Shown here: in pieces, positions 1 to 64,000 of the stretch
Numbering within the stretch: position 1 is the first letter of the stretch
Layout: each line of letters opens with the position of its first letter
DNA from: a virus
Direction: 5' to 3' (one strand)
DNA: 64,000 nucleotides
IMG/VR virus record: IMGVR_UViG_3300020406_000804
Span: 1 to 64,000 of that record
The notes under the pieces: model-generated
Database searches by the model: none
The model's input: the letters and a program-made list of their open reading frames with translations, nothing else
Told to the model about the DNA's origin: nothing
Translations under genes and position numbers: made by a program

Positions 1-3000
1 CATATTTATGATAATGGTGAAATGACCTTTGGAGAACTTAAACAGTTGCTTCAAGCTGCTGTTGACGGCCGTTTGCGTGGAACAGAAAAAACTGATGGTC
101 AAAATGTTTATTTATCCTTTGATGTTGTTGCGCAGAGAGCCCGGGCAATAAGAAACAAGACTCACATCAAGGCTGGTGGCTTGAATGTGGAAGAGTTTGA
201 TAATTTTTTTGCAGCGCACCCAAACCAAGCTTTAAGATACAGTTTTGTGGAAGCTTTACAGGCTTTTGAAGATGTTGTCAAGCAACTAGATCAAGAAGTT
301 CAGTTGCAAATTTTTGGAAAAAAAGAAGAAAACATTTACTTTAATACTGAGGTTATGAACCCAGGAGTACCAGATGCAGATCCGGACGATCCAAGAGGTC
401 AGGGTACCACAAATGTTATACCATATGACAAGAAAACACTATTAATACACGAAGTCGGTCATAGCATGTTTGATGGAGACACAGGGCTTCCATATGATAA
501 CCCTAAAGTATCAAGAAGATTAGCTAAGGCATACGGGATCCTAGAAAATTCTTTAGTTGGCAAATCAACAGATGAGCAAAGTGTTTTTTCAATAGAAACG
601 CACCCAAGAAGAAAGTTAGAAAGAGCTGGTATGGAAAGGGCTTCGAAGATTTTACAAGGCACTTTTGAAGCAATTGACAATGTTGTTTCTGACTTTGGGC
701 TAAATGACTCTGATACTATTCAGGATCTTGTGATGGTACAAATAAAACCAATTATTGATAATTTTGGAATGACAGAAGATAGAAATAAAGCTTTTATTTT
801 GCGTCTTATGGGCTTATGTAAAAGTTTAGAGGATCCTGAAAAATTAATTCCTTGCGGAACAAGAGACGCCAAAACAGGCAAACGATTACATCATCCCCCA
901 ATTAATATTAAAGATTTAACCGCAGGAGTACCTCAAGAATTATCAGACGAGATAAGAACTTTTGACAAGGGCTTTAAGTACCAGGAGTACACAGCTGCTT
1001 TAAGTGGTGCATTGTATGAATTTACAAATGCAATATTACAAGATTTTCAATCTTCTTTTATAGCAGATAATCAAAAAGCTATAAAAGATTTACAAGACGA
1101 AATAAGCCAATCTATAAAAAAAATACAGAGTTCTTCAAATGAAGCCGCAAAGCAAGATTTAGAAAAACAACTAAAAAAATTACAAAATGTTCAAAATGTG
1201 AACACACCTTCAGAAGGCTTTGTATTTAACTTTAATGGTAGCACCTATAAGTTTACAGGATGGTTCGCTCCTAGCAATCAAATTTTGGGCACAGAGAGGT
1301 ATAATCGCTTTGGCCCTATAGAACCTCCAGAAAATGAAAAACTACCCTCAGACGCGGAAACTGAAGCTCTAACAGTGGCTGTATACCCTGGTTCTTTTAA
1401 ACCTCCGCACGTTGGGCACCTAAAGGCACTAGAAAAAATAGAAGAAAGGGTAAATTCTGGTGAATTACCAAAAGTAGAGAAATACTATGTCATAATATCT
1501 AGTCCTATTTCAGCAGCGAGGCCTCTGCCTAGTTCTGGGAAAACAATTTCTGCGCATGATGCCAAAATGATGTGGCAAATGATGTTAGAAAATTCTCCAA
1601 TTAGAAATAAAACTCAAATAATCGCCGGAGGAAGAGATACAGTTTCACCTATGAAAGTCACAATAGATTATGTAACAAAGCAGTCGGATCCTACAAATTT
1701 ACTTGTAGCCCCACCAAATGCAAAAGTAATTTTAGTTGTTGGCGACAAAGAATCAGACGCAAAAAGATTTAGAGGTTTGAGAGATACGGTAAAAGAAAAG
1801 AGACCTGATGTAGAATTATTTTCTGGTGTTGTTCCTGAAAATTTTCACGATCCTAAATTTGTTGAACTTGTCAATAAACACCCAAGTGTAAAAACTGGAC
1901 TAAAAAGCAACTATAAAACTCTCAATGCTAGTGATATGAGATTCTCGATGGATTTAGCTTCCCAGGAGCCTGTCGGACTTGAAATGTTAAAATACTTTTT
2001 ACCAGATCAAAGCCAAGAAATGGCGCTCGCATATATGGGAATATTGGGCCTAAATCCTGCTGATCTTAGAGATGACGATTCTGATCAAGTAACAGAGCCC
2101 GAAATTGATGATCGCGACCCGCTTCAGGAAGTTATTAAGGAAGAAATTTTAAGAGTTTTGGAATCTTTCAAAAAACAAACACCTCCTTCAGCAAAACCCG
2201 ATAGTGGAAGGTTTCAAAGAAAACAGCGCAAAAGGCTTTCCAAAGCACATGCGACCTATTTAGATAAGGGAAGAAAAGACTTGACAAAATATGGTGGGGG
2301 CTTTCATTTAGACAGACCAAAAAATATTTCTAATGCTTTTCTTGCAGAAGAAGAATTCGAGGAAGCCATGAGTATGGCAGGTGGAAATATCCAAGTGGGA
2401 ACCAGCGCTCTGGGTAAAAAGAGGGAAAAACCTAATAAAAGGAATGATGAAATGATAAAACAAGAAAAGAAACTTCGAATGAAGATAAGAGAATCTTTAA
2501 AAGAATTTTTTAAACTTAAGGCAGCTGAGCACCAACGTGAAGTCTCAACAATCTTAGAAGAACATCGGCTGAGAATACACCTCAGAAATTTGCTTTTTGA
2601 GCAAGCGTTTTTGAATGAGTCCGAGGATCCAACTACAGATGTGCATGATAATACTGGAATTAATACTTTGAAAGATTTATTTAAAAATACAAACATTTTA
2701 TCTACTCTTAGGAATGTTTACAAAACACTAACAACCAACAAGGATCAAAAAGATTCTTTTCGAGCGCATGTTTTAAAGTGGACAGTTGATACTCTTGCTC
2801 CGGTCAGGCTCAATGATGTTGATCCAACCAAACAAACACAAGCTGTTACAGAAGATAATGTTGGCGTAGATATATTGGGAGTTGAAACAAATCCGGATAT
2901 GTTTTTAGATTTTCCAGATGGCTCAGAGAAAGAGAGCACCCAAGAACCAGAACAAGAAGAAGAAAAAATGAAGCCAATTTCTGGTGAGGACACCACAGGT

Positions 3001-3216
3001 CGTAATAAAGCCGAAAGAGTATATCCATCAATTGAAAAATCAGTAATTGATTATTATGGGGAGCTAGATAATCCCGAAGATCAAGAAATGTTTTATGATT
3101 ATTTAATAGCAAATATGAAGCTTTATTTTGATAAATGGGATGGAGAGATGTCAGCTTCGCCACCAGAAGAGCCTCAAAGCGCGGAATATGATCAAGCTAA
3201 ATCAGCTGAGGCCTGA
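1..3216 (+). CDS. Ligase-like / HxGH nucleotidyltransferase fusion protein (5' end outside window)
   Basis: The frame is open to base 1, so the ATG at 22 may be internal. Residues here count from that ATG. The N-terminal part has the nucleic-acid ligase fold signature: EKTDGQN (K23, motif I KxDG), ARAIRNK, and SEGFVF followed by YKFTG near 397-413 (like motifs IV and V). Residues 454-640 form a second, cytidylyltransferase-type domain with GSFKPPHVGH (HxGH at 463-466). The C-terminal third is charged and helical, with VIKEEILRVL at 704-713 and similar helices further on. Phages of marine origin carry related ligase-like proteins of unknown role. From the motifs one expects nucleotidyl transfer to RNA, DNA or a small substrate. 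The combination of two unrelated nucleotidyltransferase folds is clear, but the substrate is not. Confidence 0.7.
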   Translation, partial: HIYDNGEMTFGELKQLLQAAVDGRLRGTEKTDGQNVYLSFDVVAQRARAIRNKTHIKAGGLNVEEFDNFFAAHPNQALRYSFVEALQAFEDVVKQLDQEVQLQIFGKKEENIYFNTEVMNPGVPDADPDDPRGQGTTNVIPYDKKTLLIHEVGHSMFDGDTGLPYDNPKVSRRLAKAYGILENSLVGKSTDEQSVFSIETHPRRKLERAGMERASKILQGTFEAIDNVVSDFGLNDSDTIQDLVMVQIKPIIDNFGMTEDRNKAFILRLMGLCKSLEDPEKLIPCGTRDAKTGKRLHHPPINIKDLTAGVPQELSDEIRTFDKGFKYQEYTAALSGALYEFTNAILQDFQSSFIADNQKAIKDLQDEISQSIKKIQSSSNEAAKQDLEKQLKKLQNVQNVNTPSEGFVFNFNGSTYKFTGWFAPSNQILGTERYNRFGPIEPPENEKLPSDAETEALTVAVYPGSFKPPHVGHLKALEKIEERVNSGELPKVEKYYVIISSPISAARPLPSSGKTISAHDAKMMWQMMLENSPIRNKTQIIAGGRDTVSPMKVTIDYVTKQSDPTNLLVAPPNAKVILVVGDKESDAKRFRGLRDTVKEKRPDVELFSGVVPENFHDPKFVELVNKHPSVKTGLKSNYKTLNASDMRFSMDLASQEPVGLEMLKYFLPDQSQEMALAYMGILGLNPADLRDDDSDQVTEPEIDDRDPLQEVIKEEILRVLESFKKQTPPSAKPDSGRFQRKQRKRLSKAHATYLDKGRKDLTKYGGGFHLDRPKNISNAFLAEEEFEEAMSMAGGNIQVGTSALGKKREKPNKRNDEMIKQEKKLRMKIRESLKEFFKLKAAEHQREVSTILEEHRLRIHLRNLLFEQAFLNESEDPTTDVHDNTGINTLKDLFKNTNILSTLRNVYKTLTTNKDQKDSFRAHVLKWTVDTLAPVRLNDVDPTKQTQAVTEDNVGVDILGVETNPDMFLDFPDGSEKESTQEPEQEEEKMKPISGEDTTGRNKAERVYPSIEKSVIDYYGELDNPEDQEMFYDYLIANMKLYFDKWDGEMSASPPEEPQSAEYDQAKSAEA

Positions 3217-3223
3217 TTTTTTT
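3199..3223 (+). terminator. Intrinsic terminator overlapping the stop codon
   Basis: A 7-bp perfect stem (AAATCAG / CTGATTT) with a 7-nt loop is followed by a T run. The stop codon TGA of the upstream gene lies in the 3' arm. A promoter follows within 20 nt, so this separates two transcription units. Confidence 0.6.
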
Positions 3224-3236
3224 CATTTAAAAATCC

Positions 3237-3265
3237 TTGAATTTTTTAATATCGTGTGCTACCCT
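3237..3265 (+). promoter_or_regulatory. Sigma70-like promoter, close to start codon
   Basis: TTGAAT, a 17-nt spacer and TACCCT preceded by TGC (extended -10). The -10 ends 7 nt before the ATG at 3273, so the transcript would begin at or next to the start codon. The -10 itself is weak. The support is the spacing and the match to the four other promoters of this type in the window. Confidence 0.45.
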
Positions 3266-3272
3266 TGGTAGG

Positions 3273-3674
3273 ATGGTTGGCAAAACAGCGATAAAAGATG
3301 ATTACTTCAAAAATACAAAAACCTATTCTTCAAATAAAAATTACAATTTAAAAAATAAATTATTAAAAGAAAAAAAAATAGATAATGATTTTTTAGAAAA
3401 ATTAAAATTTATTAAATTAGAAGAATTAATTACATTAAAGTTATTAGTAGCAACTTCAACACTGCGTGGGAAAATTTTTAATTTTCCCATTTTAAAGTTT
3501 TCAACTGAAATTTGTAAAGAGGCTGTTTTGCGATTTGCTTTATCTCAAGCTAATTCAAAAAGAGAAGCTTTACTAATATTAGGACTAAAGAGAGCAGACT
3601 TATCATATTATTTAAAAAAATATAATTTAGAAAAGGATTTTAATTATGATAGTAAAACAAGAAAAGATAGATAA
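3273..3674 (+). CDS. Small protein with Fis-type helix-turn-helix C-terminus
   Basis: This is a 133-residue protein. The start at ATG 3273 is chosen over TTG 3237 because the latter lies inside the -35 box. The first two thirds are Lys/Asn-rich and not recognised. The last 40 residues (KEAVLRFALSQANSKREALL, then LGLKRADLSYYLKKYNLEKD) have the pattern of the Fis / NtrC C-terminal helix-turn-helix, in which a first helix is followed by xLGLxRxxLyxxLKKY. It is therefore probably a DNA-binding regulator. The end overlaps the next gene by 29 nt. The promoter puts it among the genes read by host polymerase. No ATPase or receiver domain is present. Confidence 0.5.
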   Translation: MVGKTAIKDDYFKNTKTYSSNKNYNLKNKLLKEKKIDNDFLEKLKFIKLEELITLKLLVATSTLRGKIFNFPILKFSTEICKEAVLRFALSQANSKREALLILGLKRADLSYYLKKYNLEKDFNYDSKTRKDR

Positions 3675-4002
3675 ACCTTGGGGGTATGAAATCATATGGT
3701 CTAAGTGTAAAAAATTTGTTGGAAAAATTCTTTATATTAATAAAGGAAATAAGCTCTCTAGGCAATATCATAATATAAAAGAAGAAACCATCTTTGTACA
3801 AGAGGGAAGCTTACTAGTAGAGGTTGGATCAAAAGAATATAAAGAAGATATTTATTTAAAGCCCGGTGAGTCGCTTCATATTACTCCAAATACCATCCAC
3901 AGATTCTGTGCATTAAAAAATGATGTAACGTTATTTGAAGTCAGCACACCAGAATTAAATGATGTAGTCAGACTGGAAGATGATTATAATCGAGTAAACT
4001 AG
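3646..4002 (+). CDS. Cupin, mannose-6-phosphate isomerase type II-like
   Basis: This 118-residue protein is a single cupin barrel. DKPWGYEIIW, GKILYINKGNKLSRQYHNIKEE, then LKPGESLHITPNTIHRF match the C-terminal cupin of ManC-type mannose-6-phosphate isomerase/GDP-mannose pyrophosphorylases and the free-standing cupins related to it. The metal ligands would be the His and Glu of QYHNIKEE and the His of NTIHRF. The pyrophosphorylase domain is absent. It probably acts on a sugar phosphate or nucleotide sugar and may serve the glycan operon at 16.8-28 kb, though it lies far from it. The start at ATG 3646 overlaps the previous gene. Confidence 0.7.
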   Translation: MIVKQEKIDKPWGYEIIWSKCKKFVGKILYINKGNKLSRQYHNIKEETIFVQEGSLLVEVGSKEYKEDIYLKPGESLHITPNTIHRFCALKNDVTLFEVSTPELNDVVRLEDDYNRVN

Positions 4003-4024
4003 TTAAATTAAGGAGGAGCTTATT

Positions 4025-4120
4025 ATGAAGAAATTTTTACATAAATTAGTTACGTTATTCGATTCAAATCATTGTTGCTGCTGCTGTGGCTGCTGCGCTT
4101 GTAAAAATGGCTGCTGCTGA
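4025..4120 (+). CDS. Cys-rich micropeptide (31 residues, 10 Cys)
   Basis: A strong Shine-Dalgarno sequence (AAGGAGGAG) lies 7 nt before ATG 4025. The product begins MKKFLHKLVTLFDSNH and ends in a 15-residue tail with ten cysteines (five in a row, then two, one and two). The basic amphipathic N-terminal half followed by a Cys cluster suggests metal binding like a small metallothionein, or a membrane-bound peptide. No family is recognised. The stop codon is 4 nt before the tmRNA, so the two must share a transcript unless a promoter lies within this gene. A caution is that part of the Cys run comes from a short TGC triplet repeat. The fine Shine-Dalgarno is the main reason to believe it is translated. 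Confidence 0.55.
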   Translation: MKKFLHKLVTLFDSNHCCCCCGCCACKNGCC

Positions 4121-4124
4121 ATAT

Positions 4125-4452
<328 letters not shown>

Positions 4453-4460
4453 TTATTATT

Positions 4461-4826
4461 ATGAAACTTATAATGGAAAATTGGAAACGTTATTTAAGTG
4501 AGCAAGTTTGCACAAACCCAAATAGTTGTTCGATTTCTATTGAACCAACTTCAAATAAAGAAATGCAGGAAGAAATTGTTAGAAGTTTGAACACCGCGAT
4601 GGAGCGTCTAAAAACACCAAATCGAGAATTATATAATTTTAACTTAGGACAAGCAACTGGCGGAGTTCCACCTGAAATGTTAAATAGTTTAGGAATCACC
4701 CTGCCAGATTTGCCAAAATCTCCAAGAGAAATAGAAGCGTGGCTCGAACAAATACAGACTGAACCTTCTTTGTATAACATTTCATGTACTTCTACTGGCT
4801 GCCTTGCAGAAAAAAAGACCCAATAG
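4461..4826 (+). CDS. Small protein with MKLIMENWK leader (paralogue 1)
   Basis: This 121-residue protein starts at ATG 4461 after GGAGAC. The longer frame upstream is tmRNA and is rejected. It begins MKLIMENWKRYLSE, nearly identical to the gene at 4892. After the first 15 residues the two differ. The body has four Cys (two near residues 13-19, two near the C-terminus), and no family is recognised. The I-M-E in the leader fits the [I/L]-x-E site cut by T4-type prohead proteases, so it may be an internal head protein (inference). It lies between two copies of the tmRNA 3' end. Confidence 0.65.
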   Translation: MKLIMENWKRYLSEQVCTNPNSCSISIEPTSNKEMQEEIVRSLNTAMERLKTPNRELYNFNLGQATGGVPPEMLNSLGITLPDLPKSPREIEAWLEQIQTEPSLYNISCTSTGCLAEKKTQ

Positions 4827-4873
4827 ACTCCCGCCACCTCCACCAACTTTTTCTTATTTTCAGGACTACTTAT
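4826..4873 (+). repeat. tmRNA 3'-end repeat, copy 2
   Basis: GACTCCCGCCACCTCCACCA is repeated exactly as in the tmRNA, followed by AACTTTTTCTTATTTT and a diverged leader (CAGGACTACTTA). The first base is the stop codon's last base. It lacks the 5' T-arm strand and cannot fold as tRNA, so it is a duplicated fragment. Confidence 0.8.
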
Positions 4874-4891
4874 ATTTAAGGAGACTTTATA

Positions 4892-5152
4892 ATGAAACTT
4901 ATAATGGAAAACTGGAAAAAATTTGTAACAGAAGAAGAGGAAGAAAACTATCAAGCAGCAAGCGAGGCAGCTGCCGACCCGGTAGTGCATGCAAATGCGA
5001 TGCTTCATGAGGCCGTAGAGGCCATGTATGAGCTAGATGACGCAATCGACAATGGTCTTACCATGGCACGCGATGCAGAAGTTACGCTAGCAGACCTAGA
5101 ATCTAAAATAGTCCAACTGAACCAGTTGCTTCAAGGACTTAAACAGGCTTAA
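4892..5152 (+). CDS. Small acidic helical protein with MKLIMENWK leader (paralogue 2)
   Basis: This 86-residue protein starts at ATG 4892 behind AAGGAGAC. It begins MKLIMENWKKFVTEEEEE. The rest is Ala/Glu/Leu-rich and predicted all-helical, with heptad-like spacing at the C-terminus (DLESKIVQLNQLLQGLK). No family is recognised. The leader is shared with the upstream gene even at DNA level (ATGAAACTTATAATGGAAAA), while the bodies are unrelated, so leader and body look like exchangeable modules. Confidence 0.65.
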   Translation: MKLIMENWKKFVTEEEEENYQAASEAAADPVVHANAMLHEAVEAMYELDDAIDNGLTMARDAEVTLADLESKIVQLNQLLQGLKQA

Positions 5153-5178
5153 CTCCCACCACCTCCGCCACTTTTCTT
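5152..5178 (+). repeat. tmRNA 3'-end repeat, copy 3 (diverged)
   Basis: ACTCCCACCACCTCCGCCA followed by CTTTTCTT matches the tmRNA 3' end with two changes and then loses similarity. It overlaps the -35 of the iscU promoter. Confidence 0.65.
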
Positions 5179-5205
5179 GACATTATCTTATTTGGTTGTT
5201 ATAAT
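5177..5205 (+). promoter_or_regulatory. Consensus sigma70 promoter of iscU operon
   Basis: TTGACA, 17-nt spacer and TATAAT, a perfect match to the bacterial housekeeping consensus. Only 6 nt separate the -10 from ATG 5212, so the mRNA should be leaderless. No Shine-Dalgarno is present. Confidence 0.85.
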
Positions 5206-5211
5206 TAAAGT

Positions 5212-5601
5212 ATGACATATTCAAAAAAAGTAATAGATCACTTTGAGAATCCTAGAAACGTAGGATCACTAGATAAAAATGATGACTCTGTAGGGACAGG
5301 TATCGTTGGCGCTCCTGCTTGTGGAGACGTTATGAAACTTCAAATCAAAGTAAGTGCCAATGGTTTAATAGAGGACGCAAAATTTAAAACATACGGATGC
5401 GGATCTGCTATAGCTTCGTCATCCTTGGTAACTGAATGGATTAAGGGAAAAACCCTTGATGAAGCTACACAAATTAAAAATAAAGACATCGCAGACCATC
5501 TGTCGCTCCCACCTGTAAAAGTCCATTGCTCTGTTTTGGCTGAAGATGCCATCAAGACTGCTATTGAGGATTATAAAAAGAAAAATGATAACACTAACTG
5601 A
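5212..5601 (+). CDS. iscU: Fe-S cluster scaffold IscU
   Basis: This 129-residue protein has full IscU length. It keeps all three cluster-binding cysteines at the E. coli positions (C37 in APACGD, C63 in YGCGSAIASSS, C106 in VHCSVLAEDA), the exchange-controlling D39, and the chaperone-binding loop LPPVK at 99-103, which HscA recognises. It assembles [2Fe-2S] clusters from iron and sulfur delivered by a cysteine desulfurase. No IscS, HscA or HscB gene is in the window, so it would work with host partners. Read from a leaderless strong promoter and followed by iscA in an overlapping frame, it is likely expressed early and at a high level. An intact active site argues against a decaying fragment. 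Confidence 0.95.
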   Translation: MTYSKKVIDHFENPRNVGSLDKNDDSVGTGIVGAPACGDVMKLQIKVSANGLIEDAKFKTYGCGSAIASSSLVTEWIKGKTLDEATQIKNKDIADHLSLPPVKVHCSVLAEDAIKTAIEDYKKKNDNTN

Positions 5602-5899
5602 TTCTGCTGCTAAAAAAATAAAATCCCTCCTTTTAGAAAAATCTGAAACTGGAGTAAGGGCCGCTGTCCAAGGCGGAGGATGCTCTGGCTTTACCTATCA
5701 ATTAAAATTTGATAATCAAAACGAAAAAGATAAAGTCGTAGAAAGTCACGGAGTTAATGTTTACGTTGACCCTAAAAGTTTTTTATATTTAATGGGCACA
5801 CTAATAGACTTTGTAGATGAGTTAAATCAGTCCGGCTTCAGATTTGTAAATCCAAACGCTAAAAGAACTTGCGGCTGTGGAGAGTCATTTTCTATTTAA
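5585..5899 (+). CDS. iscA: A-type Fe-S carrier (IscA/HesB family)
   Basis: This 104-residue protein starts at ATG 5585, within the end of iscU (17-nt overlap). The longer frame from 5546 adds residues unlike the family. The three conserved cysteines are present: C33 in GGGCSGFTYQL and C96/C98 in TCGCGESF, the C-terminal signature. A-type carriers take clusters from IscU and pass them to apo-enzymes, and some can insert [4Fe-4S] clusters. Overlap with iscU implies translational coupling. IscA, ErpA and SufA cannot be told apart here. Confidence 0.93.
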   Translation: MITLTDSAAKKIKSLLLEKSETGVRAAVQGGGCSGFTYQLKFDNQNEKDKVVESHGVNVYVDPKSFLYLMGTLIDFVDELNQSGFRFVNPNAKRTCGCGESFSI

Positions 5900-5912
5900 A
5901 ACTATTTAATAT

Positions 5913-6797
5913 ATGAAAAGTATTAAAAGTTTTAGCACTCCAAACATCAGGAAATTAATCGGAGACACACCATTAATAAAAATCTCTCCACACATATATG
6001 CAAAACTTGAAACATACAGCCCATCTGGATCTGTAAAAGATAGAATGATTCATTATATTGTTGAGAGAGCAAGAGTTTTTGGAAAAATAACAGAAAAATC
6101 AATACTTTGTGAAGCAACTTCTGGGAATACTGGAATTGCACTTTCAATGATGGCTGCCTCTCTTGGAGTTAAGTGTGTAATATTTATGCCAAAAAATATG
6201 TCTGAAGAAAGAAGGCAGATGATGAAAATTTATGGAGCAAAAATAATTGATGCACCAGAGCATGACTTTGCCGGTGCATTAGCAATGAGAGACCAATATT
6301 TATTAGCAAATGAAAATGCTTGGTCACCAAAACAATTTAGTAATAATTATAATGTATTGTGTCACCAAACAAGCACAGCTCCAGAAATACATAAACAAGT
6401 AATAGATACAAAATATTATTGGTCAGCTTTTGTTCATGGTTCTGGTACCGGCGGAACCATTGAAGGTGTAAGAAAATATGTATCAAACAATAATTTAAAA
6501 ACCAAAATTTGTTTAACTAGACCAGCAGAAGAGGACCATGGCATTCAAGGAATTGGAGACGGAAAAGATTATTTATTCAATTCAGAAAATGCAGATAGAA
6601 TTATAGAAATAAAAACACAAGAAGCTATATCTAGAGCAAAGAATTTCATAGAAGAGACAGGCATTTTAATTGGTATTTCTTCTGGTGCAAATTTACTAGC
6701 AGCTGAAAGATATGTGAATACAATGAATCCTTCTGGTATTGTAGTGACAATGTTATGCGATCGGGGTGAGAGATACATGTCTATTTATGGTAAATAA
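5913..6797 (+). CDS. cysK: Cysteine synthase-like PLP enzyme
   Basis: This 294-residue protein belongs to the O-acetylserine sulfhydrylase / cystathionine beta-synthase fold. PSGSVKDRM carries the PLP lysine, TSGNTG the substrate loop, GSGTGGT the phosphate-binding loop, and GIQGIGDG and GISSGAN follow as usual. It is slightly shorter than CysK (about 310-320), mostly between GTGGT and the end. The expected reaction is O-acetylserine plus sulfide giving cysteine. Placed right after iscU-iscA, it may raise cysteine, the sulfur donor for cluster assembly (inference). A related activity with another beta-substituted serine cannot be excluded. Confidence 0.88.
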   Translation: MKSIKSFSTPNIRKLIGDTPLIKISPHIYAKLETYSPSGSVKDRMIHYIVERARVFGKITEKSILCEATSGNTGIALSMMAASLGVKCVIFMPKNMSEERRQMMKIYGAKIIDAPEHDFAGALAMRDQYLLANENAWSPKQFSNNYNVLCHQTSTAPEIHKQVIDTKYYWSAFVHGSGTGGTIEGVRKYVSNNNLKTKICLTRPAEEDHGIQGIGDGKDYLFNSENADRIIEIKTQEAISRAKNFIEETGILIGISSGANLLAAERYVNTMNPSGIVVTMLCDRGERYMSIYGK

Positions 6798-6836
6798 TAC
6801 TATTTACTATGTTAAAAAAATTTGGAGACTAGCAAC

Positions 6837-7385
6837 ATGCGTATAAAAATTATTTTAGAAAAAAAACAAAAATTTAAATCTCATAAAATGTATGATCCAA
6901 ACTCTGAAGATGTTATTGATGCAAAAGAGAAAGAAGATCATGATGAATATGGCAAAAAAGGCTACATACATATTGATCCTGAAGCAATCAGAGGTGTGCT
7001 AGATGATGAAGGTGGGGCTTCAGGCATGGATCCATTTCTTGATTCTGAAGATATCGATGCTGACGAGGATGAAATTAAAATAGCTCTCGATGCAATGGAT
7101 GATGTTGGTCAACACGAAAAAGGTGATTACATTTTAGACGACGGGGAAAAAATTAAAGTCGTAAAAGAAATGATTAAGGAAGAAATAATTAAACTTTTTC
7201 TAGAAAAACGTAAAAAGAAAAAAAAACGTAAAAAGAAAAAAAAGTCTTCGGGTAAAAAAGATGCATGTTATCATAAAGTTAAAGCAAGGTATTCTGTATG
7301 GCCTTCAGCCTATGCATCTGGTGCACTTGTAAAGTGTAGAAAAGTCGGCGCAGCTAACTGGGGCAATAAGAGTAAGAAAAAATGA
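6837..7385 (+). CDS. Head-leader-like protein with Lys-rich linker and small Cys domain
   Basis: This 182-residue protein starts at ATG 6837 behind GGAG. The in-frame TTG at 6822 has no ribosome site. It begins MRIKIILEKKQ ([I/L]-x-E leader), then an acidic stretch to residue 110, a helix VKEMIKEEIIKLFLEK, a run of about 20 Lys/Arg, and a C-terminal domain DACYHKVKARYSVWPSAYAS followed by LVKCRKVGAANWG. I recognise this last domain as a short one common in large marine phages and some giant viruses, of unknown function. It is the first gene of a five-gene run with 4-nt overlaps. The basic tail suggests nucleic-acid binding inside the capsid, an inference. Confidence 0.7.
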   Translation: MRIKIILEKKQKFKSHKMYDPNSEDVIDAKEKEDHDEYGKKGYIHIDPEAIRGVLDDEGGASGMDPFLDSEDIDADEDEIKIALDAMDDVGQHEKGDYILDDGEKIKVVKEMIKEEIIKLFLEKRKKKKKRKKKKKSSGKKDACYHKVKARYSVWPSAYASGALVKCRKVGAANWGNKSKKK

Positions 7386-7858
7386 AAAAAGAACAGTTAA
7401 TACAAATTATTCTTGAAGAATTGCAAATTGTATTGCTGGAAAGGTGCCAGAAGGGATACAAAACTCATCCCAAAAGAAAAACAAAAAAGATGTATGGTAA
7501 AACATATAGAAATTGCATAAAGGCGGAAGAAGGGAACGATCCAAAAAAAGGAACAGGTAAAAAACCAAAAGGCTCCGGAAGAAGACTATACACAGATGAA
7601 AACCCAAAAGATACCGTATCTGTAAAGTTTAGTTCAGTTTCTGATATTAGGGATACATTTTTAAAATCAAGCTTTAAATCTAAGTCACATAAGAGACAGT
7701 CTCAAATAATTAATTTAGTTCACCAAAGGGTTAGAGCAGCTTATAAAAATGCTAAGGACCCTAAAGTTAAATCAAGATTAAAAAAAGCATTTGATTACGC
7801 CAAAAAAAGAAAAGAAGCCTCTAAGCAGAAGACTCAAAAATTGAGGAACAAAAAATGA
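7382..7858 (+). CDS. Lys-rich protein with IILEEL leader and DUF5824-like domain
   Basis: This 158-residue protein overlaps its neighbours by 4 nt on both sides. It begins MKKEQLIQIILEELQIVLLE, then a small Cys domain (RCQKGYKTHPKRKTKKMYGK, then YRNC), then a domain starting SGRRLYTDENPKDTVSVKFS and ending in basic helices. I believe the last part matches DUF5824, seen in marine phages. It is very basic, like T4 internal proteins. Function is unknown. Confidence 0.7.
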   Translation: MKKEQLIQIILEELQIVLLERCQKGYKTHPKRKTKKMYGKTYRNCIKAEEGNDPKKGTGKKPKGSGRRLYTDENPKDTVSVKFSSVSDIRDTFLKSSFKSKSHKRQSQIINLVHQRVRAAYKNAKDPKVKSRLKKAFDYAKKRKEASKQKTQKLRNKK

Positions 7859-8190
7859 ATCGCGAATTTTTAATAAAAATCATTAAAGAAGAACTGTTAG
7901 AAGTTTTAAAGGAAAAAAGAAAAAAAAGAAAAAAAAGAAAAAAAGCAGGAACAGAGTCTAGTAAAGAATCTTCTTTAAGAGATTGGTTTGGCCGAAAGGG
8001 GGCCAAAGGAAAAAGGAAGGGATGGGTTGATTGCAACGCACCAGACGGAAAGGGCGGATACAAATCTTGCGGGAGGTCAAAAGGAGAAAAAAGATCAAAA
8101 TATCCTGCTTGTAGACCAACTCCAGGCGCCTGCAAAGAAAAAGGCAGAGGAAAGTCTTGGGGTAAAAAATCTTCTAGAGGCAAAAAATGA
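7855..8190 (+). CDS. Basic Cys-containing small protein with IIKEEL leader
   Basis: This 111-residue protein overlaps both neighbours by 4 nt. The leader MNREFLIKIIKEELLEVLKE is followed by a Lys/Arg run and a C-terminal domain with WVDCNAPDGKGGYKSCGR and KYPACRPTPGACKEKGRGK, four Cys that could bind zinc. I recognise this Cys domain as one often found in marine phage hypothetical proteins (possibly DUF6321). The function is unknown. It resembles the two preceding genes in plan: hydrophobic-acidic leader, basic linker, then a small Cys domain. Confidence 0.7.
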   Translation: MNREFLIKIIKEELLEVLKEKRKKRKKRKKAGTESSKESSLRDWFGRKGAKGKRKGWVDCNAPDGKGGYKSCGRSKGEKRSKYPACRPTPGACKEKGRGKSWGKKSSRGKK

Positions 8191-9938
8191 AAAAAATTAA
8201 ACTTATAGTAGAAAAAGGCCCATCCGTCAGTTTCAGGGCTAAGGGTAAGGCTAGGACTAAAATAGGTTCTGAAGATAAAAGCTCTTTAAGTTACTGGCTT
8301 AAAACAGTTCAAGAAAGATATTTGAAGAAAATAAACTTAGATGTTTTAGATATTCAAAAAAATCTGACCTCTTCTGGTCACTTGAAGTCTCATATCCCAG
8401 GTAAATTAGATAATAAAACATTTGATGCAATTGCTAGATTTCAAGAACAAAATAAAGATAGAATAATAGAGCTTGGAGATCCGAGTCCTGTTGATAAGAT
8501 ATACGGACCGATTACTCATAGGGTTTGGCTTGAAACCACAGGTCAGTACAAAGAAGCTGAAAAGATCACGCAATCAGATGAATTAGAATTTTCTACTTTT
8601 GATGATAAGTACAACCCAGAAGAACTAAACTCATATACTAGTGAGCAAATATTAATAGTTGGGGATAGCACCGCCGTCGGCCTTATGAACAGATTAGGAA
8701 ATAAATATACCGGTGGCTTTTCCAAAAAAACTTTTACATTTCCAGATGGGAAGAAAACCAATTCTTTACCAACTCATAATGTGATGGATACTGCCATCGG
8801 AGGAGCCCGAACAGGATTAATTTTACACCAACTGGAAAAAAGAATAGAAACGCTACAGCAAGAGCTTGGTCATAATAAAGTAGAAAAAAAATTAATGATA
8901 ATTCATTGTGGAGGAAATGATTCCAGATGGTTTCAGCTGCAAAAGCAGGGTCAAATTTCGTGGGATAAGGACGCTAGTCCTAAATCAAATTTAGCTTTGC
9001 ACGATCCAGAATTTACTTACAATAATATAATAAAAATGGCTCAAATTGGAGAGGAATATGGATATGAAGTTAGAATTGTATCACTTCGGTTTAGGGGCGA
9101 AGAAAAATTTAAATCATTATATAGGGACAAATCGGGCCTACAAAATTATCATCAATCAAGTTTTAATTTAAAAATCAGAACTTCAAAATATTATGTAGTT
9201 CCAGGCATTTTGCCATCATCACTTGTATCATCATCTGACCTGGTACACGCATCACCCGCTGGAAGCAGCAAAATATTGAGTAGAGCTATGAATCCAAAAG
9301 CACCTGTAACTAAAACTATCAAATTAAAAAATACAAAATTAAATAAAAAAATTCCAGATTTAAAAAATGATATAGAATTTTTGCAAAAAGTAAAAAACTA
9401 CGCAAAAAAGCATGGAGCTGATCCAAATGATTTTCTCGCTGTTATGTATCATGAAACAGGAACTTTAAATCTAGACCCAGCTGCAGAAAATAATAATAAA
9501 AATCCTTGTGTTGGTTTGATACAGTTTTGCCCGGGCAGCGGGATGAAAGTTATAGGTAAATCTGGAGCAGAATTAAAAAGAATGACTAGATCTGAACAGT
9601 GGGACTATGTTGAAGTATATATGAATACAAAAAAAGCTTGGAAAAGTAACCCAACTTTATCAAGTATATATTTGGCAATATTCTTACCTGCGCTCTCTGG
9701 TTTGAATGAAGACGCAATCTTAGCAGCTGAAGATCCTTCTGTTTGTCATCCTGTAGCACGAAGATTAGGAGATAATTTTTTAAAAAGAGTTTGGAAGCAA
9801 AACCCAGCCAACCGTTCTATCACTACCATAGATAAAAAACAAGTTTCTGTAATAACTAAAGAAGGCATGGCTAAAAACATTAAATCAAAATCATCAAGGC
9901 TTCCAAAAAATTTATTTGGAAATTTGCCAAAAATATAA
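8187..9938 (+). CDS. Three-domain cell-wall enzyme: PG-binding, SGNH esterase, lytic transglycosylase-like
   Basis: This 583-residue protein starts MKKIKLIVEKGPS ([I/L]-x-E leader). Residues 35-130 resemble a peptidoglycan-binding domain (LDVLDIQKNL, FDAIARFQEQN, YGPITHRVWLE). Residues 155-365 are an SGNH hydrolase: GDST at 159-162, a GGAR block, GGND at 242-245 and DLVH (D351, H354) give the Ser-Gly-Asn-His set. Residues 390-560 look like a lysozyme or lytic transglycosylase: MYHETG with E423, AAENNNKNPCVGLIQFCPG. The expected role is removing acyl groups from peptidoglycan or surface sugar and cutting the glycan during entry or lysis. No signal peptide or holin is seen, and the leader suggests it rides in the virion. 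Confidence 0.75.
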   Translation: MKKIKLIVEKGPSVSFRAKGKARTKIGSEDKSSLSYWLKTVQERYLKKINLDVLDIQKNLTSSGHLKSHIPGKLDNKTFDAIARFQEQNKDRIIELGDPSPVDKIYGPITHRVWLETTGQYKEAEKITQSDELEFSTFDDKYNPEELNSYTSEQILIVGDSTAVGLMNRLGNKYTGGFSKKTFTFPDGKKTNSLPTHNVMDTAIGGARTGLILHQLEKRIETLQQELGHNKVEKKLMIIHCGGNDSRWFQLQKQGQISWDKDASPKSNLALHDPEFTYNNIIKMAQIGEEYGYEVRIVSLRFRGEEKFKSLYRDKSGLQNYHQSSFNLKIRTSKYYVVPGILPSSLVSSSDLVHASPAGSSKILSRAMNPKAPVTKTIKLKNTKLNKKIPDLKNDIEFLQKVKNYAKKHGADPNDFLAVMYHETGTLNLDPAAENNNKNPCVGLIQFCPGSGMKVIGKSGAELKRMTRSEQWDYVEVYMNTKKAWKSNPTLSSIYLAIFLPALSGLNEDAILAAEDPSVCHPVARRLGDNFLKRVWKQNPANRSITTIDKKQVSVITKEGMAKNIKSKSSRLPKNLFGNLPKI

Positions 9939-9962
9939 ACTTATTATTAATAGGAGATAAAA

Positions 9963-10811
9963 ATGTCTAAAAAAATAAAAATTAAAATAACCGAAGGAGC
10001 CTGCTGCCCGGAAACACCTAGTATGCCCGCGACTTCATTGCCATCTAAAAAAATGAAAAATGTGCACAACCAAGAAGAGGCCAGAATGCATAGAACTACT
10101 CTTGCACATTTAATGGCCGATACAAAAGTACTTTTAGACATGATACAAGATGGAGATGACCTTCCAGAGTGGTTAGAAACAAAAATCACAAAAGCAGGAG
10201 ATTACATGTCTTCAGCTGCTCGTTATATTGCTGGAAACATGGCACGAGACTTAGGTCAATTGGAGGAAGCAGTTTTAACCCCAGAGCAAGCAGCGCAAAT
10301 AAAGTCTAGCATAACACCGGAACAGGCTTTAGAAATAATTCAAAGAATGACACCTGAGCAGCTTGCGCCTTTTATGGGATCCCCTGAAATCACAGAACAT
10401 CTTATGTCTGAGGGCTTTGTAGGCCTAACAGAGGAAATATTAGTAGAATCTCACTTTAAACTATACGAACTTCTTCAAGGCTCAATAGATGAAAATAACG
10501 AGAAGCCTTGTCCGCAATGTCTGTATGAAGTTTTATCAGAGGCTTCTTGCGGCTGCCCTGATTTAATTCCAGAAGCAGAGTATAGAGGTAGAAAAGTTAA
10601 GCTAAATAAGCCAATGAGAGGCGATGTTAAAAAATTTAAAGTCTATGTTAAAAATGCTAAAGGAAATGTTGTTAAAGTTAATTTTGGTGATAAAAATATG
10701 AGAATTAAAAAATCCAACCCCAAACGCAGAAAATCTTTCCGGGCCCGCCATAATTGCAAAAGCCCTGGGCCAAAATGGAAAGCAAGATATTGGTCTTGCA
10801 AAAAGTGGTAA
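9963..10811 (+). CDS. Leader-bearing protein with ARHNC / ARYWSCKKW C-terminal domain
   Basis: This 282-residue protein starts at ATG 9963 after AGGAGAT. It begins MSKKIKIKITEGACCPETP, where I-T-E before G is an excellent match to the T4 prohead-protease site. The middle is helical, with LTPEQAAQIKSSITPEQALE and repeats of that pattern (xTPEQ three times, residues 104-135). The last 75 residues (KPMRGDVKKFKVYVKN, then SFRARHNC and KARYWSCKKW) form a small domain I recognise from many marine phage genomes, without known function. It is the last gene of the leader-bearing operon. Confidence 0.7.
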   Translation: MSKKIKIKITEGACCPETPSMPATSLPSKKMKNVHNQEEARMHRTTLAHLMADTKVLLDMIQDGDDLPEWLETKITKAGDYMSSAARYIAGNMARDLGQLEEAVLTPEQAAQIKSSITPEQALEIIQRMTPEQLAPFMGSPEITEHLMSEGFVGLTEEILVESHFKLYELLQGSIDENNEKPCPQCLYEVLSEASCGCPDLIPEAEYRGRKVKLNKPMRGDVKKFKVYVKNAKGNVVKVNFGDKNMRIKKSNPKRRKSFRARHNCKSPGPKWKARYWSCKKW

Positions 10812-10818
10812 GTTTTAT

Positions 10819-10846
10819 TTGACATATCAAAAAAATTTGTTATAAT
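10819..10846 (+). promoter_or_regulatory. Consensus sigma70 promoter of tilS
   Basis: TTGACA, 16-nt spacer, TATAAT, ending 6 nt before ATG 10853. The mRNA should be leaderless, and there is no Shine-Dalgarno. Confidence 0.85.
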
Positions 10847-10852
10847 TTTTTT

Positions 10853-11455
10853 ATGATTAGAATTATTCGCAAAATTCCCTTAACTGTTACAGTTGCCTGT
10901 TCTGGGGGAATTGACAGCATGGCCGTTGTTAATTTTCTTTTGCAAGGAAAACGCAATGTGCGTTTGGCTTTTTTTAATCACGATACTCTTCACTCTCGGA
11001 ATGCTGAGCAGTTTGTAAAAAACTATGCCCATGAAAAGAATATAGACCTGCATTTAGGCCGAGTCCGAGGAAAAAAAGGTAAGCGCTCCATGGAAGAGTT
11101 TTGGAGAGATGAAAGATATTCTTTCCTTAACAGTGTACAATCTAATTTTATCATTACATGTCATCATCTAGACGATGCAGTTGAAACCTGGGTTATGTCA
11201 GCTATGCATGGTAAGTGTAAACTGATTCCATACCACAGGCCTGAAAACATTTATCGACCTTTTTTAATGACATCTAAAAAGAGTATAAAAGAATATGCTC
11301 AAAGAAAAAATTTAGAATGGATCGAAGACCCTTCAAACACAAGAACAGAGTATATTAGAAACCACATTAGGCACACCTGCATGCCGCATCTTTTAAAGAT
11401 AAACCCAGGAATACGAACTATGATTAGAAAAAAAATAATTGAAAATTATCTCTAA
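10853..11455 (+). CDS. tilS: tRNA(Ile)-lysidine synthase, N-terminal domain form
   Basis: This 200-residue protein is a PP-loop ATPase with SGGIDS at 17-22. TilS signatures are CHHLDDAVETWVM and EDPSNTRTEYIRNHIRH. TilS joins lysine to C34 of the tRNA with anticodon CAU, so that it reads AUA as isoleucine rather than AUG. The protein covers the catalytic domain only. Cellular TilS is longer, with C-terminal domains that help grip the tRNA. A tRNA gene with a CAU anticodon starts 23 nt downstream, which strongly fits this function. The tail is well formed up to the stop, so it looks reduced rather than broken. Confidence 0.88.
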   Translation: MIRIIRKIPLTVTVACSGGIDSMAVVNFLLQGKRNVRLAFFNHDTLHSRNAEQFVKNYAHEKNIDLHLGRVRGKKGKRSMEEFWRDERYSFLNSVQSNFIITCHHLDDAVETWVMSAMHGKCKLIPYHRPENIYRPFLMTSKKSIKEYAQRKNLEWIEDPSNTRTEYIRNHIRHTCMPHLLKINPGIRTMIRKKIIENYL

Positions 11456-11467
11456 TTATGTTATAAA
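11439..11467 (+). promoter_or_regulatory. tRNA promoter
   Basis: TTGAAA, 17-nt spacer, TATAAA, overlapping the end of tilS. Transcription would start about 3-5 nt before the mature tRNA end. Confidence 0.55.
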
Positions 11468-11477
11468 ATAACTAAGA

Positions 11478-11554
11478 GGGCCTATAGCTCAATCGGTTAG
11501 AGCAACAGTCTCATAAACTGTAGGCTCCTGGTTCAAGTCCAGGTGGGCCCACCA
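11478..11554 (+). tRNA. tRNA with CAU anticodon, probably tRNA-Ile2 (AUA)
   Basis: This is a complete 77-nt cloverleaf with encoded CCA. The acceptor is GGGCCTA/TGGGCCC plus A73, the D arm AGCTCAATCGGTTAGAGC, the anticodon stem ACAGT/ACTGT with loop CTCATAA, and the T arm CCTGG-TTCAAGT-CCAGG. Initiator type is excluded by the paired first base. Between elongator Met and Ile2, C4-G69 and C5-G68 are the pairs that, as I recall, E. coli TilS favours. With tilS next door, Ile2 is the better call. It would supply the AUA codons common in this AT-rich genome. Confidence 0.9.
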
Positions 11555-11578
11555 ACAAAATAAAAAAGGAGTTTTAAA

Positions 11579-11758
11579 ATGACAATTTCGGAAAAACTAA
11601 AAGAAATTTTACAAACATTAATAAAGGCAGAAGAAGATGCTATTAAATGTGAGTCTGGCAATGCGTCCGCCGGCCGCCGATTAAGAAAGGCATCAATGGC
11701 TGTTATTAAAGAACTAAAGGATCTAAGAGCGCAGGTTCTTGAGCAAAATAAAAAATGA
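11579..11758 (+). CDS. Histone H1-like protein, Hc1 family
   Basis: This 59-residue protein starts at ATG 11579 behind AAAAAAGGAG. MTISEKLKEILQTLIKAEED followed by GNASAGRRLRKASMAVIKEL matches the N-terminal Hc1 pattern (helix, then GNxxAGxRxRKAxxxxxKLxxxLR). Hc1 proteins compact DNA in Chlamydia, and short versions are common in environmental phages. It lacks the long Lys/Ala tail of chlamydial Hc1. The stop overlaps the ClpP start by 4 nt. It probably binds phage or host DNA. Confidence 0.75.
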   Translation: MTISEKLKEILQTLIKAEEDAIKCESGNASAGRRLRKASMAVIKELKDLRAQVLEQNKK

Positions 11759-12393
11759 AAGATTTTACTTGGGGACTATCTGAGACTTCCTCTGTTGAGT
11801 CTACAAAGACAGTGCACGACTTTGCATCTGAAAGTGATATGCATTCTTCTGTAGATCAAAATGTTGTAGATATAAGTCATAACAGAATTTATTATTATTC
11901 TGGAGTGTCTAGGCCAAAAATTTTAAAGCTAAATAAGCACATATTTAACTTAAACACAAACATGTCTATAAAAATGACGCCATATGGCCTTGATCCACCA
12001 CCTATTTACCTTCATATAAATAGCTATGGAGGGTCTGTATTTGCTGGCTTGGCCGCAGTTGACTACATTAAAAACTCGAAAATACCGGTTTACACGGTGA
12101 TAGATGGTTGCGCAGCATCAGCAGCAACTTTGATGTCTTGCGTAGGTTCTCATAGAATGATGCATAAAAATGCATGTATGTTAATACATCAGCTTTCAGG
12201 CGCTATGTGGGGTAAATTTCAAGAAATGGAAGATGATATGGAGAATTCAAAAATGTTGATGGAAAAAATTAAAAAAATATACAAAGAGCACACAAGCATA
12301 CCAAAAAAAGAGCTTAACAATATACTAAAGCATGATTTGTGGTGGGAAGCTGAAAAGTGCCTTGAGTATGGATTGGTGGATGAGGTTATATAA
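11755..12393 (+). CDS. ClpP-like serine protease
   Basis: This 212-residue protein keeps the S14 (ClpP) catalytic set: S122 in GCAASAATLM, H145 in MLIHQLSG and D194 in HDLWWEAEKCLEYGLVDEV. INSYGGSVFAGLAAVDYIK is the oxyanion strand. The first 45 residues are an extra, Ser-rich N-terminal arm not seen in ClpP. No Clp ATPase is in the window. It could use a host unfoldase, or act as a head maturation protease, a role some ClpP-fold phage enzymes play. It overlaps the Hc1 gene by 4 nt and the next gene by 1 nt. Confidence 0.85.
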   Translation: MKDFTWGLSETSSVESTKTVHDFASESDMHSSVDQNVVDISHNRIYYYSGVSRPKILKLNKHIFNLNTNMSIKMTPYGLDPPPIYLHINSYGGSVFAGLAAVDYIKNSKIPVYTVIDGCAASAATLMSCVGSHRMMHKNACMLIHQLSGAMWGKFQEMEDDMENSKMLMEKIKKIYKEHTSIPKKELNNILKHDLWWEAEKCLEYGLVDEVI

Positions 12394-12716
12394 TGAGTTT
12401 TTTAAGTAATTTTGGTTTTAGCAGCTTAAAAGAAGAAGAAAAAATAAGGTCTGCTGAGGCTTCCGAAACTTTAATATTATCTTTTTTTGAAGATTTTGCA
12501 GACATTGCAGATTTTAAAAACCACAAAAGTCATCACTTCCCCGGAAGGAAAAACGTTTACAGATTCACTTGCAAGATGATGTCTTTGAAATTATTATCAA
12601 ATTTATCAAATGACAAAAGAATTAAAAACGTTTTCTTTTCGCCATCTCAGCCACCGCCAGGAGGGGGTTTAGATGGAATCTCTATGAGATATAAAGTATA
12701 CATTGAGTACTATTGA
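12393..12716 (+). CDS. Hypothetical protein
   Basis: This 107-residue protein starts at ATG 12393, sharing a base with the ClpP stop (TAATG). No family is recognised. It has a helical N-terminus (SLKEEEKIRSAEASETLILS), a basic middle and a Pro/Gly loop (PSQPPPGGGLDG) before a final strand. Its last 7 nt overlap the end of the convergent minus-strand gene. Coupling with clpP suggests a linked function, but none can be named. Confidence 0.6.
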   Translation: MSFLSNFGFSSLKEEEKIRSAEASETLILSFFEDFADIADFKNHKSHHFPGRKNVYRFTCKMMSLKLLSNLSNDKRIKNVFFSPSQPPPGGGLDGISMRYKVYIEYY

Positions 12717-13444
12717 TAATATCTTTTTGCGTTAAGTAGGAACATTTTGAATGTTTTATGGTTGCTCATTAGCGATACGTTTGAGAACCCTAGATTTGTC
12801 CCCCAGACAATCCCTACAATTTCATTTCGATAGTTTAAAACAGCAGATCCAGAAGAGCCCCCAGCTGCAGGAGCTGTAATCATAGAAGACGAATCGTCTA
12901 TAACTCCTGAAAAAATTCCTTTAAATATTGGAACTGTTGGAGGATGATAGATTCCCATCGGCGCGCCAACATAGTACAGTTCTTCTCCGACCTTCGGCCC
13001 AAAAATAGAAAATTTAATTTTTTTAACTTTCAAGGTAGGAACCCAAAGTAGGCACAAATCTGCATTTCCATTTTCATCGTTGTGGGTTATCATAATTGGC
13101 CAAGCTTGATGAAATTTAGTTTTATGATCAAATACTTTTATTGTTTGAACAATGTTTTTAATTTCATCGGTTGGCCTTACGTCGCAAACATGACCGGCTG
13201 TTATAACGGTCATGACCCCCTTTATTAAATTAATAGCCATGCCGCTACCCATACTTGTATAGACCCCGACAGGGCACTTTGGATCTTTCTGGTCAACACA
13301 GGAAATAATATCAGCAGTGTGATATATTTTTACAAAACTTTTTGTAGGTGGATTTCTTATCTTGCTGTTCACAGGAGTTGTAGTGCAACTATATAAAAAA
13401 AAGATTATTAAACTTAAATATATATTTTTGTTTCCTGGCAGCAT
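12710..13444 (-). CDS. Trypsin-like serine protease, predicted lipoprotein
   Basis: This 244-residue protein is the only clear minus-strand gene. It starts MLPGNKNIYLSLIIFFLYSC, a signal peptide with C20 as possible lipidation site (Y at -2 is unusual), so it should be exported and membrane-anchored. The chymotrypsin-fold triad is present: TAGHVC (His), NADLCLLWV (Asp), GGSSGSAVL (Ser). It has no PDZ domain, unlike DegP. A promoter 8 nt upstream of the ATG drives it alone. The lone orientation, own promoter and export suggest a host-altering gene (such as exclusion or envelope change) rather than a virion part. The function is inferred only from the fold. Confidence 0.8.
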   Translation of the reverse strand: MLPGNKNIYLSLIIFFLYSCTTTPVNSKIRNPPTKSFVKIYHTADIISCVDQKDPKCPVGVYTSMGSGMAINLIKGVMTVITAGHVCDVRPTDEIKNIVQTIKVFDHKTKFHQAWPIMITHNDENGNADLCLLWVPTLKVKKIKFSIFGPKVGEELYYVGAPMGIYHPPTVPIFKGIFSGVIDDSSSMITAPAAGGSSGSAVLNYRNEIVGIVWGTNLGFSNVSLMSNHKTFKMFLLNAKRYYQ

Positions 13445-13452
13445 ATATAATA

Positions 13453-13480
13453 ACTATACTACAAAATATTTTTTTGTTAA
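13453..13480 (-). promoter_or_regulatory. Sigma70-like promoter of the minus-strand protease
   Basis: On the minus strand: TTAACA (13480-13475), 16-nt spacer, TATAGT (13458-13453), then 8 nt to the ATG at 13444. The transcript should be leaderless or nearly so. Confidence 0.6.
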
Positions 13481-13491
13481 AAGGAGATAAA

Positions 13492-13674
13492 ATGTTTTTA
13501 TTGTTGTTAATGGCATCGACGCCAATCCTTGTACCCCAATTAGATAAAGATGAGTCTAAATATTTTATTAATCATAAAAAAATTGAAAAATTTAATATTT
13601 GCAAAACATGTGATAATATAAAGTACATAAAGCTTCCAACACCCATGGTAAAAGTTAATAAAAAATCTATTTAA
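13492..13674 (+). CDS. Small exported peptide with CxxC
   Basis: This 60-residue product starts at ATG 13492 with AAGGAGAT 6 nt upstream. The in-frame TTG at 13474 lacks a site. MFLLLLMASTPILVPQ looks like a signal or membrane segment. The rest is basic and holds one CKTC pair. No family is recognised. It sits divergently next to the lipoprotein protease, and both may be exported. A single CxxC could bind metal or be a redox pair. Confidence 0.45.
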   Translation: MFLLLLMASTPILVPQLDKDESKYFINHKKIEKFNICKTCDNIKYIKLPTPMVKVNKKSI

Positions 13675-13700
13675 TATTGTTGGAGAAAAAAGGATTAGTT

Positions 13701-15020
13701 TTGGCAAAAAAGACTTATGTTCTAGATACCAGCGTTTATTTAACAGACGCTAACTGTTTAACCTCATTTTTTAATAATGATATTGTAATACCGCTGAAGG
13801 TTTTAGAAGAGATAGATAAACACAAAAAAAGACAAGATTCAGTGGGCTCGCAGGCAAGGTCTATTATTAGAAATCTAGATAAATTAAGGTCAAAGGGCAG
13901 CCTATCAAAAGGCGTAAGAATAGATAAAGGATTAGGAATTATAAGAGTTAGTTCTTATAACCCTCTCTCTTTACCCGATGATTTAGATCTTGAAGATTCA
14001 GATAATCAAATTATTGCCACTGCCTTGTCAGAAAAAGAATCTCAAAAAACTGTAAAGAGTAGAAAAGTTATTGTTGTGTCACGAGACATTAATATGAGAG
14101 TAAAGTGTGATGCTTTAGGTTTACTGACAGAAGATTATCAAGCAGAAAGAGTAGTCAAAAGTTCAGAAGGCTTATATACTGGAAGATCTGAGATATTAGT
14201 TGATGAACAAGAAATAGATAAATTTTACAACAATGAAGATATTTGGCTAGATGAAGAAAAGTACCAACTTTATCCAAATCAGTATGTAATGCTTATATCA
14301 AGCTCTAATGAAAAAAAGACAGCTTTAGCTAGATTTGTAGATTATAAGAATCCTTTGAGGAAAATTATTACCAGCAACAAAAAAATTTGGTCAACAACAG
14401 CTAGAAATAAAGAGCAGCAATTTGCAATAGATTTGTTGATGGACCCAAACGTTCCAGTAGTTTCTTTAGTTGGTAAAGCGGGTTCAGGCAAAACTTTATT
14501 AGCATTAGCAGCCGGCCTTGAGCAAACCTTTGAAAGTCGCACTTATAAAAAAATTGTAGTAACAAAGCCAGTAGAGCCAGTGGGAAAAGATATTGGATTT
14601 TTACCAGGCTCAATGGAAGAAAAAATGATGCCTTGGTTAGCCCCAATACAAGATAACTTGCAATTTTTGATGGGAGATGATCGAGCAACTCTTGAAATGT
14701 ACATTGCTAAAGGTCAGATTGAGGTAGAGGCAATGACATTCATAAGAGGTAGATCTATTTCAAATGCGTTTATTGTCATTGATGAAGTGCAGAACATGAC
14801 TCAGCATGAAATTAAAACTGTATTGACAAGAGTTGGAGAAGGAACAAAAATAATATTAACTGGAGATATAGAACAAATTGATAATGTTTATATAGATGCT
14901 ACAAATAATGGACTATCATACGTTGTTGAAACTTTGAAAGAAGAAGGGATAACTGGTCACGTAACACTATTGAAAGGCGAGAGGTCAAAAGTAGCTTCAA
15001 TAGCTGCAAAAAGACTATGA
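13701..15020 (+). CDS. phoH: PIN-PhoH fusion (PhoH2/YlaK type)
   Basis: This 439-residue protein probably starts at TTG 13701, preceded by AAGGA at 6 nt and giving the family-typical start (M)AKKTYVLDTSVYL. Residues 1-150 are a PIN domain with acidic sites in VLDTS, LEDSDNQIIATAL and VSRDINMRV. The PhoH ATPase follows: GKAGSGKT near 259 (Walker A), FIVIDEVQN (Walker B), ILTGDIEQID and a late Arg (GERSKVA). Cellular members act as ATP-dependent RNA-unwinding ribonucleases. PhoH genes are common in marine phages, but their role there is unsettled. The stop overlaps the next start by 4 nt. Confidence 0.92.
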   Translation: MAKKTYVLDTSVYLTDANCLTSFFNNDIVIPLKVLEEIDKHKKRQDSVGSQARSIIRNLDKLRSKGSLSKGVRIDKGLGIIRVSSYNPLSLPDDLDLEDSDNQIIATALSEKESQKTVKSRKVIVVSRDINMRVKCDALGLLTEDYQAERVVKSSEGLYTGRSEILVDEQEIDKFYNNEDIWLDEEKYQLYPNQYVMLISSSNEKKTALARFVDYKNPLRKIITSNKKIWSTTARNKEQQFAIDLLMDPNVPVVSLVGKAGSGKTLLALAAGLEQTFESRTYKKIVVTKPVEPVGKDIGFLPGSMEEKMMPWLAPIQDNLQFLMGDDRATLEMYIAKGQIEVEAMTFIRGRSISNAFIVIDEVQNMTQHEIKTVLTRVGEGTKIILTGDIEQIDNVYIDATNNGLSYVVETLKEEGITGHVTLLKGERSKVASIAAKRL

Positions 15021-15703
15021 CAGTAAAAAATTATATTAAAAATAAAAAACAAAATTCTTTTAATGTAAAGGGTGTTGAAATTTTTATAAAAGATTATCCA
15101 CCTTCTAATGTGAATGCTAAGCTAGTCATACAGAGTCTTTTTAAAAAGATACCCTCTAAGTTATTAAGAAATTTAGATATTATATATATAGGACAATTTC
15201 AACACTTAGTAGATAGAAACATACAAGCTATGTACGAAAACTCAAGCATCTTTATTACAAATGAGCAGTTATCTGACGATGATATGTTAGATGATCTTGT
15301 TCATGAAGTTGCGCACTCCGTTGAAGAAATATATAATAATATGATATACGGAGATTCAAAAATAGAAAATGAATTTTTATTAAAAAGAAAAAAACTTTGG
15401 TATTATTTAAAATCAGAAGGATACGATTGTGATTTAAGTGATTTTTTAGAGACTAAATTTACACATAAATTTGATAATTTTTTATATATGGAGGTTGGTT
15501 ATCCTGTTTTATCTGCAATGACAGTTAATTTATTCTATTCCCCATACGGATCAACTTCTATTAGAGAATACTTCGCAAATGGATTTGAGGCGTTCTATAT
15601 GCAAGAAGACATTAGCAGGCTAAAGAAAATTAGTCCTGAATTATACAAAAAGATAATAGAAATAAATAAAGTTGAAGAGGAAAAAAATGAATACTTTTAC
15701 TAA
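15017..15703 (+). CDS. Zinc metalloprotease-like protein (HEVAH)
   Basis: This 228-residue protein has a gluzincin site: LVHEVAHSVEE gives two His and the catalytic Glu, and SIREYFANGFEAFYM about 90 residues later offers the third ligand Glu. The spacing and the E-YFANxFEAF pattern resemble the lethal-factor / Pro-Pro endopeptidase group (ATLF-like domain). It has no signal peptide. It follows phoH with a 4-nt overlap. It could cleave a host or virion protein; the target is unknown. Confidence 0.65.
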   Translation: MTVKNYIKNKKQNSFNVKGVEIFIKDYPPSNVNAKLVIQSLFKKIPSKLLRNLDIIYIGQFQHLVDRNIQAMYENSSIFITNEQLSDDDMLDDLVHEVAHSVEEIYNNMIYGDSKIENEFLLKRKKLWYYLKSEGYDCDLSDFLETKFTHKFDNFLYMEVGYPVLSAMTVNLFYSPYGSTSIREYFANGFEAFYMQEDISRLKKISPELYKKIIEINKVEEEKNEYFY

Positions 15704-15998
15704 AGAAATAACAATAGAAAATAAGATACTACAAATCAGAGTGTCTTGTGAATTACGATCTCACATTGGAATTCCAAAACAGATTTTTTTAGAAGATATA
15801 AACAATCTCATCCCAGAAAGTTTAAAAAATAATATAGAAATGATATCCGCGCCATCATTAAGAATTTCGAACATAAACTCAGCTGAGTTTTCAAATTTTG
15901 GCGTATGGACCTTTAAGATATTGGAACCAAATGTAGTCGAAAAATCACCTCAAAAATCAAAGACAAGAAGATCTAGAACACAAAGAAAAAAAACTTGA
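15687..15998 (+). CDS. Hypothetical protein with basic tail
   Basis: This 103-residue protein starts at ATG 15687 behind GAGG, overlapping the previous gene by 17 nt. It has a mixed alpha/beta body and a C-terminal Lys/Arg/Ser tail (SPQKSKTRRSRTQRKKT) suited to nucleic-acid contact. No family is recognised. It is translationally coupled to the metalloprotease. Confidence 0.55.
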   Translation: MNTFTKEITIENKILQIRVSCELRSHIGIPKQIFLEDINNLIPESLKNNIEMISAPSLRISNINSAEFSNFGVWTFKILEPNVVEKSPQKSKTRRSRTQRKKT

Positions 15999-16023
15999 CA
16001 AAAGTATAAAATTTTTATATAAT
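15995..16023 (+). promoter_or_regulatory. Consensus sigma70 promoter of the nuclease/glycan operon
   Basis: TTGACA, 17-nt spacer, TATAAT, ending 7 nt before ATG 16031. The -35 overlaps the previous stop codon. It is leaderless by position, and the following genes to about 27.2 kb overlap or nearly so, so it may drive all of them. Confidence 0.85.
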
Positions 16024-16030
16024 TTTATAT

Positions 16031-16822
16031 ATGGATAATAATAGTATTAAAAAAATTAGTTACTCTGCTTTAAAAAAATGGAAAGAGTGTCCTTATAAAT
16101 TTTATTTAAATTATGTAAAAGACTTAAAAAGCTTCAAAGGAAATGAATATACAGCTTTTGGAACAGCAATTCACGAAGCTTGTGAAGCGTGTCTTGGACC
16201 TTCTGAAGAAAACGATTTAAATAAAGTTTTCCTCAAATCTTTTAAAAATCAAATAAAAAATCTCAGAGAAGACGAAGTTGATCTAGACGACAATCTTTTG
16301 TCGAACATGGAGAGCCAAGCAAAGCCAATTTGCGAAAATGTACTACCAGCTCTAAAATCATATATACCAGAATTTGAAGTTTTCTCAATAGAAGAAGAAA
16401 TATTAGAAGATATAGAGCAATTTAATTCTTTTGGCACATCATTTAAAGGCTTCATAGACTTAGTGCTGAAGACTCCTGACGGTAAATATCATATTATTGA
16501 TTGGAAAACATGCAGTTGGGGCTGGGATTCTAAAAAAAAGTCTGATCCTATGATTAATTATCAATTAACATATTATAAAATTTTTCTTTCAAAAAAACAC
16601 AATATTGATTTAGATGATATAGAGACTCATTTTGCATTATTGAAGCGAACTGCAAAACAAAATATTGTAGAGTTTTTTAGGGTATCATCTGGCCCAAAAA
16701 AAATTCAAAACTCTTTAAAAGTTTTAGAAAATGCTGTTATAAATATAGAAAATAAAAATTTTATAAAAAATAGATTAAGTTGTAAATATTGCGACTTTTA
16801 TAAAACCGAGCACTGTAAATAA
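16031..16822 (+). CDS. PD-(D/E)XK nuclease with Fe-S cluster motif (RecB/Cas4-like)
   Basis: This 263-residue protein has the RecB-family nuclease core: SYSALKKWKECPYKFYL at the start, FGTAIHEACE, FKGFIDLVLK (catalytic Asp) and HIIDWKTCSW (D-x-K), then YQLTYYKIF. The Cys of WKECPYKF and the C-terminal set SCKYCDFYKTEHC can hold a [4Fe-4S] cluster as in AddB and Cas4. It would cut or resect DNA. It is the one visible phage enzyme that needs an Fe-S cluster and so a possible client of IscU/IscA. Cas4 is less likely since no CRISPR genes are near. Confidence 0.85.
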   Translation: MDNNSIKKISYSALKKWKECPYKFYLNYVKDLKSFKGNEYTAFGTAIHEACEACLGPSEENDLNKVFLKSFKNQIKNLREDEVDLDDNLLSNMESQAKPICENVLPALKSYIPEFEVFSIEEEILEDIEQFNSFGTSFKGFIDLVLKTPDGKYHIIDWKTCSWGWDSKKKSDPMINYQLTYYKIFLSKKHNIDLDDIETHFALLKRTAKQNIVEFFRVSSGPKKIQNSLKVLENAVINIENKNFIKNRLSCKYCDFYKTEHCK

Positions 16823-16825
16823 AAA

Positions 16826-18088
16826 ATGAACAAAAAAAAGATATTAGTAATCTCCGATTCCCCATTAGTTCCTTCGGGGGTTGGTACGCAAACAAAATAT
16901 ATGATAGAAGCTCTTTTGGCCACAGGTAAATATAGTTTTTTCTGTTTAGCCGGAGCCATGAAGCACAAAGACTACAGAGTTATGACGGTTGACCCTTATG
17001 GAGAAGACTGGAAGATAAAACCTGTTGATGGCTATGGTGATCAGAACTTAATCCGTGCGATTCTTAGAGATTTTCGACCTGATGTTGTGTGGTTTATGAC
17101 AGATCCTAGATTTTACATCTGGCTTTGGGAGATAGAAAATGAAATAAGAAAAAATGTACCAATGGTATATTATCATGTCTGGGATAATTATCCTTATCCA
17201 ACTTTTAATAAAGAATATTATGAATCCAATGATCTCATATGTACAATAAGCAAGGTTACAGATGACATTGTAAAGAATGTATCACCAGATGTTAAAAGTA
17301 TTCGAATACCTCATGCTGTTGATACCGAAATCTTTAAAAATAAAAAACAAGACCCCGAAACAAATAAATTTAGAAAGATGGTTACTGGAGAAGAGAATAA
17401 AGATAAGCTTGTATTTTTTTGGAACAATAGAAACGCCCGACGTAAGCAATCCGGAACTTTAATTTTCTGGTTCAAAGAATATCTAGATATTGTTGGCCAC
17501 GACAAAGCATGTTTAGTTATGCACACAGAACCACACGACCAAGCCGGCCAAGACCTTCAGGCGATAATTAATCGTCTAGAACTTAATAGAAATCAAGTTT
17601 TGTTGTCAACAAAAAAGCTTTCACCCAAGAGTTTAGCAAGCTTATATTCAGCAGCTGATTGTACAATAAACATTTCCGATGCTGAAGGTTTTGGCCTTTC
17701 TACTCTAGAGTCTTTAGCCTGCGAGACACCCATTATTGTGAATATGACCGGCGGACTGCAAGAGCAGGTTACGGATGGAAAAGAGTGGTTTGGTTTTGGC
17801 ATCAAGCCCTGTTCACGAGCTATAATAGGCTCTCAGGATGTACCCTGGATATATGAAGACAGAATTTCAAAAGAAGACTTTATTGAAGTTATGGTTAAGT
17901 TCACTAACTTCACAGCAGAACAAAGGAAAAAAATAGGTCAAAAAGCAAGAAGCCATGTTCTTCAAAATTATGGATTTGATAGTTTCTGCAAACAATGGCA
18001 AGATACAATAGAAGCCTTGATCGATGAGCATGGATCTTGGGAAGAAAGAAAAAATTATAAAAGCTGGAAATTAGAGGAAATAAAATGA
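16826..18088 (+). CDS. Glycosyltransferase, GT4-like
   Basis: This 420-residue protein is a GT-B enzyme. VISDSPLVPSGVGTQTKYM is the N-terminal glycine-rich loop, and SDAEGFGLSTLESLACETPI carries the retaining GT4 signature ExxxxGxxxxE that contacts the nucleotide sugar. It transfers a sugar to an unknown acceptor. First of five glycosyltransferases in the operon, it overlaps the next gene by 4 nt. Confidence 0.88.
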   Translation: MNKKKILVISDSPLVPSGVGTQTKYMIEALLATGKYSFFCLAGAMKHKDYRVMTVDPYGEDWKIKPVDGYGDQNLIRAILRDFRPDVVWFMTDPRFYIWLWEIENEIRKNVPMVYYHVWDNYPYPTFNKEYYESNDLICTISKVTDDIVKNVSPDVKSIRIPHAVDTEIFKNKKQDPETNKFRKMVTGEENKDKLVFFWNNRNARRKQSGTLIFWFKEYLDIVGHDKACLVMHTEPHDQAGQDLQAIINRLELNRNQVLLSTKKLSPKSLASLYSAADCTINISDAEGFGLSTLESLACETPIIVNMTGGLQEQVTDGKEWFGFGIKPCSRAIIGSQDVPWIYEDRISKEDFIEVMVKFTNFTAEQRKKIGQKARSHVLQNYGFDSFCKQWQDTIEALIDEHGSWEERKNYKSWKLEEIK

Positions 18089-19410
18089 TCAAAGTATTAC
18101 TAGAAGGCCCAATACTAACAAGATCAGGGTACGGCGAACATACAAGATTAATATTTAAATCAATTTATAATATTGATAATTTTATTATTCACATAAACCC
18201 GCTTCAATGGGGTCAGACCGGGTGGATATCAGAGCAAGATACGGAACTGTATAATGAAATTCAGATGGCCATTAATAACTTTGCAAACTATGAACAAGAA
18301 ACTAGTGGTCAAAATTCTTTGAAATATCATTTACAAATTCAAGTAGGAATTTTAAGTGAGTTTGTAAAAAAAGGTGAAAAGTCAATCTGCGTTACTGCAG
18401 GTATAGAGACGGACAGAGTTTCTTTAGATTGGTTATTGAAAACTCATGCTAGAACAATTGATCCAATTAGAAAAGAAAGAACTTTTGGTGTTGATAAGGT
18501 TATAGTTCCTTCAAACCATGCAAAGTATGGATTTGAAACTACATTTGCTAAATTCAATTTCGAAGGGCGCCCAATGGAAGTAGGCTTAGGGTGCCCTGTT
18601 GACGTAATATCCTATCCAGTTAAAAACATTGAAGCAAAAAATATAGACTTTTCTTTGGAAACTGATTTTAATTTTTTAACTGTTGGCTTACTTGGCCCTA
18701 GAAAAAATATAGAAGAAAGTTTAATTTGGTTTTTAGAAGAATTTAAAGACGATCCTAACGTTGGCTTTATAATAAAAACAGGCTATAAAAGTGGATCTAA
18801 TTTAGATAGAGTTGCAACCAAAAAATATTTAAAAACTATTTTAGAAAAACATAAAGATAAAAAATGCAAGGTTTATTTGCTCCATGGAGACTTGACGGAT
18901 GAAGAATTGCATAGCCTATATTTAAGAGAAGATGTTAAAGGCTATGTAACAACGACAAGAGGTGAAGGCTTCGGTCTTCCGTTGTTTGAGGCCGCATACA
19001 GTGGGTTGCCAATTATCGCAACAGATTGGTCTGGACATTTAGATTTTCTTTCTGCTCCTTATACAAACAAAGGAAAAATAAAAAACAAGAAGCTTTTTTT
19101 AAGAGTTGATTATAAACTAAAAGAGATACATAAATCTGTTATCTGGAATAATATTCTAGTGGAAGGTTCCAAATGGGCATACTGCGTAGAACAGTCTTTT
19201 AAAAGACAGATGAGAGAACTATATAAAAACACCGGATTACATAAGAAGAGAGCTATGCAACTTAAGAAGCACATACAAAAAGAACTGAAAGAGGAAAAGA
19301 TACTGAAAGAAGTTAGAGGTTCTATACTCGGAGAATCTGCAGAATCCTTTGTTGCTTCTGATAAAGACTTGGCATGGAGAAGAGAGTTATCAAGGATAGA
19401 GCTTTTATGA
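18085..19410 (+). CDS. Glycosyltransferase, GT4-like
   Basis: This 441-residue protein has the GT-B fold. It begins IKVLLEGPILTRSGYGEHTR. TTRGEGFGLPLFEAAYSGLP is the ExxxxGxxxxE donor-binding stretch, followed by ATDWSGHLDFL. Its plan is like the preceding gene but the two are clearly diverged. The last 70 residues are a basic helical tail. It joins the next gene by ATGA. Confidence 0.85.
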   Translation: MIKVLLEGPILTRSGYGEHTRLIFKSIYNIDNFIIHINPLQWGQTGWISEQDTELYNEIQMAINNFANYEQETSGQNSLKYHLQIQVGILSEFVKKGEKSICVTAGIETDRVSLDWLLKTHARTIDPIRKERTFGVDKVIVPSNHAKYGFETTFAKFNFEGRPMEVGLGCPVDVISYPVKNIEAKNIDFSLETDFNFLTVGLLGPRKNIEESLIWFLEEFKDDPNVGFIIKTGYKSGSNLDRVATKKYLKTILEKHKDKKCKVYLLHGDLTDEELHSLYLREDVKGYVTTTRGEGFGLPLFEAAYSGLPIIATDWSGHLDFLSAPYTNKGKIKNKKLFLRVDYKLKEIHKSVIWNNILVEGSKWAYCVEQSFKRQMRELYKNTGLHKKRAMQLKKHIQKELKEEKILKEVRGSILGESAESFVASDKDLAWRRELSRIELL

Positions 19411-20291
19411 AAAAAATTATTATTATTTCTGATTTATTTAAAGAAGATTATGAATCGGCCAAAGCACCCTGCGGAGGTGCAGAATTAAACGATCATATTC
19501 TATTTTCTTTTCTAGAAGACAAGGGCATAGTTAAACACAAGATTCATTCAAATGAGTTCGAAACTAATCAGATGATTAGCTTTTTTGATTTAAATAAAGA
19601 TTGTTTATACTTAATAAGTAATTTCTCAAATCTACATTTTAGAGCCGCGGCATTTCTACAAAAAAATTGTAAATATATTATTTACGAACATGATTATAAG
19701 TTTCATAAGTATAGAAATCCATTAAGATATACAAATTTTATCGTGCCAAAAGACGAAATTATAAATCTAAATTTTTATAAATCAGCAGAAAAAGTCATAT
19801 GTTTGAGCAAGCTCCATCATGATATATTTTTAAATAATTTAAGCCTAGAAAATTTACACAATACAACTTGTAGTTTGTGGAGTGATGAAACTTTAGAATA
19901 TATTGAGAATATTTTAGAAACAAAAAAGAATAATAAACTCGCAATAGTTAATTCAGAGAACCCAATAAAAAGAAGAGATGATTGTATAAGATATTGTCAA
20001 AAAAATAAAATTAATTTTGATTTAATTTCATCTCCTGATTATAATAATTTTTTGTCATTATTGTCAAAATATGAAGGAATAGTAATTCTCCCTGGCCATC
20101 CCGAGCCAACCCCCAGGGTAGCAGTAGAGGCAAAGATGCTAAACTGTAAAATATATTCAAATAAAAAGAGCCTTGGTATTGCCAGCGAAGAATGGTTCAA
20201 TTTAAACGGAAAAGAACTAATAGAAGAGGTAAAAAATATAAGGGAAAGATTTTTTAGATATATGGAAAAGGAGATATTAAATGAAATATAA
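19407..20291 (+). CDS. Glycosyltransferase-like protein
   Basis: This 294-residue protein starts at ATG 19407 (ATGA with the previous stop, GGAT upstream). KKIIIISDLFKEDYESAKAP and CGGAELNDHI are like GT-B N-terminal loops, and LPGHPEPTPRVAVEAKMLNC near the end replaces the usual E(7)E donor site. Only one Glu of that motif is obvious, so activity is less certain. It is shorter than its two upstream neighbours. Confidence 0.65.
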   Translation: MKKIIIISDLFKEDYESAKAPCGGAELNDHILFSFLEDKGIVKHKIHSNEFETNQMISFFDLNKDCLYLISNFSNLHFRAAAFLQKNCKYIIYEHDYKFHKYRNPLRYTNFIVPKDEIINLNFYKSAEKVICLSKLHHDIFLNNLSLENLHNTTCSLWSDETLEYIENILETKKNNKLAIVNSENPIKRRDDCIRYCQKNKINFDLISSPDYNNFLSLLSKYEGIVILPGHPEPTPRVAVEAKMLNCKIYSNKKSLGIASEEWFNLNGKELIEEVKNIRERFFRYMEKEILNEI

Positions 20292-21081
20292 TATTTTTAC
20301 TGTTTTAAACGAGGCATATGAAAAGTTTGGAATTTTGTTTGTAAGCTCCGCAATAGATAGATTAAACTTAGATAAGATTGAAAATATTTTTATATACGAT
20401 ACTGGCCTTACAGAAAAAACTATAAGCAAACTTAAATTATTTGAAAAAGTAAAAATTATTGAGAGTGGACTGTCGGTACCGAAATCGGAGGGTAAATTAC
20501 ATGACGCCGCATGGCAAAAAATTGTTTATTCAAAAGCAAATTTACTCAAACACTGTGTTGAGAGTCAAGATAACTTTTTACCAACAGCTATGATTGATAT
20601 AGATAGCATTTTTGTTCAAGAGTTCTACGATCTGATAGACGTGAAAAGCGATTTAACTTTATGCAGAAGATCTACTCGCGGCAGAGGACACAACCACCAG
20701 GCAAAATCATCTCATATAGGTAGCTTCTTTTCTGTTAACCAAAGAAATGAAAAAACAATAAATTTTCTAGAAAATTGGGTCTCACAAATAGAGAAGACAG
20801 CAGGGGTCGCTACTACTATAATCAAAGATGAACAAGGTAATCCTGAAGAAAAATATATGTTTCAACCAAAAGAGTCCCCGGCTCTTAGCCATGTTTACCA
20901 AGAACTAAAAGAAGAACTAAAAATTTCAGAAATTGCAGAGCCAATAATTTCAAATATAGAGCCCTTGCCGCCTAGAGAGGCAAGAATATATCATTTAAAG
21001 TCGGATGCTCAATGGCCAACGATAGAGTCTAGAGTTTTTCAGCCCCGTGCCTCATTTTATAGTAAAAGGTACTTTTTGTAG
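20281..21081 (+). CDS. GT-A type glycosyltransferase-like protein
   Basis: This 266-residue protein overlaps the previous gene by 11 nt. PTAMIDIDSIFVQEF contains a D-x-D metal site typical of GT-A enzymes. The fold otherwise shows alternating strands (IFTVLNEAYEKFGILFVSSA). The substrate is unknown. A Pro- and Arg-rich C-terminus follows (LPPREARIYHLKSDAQWP). Confidence 0.6.
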   Translation: MKYNIFTVLNEAYEKFGILFVSSAIDRLNLDKIENIFIYDTGLTEKTISKLKLFEKVKIIESGLSVPKSEGKLHDAAWQKIVYSKANLLKHCVESQDNFLPTAMIDIDSIFVQEFYDLIDVKSDLTLCRRSTRGRGHNHQAKSSHIGSFFSVNQRNEKTINFLENWVSQIEKTAGVATTIIKDEQGNPEEKYMFQPKESPALSHVYQELKEELKISEIAEPIISNIEPLPPREARIYHLKSDAQWPTIESRVFQPRASFYSKRYFL

Positions 21082-21082
21082 C

Positions 21083-21835
21083 ATGAAAAGTAAAAATTTA
21101 ATTATCTATGTTTTGGTTGGTATGAGGGACTTTTCTAAGCTAATAGAATCAATAAAGATAGCTAGAAGCTTTAACTATGATATTGATATAAAAGTTTATC
21201 ACGATTGTGACAAAAGTCTTATAGAAGAATCTTTAGATACTTATAGCGTACAATATAGAAAATATAAAAGAAAAAAATATCCAATTCGAGAAGAGAACAG
21301 GAACAGCAGCTTATGGCGTCTTGTCTCTATTCTAGAAAACAAAGATAAGTACGAATCCATACTATACTTAGATAATGATATTTTTATCGTTCATAAAGGC
21401 TTTTTTGAAGGCTTTGATATAAGCAAAAACTTTGGTATTTGTATGGTTCAAAATCCTAGAATGTTTATTAAAACTTACGAAGGGAACATCGGAGATTTAG
21501 ATATTGGAACGGATGTCTTGCCATTTGATAAAATGTTTGTTACAGATATGCCAAGTTATATGACTTCTTATAATATGGGAGTTATGTTTTATAGCAATAC
21601 AGAAAAAAGTTCAGATTTTTTAGCTGAGCTTTTATGGGAGCAGCAAAATAATCCTTCACGAGGCCAAGCAGGGCTGTATAGAACAATATGGAAGACAAAA
21701 TTAGCACCCTATTGCCTACCAATTAATTGGCTTGTTTGCAAGAAGCACGCCAATATTGATAATCCACTATCTTTACATGTAGGTCACGGAAACGTGTTTA
21801 AAAGGTGGTTAGAGGAATATAAAGTTGTCATTTAA
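21083..21835 (+). CDS. GT-A type glycosyltransferase, GT8-like
   Basis: This 250-residue protein starts at ATG 21083, two bases after the previous stop. The frame's earlier start lies in that gene. SILYLDNDIFIVHKGF holds the D-x-D metal site, and PINWLVCKKHANIDNPLSLH then HVGHGNVFKRW give the late His used by GT8 enzymes. It would transfer a hexose or similar in the same pathway. Confidence 0.65.
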   Translation: MKSKNLIIYVLVGMRDFSKLIESIKIARSFNYDIDIKVYHDCDKSLIEESLDTYSVQYRKYKRKKYPIREENRNSSLWRLVSILENKDKYESILYLDNDIFIVHKGFFEGFDISKNFGICMVQNPRMFIKTYEGNIGDLDIGTDVLPFDKMFVTDMPSYMTSYNMGVMFYSNTEKSSDFLAELLWEQQNNPSRGQAGLYRTIWKTKLAPYCLPINWLVCKKHANIDNPLSLHVGHGNVFKRWLEEYKVVI

Positions 21836-22817
21836 TTTTTATGAAATAGGCTCTTATTGGCGCCCATATGAATTGGAATCTGCAAAAAAATACTTTGGAG
21901 AGATAACTAAAGATTTTAAAAAAACAGATTTATTAATATGCAGAAATAATACAGAGTGTATGTCTAGCAATACATTATCTCAAGCCATAAATTTAGAAAA
22001 AATATTTTTACATGAAAATAAAAATGGCAAAATTATAAATCCGTCACTAAAATATAAATATTCAAATAATAAAGATGAATGTTTTTCAAAGTGGGATCTG
22101 CATAAAATTCCACATCCAAAATGTAGGATAATAAACCACAGGAAAGATTTAGAAAATATACATTTTCCATATTTGTTGAGGCTAAATGACGGAGTTACCG
22201 GAGAAGATACTTTTTTGATTGAAAGTATTAGCGACATTGATAATGCGTGGCTAAAATTAGAAAAATCCCTAGCAGAAAAAAGTAGAATCAACACAAAAAT
22301 AATCTCAGTTGACTTTATAGATACTAAAACTGCTGATGGATTTAACATATCTTATAGGATTATAGTATCTGGCAAGAAAGTGGTTTGCGGCTATGCCAGG
22401 ATTAGTGATGATTGGCTAGCTATAACTAAACAATTCACAGAAGATAAAAAAGAGGCATTTATAAGAGAAAATAAAAAACTTGCCAAAATTATCGATAAGA
22501 ATAGAGACACGCTAGTAAAGGCAGTAGAGGTGGTGGGCCACCATCATGTAGGAATTGATGCAATTCCAGATCAAAGTGGAAATCTGCACTTGCTAGAGAT
22601 ACAACCATTTTATTTTTGCGGAGATACTAGAAGGACCTCTGGTCCATTTTGGAATCCGTATAAGCCAAAAATATTAGTAGATTGGCTAATAAATGATAAG
22701 AATAATCTTGAAAAAGAAATACCAGAGTATTATAATAGGTGGTTAGACAAAAAAGCGCATTTCGATTTTTGTTATAAATCCTTGAAAGAGAGCCTATTAG
22801 ATGTTCGGTCCGAATAG
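21825..22817 (+). CDS. ATP-grasp-like protein 1
   Basis: This 330-residue protein starts at TTG 21825 behind AGAGGA. An ATG nearby is out of frame. FPYLLRLNDGVTGEDTF, YRIIVSGKKVVCGYARISDD and GIDAIPDQSGNLHLLEIQPF follow the order of ATP-grasp domains (nucleotide loop, Arg, metal-binding D..E). The usual ExNP is ExQP here, and the first loop has R where K is usual. A paralogue lies at 23648 with the same changes, and a PLP aminotransferase stands between. Such enzymes join a carboxylate to an amine through an acyl phosphate. The substrate is unknown. Confidence 0.6.
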   Translation: MSFNFYEIGSYWRPYELESAKKYFGEITKDFKKTDLLICRNNTECMSSNTLSQAINLEKIFLHENKNGKIINPSLKYKYSNNKDECFSKWDLHKIPHPKCRIINHRKDLENIHFPYLLRLNDGVTGEDTFLIESISDIDNAWLKLEKSLAEKSRINTKIISVDFIDTKTADGFNISYRIIVSGKKVVCGYARISDDWLAITKQFTEDKKEAFIRENKKLAKIIDKNRDTLVKAVEVVGHHHVGIDAIPDQSGNLHLLEIQPFYFCGDTRRTSGPFWNPYKPKILVDWLINDKNNLEKEIPEYYNRWLDKKAHFDFCYKSLKESLLDVRSE

Positions 22818-23664
22818 CATATCCGAATTCTCATATGACATGAGATATTCTCATAGAACTAATAAATTTAAAAATTTATATAAAAATTGCAAAGAGTTGA
22901 TTTTAAAAAAATTTGATTTATCAGAATATGATTTAATTTTCGCTCCTGGATCTGGAACGACAGGAATGGAAATAGTAATATCTTCCTTGAAAGATAAAAT
23001 ACAAGTTACTGGAAATGAAGGTAAGTTTAAAACAAGGTGGTTTGAATATGCAAAGAACAATGATAAGTATAATAAAAATTCTAATTTAAATTTATTTTGC
23101 CAACTAGAGACATCTACTGGAGAAGTGCATTATGAGGAAGCGGGAATTGTCGATGCAATATCTTCTTTTCCATATTATAAAATACCGAAAGATACAAAAT
23201 GTTTTGTAACATGCAGTAACAAACAACTAGGAGCATTTCCTGGCTTAGCATTGATATTTGTAAGAAAAGATAGTTGGAACATATTTGAAAAAAAAGATTA
23301 TTTTTGCACAAAAGATATAATGCTTTACAAAAAATATTCAGAAGAAAACCAGACACCAACCACATGCCCAGTCCAAATATTTTCTCAACTTAAAAAAGTT
23401 TTAAAATCTTTTAATGTTAAAAGTCATAGAAAAAAAATTAATAAAAATTGTGACATGGTCTCTAGCACCGTTAAGATAAATAATGACATGCCGTGTCCTG
23501 TTATAAACTTTTCAAAAAAAGAGATACCAAAAAAAATAGCTTTTAAATATGAGTTATATAATCACAATAATGAAAAAAAGATATATCAAATTTTCTCATA
23601 TTCAAATAAAACAAAAAAATACAAACAACTTCTGAAAGATATTAAAAATGCGAAACGTTATTAA
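22801..23664 (+). CDS. Class V aminotransferase-like protein, shortened
   Basis: This 287-residue protein overlaps both neighbours by 17 nt. It resembles the PhnW / serine-pyruvate aminotransferase group: FGPNSIS, DMRYSHRTNKF, GSGTTGMEIVI (PLP phosphate), ETSTGEVHYE, DAISSFPYY (Asp on PLP nitrogen) and CSNKQLGAFPGLALIF (Schiff-base Lys). About 70 residues of the usual C-terminal domain are missing or replaced by a Lys/Asn-rich tail, so it may have lost or changed activity. It may make an amino compound for the adjoining ATP-grasp enzymes (inference). Confidence 0.65.
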   Translation: MFGPNSISEFSYDMRYSHRTNKFKNLYKNCKELILKKFDLSEYDLIFAPGSGTTGMEIVISSLKDKIQVTGNEGKFKTRWFEYAKNNDKYNKNSNLNLFCQLETSTGEVHYEEAGIVDAISSFPYYKIPKDTKCFVTCSNKQLGAFPGLALIFVRKDSWNIFEKKDYFCTKDIMLYKKYSEENQTPTTCPVQIFSQLKKVLKSFNVKSHRKKINKNCDMVSSTVKINNDMPCPVINFSKKEIPKKIAFKYELYNHNNEKKIYQIFSYSNKTKKYKQLLKDIKNAKRY

Positions 23665-24700
23665 TATAACCTCACCAGGTACAAGGTGGAGAGTTTATGA
23701 AAAAGAGTGCTTAGAAAAACATTTCGGACCAGTAATTGATTTGCAATTAGGCGATCTTGAAAAATCTAAAAAAATATCTAAACTATCCTCAAGGGAAACA
23801 GTGATTTTTTGGAGGCTGAATTCAGATAGTATAACAAGAGAAGAATTAGATTTAGCGCTATTACAAAGAGAAATTTTTAAAAATTTAAATATGATAAATG
23901 ATCCCGCTAATCATCTTCACATACATGCTAAAGAAAGTGCATTTAAAGAGTGGAACAATGAAAAAATTTCAATTCCTGAATTTCAAGAGTTTGAGAAAAA
24001 AGAAGACATAAAATTAAAATTTCCTTACCTTATAAGATTAAATAATCAAGTTACAGGGCATAGTTCTTTTCTTGTAAACAATAGAGCCGAGTTAGATTCA
24101 AATTTCAAAATTTTAGAAAATGATTTTAAAAGCTCAATCTTGCAAAAGCCATTTACAAAAAAAATAGCAGTAAAATTTATCAATGCATCAAAAGAGGATA
24201 ATAAATATAACCTTTCCTACAGAGTTATTGTCTCTGGAGATAAAGTCGTAACAGGGTACGCAAGACTAAGCCCATCTTCAGACTGGGTTGCAATAACAGG
24301 AAAGTTTGATATATCTATGGGAGATTTATTTATTAAATACCAAGAAAGGTGTCAAAAAATGATAGAAACTCACCATGATGAAATTGTTCGGGCTGTAAAG
24401 TCAATAGGGATGAATCTTCAAGGAGTAGACATAATAGAGGACCAAGAAGAGAAAATATACTTCTTAGAGTGCCAGCCAGGATTTTCTACTGGATACTCCG
24501 ACTGGCCTGCACCATTTTATAACCCTCATCAAAGAGACCTAGTTGATTTTATTTTACAAAATAGGAATAAGTTTAAAACTAGGTGCTCTTTATATTATAA
24601 TAAGTGGTTGAATAAGTATAATTTATTTAACAATATTTTTAAAAATTTAAAAGACACCTTTGATAATAGGCAAAACGAAAGGAATTTAAAAGATGTATGA
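23648..24700 (+). CDS. ATP-grasp-like protein 2
   Basis: This 350-residue paralogue of the 21825 gene has FPYLIRLNNQVTGHSSFLV, YRVIVSGDKVVTGYARLS and GVDIIEDQEEKIYFLECQPG. It has the same R in place of the loop Lys and the same E-x-Q-P. Two copies around one aminotransferase suggest two successive ligations, or a heteromer. The N-terminal 100 residues (SPGTRWRVYEKECLEKHFGP) also match copy 1. It overlaps both neighbours. Confidence 0.6.
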   Translation: MRNVINITSPGTRWRVYEKECLEKHFGPVIDLQLGDLEKSKKISKLSSRETVIFWRLNSDSITREELDLALLQREIFKNLNMINDPANHLHIHAKESAFKEWNNEKISIPEFQEFEKKEDIKLKFPYLIRLNNQVTGHSSFLVNNRAELDSNFKILENDFKSSILQKPFTKKIAVKFINASKEDNKYNLSYRVIVSGDKVVTGYARLSPSSDWVAITGKFDISMGDLFIKYQERCQKMIETHHDEIVRAVKSIGMNLQGVDIIEDQEEKIYFLECQPGFSTGYSDWPAPFYNPHQRDLVDFILQNRNKFKTRCSLYYNKWLNKYNLFNNIFKNLKDTFDNRQNERNLKDV

Positions 24701-25382
24701 TGATAACTACATCTTGCCAAATGACAAGACAATAGGTTTTATGAGGCAAGACAATATGCAATGGTGGAGAACCATTGGAAAATACTCAGAAGAACCAAAA
24801 AAAAGAATGCTGATATATACTAAATTTTTAAGCAACATTAGAAATAACGTACCAGGATTTAAGATTTCAAATTATAAGAAAAAAATTGTTGGTGAAGCAT
24901 GCGGTGGTCCGTATGGGGGAATAGTTGATCAACTTTATCCCGATGAGGAAAAATATCAAATAGACATTTTTGCAGATGATTTCTCACAAATGGGCTGGAC
25001 TAGGCAAAACGGCTCTAAAACACACTGGATTGCATCACCATGTGAAAAAATTGATTTAGAAGATAATTCCTTAGATGTTCTCTTTGCTTTTAACTCTATA
25101 GATCATGGCTGGGATGTAGAAAAATCAATAAAAGAGTGTGTTAGGGTTTCCCGAGAATGTTGCATAAATTTCGACACAAACAGATATAAAGTTCCTGGTT
25201 ACCCTGATTTAAATCACTATCAAGTTGTAGATTATGATAAAGTAGCTGCTTTTTTGGATAAAAACTTTTTAAACGATAGTTATGATTTTGCAAGGTGGTA
25301 CTGGGATACCCCTGTGCCTGGTACTGATGGGAGAAAGCACTGGGTAAGAGTTTTAGAATTTTTTGTGAGAAAGAAAAAATAA
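24693..25382 (+). CDS. SAM-dependent methyltransferase-like protein
   Basis: This 229-residue protein has the methyltransferase-11 pattern: IVGEACGGPYGGIVDQLYPD stands at the SAM loop (E-x-C/G-GG), SPCEKIDLEDNSLDVLFAFN is motif IV, and IDHGWDVEKSIKECVRVSRE follows. The glycine loop differs from the standard (E/D)xGxGxG. Probably it methylates a small molecule or glycan in this pathway. It overlaps the previous gene by 8 nt. Confidence 0.7.
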   Translation: MYDDNYILPNDKTIGFMRQDNMQWWRTIGKYSEEPKKRMLIYTKFLSNIRNNVPGFKISNYKKKIVGEACGGPYGGIVDQLYPDEEKYQIDIFADDFSQMGWTRQNGSKTHWIASPCEKIDLEDNSLDVLFAFNSIDHGWDVEKSIKECVRVSRECCINFDTNRYKVPGYPDLNHYQVVDYDKVAAFLDKNFLNDSYDFARWYWDTPVPGTDGRKHWVRVLEFFVRKKK

Positions 25383-25385
25383 AAT

Positions 25386-26066
25386 ATGAATATTGAAAAC
25401 TGGCTAAAAGAAAACCGAAAGAAGACACTCTACAGCGAAGTAAAAAAGTATGCAACTGATGAAGTTCATGCAAAGGGATATAGAGAGTCGGACCCTCAAG
25501 CCCTTGAAGATCCTGTGTGGCACACTTATGCGGATATTATTAAGAAATTGTGCAATAAGTTTGATAGAAAAATAAATGCACTTGATGTTGGGTGTGGCAC
25601 AGGAAGATTTTTTTGTGCACTTGAAAATGTAAAAGAGCTGCACGGAATCGATCTCTCAGGTCCCATGCTTGAGCATGCAAGGAATCCAGTTAAAGGAGAT
25701 ATCGTAAAGAAAAACGTAGAGCAGATTATTTTACACCATGCACCCATCTACGATATTGAAAAGCTGTTTGAGCCCAAAAAATTTGATTTTGTTTTTTCGA
25801 TTGGGACAATGAATGAATATGGGGATACATCAATGGCAACCACATCTTTTTTTAATGTGCTAGACAATGTAACCACCGACGATGGGTTTATCTTTTTATC
25901 TTGCCACCCGCAGGGTGGCCACTGGGGACACCCAGATCGAATTATAGAAGAGTTTCAAAAATCAACTCTTACACAAGATTGTCAAATTAAAACTTATCGT
26001 ATACAAGATATTAAATCTAATAAATTTTGTTTAGAGATCGAAAAAGGTGTAGCGTTTAAAAAGTGA
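25386..26066 (+). CDS. SAM-dependent methyltransferase
   Basis: This 226-residue class I methyltransferase has LDVGCGTGRFF (motif I), LHGIDLSGPMLEHAR (motif II with acidic ribose contact) and KFDFVFSIGTMNEYGDT (motif IV). The substrate is unknown. It overlaps the next gene by 4 nt (GTGA). Two methyltransferases in a row suggest a heavily modified product. Confidence 0.82.
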   Translation: MNIENWLKENRKKTLYSEVKKYATDEVHAKGYRESDPQALEDPVWHTYADIIKKLCNKFDRKINALDVGCGTGRFFCALENVKELHGIDLSGPMLEHARNPVKGDIVKKNVEQIILHHAPIYDIEKLFEPKKFDFVFSIGTMNEYGDTSMATTSFFNVLDNVTTDDGFIFLSCHPQGGHWGHPDRIIEEFQKSTLTQDCQIKTYRIQDIKSNKFCLEIEKGVAFKK

Positions 26067-26593
26067 AAAAAAAGAAACTTTACTGCGATATAGATAGTAC
26101 GATAAATAATCACTGGGTGAGAATTCAAAGATGGGCTTTGCCTACGTTTCCAGGTACCTCCATTGATCAAAGGGCATTTACCAAAGAAGAGATAATGAAA
26201 GACTCACCTCTTCCAGATTCTCTAGACGCTATAAAAAAACTATCTAAGTTTTATGAAATACATTTTTTAACAGCTAGAAATTTTTTTAATGCTTATGATA
26301 TTACAAAAGAGTGGCTAGAATTTCATAAATTTCCATATGATACAATAAATGTTGTTCGAAGTTCTCGCGAAAAACCTGGATTCTTACTAAAGTCAAGTTG
26401 TGATCTTTTTATAGATGATTTATCCGCCGGTCAAGAATTCGGTCCTTCTTATAAAAATTTATATACAGAAACAATAAGAGATTTAAATTTATTTAAAATA
26501 CCTTATGAAGTATTTAGTGATTCAAATAACTGGTCTAAAATTTTATCTAAATACTTGCCAAGACAAGAAAACAAGCATGAGGTTATAAAGTGA
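26063..26593 (+). CDS. HAD-superfamily phosphatase-like protein
   Basis: This 176-residue protein starts at GTG 26063. YCDIDSTIN (nucleophile Asp and D+2), HFLTARNFF (motif II Thr), a Lys in KPGFLLK and DLFIDDL (motif IV) give the full HAD set, in the style of 5'(3')-nucleotidase or sugar phosphatase. It would remove phosphate from a sugar or nucleotide intermediate. It is joined to the next gene by GTGA. Confidence 0.72.
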   Translation: MKKKKLYCDIDSTINNHWVRIQRWALPTFPGTSIDQRAFTKEEIMKDSPLPDSLDAIKKLSKFYEIHFLTARNFFNAYDITKEWLEFHKFPYDTINVVRSSREKPGFLLKSSCDLFIDDLSAGQEFGPSYKNLYTETIRDLNLFKIPYEVFSDSNNWSKILSKYLPRQENKHEVIK

Positions 26594-27240
26594 AAAAAGT
26601 TTTAATGGTTATGGCACACCCAGATGATGAAATCATATTTGGTTGGCCTATTTTTCAAGACGAATCAATTGAAAAAAAATTACTTATTTGTTCTTCTGAT
26701 GCCAACAACCCTACAAGGCAATGGTGCAAAGACCGAAAATTAGCATTAAAAAAAATTTGTGATAAGCACAACGTAAGTCTAACTTGTCTTGACTATGATT
26801 CTTCATTCTATAAAACTCAAACAAGAAGACCCACAGGGATCCCTAGGACGCCCATGGGCGACTCTGTGGCGCCTTTTAGATCTATGTGTAAAGATATAGA
26901 ACAAAATATTAAAATTCTTGAGAGAGACTGCGATTTTATATTTACACATAATCCATACGGAGAATATGGCCATTTGGACCACATTCTTTTATTTGATTTG
27001 GTTTTGAAGAACTCTAAAAAACCAATACTAATTACAGATATGAATTTGCCCTCAAATTGGGCTAGGTCTTACGCGCCTAGTAAAATTATGAAAAAACTGT
27101 TCTATAACAAAGAGTTTAAAAAAGATTTAAATATAGATTATAATAAATATAGCTTTATCAAAAAAGAATATGAAAAGGTCAACAGTTGGACCTGGGGAAG
27201 AGAAACACCGCAATCTTGTAATTTATTTATAATTGAGTAG
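26590..27240 (+). CDS. PIG-L / LmbE family deacetylase
   Basis: This 216-residue protein starts at GTG 26590. AHPDDE at 9-14 holds two metal ligands and the catalytic Asp, and GEYGHLDH the further His ligands. Members remove acetyl from N-acetylated sugars such as GlcNAc derivatives. With glycosyltransferases and an epimerase in the operon, an amino sugar is a likely intermediate. Length is near the family norm. Confidence 0.85.
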   Translation: MKKVLMVMAHPDDEIIFGWPIFQDESIEKKLLICSSDANNPTRQWCKDRKLALKKICDKHNVSLTCLDYDSSFYKTQTRRPTGIPRTPMGDSVAPFRSMCKDIEQNIKILERDCDFIFTHNPYGEYGHLDHILLFDLVLKNSKKPILITDMNLPSNWARSYAPSKIMKKLFYNKEFKKDLNIDYNKYSFIKKEYEKVNSWTWGRETPQSCNLFIIE

Positions 27241-27270
27241 TGTCCAAGAAAAGTAGGAAAGTTTAAAAAA

Positions 27271-28122
27271 ATGTCAAAATGTTTAGTAACAGGTCACATG
27301 GGATTCATAGGATCTCAGCTGTTTAATAAATTAAAAACTTTAGGCCACGAAGTTTTAGGAATCGATTTAAAAGAAGGAAATGATATCCTAGAAGTTCTAA
27401 AAGATGGCTCAATAGAAGAAAAATATTTAGACTTTGCACCAGATTATATTTTTCATTTAGCATGCATTCCTCGTGTTGCATACAGCGTGGAACAGCCTGT
27501 AGCAACAATGAAAAACAATGTTCTTGCTGGCAGCCTAACATTGAACTATGCAAAAGTTGTAGATGCAAAAAGAGTGATATATGCAGGCAGCTCTTCAGTT
27601 GTAGGAAACGGATCAGGTCCTGCATCACCATACGCACTTCAAAAGCTAGTAACAGAACAAGAATGTAAAATATATTCTCAATTATATGGTATAGACACAG
27701 TTACTTTAAGATATTTTAACGTTTATTCTGAAACAAAAATGGACGGTAACCCATACGCCACCGCAGTAGCAAAATGGAGATATTGTTTAGAAAACAACAC
27801 AAGCCCCTTCATTACAGGAGATGGTGAACAAAGAAGAGATATGGCATATTTAGAGGATGTGGTATCAGCGAACATCTTTGCTATGAACCATTCAGAAAAA
27901 TTTTCAGGAGACTTTTTTGATATAGGTACCGGAGATAATATATCTTTAAATGAAATAAAAGAAATTATACTCAAGAACCATCCGGATGTTCAATTCGACT
28001 ATATTGCTCCCCGTGAGGGGGACGTTCTATATACAAAAGCAAATATATCAAAAATACAAAAACTAGGCTGGAACCCTTACATGAAAATTAAAGAAGGTAT
28101 CGAATTGTGTTTTAAGAAGTAG
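27271..28122 (+). CDS. NAD-dependent nucleotide-sugar epimerase/dehydratase
   Basis: This 283-residue protein starts at ATG 27271 behind AGGAAAG. GHMGFIGSQL is the NAD-binding loop, AGSSSVVG and SPYALQKLVTEQ give the Ser and the YxxxK pair, and GDGEQRRDMAYLEDV is the usual sugar-side signature of UDP-glucose 4-epimerase-like enzymes. A standard extended SDR, somewhat short. It would supply an epimerised nucleotide sugar. It is the last recognisable gene of the glycan operon. Confidence 0.88.
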   Translation: MSKCLVTGHMGFIGSQLFNKLKTLGHEVLGIDLKEGNDILEVLKDGSIEEKYLDFAPDYIFHLACIPRVAYSVEQPVATMKNNVLAGSLTLNYAKVVDAKRVIYAGSSSVVGNGSGPASPYALQKLVTEQECKIYSQLYGIDTVTLRYFNVYSETKMDGNPYATAVAKWRYCLENNTSPFITGDGEQRRDMAYLEDVVSANIFAMNHSEKFSGDFFDIGTGDNISLNEIKEIILKNHPDVQFDYIAPREGDVLYTKANISKIQKLGWNPYMKIKEGIELCFKK

Positions 28123-28132
28123 GTTTAGCCTT

Positions 28133-28462
28133 ATGTTATATGATTTAATTTTTAAAAAAATACTACAATTCCCTAAAAATACTAATTTTTATAGTGAAGG
28201 GGCAAAGGTAGTTTTAACGAGAGCGATAAAAAAACAACTAATAGAGGAGTTTAAAGTGAAGTTATCAGATCAAGCAATGGGAGCCATTATGATGGCCCTT
28301 CAAAAAAGTTTAATGGAGCAAAGTGATATTGTTCCTACTTTGAAAAATTTTGAGTTTTCGATAGACATATCAGAAAATTTAGTGATTAATAATCCACCTA
28401 CATTTAAGGTGCCCGAAACTGTTTTTAGTCCTGAAACTAAGAAGACTTCAGGCTCAGATTAA
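28133..28462 (+). CDS. Hypothetical protein
   Basis: This 109-residue protein has no strong Shine-Dalgarno. The start at ATG 28133 is 10 nt after the epimerase stop, and the stop shares a base with the next start (TAATG). Its N-terminal half is basic and helical (FKKILQFPKNTNFYSEGAKV), the C-terminal part Pro/Thr-rich. The family is not recognised. Its place before the zinc-ribbon, membrane and sigma genes suggests the start of the late region. Confidence 0.55.
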   Translation: MLYDLIFKKILQFPKNTNFYSEGAKVVLTRAIKKQLIEEFKVKLSDQAMGAIMMALQKSLMEQSDIVPTLKNFEFSIDISENLVINNPPTFKVPETVFSPETKKTSGSD

Positions 28463-28701
28463 TGCCGGCATACTGCTACAAGTGCAATATTTGCAAGCAT
28501 GAATTTACAGTTCGACACTCTATGTTTTTCGAAGATCAACATTGTGTTGAATGCGGCACCAAAGATATATTTAAAGTGCCAAAAATTTTAGAAAAATTAA
28601 AAATAACATCTACTAAAAAGGTCGGTTCAATTGTAAATAAACACATAGAAGAGACCAGAGAAGAAGTTAAAAAACAAAAGTTGAAGTGTAAAGAGTTATA
28701 A
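28462..28701 (+). CDS. FmdB-like zinc ribbon protein
   Basis: This 79-residue protein has CYKCNICKHEF and HCVECGTKD, two CxxC pairs making a zinc ribbon at the N-terminus like the FmdB family, then a basic helix. FmdB-type proteins are small putative regulators. Phage copies are often found near virion gene clusters, and their role is not known. Confidence 0.7.
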   Translation: MPAYCYKCNICKHEFTVRHSMFFEDQHCVECGTKDIFKVPKILEKLKITSTKKVGSIVNKHIEETREEVKKQKLKCKEL

Positions 28702-28702
28702 T

Positions 28703-29026
28703 ATGTGGTTTTGGTTATTTTGGACAAACTTTATAATACTTATTTTTTTGCTGCTTTATATCAGATGGATACTTAAGTTTATAGAATCATCTAAAGAAGA
28801 AATTGATAATATATCTAATATTATATTTGATTTTAAATCTCATCTTGATTCTGTTCACGAGCTTGAGATGTTTTATGGGGATCAAACGTTGCAGCAATTG
28901 ATGGAGCATAGTAATCAAGTCATAGAAGATCTTAGCAATATAGATTTTATCATTAATGAAGGAGAAGAAGATAAAGGAGAAGACGCAAGAGAAGAGAAAG
29001 TAATTGAGAAAAAAGAAAAAGAATAA
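28703..29026 (+). CDS. Small membrane protein with acidic tail
   Basis: This 107-residue protein begins with one transmembrane helix (residues 2-26, WFWLFWTNFIILIFLLLYI), then a helical region and a Glu/Lys-rich tail from 90. It may be an inner-membrane anchor. No holin-like second helix is present. Its end overlaps the sigma factor gene by 23 nt. The family is not recognised. Confidence 0.6.
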   Translation: MWFWLFWTNFIILIFLLLYIRWILKFIESSKEEIDNISNIIFDFKSHLDSVHELEMFYGDQTLQQLMEHSNQVIEDLSNIDFIINEGEEDKGEDAREEKVIEKKEKE

Positions 29027-29684
29027 TTATTTTACCAAAGTTCATGAGGACGCCATAGTAAGATATGCCTTATCTAGCTGTAGAAAAGAAAAAACCGAAC
29101 TGTACGGAAAAATTATACAACCTGCTTTTAATGAAATGGTCGGAAAAATAATATTTACATATAAGTTTAATAATTTGCCAAATATCGAAAGCTTGAGTGA
29201 TGATTGCAAGATTTGGCTAACAACAATTTTAGATAAGTATGACCCTTCAAAGGGATCTAAGGCCTTTTCTTATTTTTCAGTTGTTACCAAGAATTGGTTT
29301 ATTCATAAAGTTAAAAATAATTCTAAAATGTTAAAGAGGCAAGTATCTTATGAAAATTTAGTAGAAACAGGAGGACAAGATATACTAGGTACAGCTACAG
29401 GCATAGAAGAGTATTTAGATGAGAGAATCCAAAGAGAATTTTGGGAACAACTCTTAAAGCAAGTCGATAGTTGGGACACAGGTAACTTAAAACAAAATGA
29501 AAAAGCTGTGCTTGAAGCAGTAAAGGTACTTTTGCATAATATTGAAGATATAGAAATTTTTAATAAAAAAGCAGTCTACTTATACTTGAGAGAATTAACG
29601 GGACTTAACACTAAGCAAGTTGTTAATAACTTAAACAAGTTAAGAGAAAAATATAGACTTTTTAAAATTAAGTGGGATAAATAA
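29004..29684 (+). CDS. gp55-like late sigma factor
   Basis: This 226-residue protein starts at TTG 29004 within the preceding gene; no suitable ATG exists. LDKYDPSKGSKAFSYFSVVT then KNWFIHKVKNNS matches sigma-70 region 2 as in T4 gp55, including the KGSKAFSYF core, and the C-terminal part is helical. It would bind host core polymerase and direct it to late promoters. The sliding clamp and gp33 partner are not in the window. It precedes the structural genes. Confidence 0.8.
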   Translation: MRKKKKNNYFTKVHEDAIVRYALSSCRKEKTELYGKIIQPAFNEMVGKIIFTYKFNNLPNIESLSDDCKIWLTTILDKYDPSKGSKAFSYFSVVTKNWFIHKVKNNSKMLKRQVSYENLVETGGQDILGTATGIEEYLDERIQREFWEQLLKQVDSWDTGNLKQNEKAVLEAVKVLLHNIEDIEIFNKKAVYLYLRELTGLNTKQVVNNLNKLREKYRLFKIKWDK

Positions 29685-29711
29685 TAAATTTGTTTCGATT
29701 CTAGTTATTAT

Positions 29712-30005
29712 ATGAAAAAAAAACAAGATTTAGAAAACTATGTCGATCAGGCAACAAAAAATATTGTTGACGATAGAGCAGCAACACAAACATTATTAAT
29801 AAATTTAATGAAATATATGCAATCGGCAGAAGATAAACACAGAGAGTTCGGCTTAATAGCAGCAAAATATTTAGAAACGCTGCAAAGGTCTAATGAGCAG
29901 TTGGTTAAATTAGCAACAATATTGCAAAAAAAAGAAACAAAACAAGATCAAATAAGCGACGAAGACAGACAAGAATTATTTGATCTAATCAAAGGCGAAA
30001 AGTAA
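29712..30005 (+). CDS. Hypothetical helical protein
   Basis: This 97-residue protein is all-helical with coiled-coil character (EDKHREFGLIAAKYLETLQR) and is highly charged. ATG 29712 lacks a good Shine-Dalgarno. The stop is followed at once by the next ATG at 30006. It might be a small terminase-type or tail-chaperone protein, but no motif supports either. Confidence 0.55.
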   Translation: MKKKQDLENYVDQATKNIVDDRAATQTLLINLMKYMQSAEDKHREFGLIAAKYLETLQRSNEQLVKLATILQKKETKQDQISDEDRQELFDLIKGEK

Positions 30006-30632
30006 ATGGCCAGAAAAGATATTAATAATATAGACCTCTTAGCAGGCAAAATGTTTGATGAGGTTCTCAATAACGATCAACAAACATCATCTTATGATAA
30101 GTTAAATGCCATATTTAAAAAAGTTAAAAGCTCTCATGCATCGACTGATCCTGGAGAATATTACGGGTATCTAATGTATACAATGAAAAGAAATATGGGG
30201 TATTTAATAGATAGGTTTGGAAAAGATTCAAAATTTTTAAATGAAGTTGTAACTCAGCATAACGAATCAAAATTTGACAATGATTCTGTTCTTTACGAAT
30301 GTAAGGTTCACATACCAGAGATTTCAGGAATATTGCCAATTCCGGATCTGAAAAAAATAATAAGAGCAATGAGGAGACCAGATGATATTGATGTTGAAAA
30401 GCTATTAGCTAAAATTGAAGCACAATACTATATTGATGCCGCAGCCGGTACTATGGAAGTTTTTAAGCTTATAATGTTTCCTAGCTTTTTTTATTATAAT
30501 CCTCAAAAAGGTGGGCCCCCGCCTTATCACATATGTAGGGTTAGATTTTCTGACTCTATACCAACAAAAGGGTGTGGCATATACATGGATACATTAGCAG
30601 AAACGTTTTTTGGATTTGAGTACAAAGGTTAG
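30006..30632 (+). CDS. Putative virion protein
   Basis: This 208-residue protein begins directly after the preceding stop. The N-terminal half is helical. The second half has a hydrophobic strand-rich stretch (VFKLIMFPSFFYYNPQKG) and ends in GIYMDTLAETFFGFEYKG. The family is not recognised. It is placed as a structural protein only by its neighbours. Confidence 0.5.
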   Translation: MARKDINNIDLLAGKMFDEVLNNDQQTSSYDKLNAIFKKVKSSHASTDPGEYYGYLMYTMKRNMGYLIDRFGKDSKFLNEVVTQHNESKFDNDSVLYECKVHIPEISGILPIPDLKKIIRAMRRPDDIDVEKLLAKIEAQYYIDAAAGTMEVFKLIMFPSFFYYNPQKGGPPPYHICRVRFSDSIPTKGCGIYMDTLAETFFGFEYKG

Positions 30633-30656
30633 TTTAAATTAAGGATTTTAATTATT

Positions 30657-31721
30657 ATGGCTCGTTTTAAGAAAAAAAAATATAAACGAATAAAGGCAAC
30701 TGCAGACTTTGACTCAATGAACGGCAAAGGAGACAAAAGTCTAAAAGAAGACGTACCTGAATATTTGGCTAGATCATCTGATCTTGTAATAACACCAAAT
30801 CATGATAACAATACAATGATTGTGATGGGTAGAGATAGATTTTCACTTGAAAAAGAGACCTACTTTAACGAAAAGGGACACAAGAGGAAAAGAACAAGAG
30901 AACAATTTACTAGAGACCCAACAACAACTTCCTTAGTATCTGGCTACTCTGACCACCAAGGCGCCGGCGCAATTGATATTGTTGTCGGTCGAGGTGCACC
31001 ATACCCAACATCGAGACCAGGCGCACCAATGGTACCTCTTTTCCAAACAGTTAGAGATTCAAAAGGCACCGGTAAGGGAATTACACTTGCAGATGGTGAG
31101 AGTAAACACCCTGGAATATTTATGGATGCTGCAAGAATATATATTAGTCAGATGTCAGATATTGATAGGTATTTTGATATCGGTCATCCGGTAACGCACC
31201 CCGTTGATAGAAGCCCCTCATCTGCAATAGTAGTAAAAGCTGATCGTGTTCGCATGCATGCAAGAAGAGATATTAAAATCGTCGCCGGCGGCGATGGATC
31301 TGTTAATATGGACTCAAATGGCTATTCTATAAGAGAGCGGCCTAAAATACACCTCATCGTAGGAAATGGTGAGTTTGGATATTCCAGACAGCAGCCGATC
31401 CCTTTGGGGTACAATTTACTAAATTGTATAGAGAGGATATACAAGTGTCAGCAAAATATTTTAGAAGTGGTAAACAACCTAATAACAAGCCAAATGGCAT
31501 TAAATATTGTGGTTGCAAATAGCATTCGAGTAAGTCCCTCTGGTCCCACTACCACGGACCCAGTTTCACAAGCAATGAGCGTGGTGAAGAGTTTTCAAGA
31601 CATGAATGATTTGTTCAATGTATACTTTTCTAAATTTTATAATATTCCAGCAGACGAGTTGGGCTATTTGAACCCTAGTAATAGAAACTATGTTTTAAGC
31701 AGGAATGTAACAACGAATTAA
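30657..31721 (+). CDS. Virion structural protein, spike/hub-like
   Basis: This 354-residue protein starts at ATG 30657 (AAGGA 12 nt upstream). The N-terminus is basic. SAIVVKADRVRMHARRDIKI and SDHQGAGAIDIVVGRGAPYP resemble the strand-rich repeats of VgrG/gp5-type spike and related phage proteins. The latter half is helical. It comes 1 nt before the 2990-residue gene, in the baseplate cluster. The role as a spike or hub component is an inference. Confidence 0.55.
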   Translation: MARFKKKKYKRIKATADFDSMNGKGDKSLKEDVPEYLARSSDLVITPNHDNNTMIVMGRDRFSLEKETYFNEKGHKRKRTREQFTRDPTTTSLVSGYSDHQGAGAIDIVVGRGAPYPTSRPGAPMVPLFQTVRDSKGTGKGITLADGESKHPGIFMDAARIYISQMSDIDRYFDIGHPVTHPVDRSPSSAIVVKADRVRMHARRDIKIVAGGDGSVNMDSNGYSIRERPKIHLIVGNGEFGYSRQQPIPLGYNLLNCIERIYKCQQNILEVVNNLITSQMALNIVVANSIRVSPSGPTTTDPVSQAMSVVKSFQDMNDLFNVYFSKFYNIPADELGYLNPSNRNYVLSRNVTTN

Positions 31722-31722
31722 T

Positions 31723-34700
31723 ATGAGTTATAAATTATCCATAGACTTCCAATCCAACGGCTCTATAAATTTTGGGCCTCGAACACCAGGAGAGATAGGA
31801 AGAGATATACTTGCAATTAAAATAGCACTAGGCGTTATACTTCCGTATGACCAGCAGGGGAACGTTGTGCAAAATTTTAATCAAAATAGTCCTCTCGCAT
31901 TAGATAACCAACGCTGGTTTGATTGTAGCAATGGTGAGGGTACCGACCTGCTAAAGGCTTCTACTTTTGATGTACCGCTGCAGCAAGCACTTGGTAATTT
32001 TCAGATGAATAATCGCTATTTGATAACAATGTATTTGTTTGAAAAATATGGAATCCCAGATATTCTTGCAAACGGCGGAGAAAATTTTGAATTATCAAAA
32101 GAATTTGATATTTACAATAAATTAGTTGAAAAAAATTATTACAAGTTATCTTCACTTTTTGATTTGGAGTTTGGATATTTAGGAGAAGCCACTTTAGCTG
32201 TGATGCATGGCTGGAACCCTGGTACTCAAGTTGGTATAAAATCTTATTTTCATTCACCAGAAGTTTATGCTTCGTCACCTCAGGCCGTTACTTTAATACC
32301 AAAAGTCATGTATACAGACTTGAACCAAGGTATATTGGGCCCACCGCTTGAGGAGCTAATCTCATCAGGTACTATTACCAATGCAACACTATCTTTAAAT
32401 AAAGAGTTATTTCAAGAATATATTAAAACATCTTCTGATTTTAATAATTGGGTACGCGTCGATGACATTTCTGATTTAGATGAGGGGATGGTAAGGTTTC
32501 TGTATCCTTTTGAATATGCTGTAATAACGCACCCAATTATAACAGAACCCGTTGCAGGTAGCAATTTGTATCAAGGAGCATCAACGGCGATCTCATCAGG
32601 AGACATAGAAGCATCAGCGGAACATGTTATTCCTGGGCAAATAAGGTCAGAAAATGTTAGAAGATTTTATGAACCAGACCCCTTCTCTAATCCTTCACCT
32701 TTCACAATAGACGATGATAGAGTGGGATATTTTTATGAGACAAATTTTTTCTTAAATCCTGACGGAAGATTGCCGTCTACAGAAGAAGACGTAATCAAGG
32801 CTATAGAAGAGGAGGCCCTCGGCCAAGTCTTAAGTTTTTATAGAAAACCAAAAATTTGGAATTTTTTACTAGCCGACGGACCAGAAAGAAGAGCGCTAAA
32901 AAGAGTTTATTTTCCTTTTAGTCAAATACCCGCACCACAACACAATGGCTCTTATCCAAATGATAGTAATTCATTTTCTGATAGCAGAATTAATGCAGTT
33001 TCTCAAATTTCTTATCTAAAAGAAAGAATATCACTTGATGAATCTGAAATTAATAGAATGGAGGACGTTAAAGAACCTAGAGAAAATTATGCATACCCAC
33101 CGGTGTCAAGCTACGATGAGGTAAATTGGAGAGCAATAATTAACAGTCGAATCCGTCAACGAAAAGCTTCCATAGCAGAATACGAGCAAAAAATAAGTGA
33201 TTTTTTAAATAATCGAGATTTTAATTTTCACGTTCTCACCACTGAGCCTATTCTAGCACAATTAGACGAAAATCAAGCTTCATCGTGGAGAAGTATCGAA
33301 GATGGCTCATCCGCACCATTAATAGAATTTAAGGAATATCGCACACCGTCACTGCGACCTGGCCAGGCATATAGAGCTTACCTAGTCCTTAACAGGCAAA
33401 AACTTGATTTAATAAAATACGGCCAATCTCAAATTCTCGGAGATACTAATGCATACAGCAGTCCTAGTACCAGAACTCAAGAAATTCCAGAGGTTTGTTA
33501 TGACCATTCAACAGATCAATCGCTAAGGACATATGAAGAGTATAAGACTTATGCTCAAAAAAGAAGAAGAGAAATAGCTAGAGAACTAAAAGCAGAATTT
33601 CAGAGAAGATCAGTAAATTCTGATAGCGGAGGAAGAAAAGTAGAAATCGATCTTGGATCAGGAATCGGGCCATTTGATACAAGAGGCGCCTTTTCAGGCC
33701 TTGCAGGTTTCAACAATGTTGAATCCGAGAGAGAGTACACAAGAAAAATCCTTTCAGGCCTTTTTGAGGGAACCTCAGAAGTGTTTGACAGATTAGGAAT
33801 CACAGATTCTGATGTTAAAAATTTTCAAGATGTGATTGACACTCAGAACTTTTTTGGGGGATCAAATGCAAAGAAAAACAAAGAAAACGCGGAATTTAAT
33901 AAACTGTTTATAAGTCTAGAGAAACTAGAGCAGAGAATAGATCTCGTAGAAAAAGATTTAAGAAAAGCGGGAGAAATCATAGCCCGTGAAGGTATTGAAT
34001 TTGAAGCTGGTAGTAATTTCGATGCGAACAATGAAGGTCAGCAGCTCAAAAGATTTTATACGCAAATTAAAGAATTTATAACAGACTCAATTAATGCTGA
34101 TTCTGCATTAGCCGAGTCTTGGGCCGACACTGGTCTAGGCGCTAGCGGAGGTTATGTATCTGAGACAGATAAAGTTTTTGTTCAGTTTAATTTTTCAAAT
34201 GTTCTTTCTCAAGGGCCTGCTCCACTTGGTCCCAATAATGGTAAAGCGATAGTAGCAGTAAAAATTGGCGTTGATAAAGCAGGTTCTTTTGAAGGAATAT
34301 TTACAACAGATGTAGAAATGATACCGAATAATTTAAATAATATCACAAGAATAGACAGGTATGAAGCTTTATCAAGACCAAGGACTGTAAACTATATAGC
34401 TCAAATTGTTAATATGACTAGTCCTTTTTCCGGAGGTTCTTATGGAACCTCACCAGGGGCAGTGACCAAAAATATATTAACTTCTTTCTTGCAAGATACT
34501 TTAAATATTTGCAAAGACTTGGGCTTTGACGCAGAGAAGCACTCGGCTATCTCTTTGGTCGGCACCTTTACATCTGGATTGAAAATCAAACATTCGGACG
34601 AAGAAGCAGTATTTGAAATATTTAAAGAGTGGGGATACACAAATTTTACAAAACCTGCAACCGCCTGGGCTATGGCAACCAGAAAAAATGCAGAGGACTC

Positions 34701-37700
34701 TCTAAAAGATACCTTTGATGAGGATAAGGCTCTTCGGGCTTTTGGCAAGTTATGCACAATAGAGCAAATTTATGAAGAGTTTTTGGACGCTATAGACTTG
34801 CCAACCCTTCTGTGCAATTATTTAGAATGCATAAAACTGCCCGGCTTTTCCCTAAAATTACCTAGTTTATATCTACCACCTTTGCCAAGAATTCCAATTC
34901 TTGGCTGGTATGGAGCTTTAGTCAATTTTTTAATTGATGAGGTAGTCCAAATTTTAACTAGAATTTTATGTTCCTTTGTTAGGACAATCATTGATAAATT
35001 AGCTTTTCCTTTTTGCGAAGAGCAGCTAAACGATTTTATTGCTGCCGGCTCATCAACGGGAATACCATTAATGAGTCAAGCTTTAGCTGAGGCTCTGACG
35101 AACACTGGGATAACAGGAGTCCGAAACCCCGGAGAAGATAACGGAGTCCAAGCAGAAAATACTAAAAACTTTTTTGAAGACGTCGCACAGATTGTAACAG
35201 GTCCAGAATTATGTTATTTATTAGAGGGAAATCCTTTAGATGACGCCGGCATGGAAATGGTAAGGCGTTTAGCTGAGAAAAATAACCTAGGAGATCAACT
35301 GGTCAGTAACGAATCAATGGCAAATTTTTTTGGAGTGCTTGGGGCCTACGTTCCTCTGGAATTATGCAATCAACTTTCAGCCGTACAGCAGCCGCTAGGA
35401 GCTGTTTGTGAAGATATTGCAGATGAGTTAAGGTCGATAAGAAATAGAATGCAGACCGGTGACCGATCACTTTCGGAGGAAGAAGTAGAAAAAGTCTTAG
35501 ATATTGCGAAGAAAAATCTAGAAGACCAAAAAAAGTCCTTGCAAGCATTGTCAGGTTCTGATTTAAATTCTTTATTACCTGCAAGTCTAAACCCAACAGA
35601 AGAAAACATAATTAATACAAACCTACCACTTCAAATGCGGAAACAGTTGAAAATGGGAGTAGAAGGTATTTTCACGCCAACAAAACTGGCATACATGAGG
35701 AGTCTCAGCTCATTTGTACCAGGAATGTCAACTATTCAGCCATCTATATTGCGCCCAGGAGATCCTGATTTTGATGATATTTCTGCTTTGAGGCTTGAGT
35801 CTGCATTGGAGCAATTAAATAATTTCGCCTCAGCTGTTGAGAGGTCGAAAATCTCAAAAATGTTTGAAACATCCAACATAAATGAAGCTATTGGAAAATA
35901 CCTTCCAGCTCGAAATCCATTAATGGCCCCGCCTAAGTTCGGTCCACGTCAGATTGTAGAACTTTTTAAGGTCTTTGAGACAGAGAGGGTTCCAATAAGA
36001 GGCGGAGCTACTGACTCATCAGGAAAAAATTATCACTTAGTATTTAAAAAATATAGTCCGTCTGTGGTTCAAGGGATTTTCGATCAATCTTTTGGTGATG
36101 GAAGAAACGCTCCGCTTGTCATGACTACAGCCCATGCCCGCCACCGTGAAGTCTCCCATCAAAAATTTATGGAAATAATGTCTCCGGATCCGATAAAGGA
36201 TAATAGTGAAAACGCCAATCAGGCGCTTCTGGTTGGCATACCAGAGGGTGTGAGCGAAAGTCAAAACTCGTATGGGCATAGTTTGTTTTATCATGCTACC
36301 GGCCAGGTAGCTGAAGTACATAAAATATTTATGAACAAACCACTCCGCCTTATAAACCGCATACCACATGGACCTCAAGTAAGAATAGACGGATGGTCGG
36401 CGGAAGAGGCCCTCCCTAGCGATTCGTTAAATCGCGCATCACCAGCACCACCTCGTGACGCTCTACGCGTTTCAGCTGTGGCGAGAATGATGCCAGATAT
36501 TATTATGTGGGATTATGAAGAGAATACTTTTCCGGTATTATCAGAAGATTCTTTTTATTTTGATGATTTTGACGCGGTCAACGACCAGGCACTCTCGACT
36601 GATTTACTCACCCAAACTCAGGGAATTGTAGATAAACTTTTGTTAGATAGTGCCGGCCTTGGGTTGATTACTTTACCTATCGGCCCAAAACAATCTTCCA
36701 ACAACCCAAGACAAAGAGATTATTCTTACGAGGCTGTGGAGGAAAGGTTTAATCAATTTTTAGAAGGAAATCAAAAACTATTAGAGATTGCAAGAGAAAG
36801 AATTCAACATCTATCTGGTGTGATATCTGAACAGATTGAAAAGCTCCCAACTGTTAATCTTGAGCAATATTTGCCACTAATAGATAATGTATTTCAAAAA
36901 ATAACTAATTTAGACTCTAGATTAATAGGAGATATAAATTATAGTAATGTAAAAACAAACTCAAATTCTCCTTCTGCGAACTGGAAAAAAATGGAGCCTT
37001 TAGATTATTTAAATATAAATTTTAGAGCCGGCACGTATACCCCTTCTGTAAAAATGGTTGAAATTGCATCAGACCAAAAAAATCTCGATACTTATAACAT
37101 TGTAATTGATCAAGACTTTTTTCTACGCCAGCCAAGTAAGACAAACGACCCTTATCGAGGAGATTCAGAAATTAGTAATGAATCAGCCTTTTCTCTAAAT
37201 GGACCAGATACTGACACTAGAAAAATATTTAGATTTTGCGAAACCTTGCCTAATCGCCTAGTATCAAAAAATGTTCCAAACTCGCCTGGCATCATTGGTG
37301 GCAAACAATTTTCAAAAAGAGAAGCATACGCGCAATGGATGATAAGTAATATAGTAGATGTTCAAAACTTTAGTTGTGTATTCACTACTGGTGCAAGAGA
37401 ATATTTAAAGACCTATGCATTTAAATCCGCAACAGAACACACAATGAGAGAAGTTATTAAAAATATACAACATTCTTCTTTTTTTAACCGAGATTATGCC
37501 ACTGGTCTGCATGACAGACTCTCAGCTAAATCATATACCATTCCCGGCACCAGATGCAGAAAAAATAGATATGGATTAACTGAAAATTCTGTAATGACAT
37601 TTCAAAAAGTTTTACTTAAAGATTCTGTATCAATGATCGAGAATGAAATGAGAAAGCCAAAATTTTCTCCATTTAATAGAAGTTTCGGGACTCCTGGGCC

Positions 37701-40695
37701 TATGCCCTCAGCAATGAAAAAGATCGCACTTGCAGTTTTTATTAGAGCCTGTATGTTAGATTTTATATTAAAATCAGGAATGGCCATATCTGTTTGGTCT
37801 TTGACCCCAGTCGTACAGTCACCAATTATATTCAAGTATTTGATGAATCACGTTTTGGTTGAGCTAAATAGGAATAGGTTATTTAAAAATATTTGGGGAC
37901 AAATTATACAAGAAATAGTACGCTCAAATAACCGAAATCAATCTTTAGAATCTTATCTGCAGAAAGAGCTTTTATCTTTTCCTGATCTTGTTAGGCAAGT
38001 GTTTCTTCCTGGACTAGGAGATAGAGACTACTACAACTGGCACGTCCATGGCATGACGGTCTCTCGACCTAAAAATAGAACTAATAATGCTACAAGATAT
38101 AAATCTGCTCTTAATCTATGGGAGAACAGGGAAGGCGTCTTTAAGAGATTCCCAGTACCATCAAAGGTCTATAGAAACACTGAACAAGTTCCAGAGATAG
38201 GAGGCAAAGCCTATGATGTTGGTTATTGGATGATGGAACCTTATAAAGAATCGGATGATAATTTTTCAAAACTCTCACTAAATGCTACAAAGCTTCAAGA
38301 TGGATCCGCGCCTCAACCGGCAAGAAGAATACTAAATAACGAGTTTATATACGAAGACTACGTTAGGGTGTCTGGGCCGATCACGAAAAAAGCAAATACT
38401 GATGCCGTTAGTCCAATGATGAAATATCGACCACCAGCTCTAAGGTCTGTTGCCTCAACATACGAAAATTTGCCTGTGCTCAACTTTGATGATCCGACCG
38501 TTTTTGAGCCGTGGCACTATAGACATACGGAAGACCAAGGTATGAATTTTAGTGATGAGTTCGACGCCCCAACAGGTAATTTATTAGAGTCTTATTTTAG
38601 AAATCAGCCGGCAGACTCTACTTGGGACGAGGAAAAAAAGCAAAGATTATATGCTGTCATCCGGCCAAGTTATTATTATTATGATTTTGCTTTGTCGATT
38701 ACGGCATATCTTGATTGTTACAGAAATTATATAAGTATTAATAGAGATAATCCAAATCGCCAACCTTTTTCTCAAAATTTGGAAATTGACGCGTTATTGA
38801 ATTTTATTAATGGACAAGGAATAAATTTTCACGGAGTTAATACAGCCGAAAGTTTTGGATTTAATCAAATAGATCCAAACAATATAAATTATAGAGAGCT
38901 TCAAGCCATGCTTGGCGCAGGAATATTAATATACGGCCAACGTGTTCAAATTTATTGCGATTTATTGGGTATTGATCTTTCGACCAAACTGCCTACTGCA
39001 GGCTCGTCTCAATATGGATTTAATTATGAAAATTTATCAAGCGAGGTTAAGCAAGCTGTACTAGAACGTGCACGACCATTTTTAAATAAAAAATACGGCA
39101 ATGAAGATTCCATAATATTTACAAATCCAACGTTTAATTCAATGATATCGTTCTCTGAGCCCGCCACCATTTACCCATGGTATGACGAGCGCTCCGGCCC
39201 CCGAGCAGCGAATTCGCACGTCGACAGTTCACTGACTACTTTTAATCTGCCATTCAACATCGAACGCCGCGCTAAGATGAGCCCATGGGATCCTGATCAA
39301 GATTATTCGGATGCCATCTCGGCATTCGCCGGCCTAAACTTGGGTGTTGAATCTATGACCGATGAAGGTGGCTTTGTGATACCATTAAAAGTGTTCGATG
39401 AACATATGAGTTCCCTAAGAATGCACTATCAGAATAAAGACTCTTTATCTACATTCAATAACCTAGTTGCAAGTTCAAATTTTTATTTAGGGATAAGATT
39501 AGTTCAGTTATTCTTTGACACAAATCCGAATAGTTTTTTTGATGTCTTTTTGGGTTCAAATAACCTCAATAAGGTTGAAACATTATCTAAGGCTGAAAGA
39601 ACATATTTTGTAACTTTTGAGGATGCTAGTCAGAACTATGCGCAATTCGGCCTTGCAATTCCAATTGTTTCATACGAAAAGCCACTGACACTTGATACCT
39701 GTGAGAGCGCTTTTGTGGGATCTCTTTATAGGCCCGGATCAGAAGATTTTGCCTTTATGATGAGACAAATGGAAATAGAATTATCACAAACGCAAGAATA
39801 TAAAGATTTTATGGACACTTTTTTCCCAATTAGAAGATTCATGGCTATAGCGACAGTCCACTCGACATCGGCAATTGCAGGATTTAACGACCTTCCAGGT
39901 TTATTTGATAATGTAAAATCTTTAGCGTCTTTTATTGCTATGACAGCGATGACTCCAGAGTCAGATCGTCTAGGAGATGGCACACTTATGACTGGAATTA
40001 TTGATCAGGTAGACTTTCAAAAGAAGCTGGGAGATGAGTTTCCTGGTGATCCTAATGATCCAAAGTGTTTTGAATTTCCAAATCTTACTAAAGATTTTTG
40101 GGATAACTTTTTCAAAGAGTTGGCAAATTTAGCAAAGTATTTTCCGTCTATATTGTTTAGAGGTTTAGCCAATAATTTAGACCCTGCCTACAAAGAAATG
40201 AGAGCACATTATTTAAATTGCGATATAAATCAACTAAACTGGAGAGGCTTAGGAGTTTCAAGTCCCCCAACTAGGCTAATTAACGGCTTAAACTTAGCCG
40301 GCGGTGATCACAGAACCAGATCTGGTAAGTATAACTCAATACTTTCGCAGCTTCCAATCGACTTGTTTAAATCCTTGCTACCATTTCCTAGTCCTTTTTT
40401 ACTTTCGTGTACAGTTTCTAAAACAATTTCTTATGCTTTTACCGGCTTTTTGCCTTTTATTGATTTATCCATGTACTTTAAGATACCTTGTCTTGATAGG
40501 GACATAAACTGGCTTACAAATGCAAAATATGATTTTGGAGCAAGAGGTAGATATGGGCACCCCGTAAGTCCTTTAACCGCGTTTGCACTATCAACATTAC
40601 AACTTCCAGCCGACATAAACAAGAGAAATGTTAATTGCGAACCAGCAGAATCAATTTTATCCACAGAAAATGAATGTGAAGATATTGAAGAGTAG
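31723..40695 (+). CDS. Giant virion protein (2990 residues)
   Basis: This is the longest complete gene here. The first 170 residues hold PG-binding-like halves (FDVPLQQALGNFQMNN and FGYLGEATLAVMHGW) with an insertion between. Residues 440-510 are coiled coil. Around 1025-1110 is a very hydrophobic part (LPPLPRIPILGWYGALVNFL, then DEVVQILTRILCSFVRTI), with another near 2880-2925. It ends at gp25/gp6-like genes, so it is probably part of the baseplate, hub or tail tube interior. A tape-measure role is possible from its length and hydrophobic stretches but repeats are not obvious. Two GC-rich patches lie near 36370-36480 and 39160-39330. Confidence 0.75.
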   Translation: MSYKLSIDFQSNGSINFGPRTPGEIGRDILAIKIALGVILPYDQQGNVVQNFNQNSPLALDNQRWFDCSNGEGTDLLKASTFDVPLQQALGNFQMNNRYLITMYLFEKYGIPDILANGGENFELSKEFDIYNKLVEKNYYKLSSLFDLEFGYLGEATLAVMHGWNPGTQVGIKSYFHSPEVYASSPQAVTLIPKVMYTDLNQGILGPPLEELISSGTITNATLSLNKELFQEYIKTSSDFNNWVRVDDISDLDEGMVRFLYPFEYAVITHPIITEPVAGSNLYQGASTAISSGDIEASAEHVIPGQIRSENVRRFYEPDPFSNPSPFTIDDDRVGYFYETNFFLNPDGRLPSTEEDVIKAIEEEALGQVLSFYRKPKIWNFLLADGPERRALKRVYFPFSQIPAPQHNGSYPNDSNSFSDSRINAVSQISYLKERISLDESEINRMEDVKEPRENYAYPPVSSYDEVNWRAIINSRIRQRKASIAEYEQKISDFLNNRDFNFHVLTTEPILAQLDENQASSWRSIEDGSSAPLIEFKEYRTPSLRPGQAYRAYLVLNRQKLDLIKYGQSQILGDTNAYSSPSTRTQEIPEVCYDHSTDQSLRTYEEYKTYAQKRRREIARELKAEFQRRSVNSDSGGRKVEIDLGSGIGPFDTRGAFSGLAGFNNVESEREYTRKILSGLFEGTSEVFDRLGITDSDVKNFQDVIDTQNFFGGSNAKKNKENAEFNKLFISLEKLEQRIDLVEKDLRKAGEIIAREGIEFEAGSNFDANNEGQQLKRFYTQIKEFITDSINADSALAESWADTGLGASGGYVSETDKVFVQFNFSNVLSQGPAPLGPNNGKAIVAVKIGVDKAGSFEGIFTTDVEMIPNNLNNITRIDRYEALSRPRTVNYIAQIVNMTSPFSGGSYGTSPGAVTKNILTSFLQDTLNICKDLGFDAEKHSAISLVGTFTSGLKIKHSDEEAVFEIFKEWGYTNFTKPATAWAMATRKNAEDSLKDTFDEDKALRAFGKLCTIEQIYEEFLDAIDLPTLLCNYLECIKLPGFSLKLPSLYLPPLPRIPILGWYGALVNFLIDEVVQILTRILCSFVRTIIDKLAFPFCEEQLNDFIAAGSSTGIPLMSQALAEALTNTGITGVRNPGEDNGVQAENTKNFFEDVAQIVTGPELCYLLEGNPLDDAGMEMVRRLAEKNNLGDQLVSNESMANFFGVLGAYVPLELCNQLSAVQQPLGAVCEDIADELRSIRNRMQTGDRSLSEEEVEKVLDIAKKNLEDQKKSLQALSGSDLNSLLPASLNPTEENIINTNLPLQMRKQLKMGVEGIFTPTKLAYMRSLSSFVPGMSTIQPSILRPGDPDFDDISALRLESALEQLNNFASAVERSKISKMFETSNINEAIGKYLPARNPLMAPPKFGPRQIVELFKVFETERVPIRGGATDSSGKNYHLVFKKYSPSVVQGIFDQSFGDGRNAPLVMTTAHARHREVSHQKFMEIMSPDPIKDNSENANQALLVGIPEGVSESQNSYGHSLFYHATGQVAEVHKIFMNKPLRLINRIPHGPQVRIDGWSAEEALPSDSLNRASPAPPRDALRVSAVARMMPDIIMWDYEENTFPVLSEDSFYFDDFDAVNDQALSTDLLTQTQGIVDKLLLDSAGLGLITLPIGPKQSSNNPRQRDYSYEAVEERFNQFLEGNQKLLEIARERIQHLSGVISEQIEKLPTVNLEQYLPLIDNVFQKITNLDSRLIGDINYSNVKTNSNSPSANWKKMEPLDYLNINFRAGTYTPSVKMVEIASDQKNLDTYNIVIDQDFFLRQPSKTNDPYRGDSEISNESAFSLNGPDTDTRKIFRFCETLPNRLVSKNVPNSPGIIGGKQFSKREAYAQWMISNIVDVQNFSCVFTTGAREYLKTYAFKSATEHTMREVIKNIQHSSFFNRDYATGLHDRLSAKSYTIPGTRCRKNRYGLTENSVMTFQKVLLKDSVSMIENEMRKPKFSPFNRSFGTPGPMPSAMKKIALAVFIRACMLDFILKSGMAISVWSLTPVVQSPIIFKYLMNHVLVELNRNRLFKNIWGQIIQEIVRSNNRNQSLESYLQKELLSFPDLVRQVFLPGLGDRDYYNWHVHGMTVSRPKNRTNNATRYKSALNLWENREGVFKRFPVPSKVYRNTEQVPEIGGKAYDVGYWMMEPYKESDDNFSKLSLNATKLQDGSAPQPARRILNNEFIYEDYVRVSGPITKKANTDAVSPMMKYRPPALRSVASTYENLPVLNFDDPTVFEPWHYRHTEDQGMNFSDEFDAPTGNLLESYFRNQPADSTWDEEKKQRLYAVIRPSYYYYDFALSITAYLDCYRNYISINRDNPNRQPFSQNLEIDALLNFINGQGINFHGVNTAESFGFNQIDPNNINYRELQAMLGAGILIYGQRVQIYCDLLGIDLSTKLPTAGSSQYGFNYENLSSEVKQAVLERARPFLNKKYGNEDSIIFTNPTFNSMISFSEPATIYPWYDERSGPRAANSHVDSSLTTFNLPFNIERRAKMSPWDPDQDYSDAISAFAGLNLGVESMTDEGGFVIPLKVFDEHMSSLRMHYQNKDSLSTFNNLVASSNFYLGIRLVQLFFDTNPNSFFDVFLGSNNLNKVETLSKAERTYFVTFEDASQNYAQFGLAIPIVSYEKPLTLDTCESAFVGSLYRPGSEDFAFMMRQMEIELSQTQEYKDFMDTFFPIRRFMAIATVHSTSAIAGFNDLPGLFDNVKSLASFIAMTAMTPESDRLGDGTLMTGIIDQVDFQKKLGDEFPGDPNDPKCFEFPNLTKDFWDNFFKELANLAKYFPSILFRGLANNLDPAYKEMRAHYLNCDINQLNWRGLGVSSPPTRLINGLNLAGGDHRTRSGKYNSILSQLPIDLFKSLLPFPSPFLLSCTVSKTISYAFTGFLPFIDLSMYFKIPCLDRDINWLTNAKYDFGARGRYGHPVSPLTAFALSTLQLPADINKRNVNCEPAESILSTENECEDIEE

Positions 40696-40722
40696 TCTAT
40701 TTAATAGAGGTGAGGTAAAGTT

Positions 40723-41247
40723 ATGTCATATATAAATATTTTATCAAAAATTTCAAATAGTGTAACCACCCGGTCTCGGCCCATGCAGCCAAAGTATCCA
40801 CTAAAGCAGGATTCAAGGTTTGGCTTTTACGGTGCAATAACCAGCACCGAAGAGTCCTTAAATCAAGACTTTAAATTTTTGCTATTAACTGAGCCTGGAT
40901 CTTGGCCAATGAATCCTGACTTGGGGATTGGTTTAAAAAAATATTTATTTGAAAACTACTCATCAGAATCTTTATCAAATATAGGGTCAATAATACAAAA
41001 TCAACTGACAGCTTTTTTGCCAAGAGTGAGATTGATCTCAGCTGAATTTAACGCGTCATCGGAGCAGAAAGAGCAAAATTCTCTCATTTTGAAGATAAGG
41101 TACTTAATTTCGGGAACTACGGAAGTAAATTCAGAGATACAATTAGATGAGAATGGCTATTTAAATATAGGAAAAGAAAGATTTAACAAAGTTTCTTCTA
41201 ATTTTGGTGAATCGCTTGGGCTACAAAGTAAAGAAACCCGAATATAG
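40723..41247 (+). CDS. gp25-like baseplate wedge protein
   Basis: This 174-residue protein starts at ATG 40723 behind GAGGTGAGG. LLLTEPGSWPMNPDLGIGLK, KYLFE is the core signature of GPW/gp25 proteins (LxTxxGxxxxxPxxGxxLxxxLF), the wedge component that starts the sheath in contractile tails. C-terminal residues after 140 extend past the domain. Followed by the gp6-like gene as in T4 and other myoviruses. Confidence 0.9.
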   Translation: MSYINILSKISNSVTTRSRPMQPKYPLKQDSRFGFYGAITSTEESLNQDFKFLLLTEPGSWPMNPDLGIGLKKYLFENYSSESLSNIGSIIQNQLTAFLPRVRLISAEFNASSEQKEQNSLILKIRYLISGTTEVNSEIQLDENGYLNIGKERFNKVSSNFGESLGLQSKETRI

Positions 41248-41258
41248 GATTTTAAAAA

Positions 41259-43061
41259 ATGAGTAATAAAAAAAGAGGAATTTCAAATACTAATTTTACT
41301 GAATCAACTTTTGATGAAATAAAAGAAAAATTAGTTAATCGAGCAAAAAATTATTATCCCGATACATATCAAGACTTTAATAAGACTAGTTTTGGTTCCT
41401 TAATGATGGACACTGTAGCGATGATAGGGGAGCAACTTAATTTTTATAGTCAATTTGTCGCAAATGAAAATTTTTTAGAAACATCTAGGACAGCACAAGG
41501 AATTACCTCAGCTGCTAGAAATAACGGAATAGAAATATTTAATAAATACACAAGCGTTGGACACTTAAAAGTGTTTTCAAGAATACCAGCAAAAAGTATA
41601 CTTTCTGCACCAGATGAATCTTATAGGCACACTATTTTAAAAGGGATGATAGTGACAAGTGACTCTGGTGCTCAATATACTACAACTGAAGATGTTATAA
41701 TCGACGTTTCCTCCCGAAATCATATGGGAACAGAATTTTCAGACGATGGAAGCAGAGTAACTTATTATGTCTACGAAACAGAGGTTCCAGTTGTTTCCGG
41801 TGAAAATAGAACTATAACTGTTGATGTTGGTTCATATCAGAAGTTTTTAAAAATAGAAATAAAAGATACCACAATCACTGAAATAATTAGTGTTGTAGAT
41901 AGTAATCAAAATGAATATTTTGAAGTACAAAATCTTAGCCAAGACACAATATATAGAGAAATTTCAGATAGAGTCACTAACAATCCTAATACAGTGTCAA
42001 GAATGGTTCCAGTTCATGCCCCCAGGAGATTTACCGTTCAGCATGTTGGTGAAAAAACATTTTTGGTTTTTGGTTTCGGATCAGAAAATAATTTAAAAGT
42101 TAAACCTATAGCAGATCCTTCAAATTTGGCTATCCAAGTTGATGGAAGGGAATACGTTAGCGATAATACATTTGACCCTTCAAAGATTACGAGTACTGAT
42201 AAGTTTGGAATATCCCCAATAAACACAACGCTTACGATAACATATAGATCTAGCACAGCAGAGAATTCAAATGCATCCGCGCGCTCTTTAACAAATATAA
42301 TATCTTCAGAATTTTTATTTAATGAGGAGGTTGGACTGGATTCCTCCGTTGTACAATACATAAAAAATTCTTTAACCTGCGAGAATCAAGAGCCAATTAA
42401 TGGTTCACTGACATTTTCTTCAACGCAAGAAGTTGTAGAAACAATAAAGGCTGCCCGCGGCTTTCGGGGCAGAGCTGTTACAATAGAAGATTATGTTGCT
42501 GCATGTTATGCTATGCCTTCAAAGTTCGGCTCCATAAAGAGAGCAGCAATATACAGAGACAAAAATGATTTTAAAAGAAATTTGAACCTTTATATTGTCT
42601 CTCAAGATAGTGCCGGCTTTCTTCAGACTCCAAGCACTGCATTAAAAAATAATTTAAAAAAATGGCTAAATAGTGTCCGTATGGTTACCGATACTATTGA
42701 TGTGTTTAGTGCAAAAATATTAAATTTAGGAATCTTTTTTGATGTTACCTTAGGCCAAAAAGCCGATCAGCTAACGATTCTTTCTCAAATTAGAAAAGAA
42801 GTTTACGAAGAATTGAATTTAAGCGCACCACAGATTGGTCAACATTTTTCAATTGGAGAAATTGAAAGGGCCTTAACATCTATTTCTTCTATAGACAGGG
42901 TGAACTCCATTTCAATTGTCAACAGATCGGGCGCAGATTATTCAAGCATTCAATATGATATTACATCTAATTTATCACCAGACGGCGGCATGCTTTATCT
43001 TCCAGAAAACTTTATTTATGAAATAAAAAAGGAAACTGATATTACGGGGATTATTCAATAA
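41259..43061 (+). CDS. gp6 / baseplate J-like wedge protein
   Basis: This 600-residue protein starts at ATG 41259 behind AGGA. The N-terminal TSFGSLMMDTVAMIGEQLNF and FLETSRTAQGITSAARNNGI are typical of gp6-type wedge proteins, and the C-terminal half has the baseplate-J pattern (RAVTIEDYVAACYAMPSKFG, then DVTLGQKADQLTILSQIRKE). It forms the ring around the hub with gp25 and gp53. The stop shares a base with the next gene. Confidence 0.88.
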   Translation: MSNKKRGISNTNFTESTFDEIKEKLVNRAKNYYPDTYQDFNKTSFGSLMMDTVAMIGEQLNFYSQFVANENFLETSRTAQGITSAARNNGIEIFNKYTSVGHLKVFSRIPAKSILSAPDESYRHTILKGMIVTSDSGAQYTTTEDVIIDVSSRNHMGTEFSDDGSRVTYYVYETEVPVVSGENRTITVDVGSYQKFLKIEIKDTTITEIISVVDSNQNEYFEVQNLSQDTIYREISDRVTNNPNTVSRMVPVHAPRRFTVQHVGEKTFLVFGFGSENNLKVKPIADPSNLAIQVDGREYVSDNTFDPSKITSTDKFGISPINTTLTITYRSSTAENSNASARSLTNIISSEFLFNEEVGLDSSVVQYIKNSLTCENQEPINGSLTFSSTQEVVETIKAARGFRGRAVTIEDYVAACYAMPSKFGSIKRAAIYRDKNDFKRNLNLYIVSQDSAGFLQTPSTALKNNLKKWLNSVRMVTDTIDVFSAKILNLGIFFDVTLGQKADQLTILSQIRKEVYEELNLSAPQIGQHFSIGEIERALTSISSIDRVNSISIVNRSGADYSSIQYDITSNLSPDGGMLYLPENFIYEIKKETDITGIIQ

Positions 43062-44887
43062 TGGCTATTGTAAAATTTTTTGCTTCGAAAGACAATACCA
43101 TAACAAATGCATTTCTACCAGGCTTGAGAAGACGCGCTACAAGTTCAAACCAGGGGGCATCTGATATTATAGAGTTGCATTCTATCTATGGACAGTCAAC
43201 CACTTCTTCCGTTGAGAAAACTAGGTTTTTGATACATTTCCCCACCAGTGACGTTCTTCAGTCTAGAACTGCTAATAATATTCCAGCATCTGGTTCTGTA
43301 GAATTTTTCTTGAGATTATTTAATGCTCGTCACAATACAACAACCCCAGAAGATTTTTCAGTATCAGTGACCCCATTACTGCAACCCTGGACAGAAGGCA
43401 TTGGTTTGGATATGGAGACTTATTCTGACCTAGGTGCTTCAAACTGGCTTTCGTGCAGTAAAAATCTACCTTGGTCACACGAGGGTGGCACAGATTCTGA
43501 GTCTGTAAGGCCTAATCTGACTTCTGGATTGAAAGTTCACTCTTACTCACAATCATTAGCTTCCGGTCTAGAAGATTTAGAAATAGACCTTTCAGAATTA
43601 ACTGAATTATGGCTAGAGCACGAATCAGGCGCTTCTATAGCTTCAACTAGTAGCCTAACGCTAACAGGCGTACCTAGCAACGAAGAAAAATTCAAACTAC
43701 TCAGCACCAGCGGAGAATCGTTGGAGATTATATTTTCAACATCCTCCGCCACCACAGGGAGTACATCTTATGTTGAGAGGGCCGCTGGAAATATAACTAG
43801 CACAAGAAACAATCTTGTCACATCAATAAACAACTCCAGCTTGTTTTCGGCCGAGGCAGTGTCGACTAATGCCTTGAAAGTGACCCAAGCGGTAAAAGGG
43901 CATTATGGAAACACTAAAATTTCTTCTAGTGCCGGCATTCCAATTACAATTGTTGATTTCAACGCTGGTTCGGGAATAGTCAACAACGGTGTTCTAGTAA
44001 AGCTTAGCGGATCCGCAGAGTCTGGAGATACACAGGTATCTTATTATACAAAAAAGTTTTTTGCAAGAAACAGCCAGTTCTTCTTTAAAAAGCCAGTTAT
44101 AGAAGCAAGGTCTGCTTTATTAGTAAATGATGACCGCGGCGCCGTATTCAGATCCAGTTCTGTTGCACCGGCTGCTGATAATTTAAACAAAATCTATTTA
44201 TATAACAACATCAACGGGGTCTATAGAGACCTGCCAACTACTGGCTCTGCTCTTTTGGTTAGATTCGTTCCAGATATAGCGCAAACACCAGTTTCCATGT
44301 CTGGAGGGTCGTTGGACGCATCAAAAACTTTTGTGACAGCTAGCAGGCATTCTACGGGAATTTATGAAGTGGAGTTTGCATACAATGGGGCCGAAAATAA
44401 ATTGAGAGATGTATGGCAGTATCAAAACTCAGGACAATACATTGAGCTTGTAACAGGATCATCATTTAATATCAATAATTTTCCGTTATATAATTCTGAT
44501 AGTAATTCTGAATATGTCTTCAATATAACAAATTTAAAATCAATTTACACTCAGGATGAAGATGCAAAATTTAGAGTTCATACAAAAAAGAAAAATAGTG
44601 AATTAAACGTATACACTGTCGCAACTGGAAATTCAAAAGTTACAAATATTAAAGATGTTTTTTACAAAATAACACGAACAGCAGATGATGTAACAGTTAT
44701 TAACTATTCAACCGGCAGTGGTGCAAAGTATAGTAAGTTGTCTTACGATATAAGTGGTTCGTATTTTGACTTTGATATGTCTATATTGGAGCCAAACTAC
44801 CAATATGAAATATGCTTCTTGAGGCAAGAGGATACAAGATATATACAGCAAAAAGAAAAATTTAGGTTTAGAGTAGAAAAGTATTAA
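43061..44887 (+). CDS. Putative tail/baseplate protein, beta-rich
   Basis: This 608-residue protein overlaps gp6 by 1 nt. MAIVKFFASKDNTITNAF, then RFLIHFPTSDVLQSR and SGSVEFFLRLFNARH resemble DNRLRE-type beta domains in phage and surface proteins. Ser/Thr-rich throughout with a beta-strand plan and no catalytic motif. Probably a baseplate decoration or fibre-attachment protein. Confidence 0.6.
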   Translation: MAIVKFFASKDNTITNAFLPGLRRRATSSNQGASDIIELHSIYGQSTTSSVEKTRFLIHFPTSDVLQSRTANNIPASGSVEFFLRLFNARHNTTTPEDFSVSVTPLLQPWTEGIGLDMETYSDLGASNWLSCSKNLPWSHEGGTDSESVRPNLTSGLKVHSYSQSLASGLEDLEIDLSELTELWLEHESGASIASTSSLTLTGVPSNEEKFKLLSTSGESLEIIFSTSSATTGSTSYVERAAGNITSTRNNLVTSINNSSLFSAEAVSTNALKVTQAVKGHYGNTKISSSAGIPITIVDFNAGSGIVNNGVLVKLSGSAESGDTQVSYYTKKFFARNSQFFFKKPVIEARSALLVNDDRGAVFRSSSVAPAADNLNKIYLYNNINGVYRDLPTTGSALLVRFVPDIAQTPVSMSGGSLDASKTFVTASRHSTGIYEVEFAYNGAENKLRDVWQYQNSGQYIELVTGSSFNINNFPLYNSDSNSEYVFNITNLKSIYTQDEDAKFRVHTKKKNSELNVYTVATGNSKVTNIKDVFYKITRTADDVTVINYSTGSGAKYSKLSYDISGSYFDFDMSILEPNYQYEICFLRQEDTRYIQQKEKFRFRVEKY

Positions 44888-44890
44888 AAA

Positions 44891-47800
44891 ATGACAGATT
44901 TTAATTTAAAAAACCCTACGGATATTAATAAAAATAAATCTTTTACGAAGAAGGATAACATACATCTTGTAAGCGAGAGAAACGAATTAGCATCAAAAAA
45001 GTTAGATAGTGATAAGATTTTACAAATTTACTCAGAATACGCTAACACGTTCAAGCCTCCAATTCAGCCACTAGAGCCATCGACTTTTTCAAATTATGGA
45101 AAAGCCTCTCAATACTATGAAGATAGTATATATTCAATAATAAACTATTATCCTTTTGATGGTACCATGGAGGAAAATATTGCTTGGTTTATTTCTTCTT
45201 CGCATTTAGAGACATCCTTATTTCAGCAAGAATGGCCAACATCAGTGGGACATCTAAATTTTGATCATAGTCAATATCTTTCTTTCTACTCAGGCCCCCA
45301 AGCAATACAAGAATCAGAGTTTATTGGCCAGGCCAGAAATAATGAATCTGGATTGAAACTGGATCCCGATAAGGGAAACACAATAGAATTTTGGTTAAGA
45401 AAAGAAGCATTCGACGCGTCAAAACAAGATAGAGAAATATTGTTTGAAATTGGTTCATACCCCAATAAGCTGCCATCTTCAGCTAGTTCCACCTTGCAAG
45501 TTTATCTAACAACTTCGGCTGGAAACTGCTTTCGAATGAATTACAACTCAGGCTCTACATCTGTAAGTGACTTAGCAATAGGACCTTCCACCATGTCCTC
45601 CTCAGTTGTAGCAGATTCAAAGTGGCACCATTACGTTTTATCAATTTTTCAAAACGATAAAATCTTAAATGTCAAAATGTACAAGGACGGCCAAGCTCTA
45701 AACACAGTAACCAACACTTTGTCAACTGCCATGGGTCCCATTGATTCTTACATGGCAGGAACCATAGGGTCTTCGCTGTTAGCACAATCAGGCTCCCTCT
45801 CAGGATCTGTGGATTCGTTTAGATTCTGGAAGGGCTTAAGAAATTCAAGAGAAATAGAAAGATACTATGACAAAAAAGTGCATGCGAGTGATCACACTGA
45901 AAAAGACTACACTAATCGCCTTGGAGCCAGCTTTAGGTTCAATCAGCCAACAATAGGATCATCAACAGTAGATAGTTTGGTTCTCGATCATTCTGGCAAT
46001 GACATAACAGCGCGAATAAAAAATTATACGACCTCTACCAGAGTTGCAACTTCGGCTATAGATTTAAGTGATTCTGCTAATACCGAAATAAAAGATCCAA
46101 TCTTAAAAGAAGCCCACAGTTCAGTGGAATCGTTACGACAAAGATTAGCAAAAATTGCCAAGTCTTATGATCTAGAAAATTTAAATAGTTTAGAAAGGAT
46201 TTTGCCCTCCTGGGCCAGAAGCTCACTGTATGGCTTTGAGGACACTAAAGAGCTAGATCTGTTGTTGCATTTGATGGCAACTGTTTTTGATTCTGTAAAA
46301 ATAAATCTTGATGCACTAAGGCTTAACACAAGACCAGAATACGCTGATTCTAGAAATCCTTTATATGAAACTTCGCAATCAAGTAATATTAGCTCCTCTT
46401 TGGAGAAGCCTGCCGATCTAGATTACGACATAGTCAATAATCAATTTTCTCAAAATAAAATTGATTTTATGGCAAGAGTGATAGAAAATTACGGAATAGA
46501 GTTAAATAATTATTATCCCCTTTGGCACTCAGAAATAGAAGAGGTTGTGGAATCAATAGTTGGAAACATTAGATTAGAGAGAAGTATTTATGAAACACAA
46601 AATTTAATATATGATTGTTTAGCCAATGCAAGTGCTTATGTCCTCAGGAGGAAAGGGACTGAATCATCATTTAGATCAATATTGAATGCAGCAGGTCTCG
46701 GCAAGGATTTAATATCCACTAATATTATTGGTAAATATTCAAATATTTATTTGAATGACAGTAAATTTGACCTGGTCACTAGAAAGAAAAAAAGCATAAG
46801 CTTTATAGATAACGAAGAGGCGAATATTCACCTAACCTCGTTAAATTCAAATCAAAGAAGCTATATAGCTGCTGATACAAACGAGACTGAGTACACATTC
46901 GAGGGAAATTTTATTTTTCCCAAAAAAAAGAAAACATTTCACAACGTACAGGATTCAAGCGTTTTCGGAGTTCAATCAGTTTCAGCAATAAATAATAATT
47001 TAACTTTTGCAAGCCCAAATAATGCATCATTTGAAATTGTAGTATCTAAAGAATCTCTTTTATCTAATACCGCAAAATTCAAATTAATGTCTTCTAATGT
47101 TGAGTTAGCCGGTATGACAAGTAGCTATTATAATGATATTTATGATTCTAGTGTTTGGAACCTAGCATTAAAGATTACAAAAGATGTGGACAACAGTTTT
47201 ATCCCCGTATCTTCTCCAAGCTATCTTGTTGAGTTTGTGGGAAAGAATTACATCTCAGATGAGTTAAGAAACTCCTTCCACCTAAGCAAGAGTTTAACAA
47301 ATACAGAATATACAAATTTTAAAAATGCCAATAAAACAGTTTTTATTGGCGCAAACAGGACAAACATTACCGGCTCTGTAATTATAAAATCTGATATCAA
47401 GGTGTTGGATTTTAACGGCTGGGGAACGTCACTTTCAGATGAAGAGCTATCCCATAGGGCTAAAACTTTAACAACTTTTGGCACTAATAGGCCATTTCTA
47501 TTTGAAAATTTAAATAATGCCGAAAACATTCCAATATCAGATAGGTTGTATTTAAAGATGCAAACAGATAACTTAACATCGATTCCAGAAGATAATAGCT
47601 TGATAATACAGGACGAGATCTTTGGAGATCAAGAAAAAAGAGACTTTTTCTCTCATCTAGATCCAAAAGCCGGCTTTAGTTATCCTTTTACTACATTTAA
47701 TTTTACAAATAATCTTGATAATTCTATATCTTTAGAGTTTTTAAGTGCTGTTGAGAATATCCCGATAGGGAATATTCATGGTACCGATGGGATAGAAATA

Positions 47801-48400
47801 AAAGAAAACGACTCAAATAAATATGATTTAGATACAAAATCAGAATTAAAAATTATATCTTTTGAAAAAAGCATGTATAATATTATATCAAAGGATATGG
47901 TGCAATTTTTATCGGGCATAAAGTCTTTTAATAACTTAATAGGTGATCCTGTCAATAAATATAGAAAAAATTATAAATTGTTATCTAATTTGAGGAGTAA
48001 ATATTTCTTTAATTTAAAAAATGAAAATCAGTTTGAAAGATATGTGAATTATTATAAGTGGATTGATAAAACAGTAGGCGTTTTTTTGAATCAGGTTGTA
48101 CCAGCTGGCGTTCATTCAAACACGGGAATAGAAAACGTAGTTGAAAGTCATATTTTAGAGAGGAATAAAATTGACTATAAGCTTGCCTCTATAAAGCATT
48201 ACGAACCAGAAGCCATTGAGGCCAGTTTGATAAATGGAAGAAAGTTTACTGAGACTGCAGAAGGCGGATGGACCACGCTTATAATCCCAGCCGACGCTGA
48301 GGAAGACCCACGCCAGGGCCCTGAAGGTCAAACATTGCTCCAGGTTTTTGAGACGTCCAAAAGTCAAAACTTTGATGGAAAAAATCACTTTCCTGATTAG
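44891..48400 (+). CDS. Large baseplate protein with LamG-like lectin domain
   Basis: This 1169-residue protein starts at ATG 44891. Residues 130-345 form a concanavalin/LamG-like sandwich: NTIEFWLRKEAFDASK, ADSKWHHYVLSIFQNDKILN, VKMYKDGQ and VDSFRFWKGLRNSREIERYY. Residues 420-620 look like a P2 gpI/wedge region (YVLRRKGTESSFRSILNAAG). It may bind a surface sugar while holding the baseplate. Together with the gp6-like gene it defines a T4-like order in large form. Confidence 0.7.
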   Translation: MTDFNLKNPTDINKNKSFTKKDNIHLVSERNELASKKLDSDKILQIYSEYANTFKPPIQPLEPSTFSNYGKASQYYEDSIYSIINYYPFDGTMEENIAWFISSSHLETSLFQQEWPTSVGHLNFDHSQYLSFYSGPQAIQESEFIGQARNNESGLKLDPDKGNTIEFWLRKEAFDASKQDREILFEIGSYPNKLPSSASSTLQVYLTTSAGNCFRMNYNSGSTSVSDLAIGPSTMSSSVVADSKWHHYVLSIFQNDKILNVKMYKDGQALNTVTNTLSTAMGPIDSYMAGTIGSSLLAQSGSLSGSVDSFRFWKGLRNSREIERYYDKKVHASDHTEKDYTNRLGASFRFNQPTIGSSTVDSLVLDHSGNDITARIKNYTTSTRVATSAIDLSDSANTEIKDPILKEAHSSVESLRQRLAKIAKSYDLENLNSLERILPSWARSSLYGFEDTKELDLLLHLMATVFDSVKINLDALRLNTRPEYADSRNPLYETSQSSNISSSLEKPADLDYDIVNNQFSQNKIDFMARVIENYGIELNNYYPLWHSEIEEVVESIVGNIRLERSIYETQNLIYDCLANASAYVLRRKGTESSFRSILNAAGLGKDLISTNIIGKYSNIYLNDSKFDLVTRKKKSISFIDNEEANIHLTSLNSNQRSYIAADTNETEYTFEGNFIFPKKKKTFHNVQDSSVFGVQSVSAINNNLTFASPNNASFEIVVSKESLLSNTAKFKLMSSNVELAGMTSSYYNDIYDSSVWNLALKITKDVDNSFIPVSSPSYLVEFVGKNYISDELRNSFHLSKSLTNTEYTNFKNANKTVFIGANRTNITGSVIIKSDIKVLDFNGWGTSLSDEELSHRAKTLTTFGTNRPFLFENLNNAENIPISDRLYLKMQTDNLTSIPEDNSLIIQDEIFGDQEKRDFFSHLDPKAGFSYPFTTFNFTNNLDNSISLEFLSAVENIPIGNIHGTDGIEIKENDSNKYDLDTKSELKIISFEKSMYNIISKDMVQFLSGIKSFNNLIGDPVNKYRKNYKLLSNLRSKYFFNLKNENQFERYVNYYKWIDKTVGVFLNQVVPAGVHSNTGIENVVESHILERNKIDYKLASIKHYEPEAIEASLINGRKFTETAEGGWTTLIIPADAEEDPRQGPEGQTLLQVFETSKSQNFDGKNHFPD

Positions 48401-48426
48401 AAATATAAGAAAAAGGATATTTAAAA

Positions 48427-51400
48427 GTGTCATTATATAGAACTCACATTTTAAGAATGATCGAAGTAGAAAACTCCGCTTCACTTATGAGCCCCTTTAT
48501 GGAGCTACCTCAACGCGAAACTGTCTTCAGGATTGGCCAAGGCGGCGTCCCATCAAACTCCGGCCCGTCTACTGGCGCCGAACCGGTGCCGTCTAATTTC
48601 GGCGCGGGGTTTTATAATATCATCAACATACGATCCGGCCGCGAGGGATCCGGAACCCAAGGTGCCTCTACTGGCGCCGAGAATAGCCCTCACGGCAACT
48701 ATGATAGAGACTATGAAATTGTCCAAACTGCGGGCAGACTTACCAATAATAGATCTCTCGTTGCGACTGCATCTTCTTTCGGCACAGGCGCCGAGACTTA
48801 CTTTGATTCAGAATACTTGACTGGGACTGTTGACTTTGTCAGAAGAGACAGGCAAAAAAATAATCATATAATTGTTTCCACTTTTTATGGAATGCACGGA
48901 CCAGAAACACATGGCATTTTTGCAACAGATAGAGATACAGAAGAATATAATCTTTACAATACAATGAATTATAGAAACTCTATGGTCAGAGGAATTTTAA
49001 ACGAGTTATCTGCAGAGCACTCTAGGCAGTTTGGTCTTTCGGGCAGAATAAGATCAGGTGTTTACATACCGTCGTTCCACAAAGTTCATAGAAATCCTAA
49101 AAGATTAGCTGGCGCTGGCCAAGACCAGCCAATTTATGATAACCTATTTGTACAAAATCATATGCCTCAAAATGATTTTGGGTACTGTTGGATATCTAAA
49201 TCTTCAAGTGATACCGTTTATCAATTTTTAGAAAAAAATGCTAATTACGGACACCAACACTCTTTTTCAATATCTGGCTCGCTAGAATCATCGGAAACAC
49301 TATCTTTTATTACATCATCTTCTTTAAATTCAAAGCTGGATTTCTTATATTTAAATACTCATAATTCAAAAAGCCTTGATCTTCAATCGGGATTGATTAC
49401 TAATTTTTCTAATTCTTTAAATTCTATATTATTAAATAATAACGGGCCCTATGGCTGGCCAAGTTGGAAGCAAATAAGAAATTCATATAATCCTTTGGTT
49501 AGAGCATATAGGAAAAACAATATTTTTACAACAGTTTTTAGAGATACTTCTCCAAATGTATTTGCGCTCCCTGGTACAAAGTGGGACTATAAGAATACTA
49601 AAGAGGACCACCGGCCGAAAACAAAACCTAGAACAATAAAACAATACAAAGAAGTGCCGGTTACAAATAGATACTATCCGCTAGTATTTACCATTCAGCC
49701 AACATCCGACACTGAAATATTAAATATTATGATGTCCCAGGGAAAACGAGTTAACTCGCAACAATATTCAAGCATGCTATGGAATATAGACTGGGCCGCA
49801 GCGTCAGAGGCTTTAAACTTTGAAATACCAGCGGTTCAAACAATAGTTCAGTCTTCAATACAAAATAATTTAACTTCATATTCAAATGAAGAGTTTAGAG
49901 ATGAAAAGGGATATTTCGAAACTGATTTTCTAGATTCTAAAGATTTGCATGATTTAAATATGTTTATTAGAGAGGCGGTAAATAATCAATCGGGCCTAGA
50001 CAATAGCTATCAGTTAAATTATACTGAGAAAATATATCCTTTAGAAGTAAATACGTATACTTCAGTTTCTAGAGACAGGGAAAGGTTTGTATTTTTTGGT
50101 TGGAACCCCGAAGCTTCACAGAGAACATTAAAAATGTCAGGAAATATTGAATATTCAAATTTTCTTTTTCCAAATATAAATATGTTTCCTGATATTGCAG
50201 CTGTAAAGGAGGAGAGCGAGTTTGACAAAAGCTATTATAATCGCTATGACTCTATAGATTTAAATAATTTTAATAATTCCGCTAGCTTTGATAAGCTAAA
50301 TCACTTAACACAAAGTACCTGGGTTTTGGATTCTAGAGTGAACTTTGCTCAAAACCCAGTAAATATAACACAATCATTTTTCAACAATTCATCAAGTTTT
50401 ATGGAAAGCAGATCACAAGGCACCCGAGGCGCAGGAATTTTACAAAATGATTTTAGTCTTTTTCCTCTTGGCATAAATGCTCTTCTAGGCGCACCACCAA
50501 TAGCTCCGTTATATAGCAGAAGAGTTATTCAAAACTATAATTCTGACGCATATCTTGCTGGTGAGGCAAAGTGGGAAGCTGCCGACAATCATCCTGTAGG
50601 GCCATTTTACAAAGATTACGACACTTACTCTGAAGAAGTAAAACTAGTTGGCCAAGATTACTCTCTAGTACCAGAATTTAGAATAAGTAAATATGTAGAC
50701 GATATACTTACCACTTTAGACGAAGATAAGATTACAGAAAACATGCAGGATTTTTTAGAGGTCACAGGAGCGCTATATCACACCTCTTCAGAGGATGTAC
50801 AGATAGGTAGGCAATTTTTTAAAACTTATTCAAATAGCGAATTTTTAAAATATTTCAAACCCTTACAAAAAAATAATGCATTGAATAATTTTAATCTTGA
50901 GCCAACTTCACTAACCTTAAAATGCAAAGCTGTCAAGAGATTTTTACCATACCGTGGTTTCTACCCAGCAGAAAGAGTCGTCCAATTATCTGAAATTTTT
51001 AATAAAAACTATATGCCAGAAGGTTCTTTTGAAACAGAAGTTATATCAACTCAAAGTTTAATTTCCTCTTCAGCACAGGCAGACAGGGTGATTAGGGCTA
51101 GAATTGAAAACTCAAAGGCCATGGCCTTGAAGCCGCTCTTGGGCCCCGGGGTCTTAATGAATTCAATCAAATCAGGTGTTGCAGTTGATTATCCAATGTT
51201 TTCTTCTTCTGTATCCCAATCTTTGGAAGCTATAAAAAATAATACAACTGGCAGTAATCTAGATATGCTAAACACCCATGCAGTGTTTGGCACTGGTGGC
51301 TTGTGTTTTACGGGGTCAGTACTAAACTCCTCAGCTGATGCTGGTATTCCAAGAATAACCGGGTCTATTTCTAGAAGAATAACTTTTGAAGATATTTTAG

Positions 51401-54237
51401 ATCCTAGTCGCCTATACAACGAAGTTATATATGACAATGAGCCGCATCCAAGTTCTAGTTTGCTTTACGGATCTTCTTTCCACTTTTCTGTGCTTGAGAG
51501 ACCTGCTAGATTTGGAACCTTGGATGTAGATCAAACCCGAACAAATACCGGTGTTGAATTTAAGAATACCGAACTGCAGTTCAGCGATAAAATTGCACCA
51601 TTCAGATCAGCTGTACAAAATTTTTGTTCGGAAACAGTTAATTTTTTCTTAAACGAAGGAAAATTAACAACGATTTTATCTAATCCTGTTTCACCCAGGC
51701 TATTAAACGGAAAACAGTACAAGATGTTTGTATATCTAGAAAATACAGGCATCTCTACATATGATAGACACTCATCTTTTGGTCCACCTGTCGATGCGGG
51801 AACAGTTCGCGTTCAGAGGTATGAGTTTGCAACAGCCTCAACGGGTGTACAGGCTAGTGGTTCGTTGAAGCTAACTGGCAGCTATTCAAATGCCAGTTCT
51901 CTGCACGGAGTTGACTTCACCTTAAAGGCAGTTAACTCGCTAGAGAGAACATATAAATTTTCTACGGGCTCATCCCCGGTAACTGGACAACTTGACTCTG
52001 GAAAATATATAATCAAAATTACAGGTATGAATACTTCTAATATTTTAAATGAAATAAATACTGCAATAACAGACGTGCACAGTGGGTCTATAAATGTAAC
52101 GGTAGTCGCACCAAGTAGCAGCGTTACATTTACTCAGGCTGAAACTGGAAGTGTTGGCAATCACTCTATAAGCAAGTCAGGCGCGCAGGCTTCAAATGTA
52201 TCTGTTTTAGGGTTCTTAGGAGGGCAGACCGGATCAATTACAACTTCCAAATTTCTATCATCAACAAATGTTAACGAGAATAGCTCTCATGGATATTTGC
52301 CATATGTGCCACCATTTTTGGATCCAAAAACTACCCCATATGCTGAAGTCTCATTCACTCCAAGTAATACAGATAACTTTAGCATAAAAGAGATTATCGA
52401 GGGTAGCACAATAACTTATTATAATATGAAAGCACCCAGTAACCCAAATACGAATACAAATTATATAAACTCAATGAATGTCGGAGCCAGCTTAAAATTA
52501 GATAAGTTTGTAAGATTAAAAGGTGACAATTTTAGTTTTGAAACGGTTGACGACCCTTCTGGAGCGACGGTCTCTGAATCTCCAATAGGAAATACTGACA
52601 AGTATCGGTGGGTCATACAGACTCGATGGGAAACCCCAGTTTTAAATTTTGAAAACGTATCCTCAAGTATTTTAGATATATCTAATAACTCAGTTGCAAA
52701 AGTTAATAATTCTCCATATAAGACGCGGTTTCAAGATAATTACTATATAGAAAGATCATCATCCTTGACGCCTTATCTTACTGGATCTAGGGGTATGTGG
52801 CACCAGAAAGGAGAATTACTTGATCATAACTCTAATAAAGGGTATATTCTAGGTATTGCTGGGCCCCATGTTGAAAACGAAGATGCTGAAATACAAAATT
52901 TGGCAGTTGCTTTAGGTTTTGCACCCAAAGAGTCACAAAGATCTAATAACGCACAAGAAATAAGGTATCGAAAAACTAAACTTGGAAAATTATCAAAAGA
53001 CAAGAAAATTTGTGAAGCGGTCGTCGCGATACCGTATTATACTGATAATAAGGGAAAGATAATACTTTTTTCGGTTTCCAAAAGTATGCTGACAAAAGCA
53101 AAGTCTTTCAACAAAAGAAGAAAAGATCAATTCAGGATAAATTATAGAAATAAGCAGAACGACTATCAATCTTCGTTAAAGATGATACAGGAGTATGATG
53201 ATTTTTACGGCGACACAGGCCGCTCTGCAGTGTCAAGTTTGGCGTACCAATTAAGAATGTTGGATAAGTATGTCTTACCCCCGCAATTTGACTTTGTAAG
53301 AAATGAAAATGTTGAAGCCCATGTGCAGTTTATTTTTCAATTTCAGGCTAACTTGAAAGAATCAGATCTTGCAGAGATGTGGCAAAATTTGTACCCCTCT
53401 AGTGGCCAAGGGGCTTCAGTTGCTCAGCATTCACGAGTCTTTAAAAATAGAGAAGATGAAAACAATAACAGAAAAGAATCAGAACTAGATACAGAGTATG
53501 TTACATGCAACATTAACATGCAAGATGCAATAAATAACCAATCGACATTTCAGAATCCAGAAATGTTTATGAAAGAAAAAGTCCGATGGCTAATATTTAA
53601 ATCTAAATTTAGAGGGATGAGTAACTACAATAAGCTTGTAAACAAGTCAATCTCCTTGTTTGAAGAGGATATAATAAAAGAGGAGAAAGATCTTATTACA
53701 GATAACCTAGACCCAGGTTTTTTCTTTAACAACTATGGCTATAATTGGCCATATGATTATTTTTCAGTTGTAGAATTAGCAGAAGTTGAAGCAAAAATAG
53801 ATTTTAATCCTAAAGGCCCGACACTAGAAGAACAAATTGAAATTGAAGAAGCCGTAGAAGATTTAATTTTAGAGTTTACGGGGGCAGCAACAGTCACAAC
53901 TCAAGTCCCAGAAGCAGTTTCAGCAGACCCGAAGCAGACAGATTTTGTTGCCAAAAACTTTATAACGGCTGTAAACAGTGGATCAATTGACCAAATAACC
54001 TTAAGCAGAACCCTGAAGGAAGCAGGAACTTCACCACCATCTCCGGCAAACCAGATAACGATAGATTTGCCAGATGGTTTTGCAGTAATTCCTGGAACTG
54101 AATCTATTTTTGTAAACGGTGTACTTCAAGTCCAAGGCGCTGGCAGTGATTATGTTTTATCTACCAATACAATAAACTTTACTTACGATTTGCAGACTAT
54201 AGATATAGTAAAAGCTAATTATATAATGAATAATTGA
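48427..54237 (+). CDS. Giant tail/baseplate protein (1936 residues)
   Basis: This protein starts at GTG 48427 behind AAGGAT. Near residues 40-125 are three STGAE/GTGAE copies in a GC-rich stretch. Residues 1135-1280 look like Ser/Thr/Gly-rich beta domains. The final part (EAVSADPKQTDFVAKNFITA onward) may be an adhesin-like domain. No enzyme motif is seen. By position it is likely in the baseplate or tail fibre assembly. Confidence 0.65.
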   Translation: MSLYRTHILRMIEVENSASLMSPFMELPQRETVFRIGQGGVPSNSGPSTGAEPVPSNFGAGFYNIINIRSGREGSGTQGASTGAENSPHGNYDRDYEIVQTAGRLTNNRSLVATASSFGTGAETYFDSEYLTGTVDFVRRDRQKNNHIIVSTFYGMHGPETHGIFATDRDTEEYNLYNTMNYRNSMVRGILNELSAEHSRQFGLSGRIRSGVYIPSFHKVHRNPKRLAGAGQDQPIYDNLFVQNHMPQNDFGYCWISKSSSDTVYQFLEKNANYGHQHSFSISGSLESSETLSFITSSSLNSKLDFLYLNTHNSKSLDLQSGLITNFSNSLNSILLNNNGPYGWPSWKQIRNSYNPLVRAYRKNNIFTTVFRDTSPNVFALPGTKWDYKNTKEDHRPKTKPRTIKQYKEVPVTNRYYPLVFTIQPTSDTEILNIMMSQGKRVNSQQYSSMLWNIDWAAASEALNFEIPAVQTIVQSSIQNNLTSYSNEEFRDEKGYFETDFLDSKDLHDLNMFIREAVNNQSGLDNSYQLNYTEKIYPLEVNTYTSVSRDRERFVFFGWNPEASQRTLKMSGNIEYSNFLFPNINMFPDIAAVKEESEFDKSYYNRYDSIDLNNFNNSASFDKLNHLTQSTWVLDSRVNFAQNPVNITQSFFNNSSSFMESRSQGTRGAGILQNDFSLFPLGINALLGAPPIAPLYSRRVIQNYNSDAYLAGEAKWEAADNHPVGPFYKDYDTYSEEVKLVGQDYSLVPEFRISKYVDDILTTLDEDKITENMQDFLEVTGALYHTSSEDVQIGRQFFKTYSNSEFLKYFKPLQKNNALNNFNLEPTSLTLKCKAVKRFLPYRGFYPAERVVQLSEIFNKNYMPEGSFETEVISTQSLISSSAQADRVIRARIENSKAMALKPLLGPGVLMNSIKSGVAVDYPMFSSSVSQSLEAIKNNTTGSNLDMLNTHAVFGTGGLCFTGSVLNSSADAGIPRITGSISRRITFEDILDPSRLYNEVIYDNEPHPSSSLLYGSSFHFSVLERPARFGTLDVDQTRTNTGVEFKNTELQFSDKIAPFRSAVQNFCSETVNFFLNEGKLTTILSNPVSPRLLNGKQYKMFVYLENTGISTYDRHSSFGPPVDAGTVRVQRYEFATASTGVQASGSLKLTGSYSNASSLHGVDFTLKAVNSLERTYKFSTGSSPVTGQLDSGKYIIKITGMNTSNILNEINTAITDVHSGSINVTVVAPSSSVTFTQAETGSVGNHSISKSGAQASNVSVLGFLGGQTGSITTSKFLSSTNVNENSSHGYLPYVPPFLDPKTTPYAEVSFTPSNTDNFSIKEIIEGSTITYYNMKAPSNPNTNTNYINSMNVGASLKLDKFVRLKGDNFSFETVDDPSGATVSESPIGNTDKYRWVIQTRWETPVLNFENVSSSILDISNNSVAKVNNSPYKTRFQDNYYIERSSSLTPYLTGSRGMWHQKGELLDHNSNKGYILGIAGPHVENEDAEIQNLAVALGFAPKESQRSNNAQEIRYRKTKLGKLSKDKKICEAVVAIPYYTDNKGKIILFSVSKSMLTKAKSFNKRRKDQFRINYRNKQNDYQSSLKMIQEYDDFYGDTGRSAVSSLAYQLRMLDKYVLPPQFDFVRNENVEAHVQFIFQFQANLKESDLAEMWQNLYPSSGQGASVAQHSRVFKNREDENNNRKESELDTEYVTCNINMQDAINNQSTFQNPEMFMKEKVRWLIFKSKFRGMSNYNKLVNKSISLFEEDIIKEEKDLITDNLDPGFFFNNYGYNWPYDYFSVVELAEVEAKIDFNPKGPTLEEQIEIEEAVEDLILEFTGAATVTTQVPEAVSADPKQTDFVAKNFITAVNSGSIDQITLSRTLKEAGTSPPSPANQITIDLPDGFAVIPGTESIFVNGVLQVQGAGSDYVLSTNTINFTYDLQTIDIVKANYIMNN
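48562..48798 (+). repeat. Dispersed TGAE-coding repeat
   Basis: Three copies of a short motif: GPSTGAE (48562-48582), GASTGAE (48661-48681) and FGTGAE (48778-48795). The 14 nt TCTACTGGCGCCGA are identical in the first two. Confidence 0.6.
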
Positions 54238-54264
54238 TAAATTTTTTAGAAATGGTGTTTTAAT

Positions 54265-55818
54265 ATGGAATTTTTTGATAAAAAAGAAGAAGTAATAGAT
54301 GTTAAATTAACAAGATATGGCAGGAACTTGCTATCTAAAGGCATGTTCCGCCCGCAATATTATATGTTTTTTGACGATGACATACTATACAATTCACAAA
54401 AAGCTGGGTTCACAGAATCACAAAACTCTACAGAAGTAAGAATTTTAGAAGAAACTCCAAAGCTTAAAACACAATATACAGTTTTGCCAATAGAAGAGCC
54501 ATTTGAATCACCCGTGCCAGACGCTGCAAGAGAGTCTGTAACAGCAGCGATGATGTCGGATACACCAACGCCGCATTTTTCTGAGATGAACTTTGAAGAC
54601 CTTGTTAACCCGGGGCAGTATAACTTAATTAGCGAAGAACAGCGCCAAGAGCAGATGTTTAATCAGTTCCAGAGAGGCGGCGGAAGCATGATGTCTTCGC
54701 TCGAAAGAGTTGAAGCGCAAAGAGCAGCCATGGAAGACCTGCGAGAGCGACTGCGCTCCGCTGGTTATTCGCCCGGAGGAGAGCCGTATGGCGAACGTCG
54801 CACTCGTGAAAATCAAGACCGCGCACGCCGCGAATGGGAGGAGGAATATGGCTATTTGTTTGAGGAACAAAATAACCAATCCTCTCAAATGCAACAATTC
54901 TTGATTGCAAACACCGGTAGAGACGATGTAGCCGCGGAAGATGTTGTTGCCGATAACATGACTGAGGATACGAGACAAAGACTCGACCAATTGGCCTCCC
55001 TAGCCTCCGGCGCCGGGGGCATGGCTCGAATGGACCCGCGCCGCGACACGGAAACGGAAACAGCCAGTCCACTGCAAAGCGCATTTTTAGGTAGAGGCAT
55101 GGATATTACCTCTGAAACCATGAAGCAAACCTCTACCGGGCTCCCTGGGGGCATGGATCTTGCGGAACCGCTAGACGGCGAAAGGATGGTCGGTTTTCTT
55201 TTGGGAGGCGCTGGAATAAGTATTCTTGAGCGAACATCCCGTGCCCGCGGCGCTGTACCAACAGGCGCCGGCGCTAGTTACAATCTGCAAGAAAGGGCCT
55301 TGCTGTATCCACTATACAATCAAGAAATACAAAGCAAAACAGCACCCGCCTTCGATGTTTTTAGTTTGGACACTAACTTCTCAGGTTCTGTAACTTATCA
55401 ACATTTTACTAGTTCTGGGATATTAAAAAATGTACCTCAATTAACAATGTCGCCGCAATATGAAATAATAAAGGACTCTTCCGCCTTGAGACCACCTACT
55501 ACGATAACTTCTGAAACTCATTTCGATTTAACCGGAGACGAAATTATTTTTGCAGATAACTCAAAATTGACTTTGAGGAAAGAGGAAATTATATTAGACA
55601 TAGAAGAAATTAGTACTTTTGTGGGCAGTGATAACTTTACATTAGAGGTGTTTGAAATGAAAAAAACAGCCTCAGGTAAAGACATTCTAGAAAAACTAGA
55701 AGATATAAATTCTATTAGACATTTTTTTCACATAAAAGCCGATGAATCAATTAATTTTTCGGGAGTTCAACATTTATCTAAAAAACAAAGAAATGACAAA
55801 AAGAGGTTTGATTTATAA
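54265..55818 (+). CDS. Virion structural protein with GC-rich insert
   Basis: This 517-residue protein starts at ATG 54265. MEFFDKKEEVIDVKLTRYGR, then NLLSKGMFRPQYYMFFDDDI is a typical N-terminus in phage baseplate-region proteins. Residues 120-355 are a Gly/Arg/Glu/Met-rich, low-complexity insert written in GC-rich codons, between two AT-rich segments. The C-terminus returns to strand-rich sequence. The flanks could be a conserved core holding an exposed loop. Confidence 0.65.
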   Translation: MEFFDKKEEVIDVKLTRYGRNLLSKGMFRPQYYMFFDDDILYNSQKAGFTESQNSTEVRILEETPKLKTQYTVLPIEEPFESPVPDAARESVTAAMMSDTPTPHFSEMNFEDLVNPGQYNLISEEQRQEQMFNQFQRGGGSMMSSLERVEAQRAAMEDLRERLRSAGYSPGGEPYGERRTRENQDRARREWEEEYGYLFEEQNNQSSQMQQFLIANTGRDDVAAEDVVADNMTEDTRQRLDQLASLASGAGGMARMDPRRDTETETASPLQSAFLGRGMDITSETMKQTSTGLPGGMDLAEPLDGERMVGFLLGGAGISILERTSRARGAVPTGAGASYNLQERALLYPLYNQEIQSKTAPAFDVFSLDTNFSGSVTYQHFTSSGILKNVPQLTMSPQYEIIKDSSALRPPTTITSETHFDLTGDEIIFADNSKLTLRKEEIILDIEEISTFVGSDNFTLEVFEMKKTASGKDILEKLEDINSIRHFFHIKADESINFSGVQHLSKKQRNDKKRFDL

Positions 55819-58800
55819 TGGTAGAACTTAGGAATTTAGACTTTCCAATACTGGAAACCAAAAAAATAACACTTTCAAAAGACAAAAATGATGAAGAAAT
55901 CCTAAGGGTTGAAATTGATTACGCCTTAAGATCGAGATCCCCCCTCACTAGTTCAGGACTTAAAACTAGTCTTAGTTCTTTATATGTTTACTTTTTGGTT
56001 CTTGATAATATAGAGTTTGAGAAACTTTATTCATCTTTATCTTCACCTCAGCGCAAAATAGCTATTCAAAATATACTTAATCACAGTTATGGCAATATTC
56101 TTTTTAAGCATAGCAATTTAATTAGAGTTTCTTTAGCTGACGTCTTGAACACCTCATCATCACCAACTTTGAGAGGCAGGGGAGAGCTTGGTACTGGTGC
56201 ATTTAGTAGTATCGCCCCCAGCCCATCTAATACAAGAGAAATGATGTCAAAAATCACAATAAAATACTCCAACCGCGCGCTCTTCTCCACCGCCGGGTCC
56301 CCATTCCGACCAGGCACCGCGACAGGCTCGACACACTCTAGATCCGTTGGCGGCTTACATCTTCTGTGCTTTTTAGACTCTTCAGAAAATAACTCTAGTA
56401 GATCGGCAAGTACGGACTTAACTTATGATCACTTGCTTGAATACAATAGCCAGACAAGAAGATTAGCAATTCCCAAAACAAGAAAATCATTTTTTATAAA
56501 CGATCCCGAATATCCTGAAGTGCTTGGTCAGGCTTATCAGGGACCTGTGCATTACCACAGTACCCTAAATCCTGGCGCCAACGGTTATGTTGGCTGGATG
56601 GCCGGATCCAATAAACCAGGGCACCCAATGGGCCCTCACTTGTCTGTAAAGGAAATAACCAACTATAAAGTTCATTCTGACTCGTTTGTAGATATGGCAC
56701 CAGAACTACAGATTCCGATTGTTTCTTTAAACTCAACTTCTGATACTGGTAGAAAACTTATAAGTTTTTCAAATGTAGCCAACGGTGGCTCTGGCACTGG
56801 AGGCGCAACAACCGGACAAAGACCGGCAGGTCCCGGCGCCACAACTTCCTTGAGAGAAAGAAACGAGCTTTCAAATTCCATTCACGCCGGCTCGAAAAAA
56901 AATGAAACATTTGTAACAAAAGAGACAAAGCGCACCGCGCACTATAGGTCGATTTCTGCAACAAACAATGGGCACATTGATTCAAATTATTGTGGATCTG
57001 TTATCGGGATTAATGTTTTAAAATTATTAAAAAACAATTCAATGCTTGGGACTTTTATAAACTTGCACTTGAAAAAGAAAAATTCAGCAATAGTGAGAGA
57101 AATATTAAAATTTTTTGAAATTAAATATTTTTGTGTAAAGAGAGATAAAATAGAAGAAGATTATAAAAATGTAAATACAAGGAGCACAAGGGTAGAAACA
57201 ACCGATAAAGAAAAGTCCATAGACCTAATAACATCCAGAGATATTAATCCTGGAAAATTAGGGTCAGCACTCAATTCCAGGGCGAGTATTGAGCAGATAG
57301 ACTTGGCTTTTTTTGATGGTACACTTCCACCTCCAAATATTAAAAACTACCTTCTAAAAGATTATGATCTTTTTCATAATTATGACCATGGAAAATACAC
57401 TTATTCTGTGGAGGTGCATTTTACAGACGCACCTATAAAATATGTACAGAATTTAGAAGCTGTTTTGAGTGTTGCAGTCTCATTTTTTTCTCAATATGTT
57501 TCCGTTGCAGAGGCGCCGGCGGTATATGATAGTACAGGGCAACATCTGTACGGTGCCTATGATCCTGTAAAAAAGCGGCAAGTAAAGGCTTTTGCCAACG
57601 ACGTTCGGCTCAACAAATATGTTAGCCTAGCGATTAAAGCATATTCCGAGTCGTATACGTTTTTCTCAGGAAGGCGAAAAAATTTAAATCAGTTGGCTAA
57701 GCAAATAATGACTTTTAATTATAATCAAAAAACCGCGAAAGACTTTTTAAGAAATTTGATTAAGATGCAAAAACATACAATAAAATTTTTAAAAAAATTT
57801 TCAAGTTATAGTAAGACAGATCAAGTAAATGGTAAAAGTGTACATGTTGAAAGTAAAACTGGTTCCATGGGCTCAGATCTTCTTCAATCATCTTCTAACA
57901 CCAATATCGTACACGATGTTTCAAATCTAAACGAAGTTTTAATAGACAATGTCCCACCTACTGGACTGAGCGAAGAGTTTCCTTCTAAAACAAACTTTTT
58001 GAGAGGATTGCAACTACATCGCCCCACGGCCGGCGCAAACAAAATTTTAGAATATGTACCAGGTAGATATGTTAATATCTCAAAAAGCAGATACGAGGTA
58101 GACCACAATACAACAAGTGTCTCAAACTCGATATCAAGCCCAAGTTCAATAATAAGTTTAAAAAGAGTGTCCCGTCGTCCTGGCGTAAAGGTGTTTATTA
58201 GTGGCAGAAACTCAACGTTTCTTCAAAAATCTAGATATGATAGGTTATCTTCTGACCAGAAGTTTGTTTTTGATACAAAATTAGCGGTTTTAAAATCTAA
58301 CCGAGGCTCTAATTCGGATTTAAAATCAAAGCCAAACGAATTTTTTCCAGGTTTTTTACAAACAAATAATTCTGCTTTATCAATTTCTGCTTCTGGTTTT
58401 GCTAAATTCAAAAATTCTAAAGATGAAGATAAAATTTTTGAAAAAGTATTGGGCAGAATTATCCCTGATATGTCTAGTGAAATGCAAACAAACATACTAA
58501 CTTCTGCTTTTAATGCTAAAGACTTTAAAGAGTTTGAAAAATCAATTAATGATACCTATAAGGAACAGATTTCTCTTAGGAAAACGCTTGGTGTTTTTTA
58601 TCAAAATTTCCATAGATACTTAAGCTTTAATAGATTGCTAAATAAGCAGAGAATTAACAAATTAGATTACAGACAAATATTTAATAGGGGAGAGGCCAGA
58701 GCAACATTACAAACAAATGAGACAATGACAAATCAAGATATATTTGAAACAGAAAAATTTAGAATAGTGTGCGTCACTCCAGGATTGGGAAATGCTTACA

Positions 58801-58937
58801 TAGATGATACCGGATTTAGGCAGATGATGCAAGCAAATACAAGCAGAAATACTTCTAGGTTTACCCTATTTAAGCTAGAGTCTGATGACGAAAACAAGTC
58901 ACCTTCTATCAATAACGGTGTCATAGTGAGGATATAA
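55818..58937 (+). CDS. Large virion structural protein (1039 residues)
   Basis: This protein overlaps the previous gene by 1 nt (TAATG). The N-terminal domain FPILETKKITLSKDKNDEEI is beta-type. Two low-complexity GC-rich patches lie at residues 110-175 and 320-360 (GGSGTGGATTGQRPAGPGAT). The C-terminal half is charged and helical, with SNLNEVLIDNVPPTGLSEEF. No enzymatic motif is seen. It is a tail or baseplate component by context. Confidence 0.6.
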   Translation: MVELRNLDFPILETKKITLSKDKNDEEILRVEIDYALRSRSPLTSSGLKTSLSSLYVYFLVLDNIEFEKLYSSLSSPQRKIAIQNILNHSYGNILFKHSNLIRVSLADVLNTSSSPTLRGRGELGTGAFSSIAPSPSNTREMMSKITIKYSNRALFSTAGSPFRPGTATGSTHSRSVGGLHLLCFLDSSENNSSRSASTDLTYDHLLEYNSQTRRLAIPKTRKSFFINDPEYPEVLGQAYQGPVHYHSTLNPGANGYVGWMAGSNKPGHPMGPHLSVKEITNYKVHSDSFVDMAPELQIPIVSLNSTSDTGRKLISFSNVANGGSGTGGATTGQRPAGPGATTSLRERNELSNSIHAGSKKNETFVTKETKRTAHYRSISATNNGHIDSNYCGSVIGINVLKLLKNNSMLGTFINLHLKKKNSAIVREILKFFEIKYFCVKRDKIEEDYKNVNTRSTRVETTDKEKSIDLITSRDINPGKLGSALNSRASIEQIDLAFFDGTLPPPNIKNYLLKDYDLFHNYDHGKYTYSVEVHFTDAPIKYVQNLEAVLSVAVSFFSQYVSVAEAPAVYDSTGQHLYGAYDPVKKRQVKAFANDVRLNKYVSLAIKAYSESYTFFSGRRKNLNQLAKQIMTFNYNQKTAKDFLRNLIKMQKHTIKFLKKFSSYSKTDQVNGKSVHVESKTGSMGSDLLQSSSNTNIVHDVSNLNEVLIDNVPPTGLSEEFPSKTNFLRGLQLHRPTAGANKILEYVPGRYVNISKSRYEVDHNTTSVSNSISSPSSIISLKRVSRRPGVKVFISGRNSTFLQKSRYDRLSSDQKFVFDTKLAVLKSNRGSNSDLKSKPNEFFPGFLQTNNSALSISASGFAKFKNSKDEDKIFEKVLGRIIPDMSSEMQTNILTSAFNAKDFKEFEKSINDTYKEQISLRKTLGVFYQNFHRYLSFNRLLNKQRINKLDYRQIFNRGEARATLQTNETMTNQDIFETEKFRIVCVTPGLGNAYIDDTGFRQMMQANTSRNTSRFTLFKLESDDENKSPSINNGVIVRI

Positions 58938-58940
58938 GAT

Positions 58941-61900
58941 ATGCCATTTAATTCGCGTGCCCTGAGTCAAATTGCCCAAACAGTATCCACAACAGTCACA
59001 CCAGCAGTCACACCAGCTCTAGCTCTACCTGGCCGACAGCAAGCTGCTAGCAGAACTACAGGCAATACCAATATGGTTGCGCAAGTCGCTGCAGCTGTCG
59101 CGCAGATGCCAGCACAAAATGCAAATGCCAATAGTATGGTAATACAACCTCAGTCTGTTCCAAAAGCTAATACGTCTCCCTTGTCCACCTCGGCGAATTT
59201 AAACTTCGCGGGCCTAGGCCTGCCATTTGCTGGCCAGACTCCTACCACAACCGACGACAGTGAAACTGAAACTTCCGAACGCGTCAATGCCAGCGGCATG
59301 GCGGCTATCGCAGGTATCGCAGCTGCAGTCGGCACCCCGGAGCCGGATGTGGGTATTGTTGTGCAACCTCAACAAGCAGACACTTCCACCATCAGGCAGG
59401 TGGCAAACGCCGTTATACCACCTGCAGATAACAATCAATTTCAAATCCTTGTTGATGCCCAGCAGGATGAAGCTTCCAGTGGAAACAACGACGGCATAGC
59501 TGCGGTTCGCAATGCCGCCATTGGCCAACTCGGTCCGGACATGTCCGCCTTTGAGGTGCTGCCGGAGATGCCTGGCACCGCAGCCGAAAGCGCCGACGAT
59601 GTAGCTCAACAATCTCAAAACGCCTCTTCTATCCTCGGTGCGGTTATTCCACCAGACTTCAGCACCCTCCAGGCTGCAGCTGCCGCGGCAGCGGTGGTCG
59701 AAGAAGCTGAAGCTGCTGACCCGCTGCTGGATCCCGATATCCTACTCAGAGTCAACCGGCCAGACACCTTGGTTCTTCCTGATGAGGAAGAGCAAGGAGA
59801 TGGTGAACAGATCCAGTTCAACCAAGGTATGAACCAAATAAGTTTTCAAGGTTTCGACGCAGCGGTCGATGCTGATGAAGCCTTCAAGGCCCAAGATGGT
59901 GCTGACCAGCTGCTGAATCCCGATGCTTTACTACTCAATTTCGGCTCCGGTGAAGGAGAAGCCGATACCGGCGCCGGCAGCCCCGATGACCCTTTTTACG
60001 GAAGTCAATGGAGGGGCGGGACTTTGGAAGATCTTCCAGTGCTGGACGTCGGCGGTGGCGAAGGCACGGCAACTGGCGGAGATAAGGCGGCCATTACATC
60101 AGGCACTGGCTATGCCGCCACAGGCACTAACACAGCTGCTACCGGTGTTGATTGGGCTGATGGCGACGGCCAAGTATCAACAGGTGCTACGGGTGCAACT
60201 GGCGCCACCGGCGCGCAAAATGCTGCAACATATCGTGCAGGCTTTTCAGATAGTTTTTGTGATGATAGAGACCCATCAGAACAATATGTTTCAAACGCCG
60301 GTGCTTCAGCGCCATCAACTGGGCTATTAGGCGTGAACACAGCGCCACTACCATCTGATTTTATATTTGAAAGGACTTCAATAATTCCAAGATTGCGCCG
60401 CCAAGGCCCTGGTGGCACGGGCGCAACTGGCGCAACCGGCGCTGGCTCTGGAGGATTTGCCGCTTCTTTTGGAAGAAAAAATTATATGATCCCACAGCAA
60501 AATTATTATAATGATTTTATAGGCCCAAATTTTGATTTTATAGCAAGACTTAAAGAAGAGGCACAGGTGCAAAATTATAACTTTTCTTCAGAAGCTTCAA
60601 ATTTAGTCGACGACCTCAGATATGTAGTTGGTGGGGTTTTCGACCATCTTGCGACAAGGGACGGAAAGCCAGAAGTTACACGTCAGCATATGCAAAAGGT
60701 CACCGGAGCTTCAACGGGGGCGACCGGAGCAACCGGAGCAACCGGTTCAGAGCCAGAAGATCCTTCGAGAGGCATTCACGATCAAGCCGCACGGCGAGGC
60801 ATGTCGTTGGTTATTCAGGGTGCGGCGGAAAGCGCGCCTAGGATTACCGACACATCAGATATTGATGAAGCGTTCTCTGGAGACCAAGGAGAGTATAGAA
60901 CCACTGTAGTTTTAAATGCAGATCGTCTTGCCAGTTCAAAAATAAGACTGCCCCCCGCATCCTCTCTTTCAAGCAGGCACAGTGTAGTTTACGGCTTGAA
61001 TGTTGAGGAAGCAATTAGCAACGTTCCAGAATATATTGCTTACCATATAGGGGAAAACAGATTTAAGTTTGACCACACCTTTGTAGCACCAGTAGGGTAT
61101 ACAGGATATATGGCTAGTTTAATGAATAATGATATAGCAGAGGCACAAGTTAGATCTAACTTGGTTAGTCTTGCAACATATAATATTAGGCCCGAAAGCC
61201 AAACTCTTGCAGGCTTGCAAAATGGTGAAATTAGCAAAAAAAGTGTTTATAGACAATATGTTACAGATTACGGGATAGGAGATATTCGTCCCCAGGCGTT
61301 TCGATTGTCAAATGCTAATGGCGATCCTGATGCCTGTGTCCAAGATATAATACAAAAATTTCCTGCAAGAAAAGTTGTGGAAATGGACGAGATAAACAAA
61401 GATATACGTAATGCGATAGAGCACCCTAATATGTTGTCGGATCAGGTTGAGAATCTCGGTGATGATTCGCCCGTGGCTCCGACGCCGATGATGAATAGGT
61501 GGGTGCATGCAAATGTTAATGTTCTTAACCAAATAAAGTTTAAAATGTCCCACAGTTCTTTGATCGCAGATGTGTTTTCCAAGCACTCCATGGACTTTCT
61601 TCTTTTTGAAATGATTGACCAGCTGACCCCTGCTAATTCTACACATTATACACAAATTTTAGATAACTCCTTAAACAACCCAGAATTAAATTCCTATACC
61701 CTCAGTGCCCAAGCAGACCTTGCAGCTGTAAACTTGCGTCCAAATGAATATCAGTGCCCGATTCAAACAATGAGAAAAATGATAGAAAACATTCCTTACT
61801 TGAACCAACCTCAATATAATTTTGATATTGATACGAATAGTTATCCTCTGGGATTTGAACACTATGTAGAATATGCAGCTGCAGATCTTTTAGGAACTCA

Positions 61901-64000
61901 AGGCGCCACCACCCCGGGAGAAGTCTTAAGGGCCAAATTTTATGATTTATTTAACAACCACAGCATTGATGCACTTGATGGCAGCGTCACGCTTGGGGGT
62001 TTTAAACAAAATTTGGGGACTGTCATTTTGTACGACCCCGCGTTCACCCCAGAGAATATATTCAGAAAATCATATGAAATATTTAACGGAACACCTTGCG
62101 TCTCAGAGGTCCTTGCATATAGGGTGGAGAAAATTGATACAGCCAGCGGAATAAAGTTGCAAGATTTTTACTTTATGAACACCTCTAAAATAGATGAATT
62201 TACATTTTACGATTCTCAGGTTATATCTGGTAAAAGTTACACTTATAGGATATACACTATAAATATAGTCTTCGGCGCAAAATATTATTATAATTATGCG
62301 AACGCCAAAAGGTACGTATACGATGATAAATTTCGCCCGGGAGAATATCTCACCACGATTAATTTCAATGGTGAGGCTATTATTCGGTCAATCGGCGCGC
62401 AATCTGGTGCTGCTACCGGTGCAACCGGCGCAGATGTGAGTGATATGTCCGAACCAGAGAAAAAGATTCGCAGGTGGGATTTAGACGAAAAAGTTACAAT
62501 TGCGTTTGATATGGTTGTAACTCCAGAGATGAGAATTATAGAAGCTCCGTATTATGAAGAGACTATAGTCACTTCAACTAATACGAGACCACCAATATAC
62601 CCGACTGCCATGGCTACTAGGTCCAGAAGATATACTGATTCTTTTCCGGAGCCAGTTTATTTTCAAATGAGTCCATCTAGCGGAGATTTTAATGCCGTTC
62701 CTATTCCAATTTTAGAAAAAGATATAGAAATGATAAACGATACGGCAAGAAAGCAGCTTTCCTCAGATGCAGTCGAAGGAAATTCTGTTTTCCAAGGAGA
62801 ATTAAATTTTTCTTCTTTTGAACGCCCATCATTATATCAAATGATATATATTATCCCAGAAGATCAAGATTATATGCCTTATAGTTATAATAATTTTTCA
62901 GTAGGCTCTGTTGTAGAGGTGGACGCAAATTCCCCTCTTTTCGATGTTAATTTACCAGTAAATACTTGTGTGTATATAATTTTTAGAGCAATTAATTCTG
63001 GGGGAATATCAAACCCAAGTCCAGTGTATAAGTTTGTCCACAGTAATTATGGTGATGGATCTCACATATTTTTTGATATTGTTTCTTTATCACAAAGAAG
63101 AGTTGACGATTTAATTGCTTATGATAAATTTATACACATAGGCCTAGCAAGAGAACATACAAGATTCAATCTTGGCGCTCCCACAGGCGCCTCAGTCACC
63201 GCCGCAAGAGCGACTTTGAGCCGGGGGATGAACATTATTGCCAGAGCGGCCGGATCCGGAACAGGAGCCACTGGCACTGAAAACGGCAATAACATTGATT
63301 TAACGACTGCACCAGGCGATATGCAAAATGTAAACCTTGGCCCTGCGAGTAATCGTATCTGGGGGCGACGTTTTAAATTTAGAATAAGATCTTTATCTTC
63401 TGGCAATGCTTTTGATATTAACACTACTTTCAACTACCGGAAATCTGTAATTGGTGCACCAGATGAGATAGACAACTATAATTTAGAGTGTGCTGACAAC
63501 CTTAGTTTGGATAGGCTAGGACGTCGAGTCCAAAACGCTCAACGATCTGATGAGCTTTTGGCCATGGGCGAGAGAGGCTGTCACGGAGATGGAATTACGA
63601 CCAGACCAGATATCGTCATAAATAACGAAGAAGATTCAAGTGACCTTGTATTTGACCTTTCAGTGGTTGCTGGCCAGAGTGCTTTCGGGTCCGAGACTAT
63701 GACTCTCAGTAGTGACGAGACCGTCGATTTCGTACCCATGACCCCTTTTGCTGGGACACTTCCATTTATCTCAGACGCCGCTGTCGACGACGCGGTGCAA
63801 AATCAATTAAACAGAGTTCTCCCTGGGCAAGTCATCATCGATGTGAGAGGTTCCCTCGCCCAAGTAGATCCCGAGGGTTTGATGATCGGCAGCAGTACTC
63901 TAGACCCCCAAGAGGCACAACAGGGACAATCCACCGAGCCCACTGTAGAGGCAGTCGCCCAATTCATAAATTTACAACGACAGTCCGGCGCCATACGACC
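58941..64000 (+). CDS. Giant virion protein with collagen-like GAT triplets (3' end outside window)
   Basis: Open from ATG 58941 to the edge, at least 1686 residues, with no stop. GAGGAT lies 9 nt before the ATG, and only 3 nt separate it from the previous stop. The first 430 residues are a low-complexity Ala/Pro/Gln/Asp region in GC-rich codons, then five short Thr-Gly-Ala runs sit between ordinary folded segments (such as DFIGPNFDFIARLKEEAQVQ). From about 640 the protein is AT-coded and beta-rich; SGKSYTYRIYTINIVFGAKY and VNTCVYIIFRAINSGGISNP suggest fibronectin-like repeats. Probably a tail fibre or long baseplate protein. Confidence 0.7.
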   Translation, partial: MPFNSRALSQIAQTVSTTVTPAVTPALALPGRQQAASRTTGNTNMVAQVAAAVAQMPAQNANANSMVIQPQSVPKANTSPLSTSANLNFAGLGLPFAGQTPTTTDDSETETSERVNASGMAAIAGIAAAVGTPEPDVGIVVQPQQADTSTIRQVANAVIPPADNNQFQILVDAQQDEASSGNNDGIAAVRNAAIGQLGPDMSAFEVLPEMPGTAAESADDVAQQSQNASSILGAVIPPDFSTLQAAAAAAAVVEEAEAADPLLDPDILLRVNRPDTLVLPDEEEQGDGEQIQFNQGMNQISFQGFDAAVDADEAFKAQDGADQLLNPDALLLNFGSGEGEADTGAGSPDDPFYGSQWRGGTLEDLPVLDVGGGEGTATGGDKAAITSGTGYAATGTNTAATGVDWADGDGQVSTGATGATGATGAQNAATYRAGFSDSFCDDRDPSEQYVSNAGASAPSTGLLGVNTAPLPSDFIFERTSIIPRLRRQGPGGTGATGATGAGSGGFAASFGRKNYMIPQQNYYNDFIGPNFDFIARLKEEAQVQNYNFSSEASNLVDDLRYVVGGVFDHLATRDGKPEVTRQHMQKVTGASTGATGATGATGSEPEDPSRGIHDQAARRGMSLVIQGAAESAPRITDTSDIDEAFSGDQGEYRTTVVLNADRLASSKIRLPPASSLSSRHSVVYGLNVEEAISNVPEYIAYHIGENRFKFDHTFVAPVGYTGYMASLMNNDIAEAQVRSNLVSLATYNIRPESQTLAGLQNGEISKKSVYRQYVTDYGIGDIRPQAFRLSNANGDPDACVQDIIQKFPARKVVEMDEINKDIRNAIEHPNMLSDQVENLGDDSPVAPTPMMNRWVHANVNVLNQIKFKMSHSSLIADVFSKHSMDFLLFEMIDQLTPANSTHYTQILDNSLNNPELNSYTLSAQADLAAVNLRPNEYQCPIQTMRKMIENIPYLNQPQYNFDIDTNSYPLGFEHYVEYAAADLLGTQGATTPGEVLRAKFYDLFNNHSIDALDGSVTLGGFKQNLGTVILYDPAFTPENIFRKSYEIFNGTPCVSEVLAYRVEKIDTASGIKLQDFYFMNTSKIDEFTFYDSQVISGKSYTYRIYTINIVFGAKYYYNYANAKRYVYDDKFRPGEYLTTINFNGEAIIRSIGAQSGAATGATGADVSDMSEPEKKIRRWDLDEKVTIAFDMVVTPEMRIIEAPYYEETIVTSTNTRPPIYPTAMATRSRRYTDSFPEPVYFQMSPSSGDFNAVPIPILEKDIEMINDTARKQLSSDAVEGNSVFQGELNFSSFERPSLYQMIYIIPEDQDYMPYSYNNFSVGSVVEVDANSPLFDVNLPVNTCVYIIFRAINSGGISNPSPVYKFVHSNYGDGSHIFFDIVSLSQRRVDDLIAYDKFIHIGLAREHTRFNLGAPTGASVTAARATLSRGMNIIARAAGSGTGATGTENGNNIDLTTAPGDMQNVNLGPASNRIWGRRFKFRIRSLSSGNAFDINTTFNYRKSVIGAPDEIDNYNLECADNLSLDRLGRRVQNAQRSDELLAMGERGCHGDGITTRPDIVINNEEDSSDLVFDLSVVAGQSAFGSETMTLSSDETVDFVPMTPFAGTLPFISDAAVDDAVQNQLNRVLPGQVIIDVRGSLAQVDPEGLMIGSSTLDPQEAQQGQSTEPTVEAVAQFINLQRQSGAIR
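60180..60750 (+). repeat. Three collagen-like Gly-Ala-Thr runs
   Basis: Runs TGATGATGATGA (60180-60215), GPGGTGATGATGAGSGG (60405-60455) and GASTGATGATGATG (60705-60746) are written with many different synonymous codons, so the repeat is kept at the protein rather than DNA level. Related copies are at 62394-62432 and 63252-63278. Confidence 0.75.
62394..62432 (+). repeat. Fourth Gly-Ala-Thr run
   Basis: GAQSGAATGATGA in the same open frame, again in GC-rich codons within AT-rich flanks. Confidence 0.6.
63252..63278 (+). repeat. Fifth Gly-Ala-Thr run
   Basis: GSGTGATGT, the shortest copy, next to GC-rich sequence GAPTGASVTAARAT at about 63177-63218. Confidence 0.5.

What the first reader, a model, noticed from the sequence alone, without database searches (positions are those of the whole stretch)
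10853..11554. Phage TilS next to its likely substrate, tRNA-Ile2 (CAU)
The TilS catalytic domain has full motifs, and 23 nt later comes a tRNA with CAU anticodon and C4-G69/C5-G68, the pairs I recall as favoured by E. coli TilS. This phage would thus bring both the tRNA and the enzyme that changes it from Met to Ile identity, for AUA codons that are frequent in its AT-rich genes. The TilS is minimal, with only 200 residues.
Basis: partly seen in the sequence, partly recalled or inferred. Interest (0 to 1): 0.72.

Follow-up and report, generated by a model that had tools for sequence, protein, structure and literature searches.

The report
Phage tRNA-Ile2 with dedicated mini-TilS
This virus of bacteria carries one transfer RNA that starts out as a methionine-type molecule, together with the stripped-down enzyme that should convert it to read the isoleucine codon AUA; many unrelated large phages keep the same two genes side by side, which suggests they work as a pair.

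Summary
A 200-aa TilS ORF (10853-11455, +) is followed 22 nt later by the only tRNA gene of the 90-kb contig, a CAU tRNA (11478-11554). Profile comparison puts that tRNA with bacterial tRNA-Ile2, not Met or initiator Met. The TilS has every invariant catalytic residue, and its AlphaFold model (pLDDT 95.6) matches the catalytic half of Aquifex TilS. It lacks both C-terminal tRNA-binding domains.

Short length is a family trait. 150 distinct phage TilS proteins (189-240 aa) form one clade apart from the bacterial TilS sampled (287-471 aa). A CAU tRNA lies within 100 nt far more often than chance (42 seen, 2 expected), while other tRNAs lie there at chance (5 seen, 5.2 expected). On the tree the pairing was gained or lost about 14 times. 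In the window's clade the pair is almost always kept, and in 12 of 19 contigs it is the only tRNA.

Most likely the phage makes its own AUA-decoding tRNA-Ile (AUA is 46% of its Ile codons). Phage TilS and phage tRNA-Ile2 were each known. New are the catalytic-domain-only family and its recurrent linkage to the substrate. Function is untested.

The parts
10853..11455 (+). tilS: 200-aa tRNA(Ile)-lysidine synthetase of catalytic-domain-only type (PP-loop SGGIDS at residues 17-22; H104, D108, E111, D159, N162, R169, R173)
   Evidence: TIGR02432 129.4 bits over a cut-off of 93.6; Pfam PF01171; catalytic residues invariant in 108 phage and nearly so in 77 bacterial TilS; AlphaFold pLDDT 95.6; best PDB matches are Aquifex TilS 2e21/1wy5, TM 0.83
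11478..11554 (+). tRNA-Ile2 gene, anticodon CAU, encoded CCA; the only tRNA gene of the contig
   Evidence: ARAGORN, Rfam 74.3 bits; classed Ile2 over the next class by 49.7 bits with a profile that sorts 33/33 bacterial references correctly when left out; nearest E. coli tRNA is annotated tRNA-Ile; C4-G69/C5-G68 as in E. coli ileX
10819..10846 (+). sigma-70-type promoter (TTGACA-16-TATAAT, 12/12) whose -10 ends 6 nt before the tilS ATG; predicts a leaderless or near-leaderless tilS mRNA
   Evidence: Consensus scan. A -10 ending exactly 6 nt before the ATG recurs in L001, L016, L017, L018, L019, L023, L029, L030. Perfect matches occur in 9 of 2000 random 90-nt windows. Not experimentally shown
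11439..11469 (+). promoter-like site for the tRNA (TTGAAA ... TATAAA/TAAAAT), its -35 inside the 3' end of tilS, -10 about 8-10 nt before the tRNA
   Evidence: A -10-like hexamer with at most 1 mismatch 4-12 nt before the tRNA in 20 of 22 marine-clade members, against 9.6% at random positions. The -35 overlaps tilS codons, so its conservation is ambiguous
4125..4429 (+). one-piece tmRNA gene, tag ANNDIEVEDFALAA: second translation RNA of this phage (context, not part of the pair)
   Evidence: ARAGORN; Rfam RF00023 125.4 bits

Best explanation
The phage encodes a self-contained AUA-decoding kit. Shown from sequence: a tRNA-Ile2 gene (CAU) and, 22 nt upstream, a TilS reduced to its catalytic N-terminal domain. 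Inferred: the phage TilS uses ATP to adenylate C34 of this tRNA and joins lysine to it, making lysidine. That blocks methionylation and AUG reading, allows charging by the host IleRS, and gives AUA decoding. Because MetRS would charge unmodified transcripts, bringing the enzyme with the tRNA lets the phage raise tRNA-Ile2 without exceeding host TilS capacity or putting Met at AUA, and without depending on whether host TilS accepts the phage tRNA. In the window's clade this serves an unusually AUA-rich genome. Recognition must rest on the anticodon arm and nearby tRNA, since the enzyme has neither CTD1 nor CTD2.
For: Identity of the enzyme. Identity of the tRNA. Linkage: in 108 clusters 37 CAU tRNAs lie within 100 nt of tilS against 1.7 expected, other tRNAs 5 against 4.3; outside the window's clade 16 against 1.1 and 5 against 4.3, Fisher p=5e-9. 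The adjacency label changes about 14 times on the tree, at least 6 on well-supported branches. In all six loci with CAU tRNAs of different classes within 4 kb, the Ile2-type is the nearest to tilS (L063, L173, L175, L215, L262, L278). In 12 of 19 window-clade records the tRNA-Ile2 is the only tRNA. Of 20 tilS records searched whole, 13 have an Ile2-like CAU tRNA, one of them ambiguous. AUA is 46% of Ile codons in the contig and 43-51% in L013 and L025, against 16-23% in loci of similar GC such as L038, L061, L290. MIJ3/PA5oct segments use 54-63 AUA per 1000 where the host P. aeruginosa uses 0.9 (PMC12514573). Lysidine has been found on a phage CAU tRNA (review PMC13191261).
Against: No biochemical test of a catalytic-domain-only TilS was found. 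PMC12514573 reports that known TilS enzymes use one or two C-terminal domains to contact the tRNA and that CTD2 residues are essential in type I enzymes, so an isolated catalytic domain might be inactive, unspecific, or need a partner. Most phage TilS clusters have no adjacent CAU tRNA (67 of 106 scorable), and some large records show no clear tRNA-Ile2 (G022 250 kb, G024 180 kb). Some tilS phages are neither AT-rich nor AUA-rich (L246). The host is unknown, so host AUA use and host TilS cannot be compared.
Confidence: 0.84

Rival explanations
1. The pair restores AUA decoding when the host's own supply fails during infection: host tRNA-Ile2 cut by an anticodon-nuclease defence, or host tRNA/TilS lost as the host genome is degraded. 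Same chemistry, different reason.
For: tilS is kept even in phages that are not AUA-rich (L246, L194), and in the window's clade it is kept with a single tRNA, which is hard to explain by general codon matching. Papers in the library describe tRNA-cleaving immunity (PMC12409363) and host RNA decay (PMC13191261).
Against: No defence that specifically removes tRNA-Ile2 was identified here. High AUA use in the window's clade is explained by codon demand alone.
Confidence: 0.3
2. The enzyme acts mainly on host CAU tRNAs (Met or initiator), recoding them as Ile and crippling host translation; the neighbouring tRNA is incidental or replaces lost host function.
For: The enzyme lacks the domains with which known TilS discriminate Ile2 from Met (PMC12514573), so specificity cannot be assumed.
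Against: The phage itself needs Met and initiator tRNAs. The recurrent association is with the Ile2-type and not with the Met or initiator tRNAs that the same phages often carry.
Confidence: 0.05
3. The protein is a related PP-loop ATPase with another substrate or another amine (a TtcA/TtuA-like thiolase, or a TilS that makes a different C34 derivative).
For: Fold neighbours after TilS are TtuA/NcsA thiolases. Phage-specific invariant residues exist (W84, G186, F28, T45, A51). Lysine-analogue use by E. coli TilS in vitro and natural ava2C at C34 are reported (PMC11938285).
Against: TIGR02432 is passed by 36 bits. TilS structures rank ahead of thiolases. No cysteine is among the conserved columns, and the TilS residues H104, D108, E111, D159, N162, R169, R173 are conserved in phage and bacterial rows alike. 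The genetic link is to the TilS substrate.
Confidence: 0.06
4. tRNA and tilS are simply passengers acquired together from a host and kept by drift.
For: In the window's clade the downstream block tilS-tRNA-ClpP-PhoH is syntenic, so conservation there is partly by descent.
Against: Both genes stay intact at 57-71% protein identity. Adjacency changes about 14 times on the tree, with different neighbours and on both sides of tilS. No bacterial source with the short form was found among the best 80 bacterial matches.
Confidence: 0.03

Closest known systems
Bacterial TilS, type II (Aquifex aeolicus 1wy5/2e21; M. smegmatis, H. pylori)
   Same: Same PP-loop catalytic domain, all invariant residues, best fold match (TM 0.83; 32% identity)
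   Different: Type II has the NTD plus CTD1 (the shortest bacterial forms seen here are 287-295 aa); the phage protein ends after the NTD and the following helix (200 aa)
Bacterial TilS, type I (E. coli, G. kaustophilus 3a2k)
   Same: Same catalytic domain and proposed reaction
   Different: Lacks CTD1 and CTD2. In E. coli C4-G69/C5-G68 are TilS contact sites and CTD2 contacts the acceptor stem (PMC12514573)
TilS of Pseudomonas jumbo phages MIJ3 and PA5oct (PMC6892783)
   Same: Members of the same short phage family, 43% identical over the whole length; those phages also carry a tRNA-Ile2
   Different: There the tRNA-Ile2 lies about 9 kb away in a tRNA cluster, and the paper did not connect the two or note the missing domains in the passages read
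TilS of Ralstonia jumbo phage RsoM2USA (PMC8504454) and chloroviruses (PMC7589089)
   Same: Virus-encoded putative TilS proposed to act in tRNA maturation or AUA decoding
   Different: RsoM2USA ORF is 349 aa, longer than this family; chloroviruses infect algae, and neither passage read mentions linkage to a cognate tRNA
tRNA-Ile2 of T4-like phages (PMC1524935; vibriophage lysidine reviewed in PMC13191261)
   Same: Phage CAU tRNA with Ile2 signature; the window's tRNA is 82-84% identical to T4-like ones
   Different: None of the T4-like records listed with the matching tRNA appears among the phage records with a tilS match; those phages presumably rely on host TilS

Membership tests
TilS (tRNA-Ile lysidine synthetase), catalytic domain | PP-loop SGGxDS and TilS-specific catalytic/lysine-site residues | tested here: met
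   Conserved in the window and in 108 phage rows, same as 77 bacterial rows; TIGR02432 above cut-off
TilS | TilS fold | tested here: met
   AlphaFold pLDDT 95.6; top PDB hits are TilS structures, E 1.6e-15, TM 0.83
TilS type I or II | One or two C-terminal tRNA-binding domains | tested here: not met
   Protein ends at residue 200; no PF09179 or PF11734 match anywhere in the 90-kb contig, while both models ring in 12 of 14 control genomes. All 150 phage relatives are 189-240 aa. A diverged partner protein cannot be excluded
TilS | Makes lysidine at C34 of tRNA-Ile2 | not testable with these tools
   Needs LC-MS or an in vitro assay
tRNA-Ile2 (CAU) | CAU anticodon in a CUCAUAA loop with Ile2-type body | tested here: met
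   Classed Ile2 by 49.7 bits; classifier 33/33 on left-out bacterial references
tRNA-Ile2 (CAU) | C4-G69 and C5-G68 (E. coli TilS identity elements) | tested here: met
   GGGCCTA/TGGGCCC; but present in only 26 of 43 tilS-linked CAU tRNAs
tRNA-Ile2 (CAU) | Charged with Ile after modification | not testable with these tools
   Needs an aminoacylation assay

The most novel reading that the evidence does not exclude
These phages use a third architecture of TilS, catalytic domain alone, that recognises its substrate without any of the C-terminal domains thought necessary, and has coevolved with the linked phage tRNA as a private (partly orthogonal) enzyme-tRNA pair. A side branch may go further: some tilS phages carry CAU tRNAs with long Leu/Ser-like variable arms near tilS (L054, L045, L246), hinting at unusual CAU tRNAs as substrates.
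Probability: 0.4. Interest if true: 0.76.

Novelty: new variant of a known kind. Interest (0 to 1): 0.6.

Why it matters
TilS is essential in bacteria, and how it tells tRNA-Ile2 from tRNA-Met is explained in the literature by its C-terminal domains. A widespread, intact family without those domains, tied by gene order to its likely substrate, gives a natural minimal system to test how little is needed for that discrimination. It also suggests how a phage can safely carry a tRNA that is mischarged unless modified: it brings the modifying enzyme too. Finally, it gives a reason to re-check 'tRNA-Met' genes of large phages, many of which look like tRNA-Ile2.

Tried and rejected
(1) A split TilS with the C-terminal domain encoded elsewhere: no PF09179/PF11734 match in the 90-kb contig. 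(2) Elongator or initiator tRNA-Met: rejected by profile. (3) QueC: PHROGs offers only a weak QueC-like match (E 1.2e-4); TilS models are far better. (4) Bacterial contamination or a bacterial fragment: the contig carries T4-like terminase, portal and prohead protease and baseplate genes. (5) Adjacency as a by-product of tRNA clusters: other anticodons lie near tilS only at chance. (7) First pattern for bacterial CAU tRNAs was wrongly spaced and found nothing; corrected. (10) Alignment A4 held one tRNA on the wrong strand (L336); it was rebuilt as A5 before the model was made.

Full report
What is there. The window is the first 64,000 bases of a 90,461-base viral record of a T4-like tailed phage (terminase, portal, prohead protease and baseplate wedge matches). 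At 10853-11455 lies a 200-codon ORF that passes the curated NCBIfam cut-off for the TilS catalytic domain (129 against 93.6 bits). Twenty-two bases after its stop begins a CAU tRNA with encoded CCA (11478-11554). It is the only tRNA gene in the 90 kb; a one-piece tmRNA lies at 4125-4429.

Is it TilS? Sequence relatives with solved structures are all TilS (Aquifex 4e-25, Geobacillus, E. coli). The AlphaFold model (103-row alignment, pLDDT 95.6) matches Aquifex TilS best (TM 0.83 over the phage protein), with sulfurtransferases TtuA/NcsA next and weaker by several orders of magnitude in E-value. SGGxDS, R88, H104, D108, E111, P136, D159, N162, R169 and R173 are invariant in 108 phage rows and in 99-100% of 77 bacterial rows. 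What is missing is everything after the catalytic domain. Known TilS are type I (CTD1+CTD2) or type II (CTD1 only) (PMC12514573); neither C-terminal Pfam domain is found anywhere in the contig.

Is the tRNA tRNA-Ile2? I collected CAU tRNAs from E. coli K-12, where the annotation names ileX/ileY, metT/metU and metZ/W/V, and from 16 other bacterial genomes. They fall into three classes by sequence, and a simple profile sorts all 33 distinct references correctly when each is left out. The labels of the non-E. coli references are my own, made by similarity. The window tRNA is Ile2 by 49.7 bits over the next class. Its nearest E. coli tRNA is annotated tRNA-Ile, and it is 82-84% identical to T4-like phage CAU tRNAs, which have been inferred to be Ile2-types (PMC1524935).

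Is the pairing more than chance? Four scans of IMG/VR plus annotated phages gave 237 viral loci with 150 distinct TilS proteins, all 189-240 aa. In the tree they form one side of a branch (support 100, length 0.85) against 26 of the best-matching bacterial TilS; the bacterial sample was chosen by similarity, so a short bacterial form elsewhere is not excluded. In 108 clusters at 85% identity, CAU tRNAs within 100 nt of tilS number 37 against 1.7 expected from uniform placement within 4 kb, whereas all other tRNAs together number 5 against 4.3. Leaving out the window's clade, CAU is still 16 against 1.1 (Fisher p 5e-9 against other anticodons). The adjacency label needs 14 changes on the tree, at least 6 forced by well-supported branches, and the tRNA may lie on either side of tilS. 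Of 43 linked CAU tRNAs 38 are Ile2-type; in all six loci with CAU tRNAs of several classes within 4 kb the Ile2-type is the nearest. Non-adjacent members often carry a tRNA-Ile2 elsewhere: of 20 records searched whole, 13 have one, including PA5oct, MIJ3 and two phages above 630 kb; one of the 13 is ambiguous, and G022 and G024 are large records without a clear one.

The window's clade. In 21 of 22 clusters the tRNA follows tilS by 9-25 nt; in L011 an ORF sits between them. The downstream order tilS-tRNA-ClpP-PhoH is conserved while the upstream side varies, so here linkage is partly inherited. In 12 of 19 records (76-175 kb) the tRNA-Ile2 is the only tRNA; other records add Arg-UCU, Lys-UUU, Thr-UGU and others. 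Where tilS has its own promoter the -10 box typically ends 6 nt before the ATG (window: a perfect TTGACA-16-TATAAT), predicting a leaderless mRNA. A -10-like box lies 4-12 nt before the tRNA in 20 of 22 (9.6% at random positions), so the tRNA is probably also transcribed on its own. These are sequence predictions.

Codon demand. AUA is 46% of Ile codons and 32 per 1000 in the contig, and 43-51% in L013 and L025, against 16-23% in other tilS phages of similar GC. For the one group with a known host, MIJ3/PA5oct segments use 54-63 AUA per 1000, where P. aeruginosa uses 0.9 (PMC12514573). But L246 is 55.5% GC with 4.2 AUA per 1000 and still has tilS, so codon demand is not the whole story across the family.

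Mechanism. Shown: a catalytically intact TilS domain and a tRNA-Ile2 as neighbours, and a recurrent specific association of the two gene types. Inferred from established biochemistry (PMC11938285, PMC12514573): unmodified tRNA-Ile2 is methionylated and reads AUG; lysidine at C34 turns it to Ile and AUA. A phage that adds tRNA-Ile2 without enough TilS activity risks Met at AUA and mis-charged tRNA; carrying the enzyme removes that risk. Open: how a lone catalytic domain rejects tRNA-Met.

What is known. Phage TilS was reported in MIJ3 (PMC6892783) and RsoM2USA (PMC8504454, 349 aa), and viral TilS in chloroviruses (PMC7589089). Phage tRNA-Ile2 was inferred in T4-likes (PMC1524935), and lysidine has been found on a vibriophage CAU tRNA (reviewed in PMC13191261). 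In the passages and searches I made I found no report of the catalytic-domain-only architecture or of the recurrent tilS/tRNA-Ile2 linkage; most subscription journals are not in that library. No PHROGs family named TilS matched. I file this as a new variant of a known kind.

Noticed in passing
window 4125-4429: Complete one-piece tmRNA gene with tag ANNDIEVEDFALAA; relatives L003, L025 and L036 also carry tmRNAs with similar tags (ANDNVENFEDFALAA, ANDDIEIFEDFALAA, ANDNIEIFEDFALAA). Phage tmRNAs are known (PMC9004378, PMC7162821).
   Followed up: partly
window 5212-6797: Iron-sulphur scaffold (NifU_N/IscU-like), Fe-S carrier (Fe-S_biosyn) and a cysteine-synthase-like PALP enzyme in a row; homologues recur near tilS in several relatives (L002, L003, L022, L037, L069).
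   Followed up: partly
L054:3899-3984, L045:2891-2973, L246:6461-6544: CAU-anticodon tRNAs with long, Leu/Ser-like variable arms, one 16 nt from tilS, L246 with a Leu-like body. What they would be charged with after lysidinylation is unclear; AUA is uncommon in these loci (4-13 per 1000).
   Followed up: partly
L369:1261, L378:865, L375:1899: CAU tRNAs with shortened D-arms (for example AGTAAAT-CCGGTGGTCCGGACT-CGGGT-CTCATAA) in three tilS phages, without the usual U8-A9 linker.
   Followed up: no
L199 and L241 (both from IMGVR_UViG_3300023283_000076, 270,653 bp): Two separate tilS genes about 31 kb apart in one phage contig; they are sisters in the tree (support 99).
   Followed up: no
window 16826-27240: A long block of ORFs that by eye look like glycosyltransferases, ATP-grasp-like proteins, methyltransferases, a PIG-L-like deacetylase and a sugar epimerase, possibly for surface or DNA decoration; not searched against families.
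   Followed up: no
annotation of L005/L006, Citrobacter phage Moon and others: Phage CAU tRNAs that look like tRNA-Ile2 are often annotated tRNA-Met (codon AUG), which hides this partnership.
   Followed up: partly
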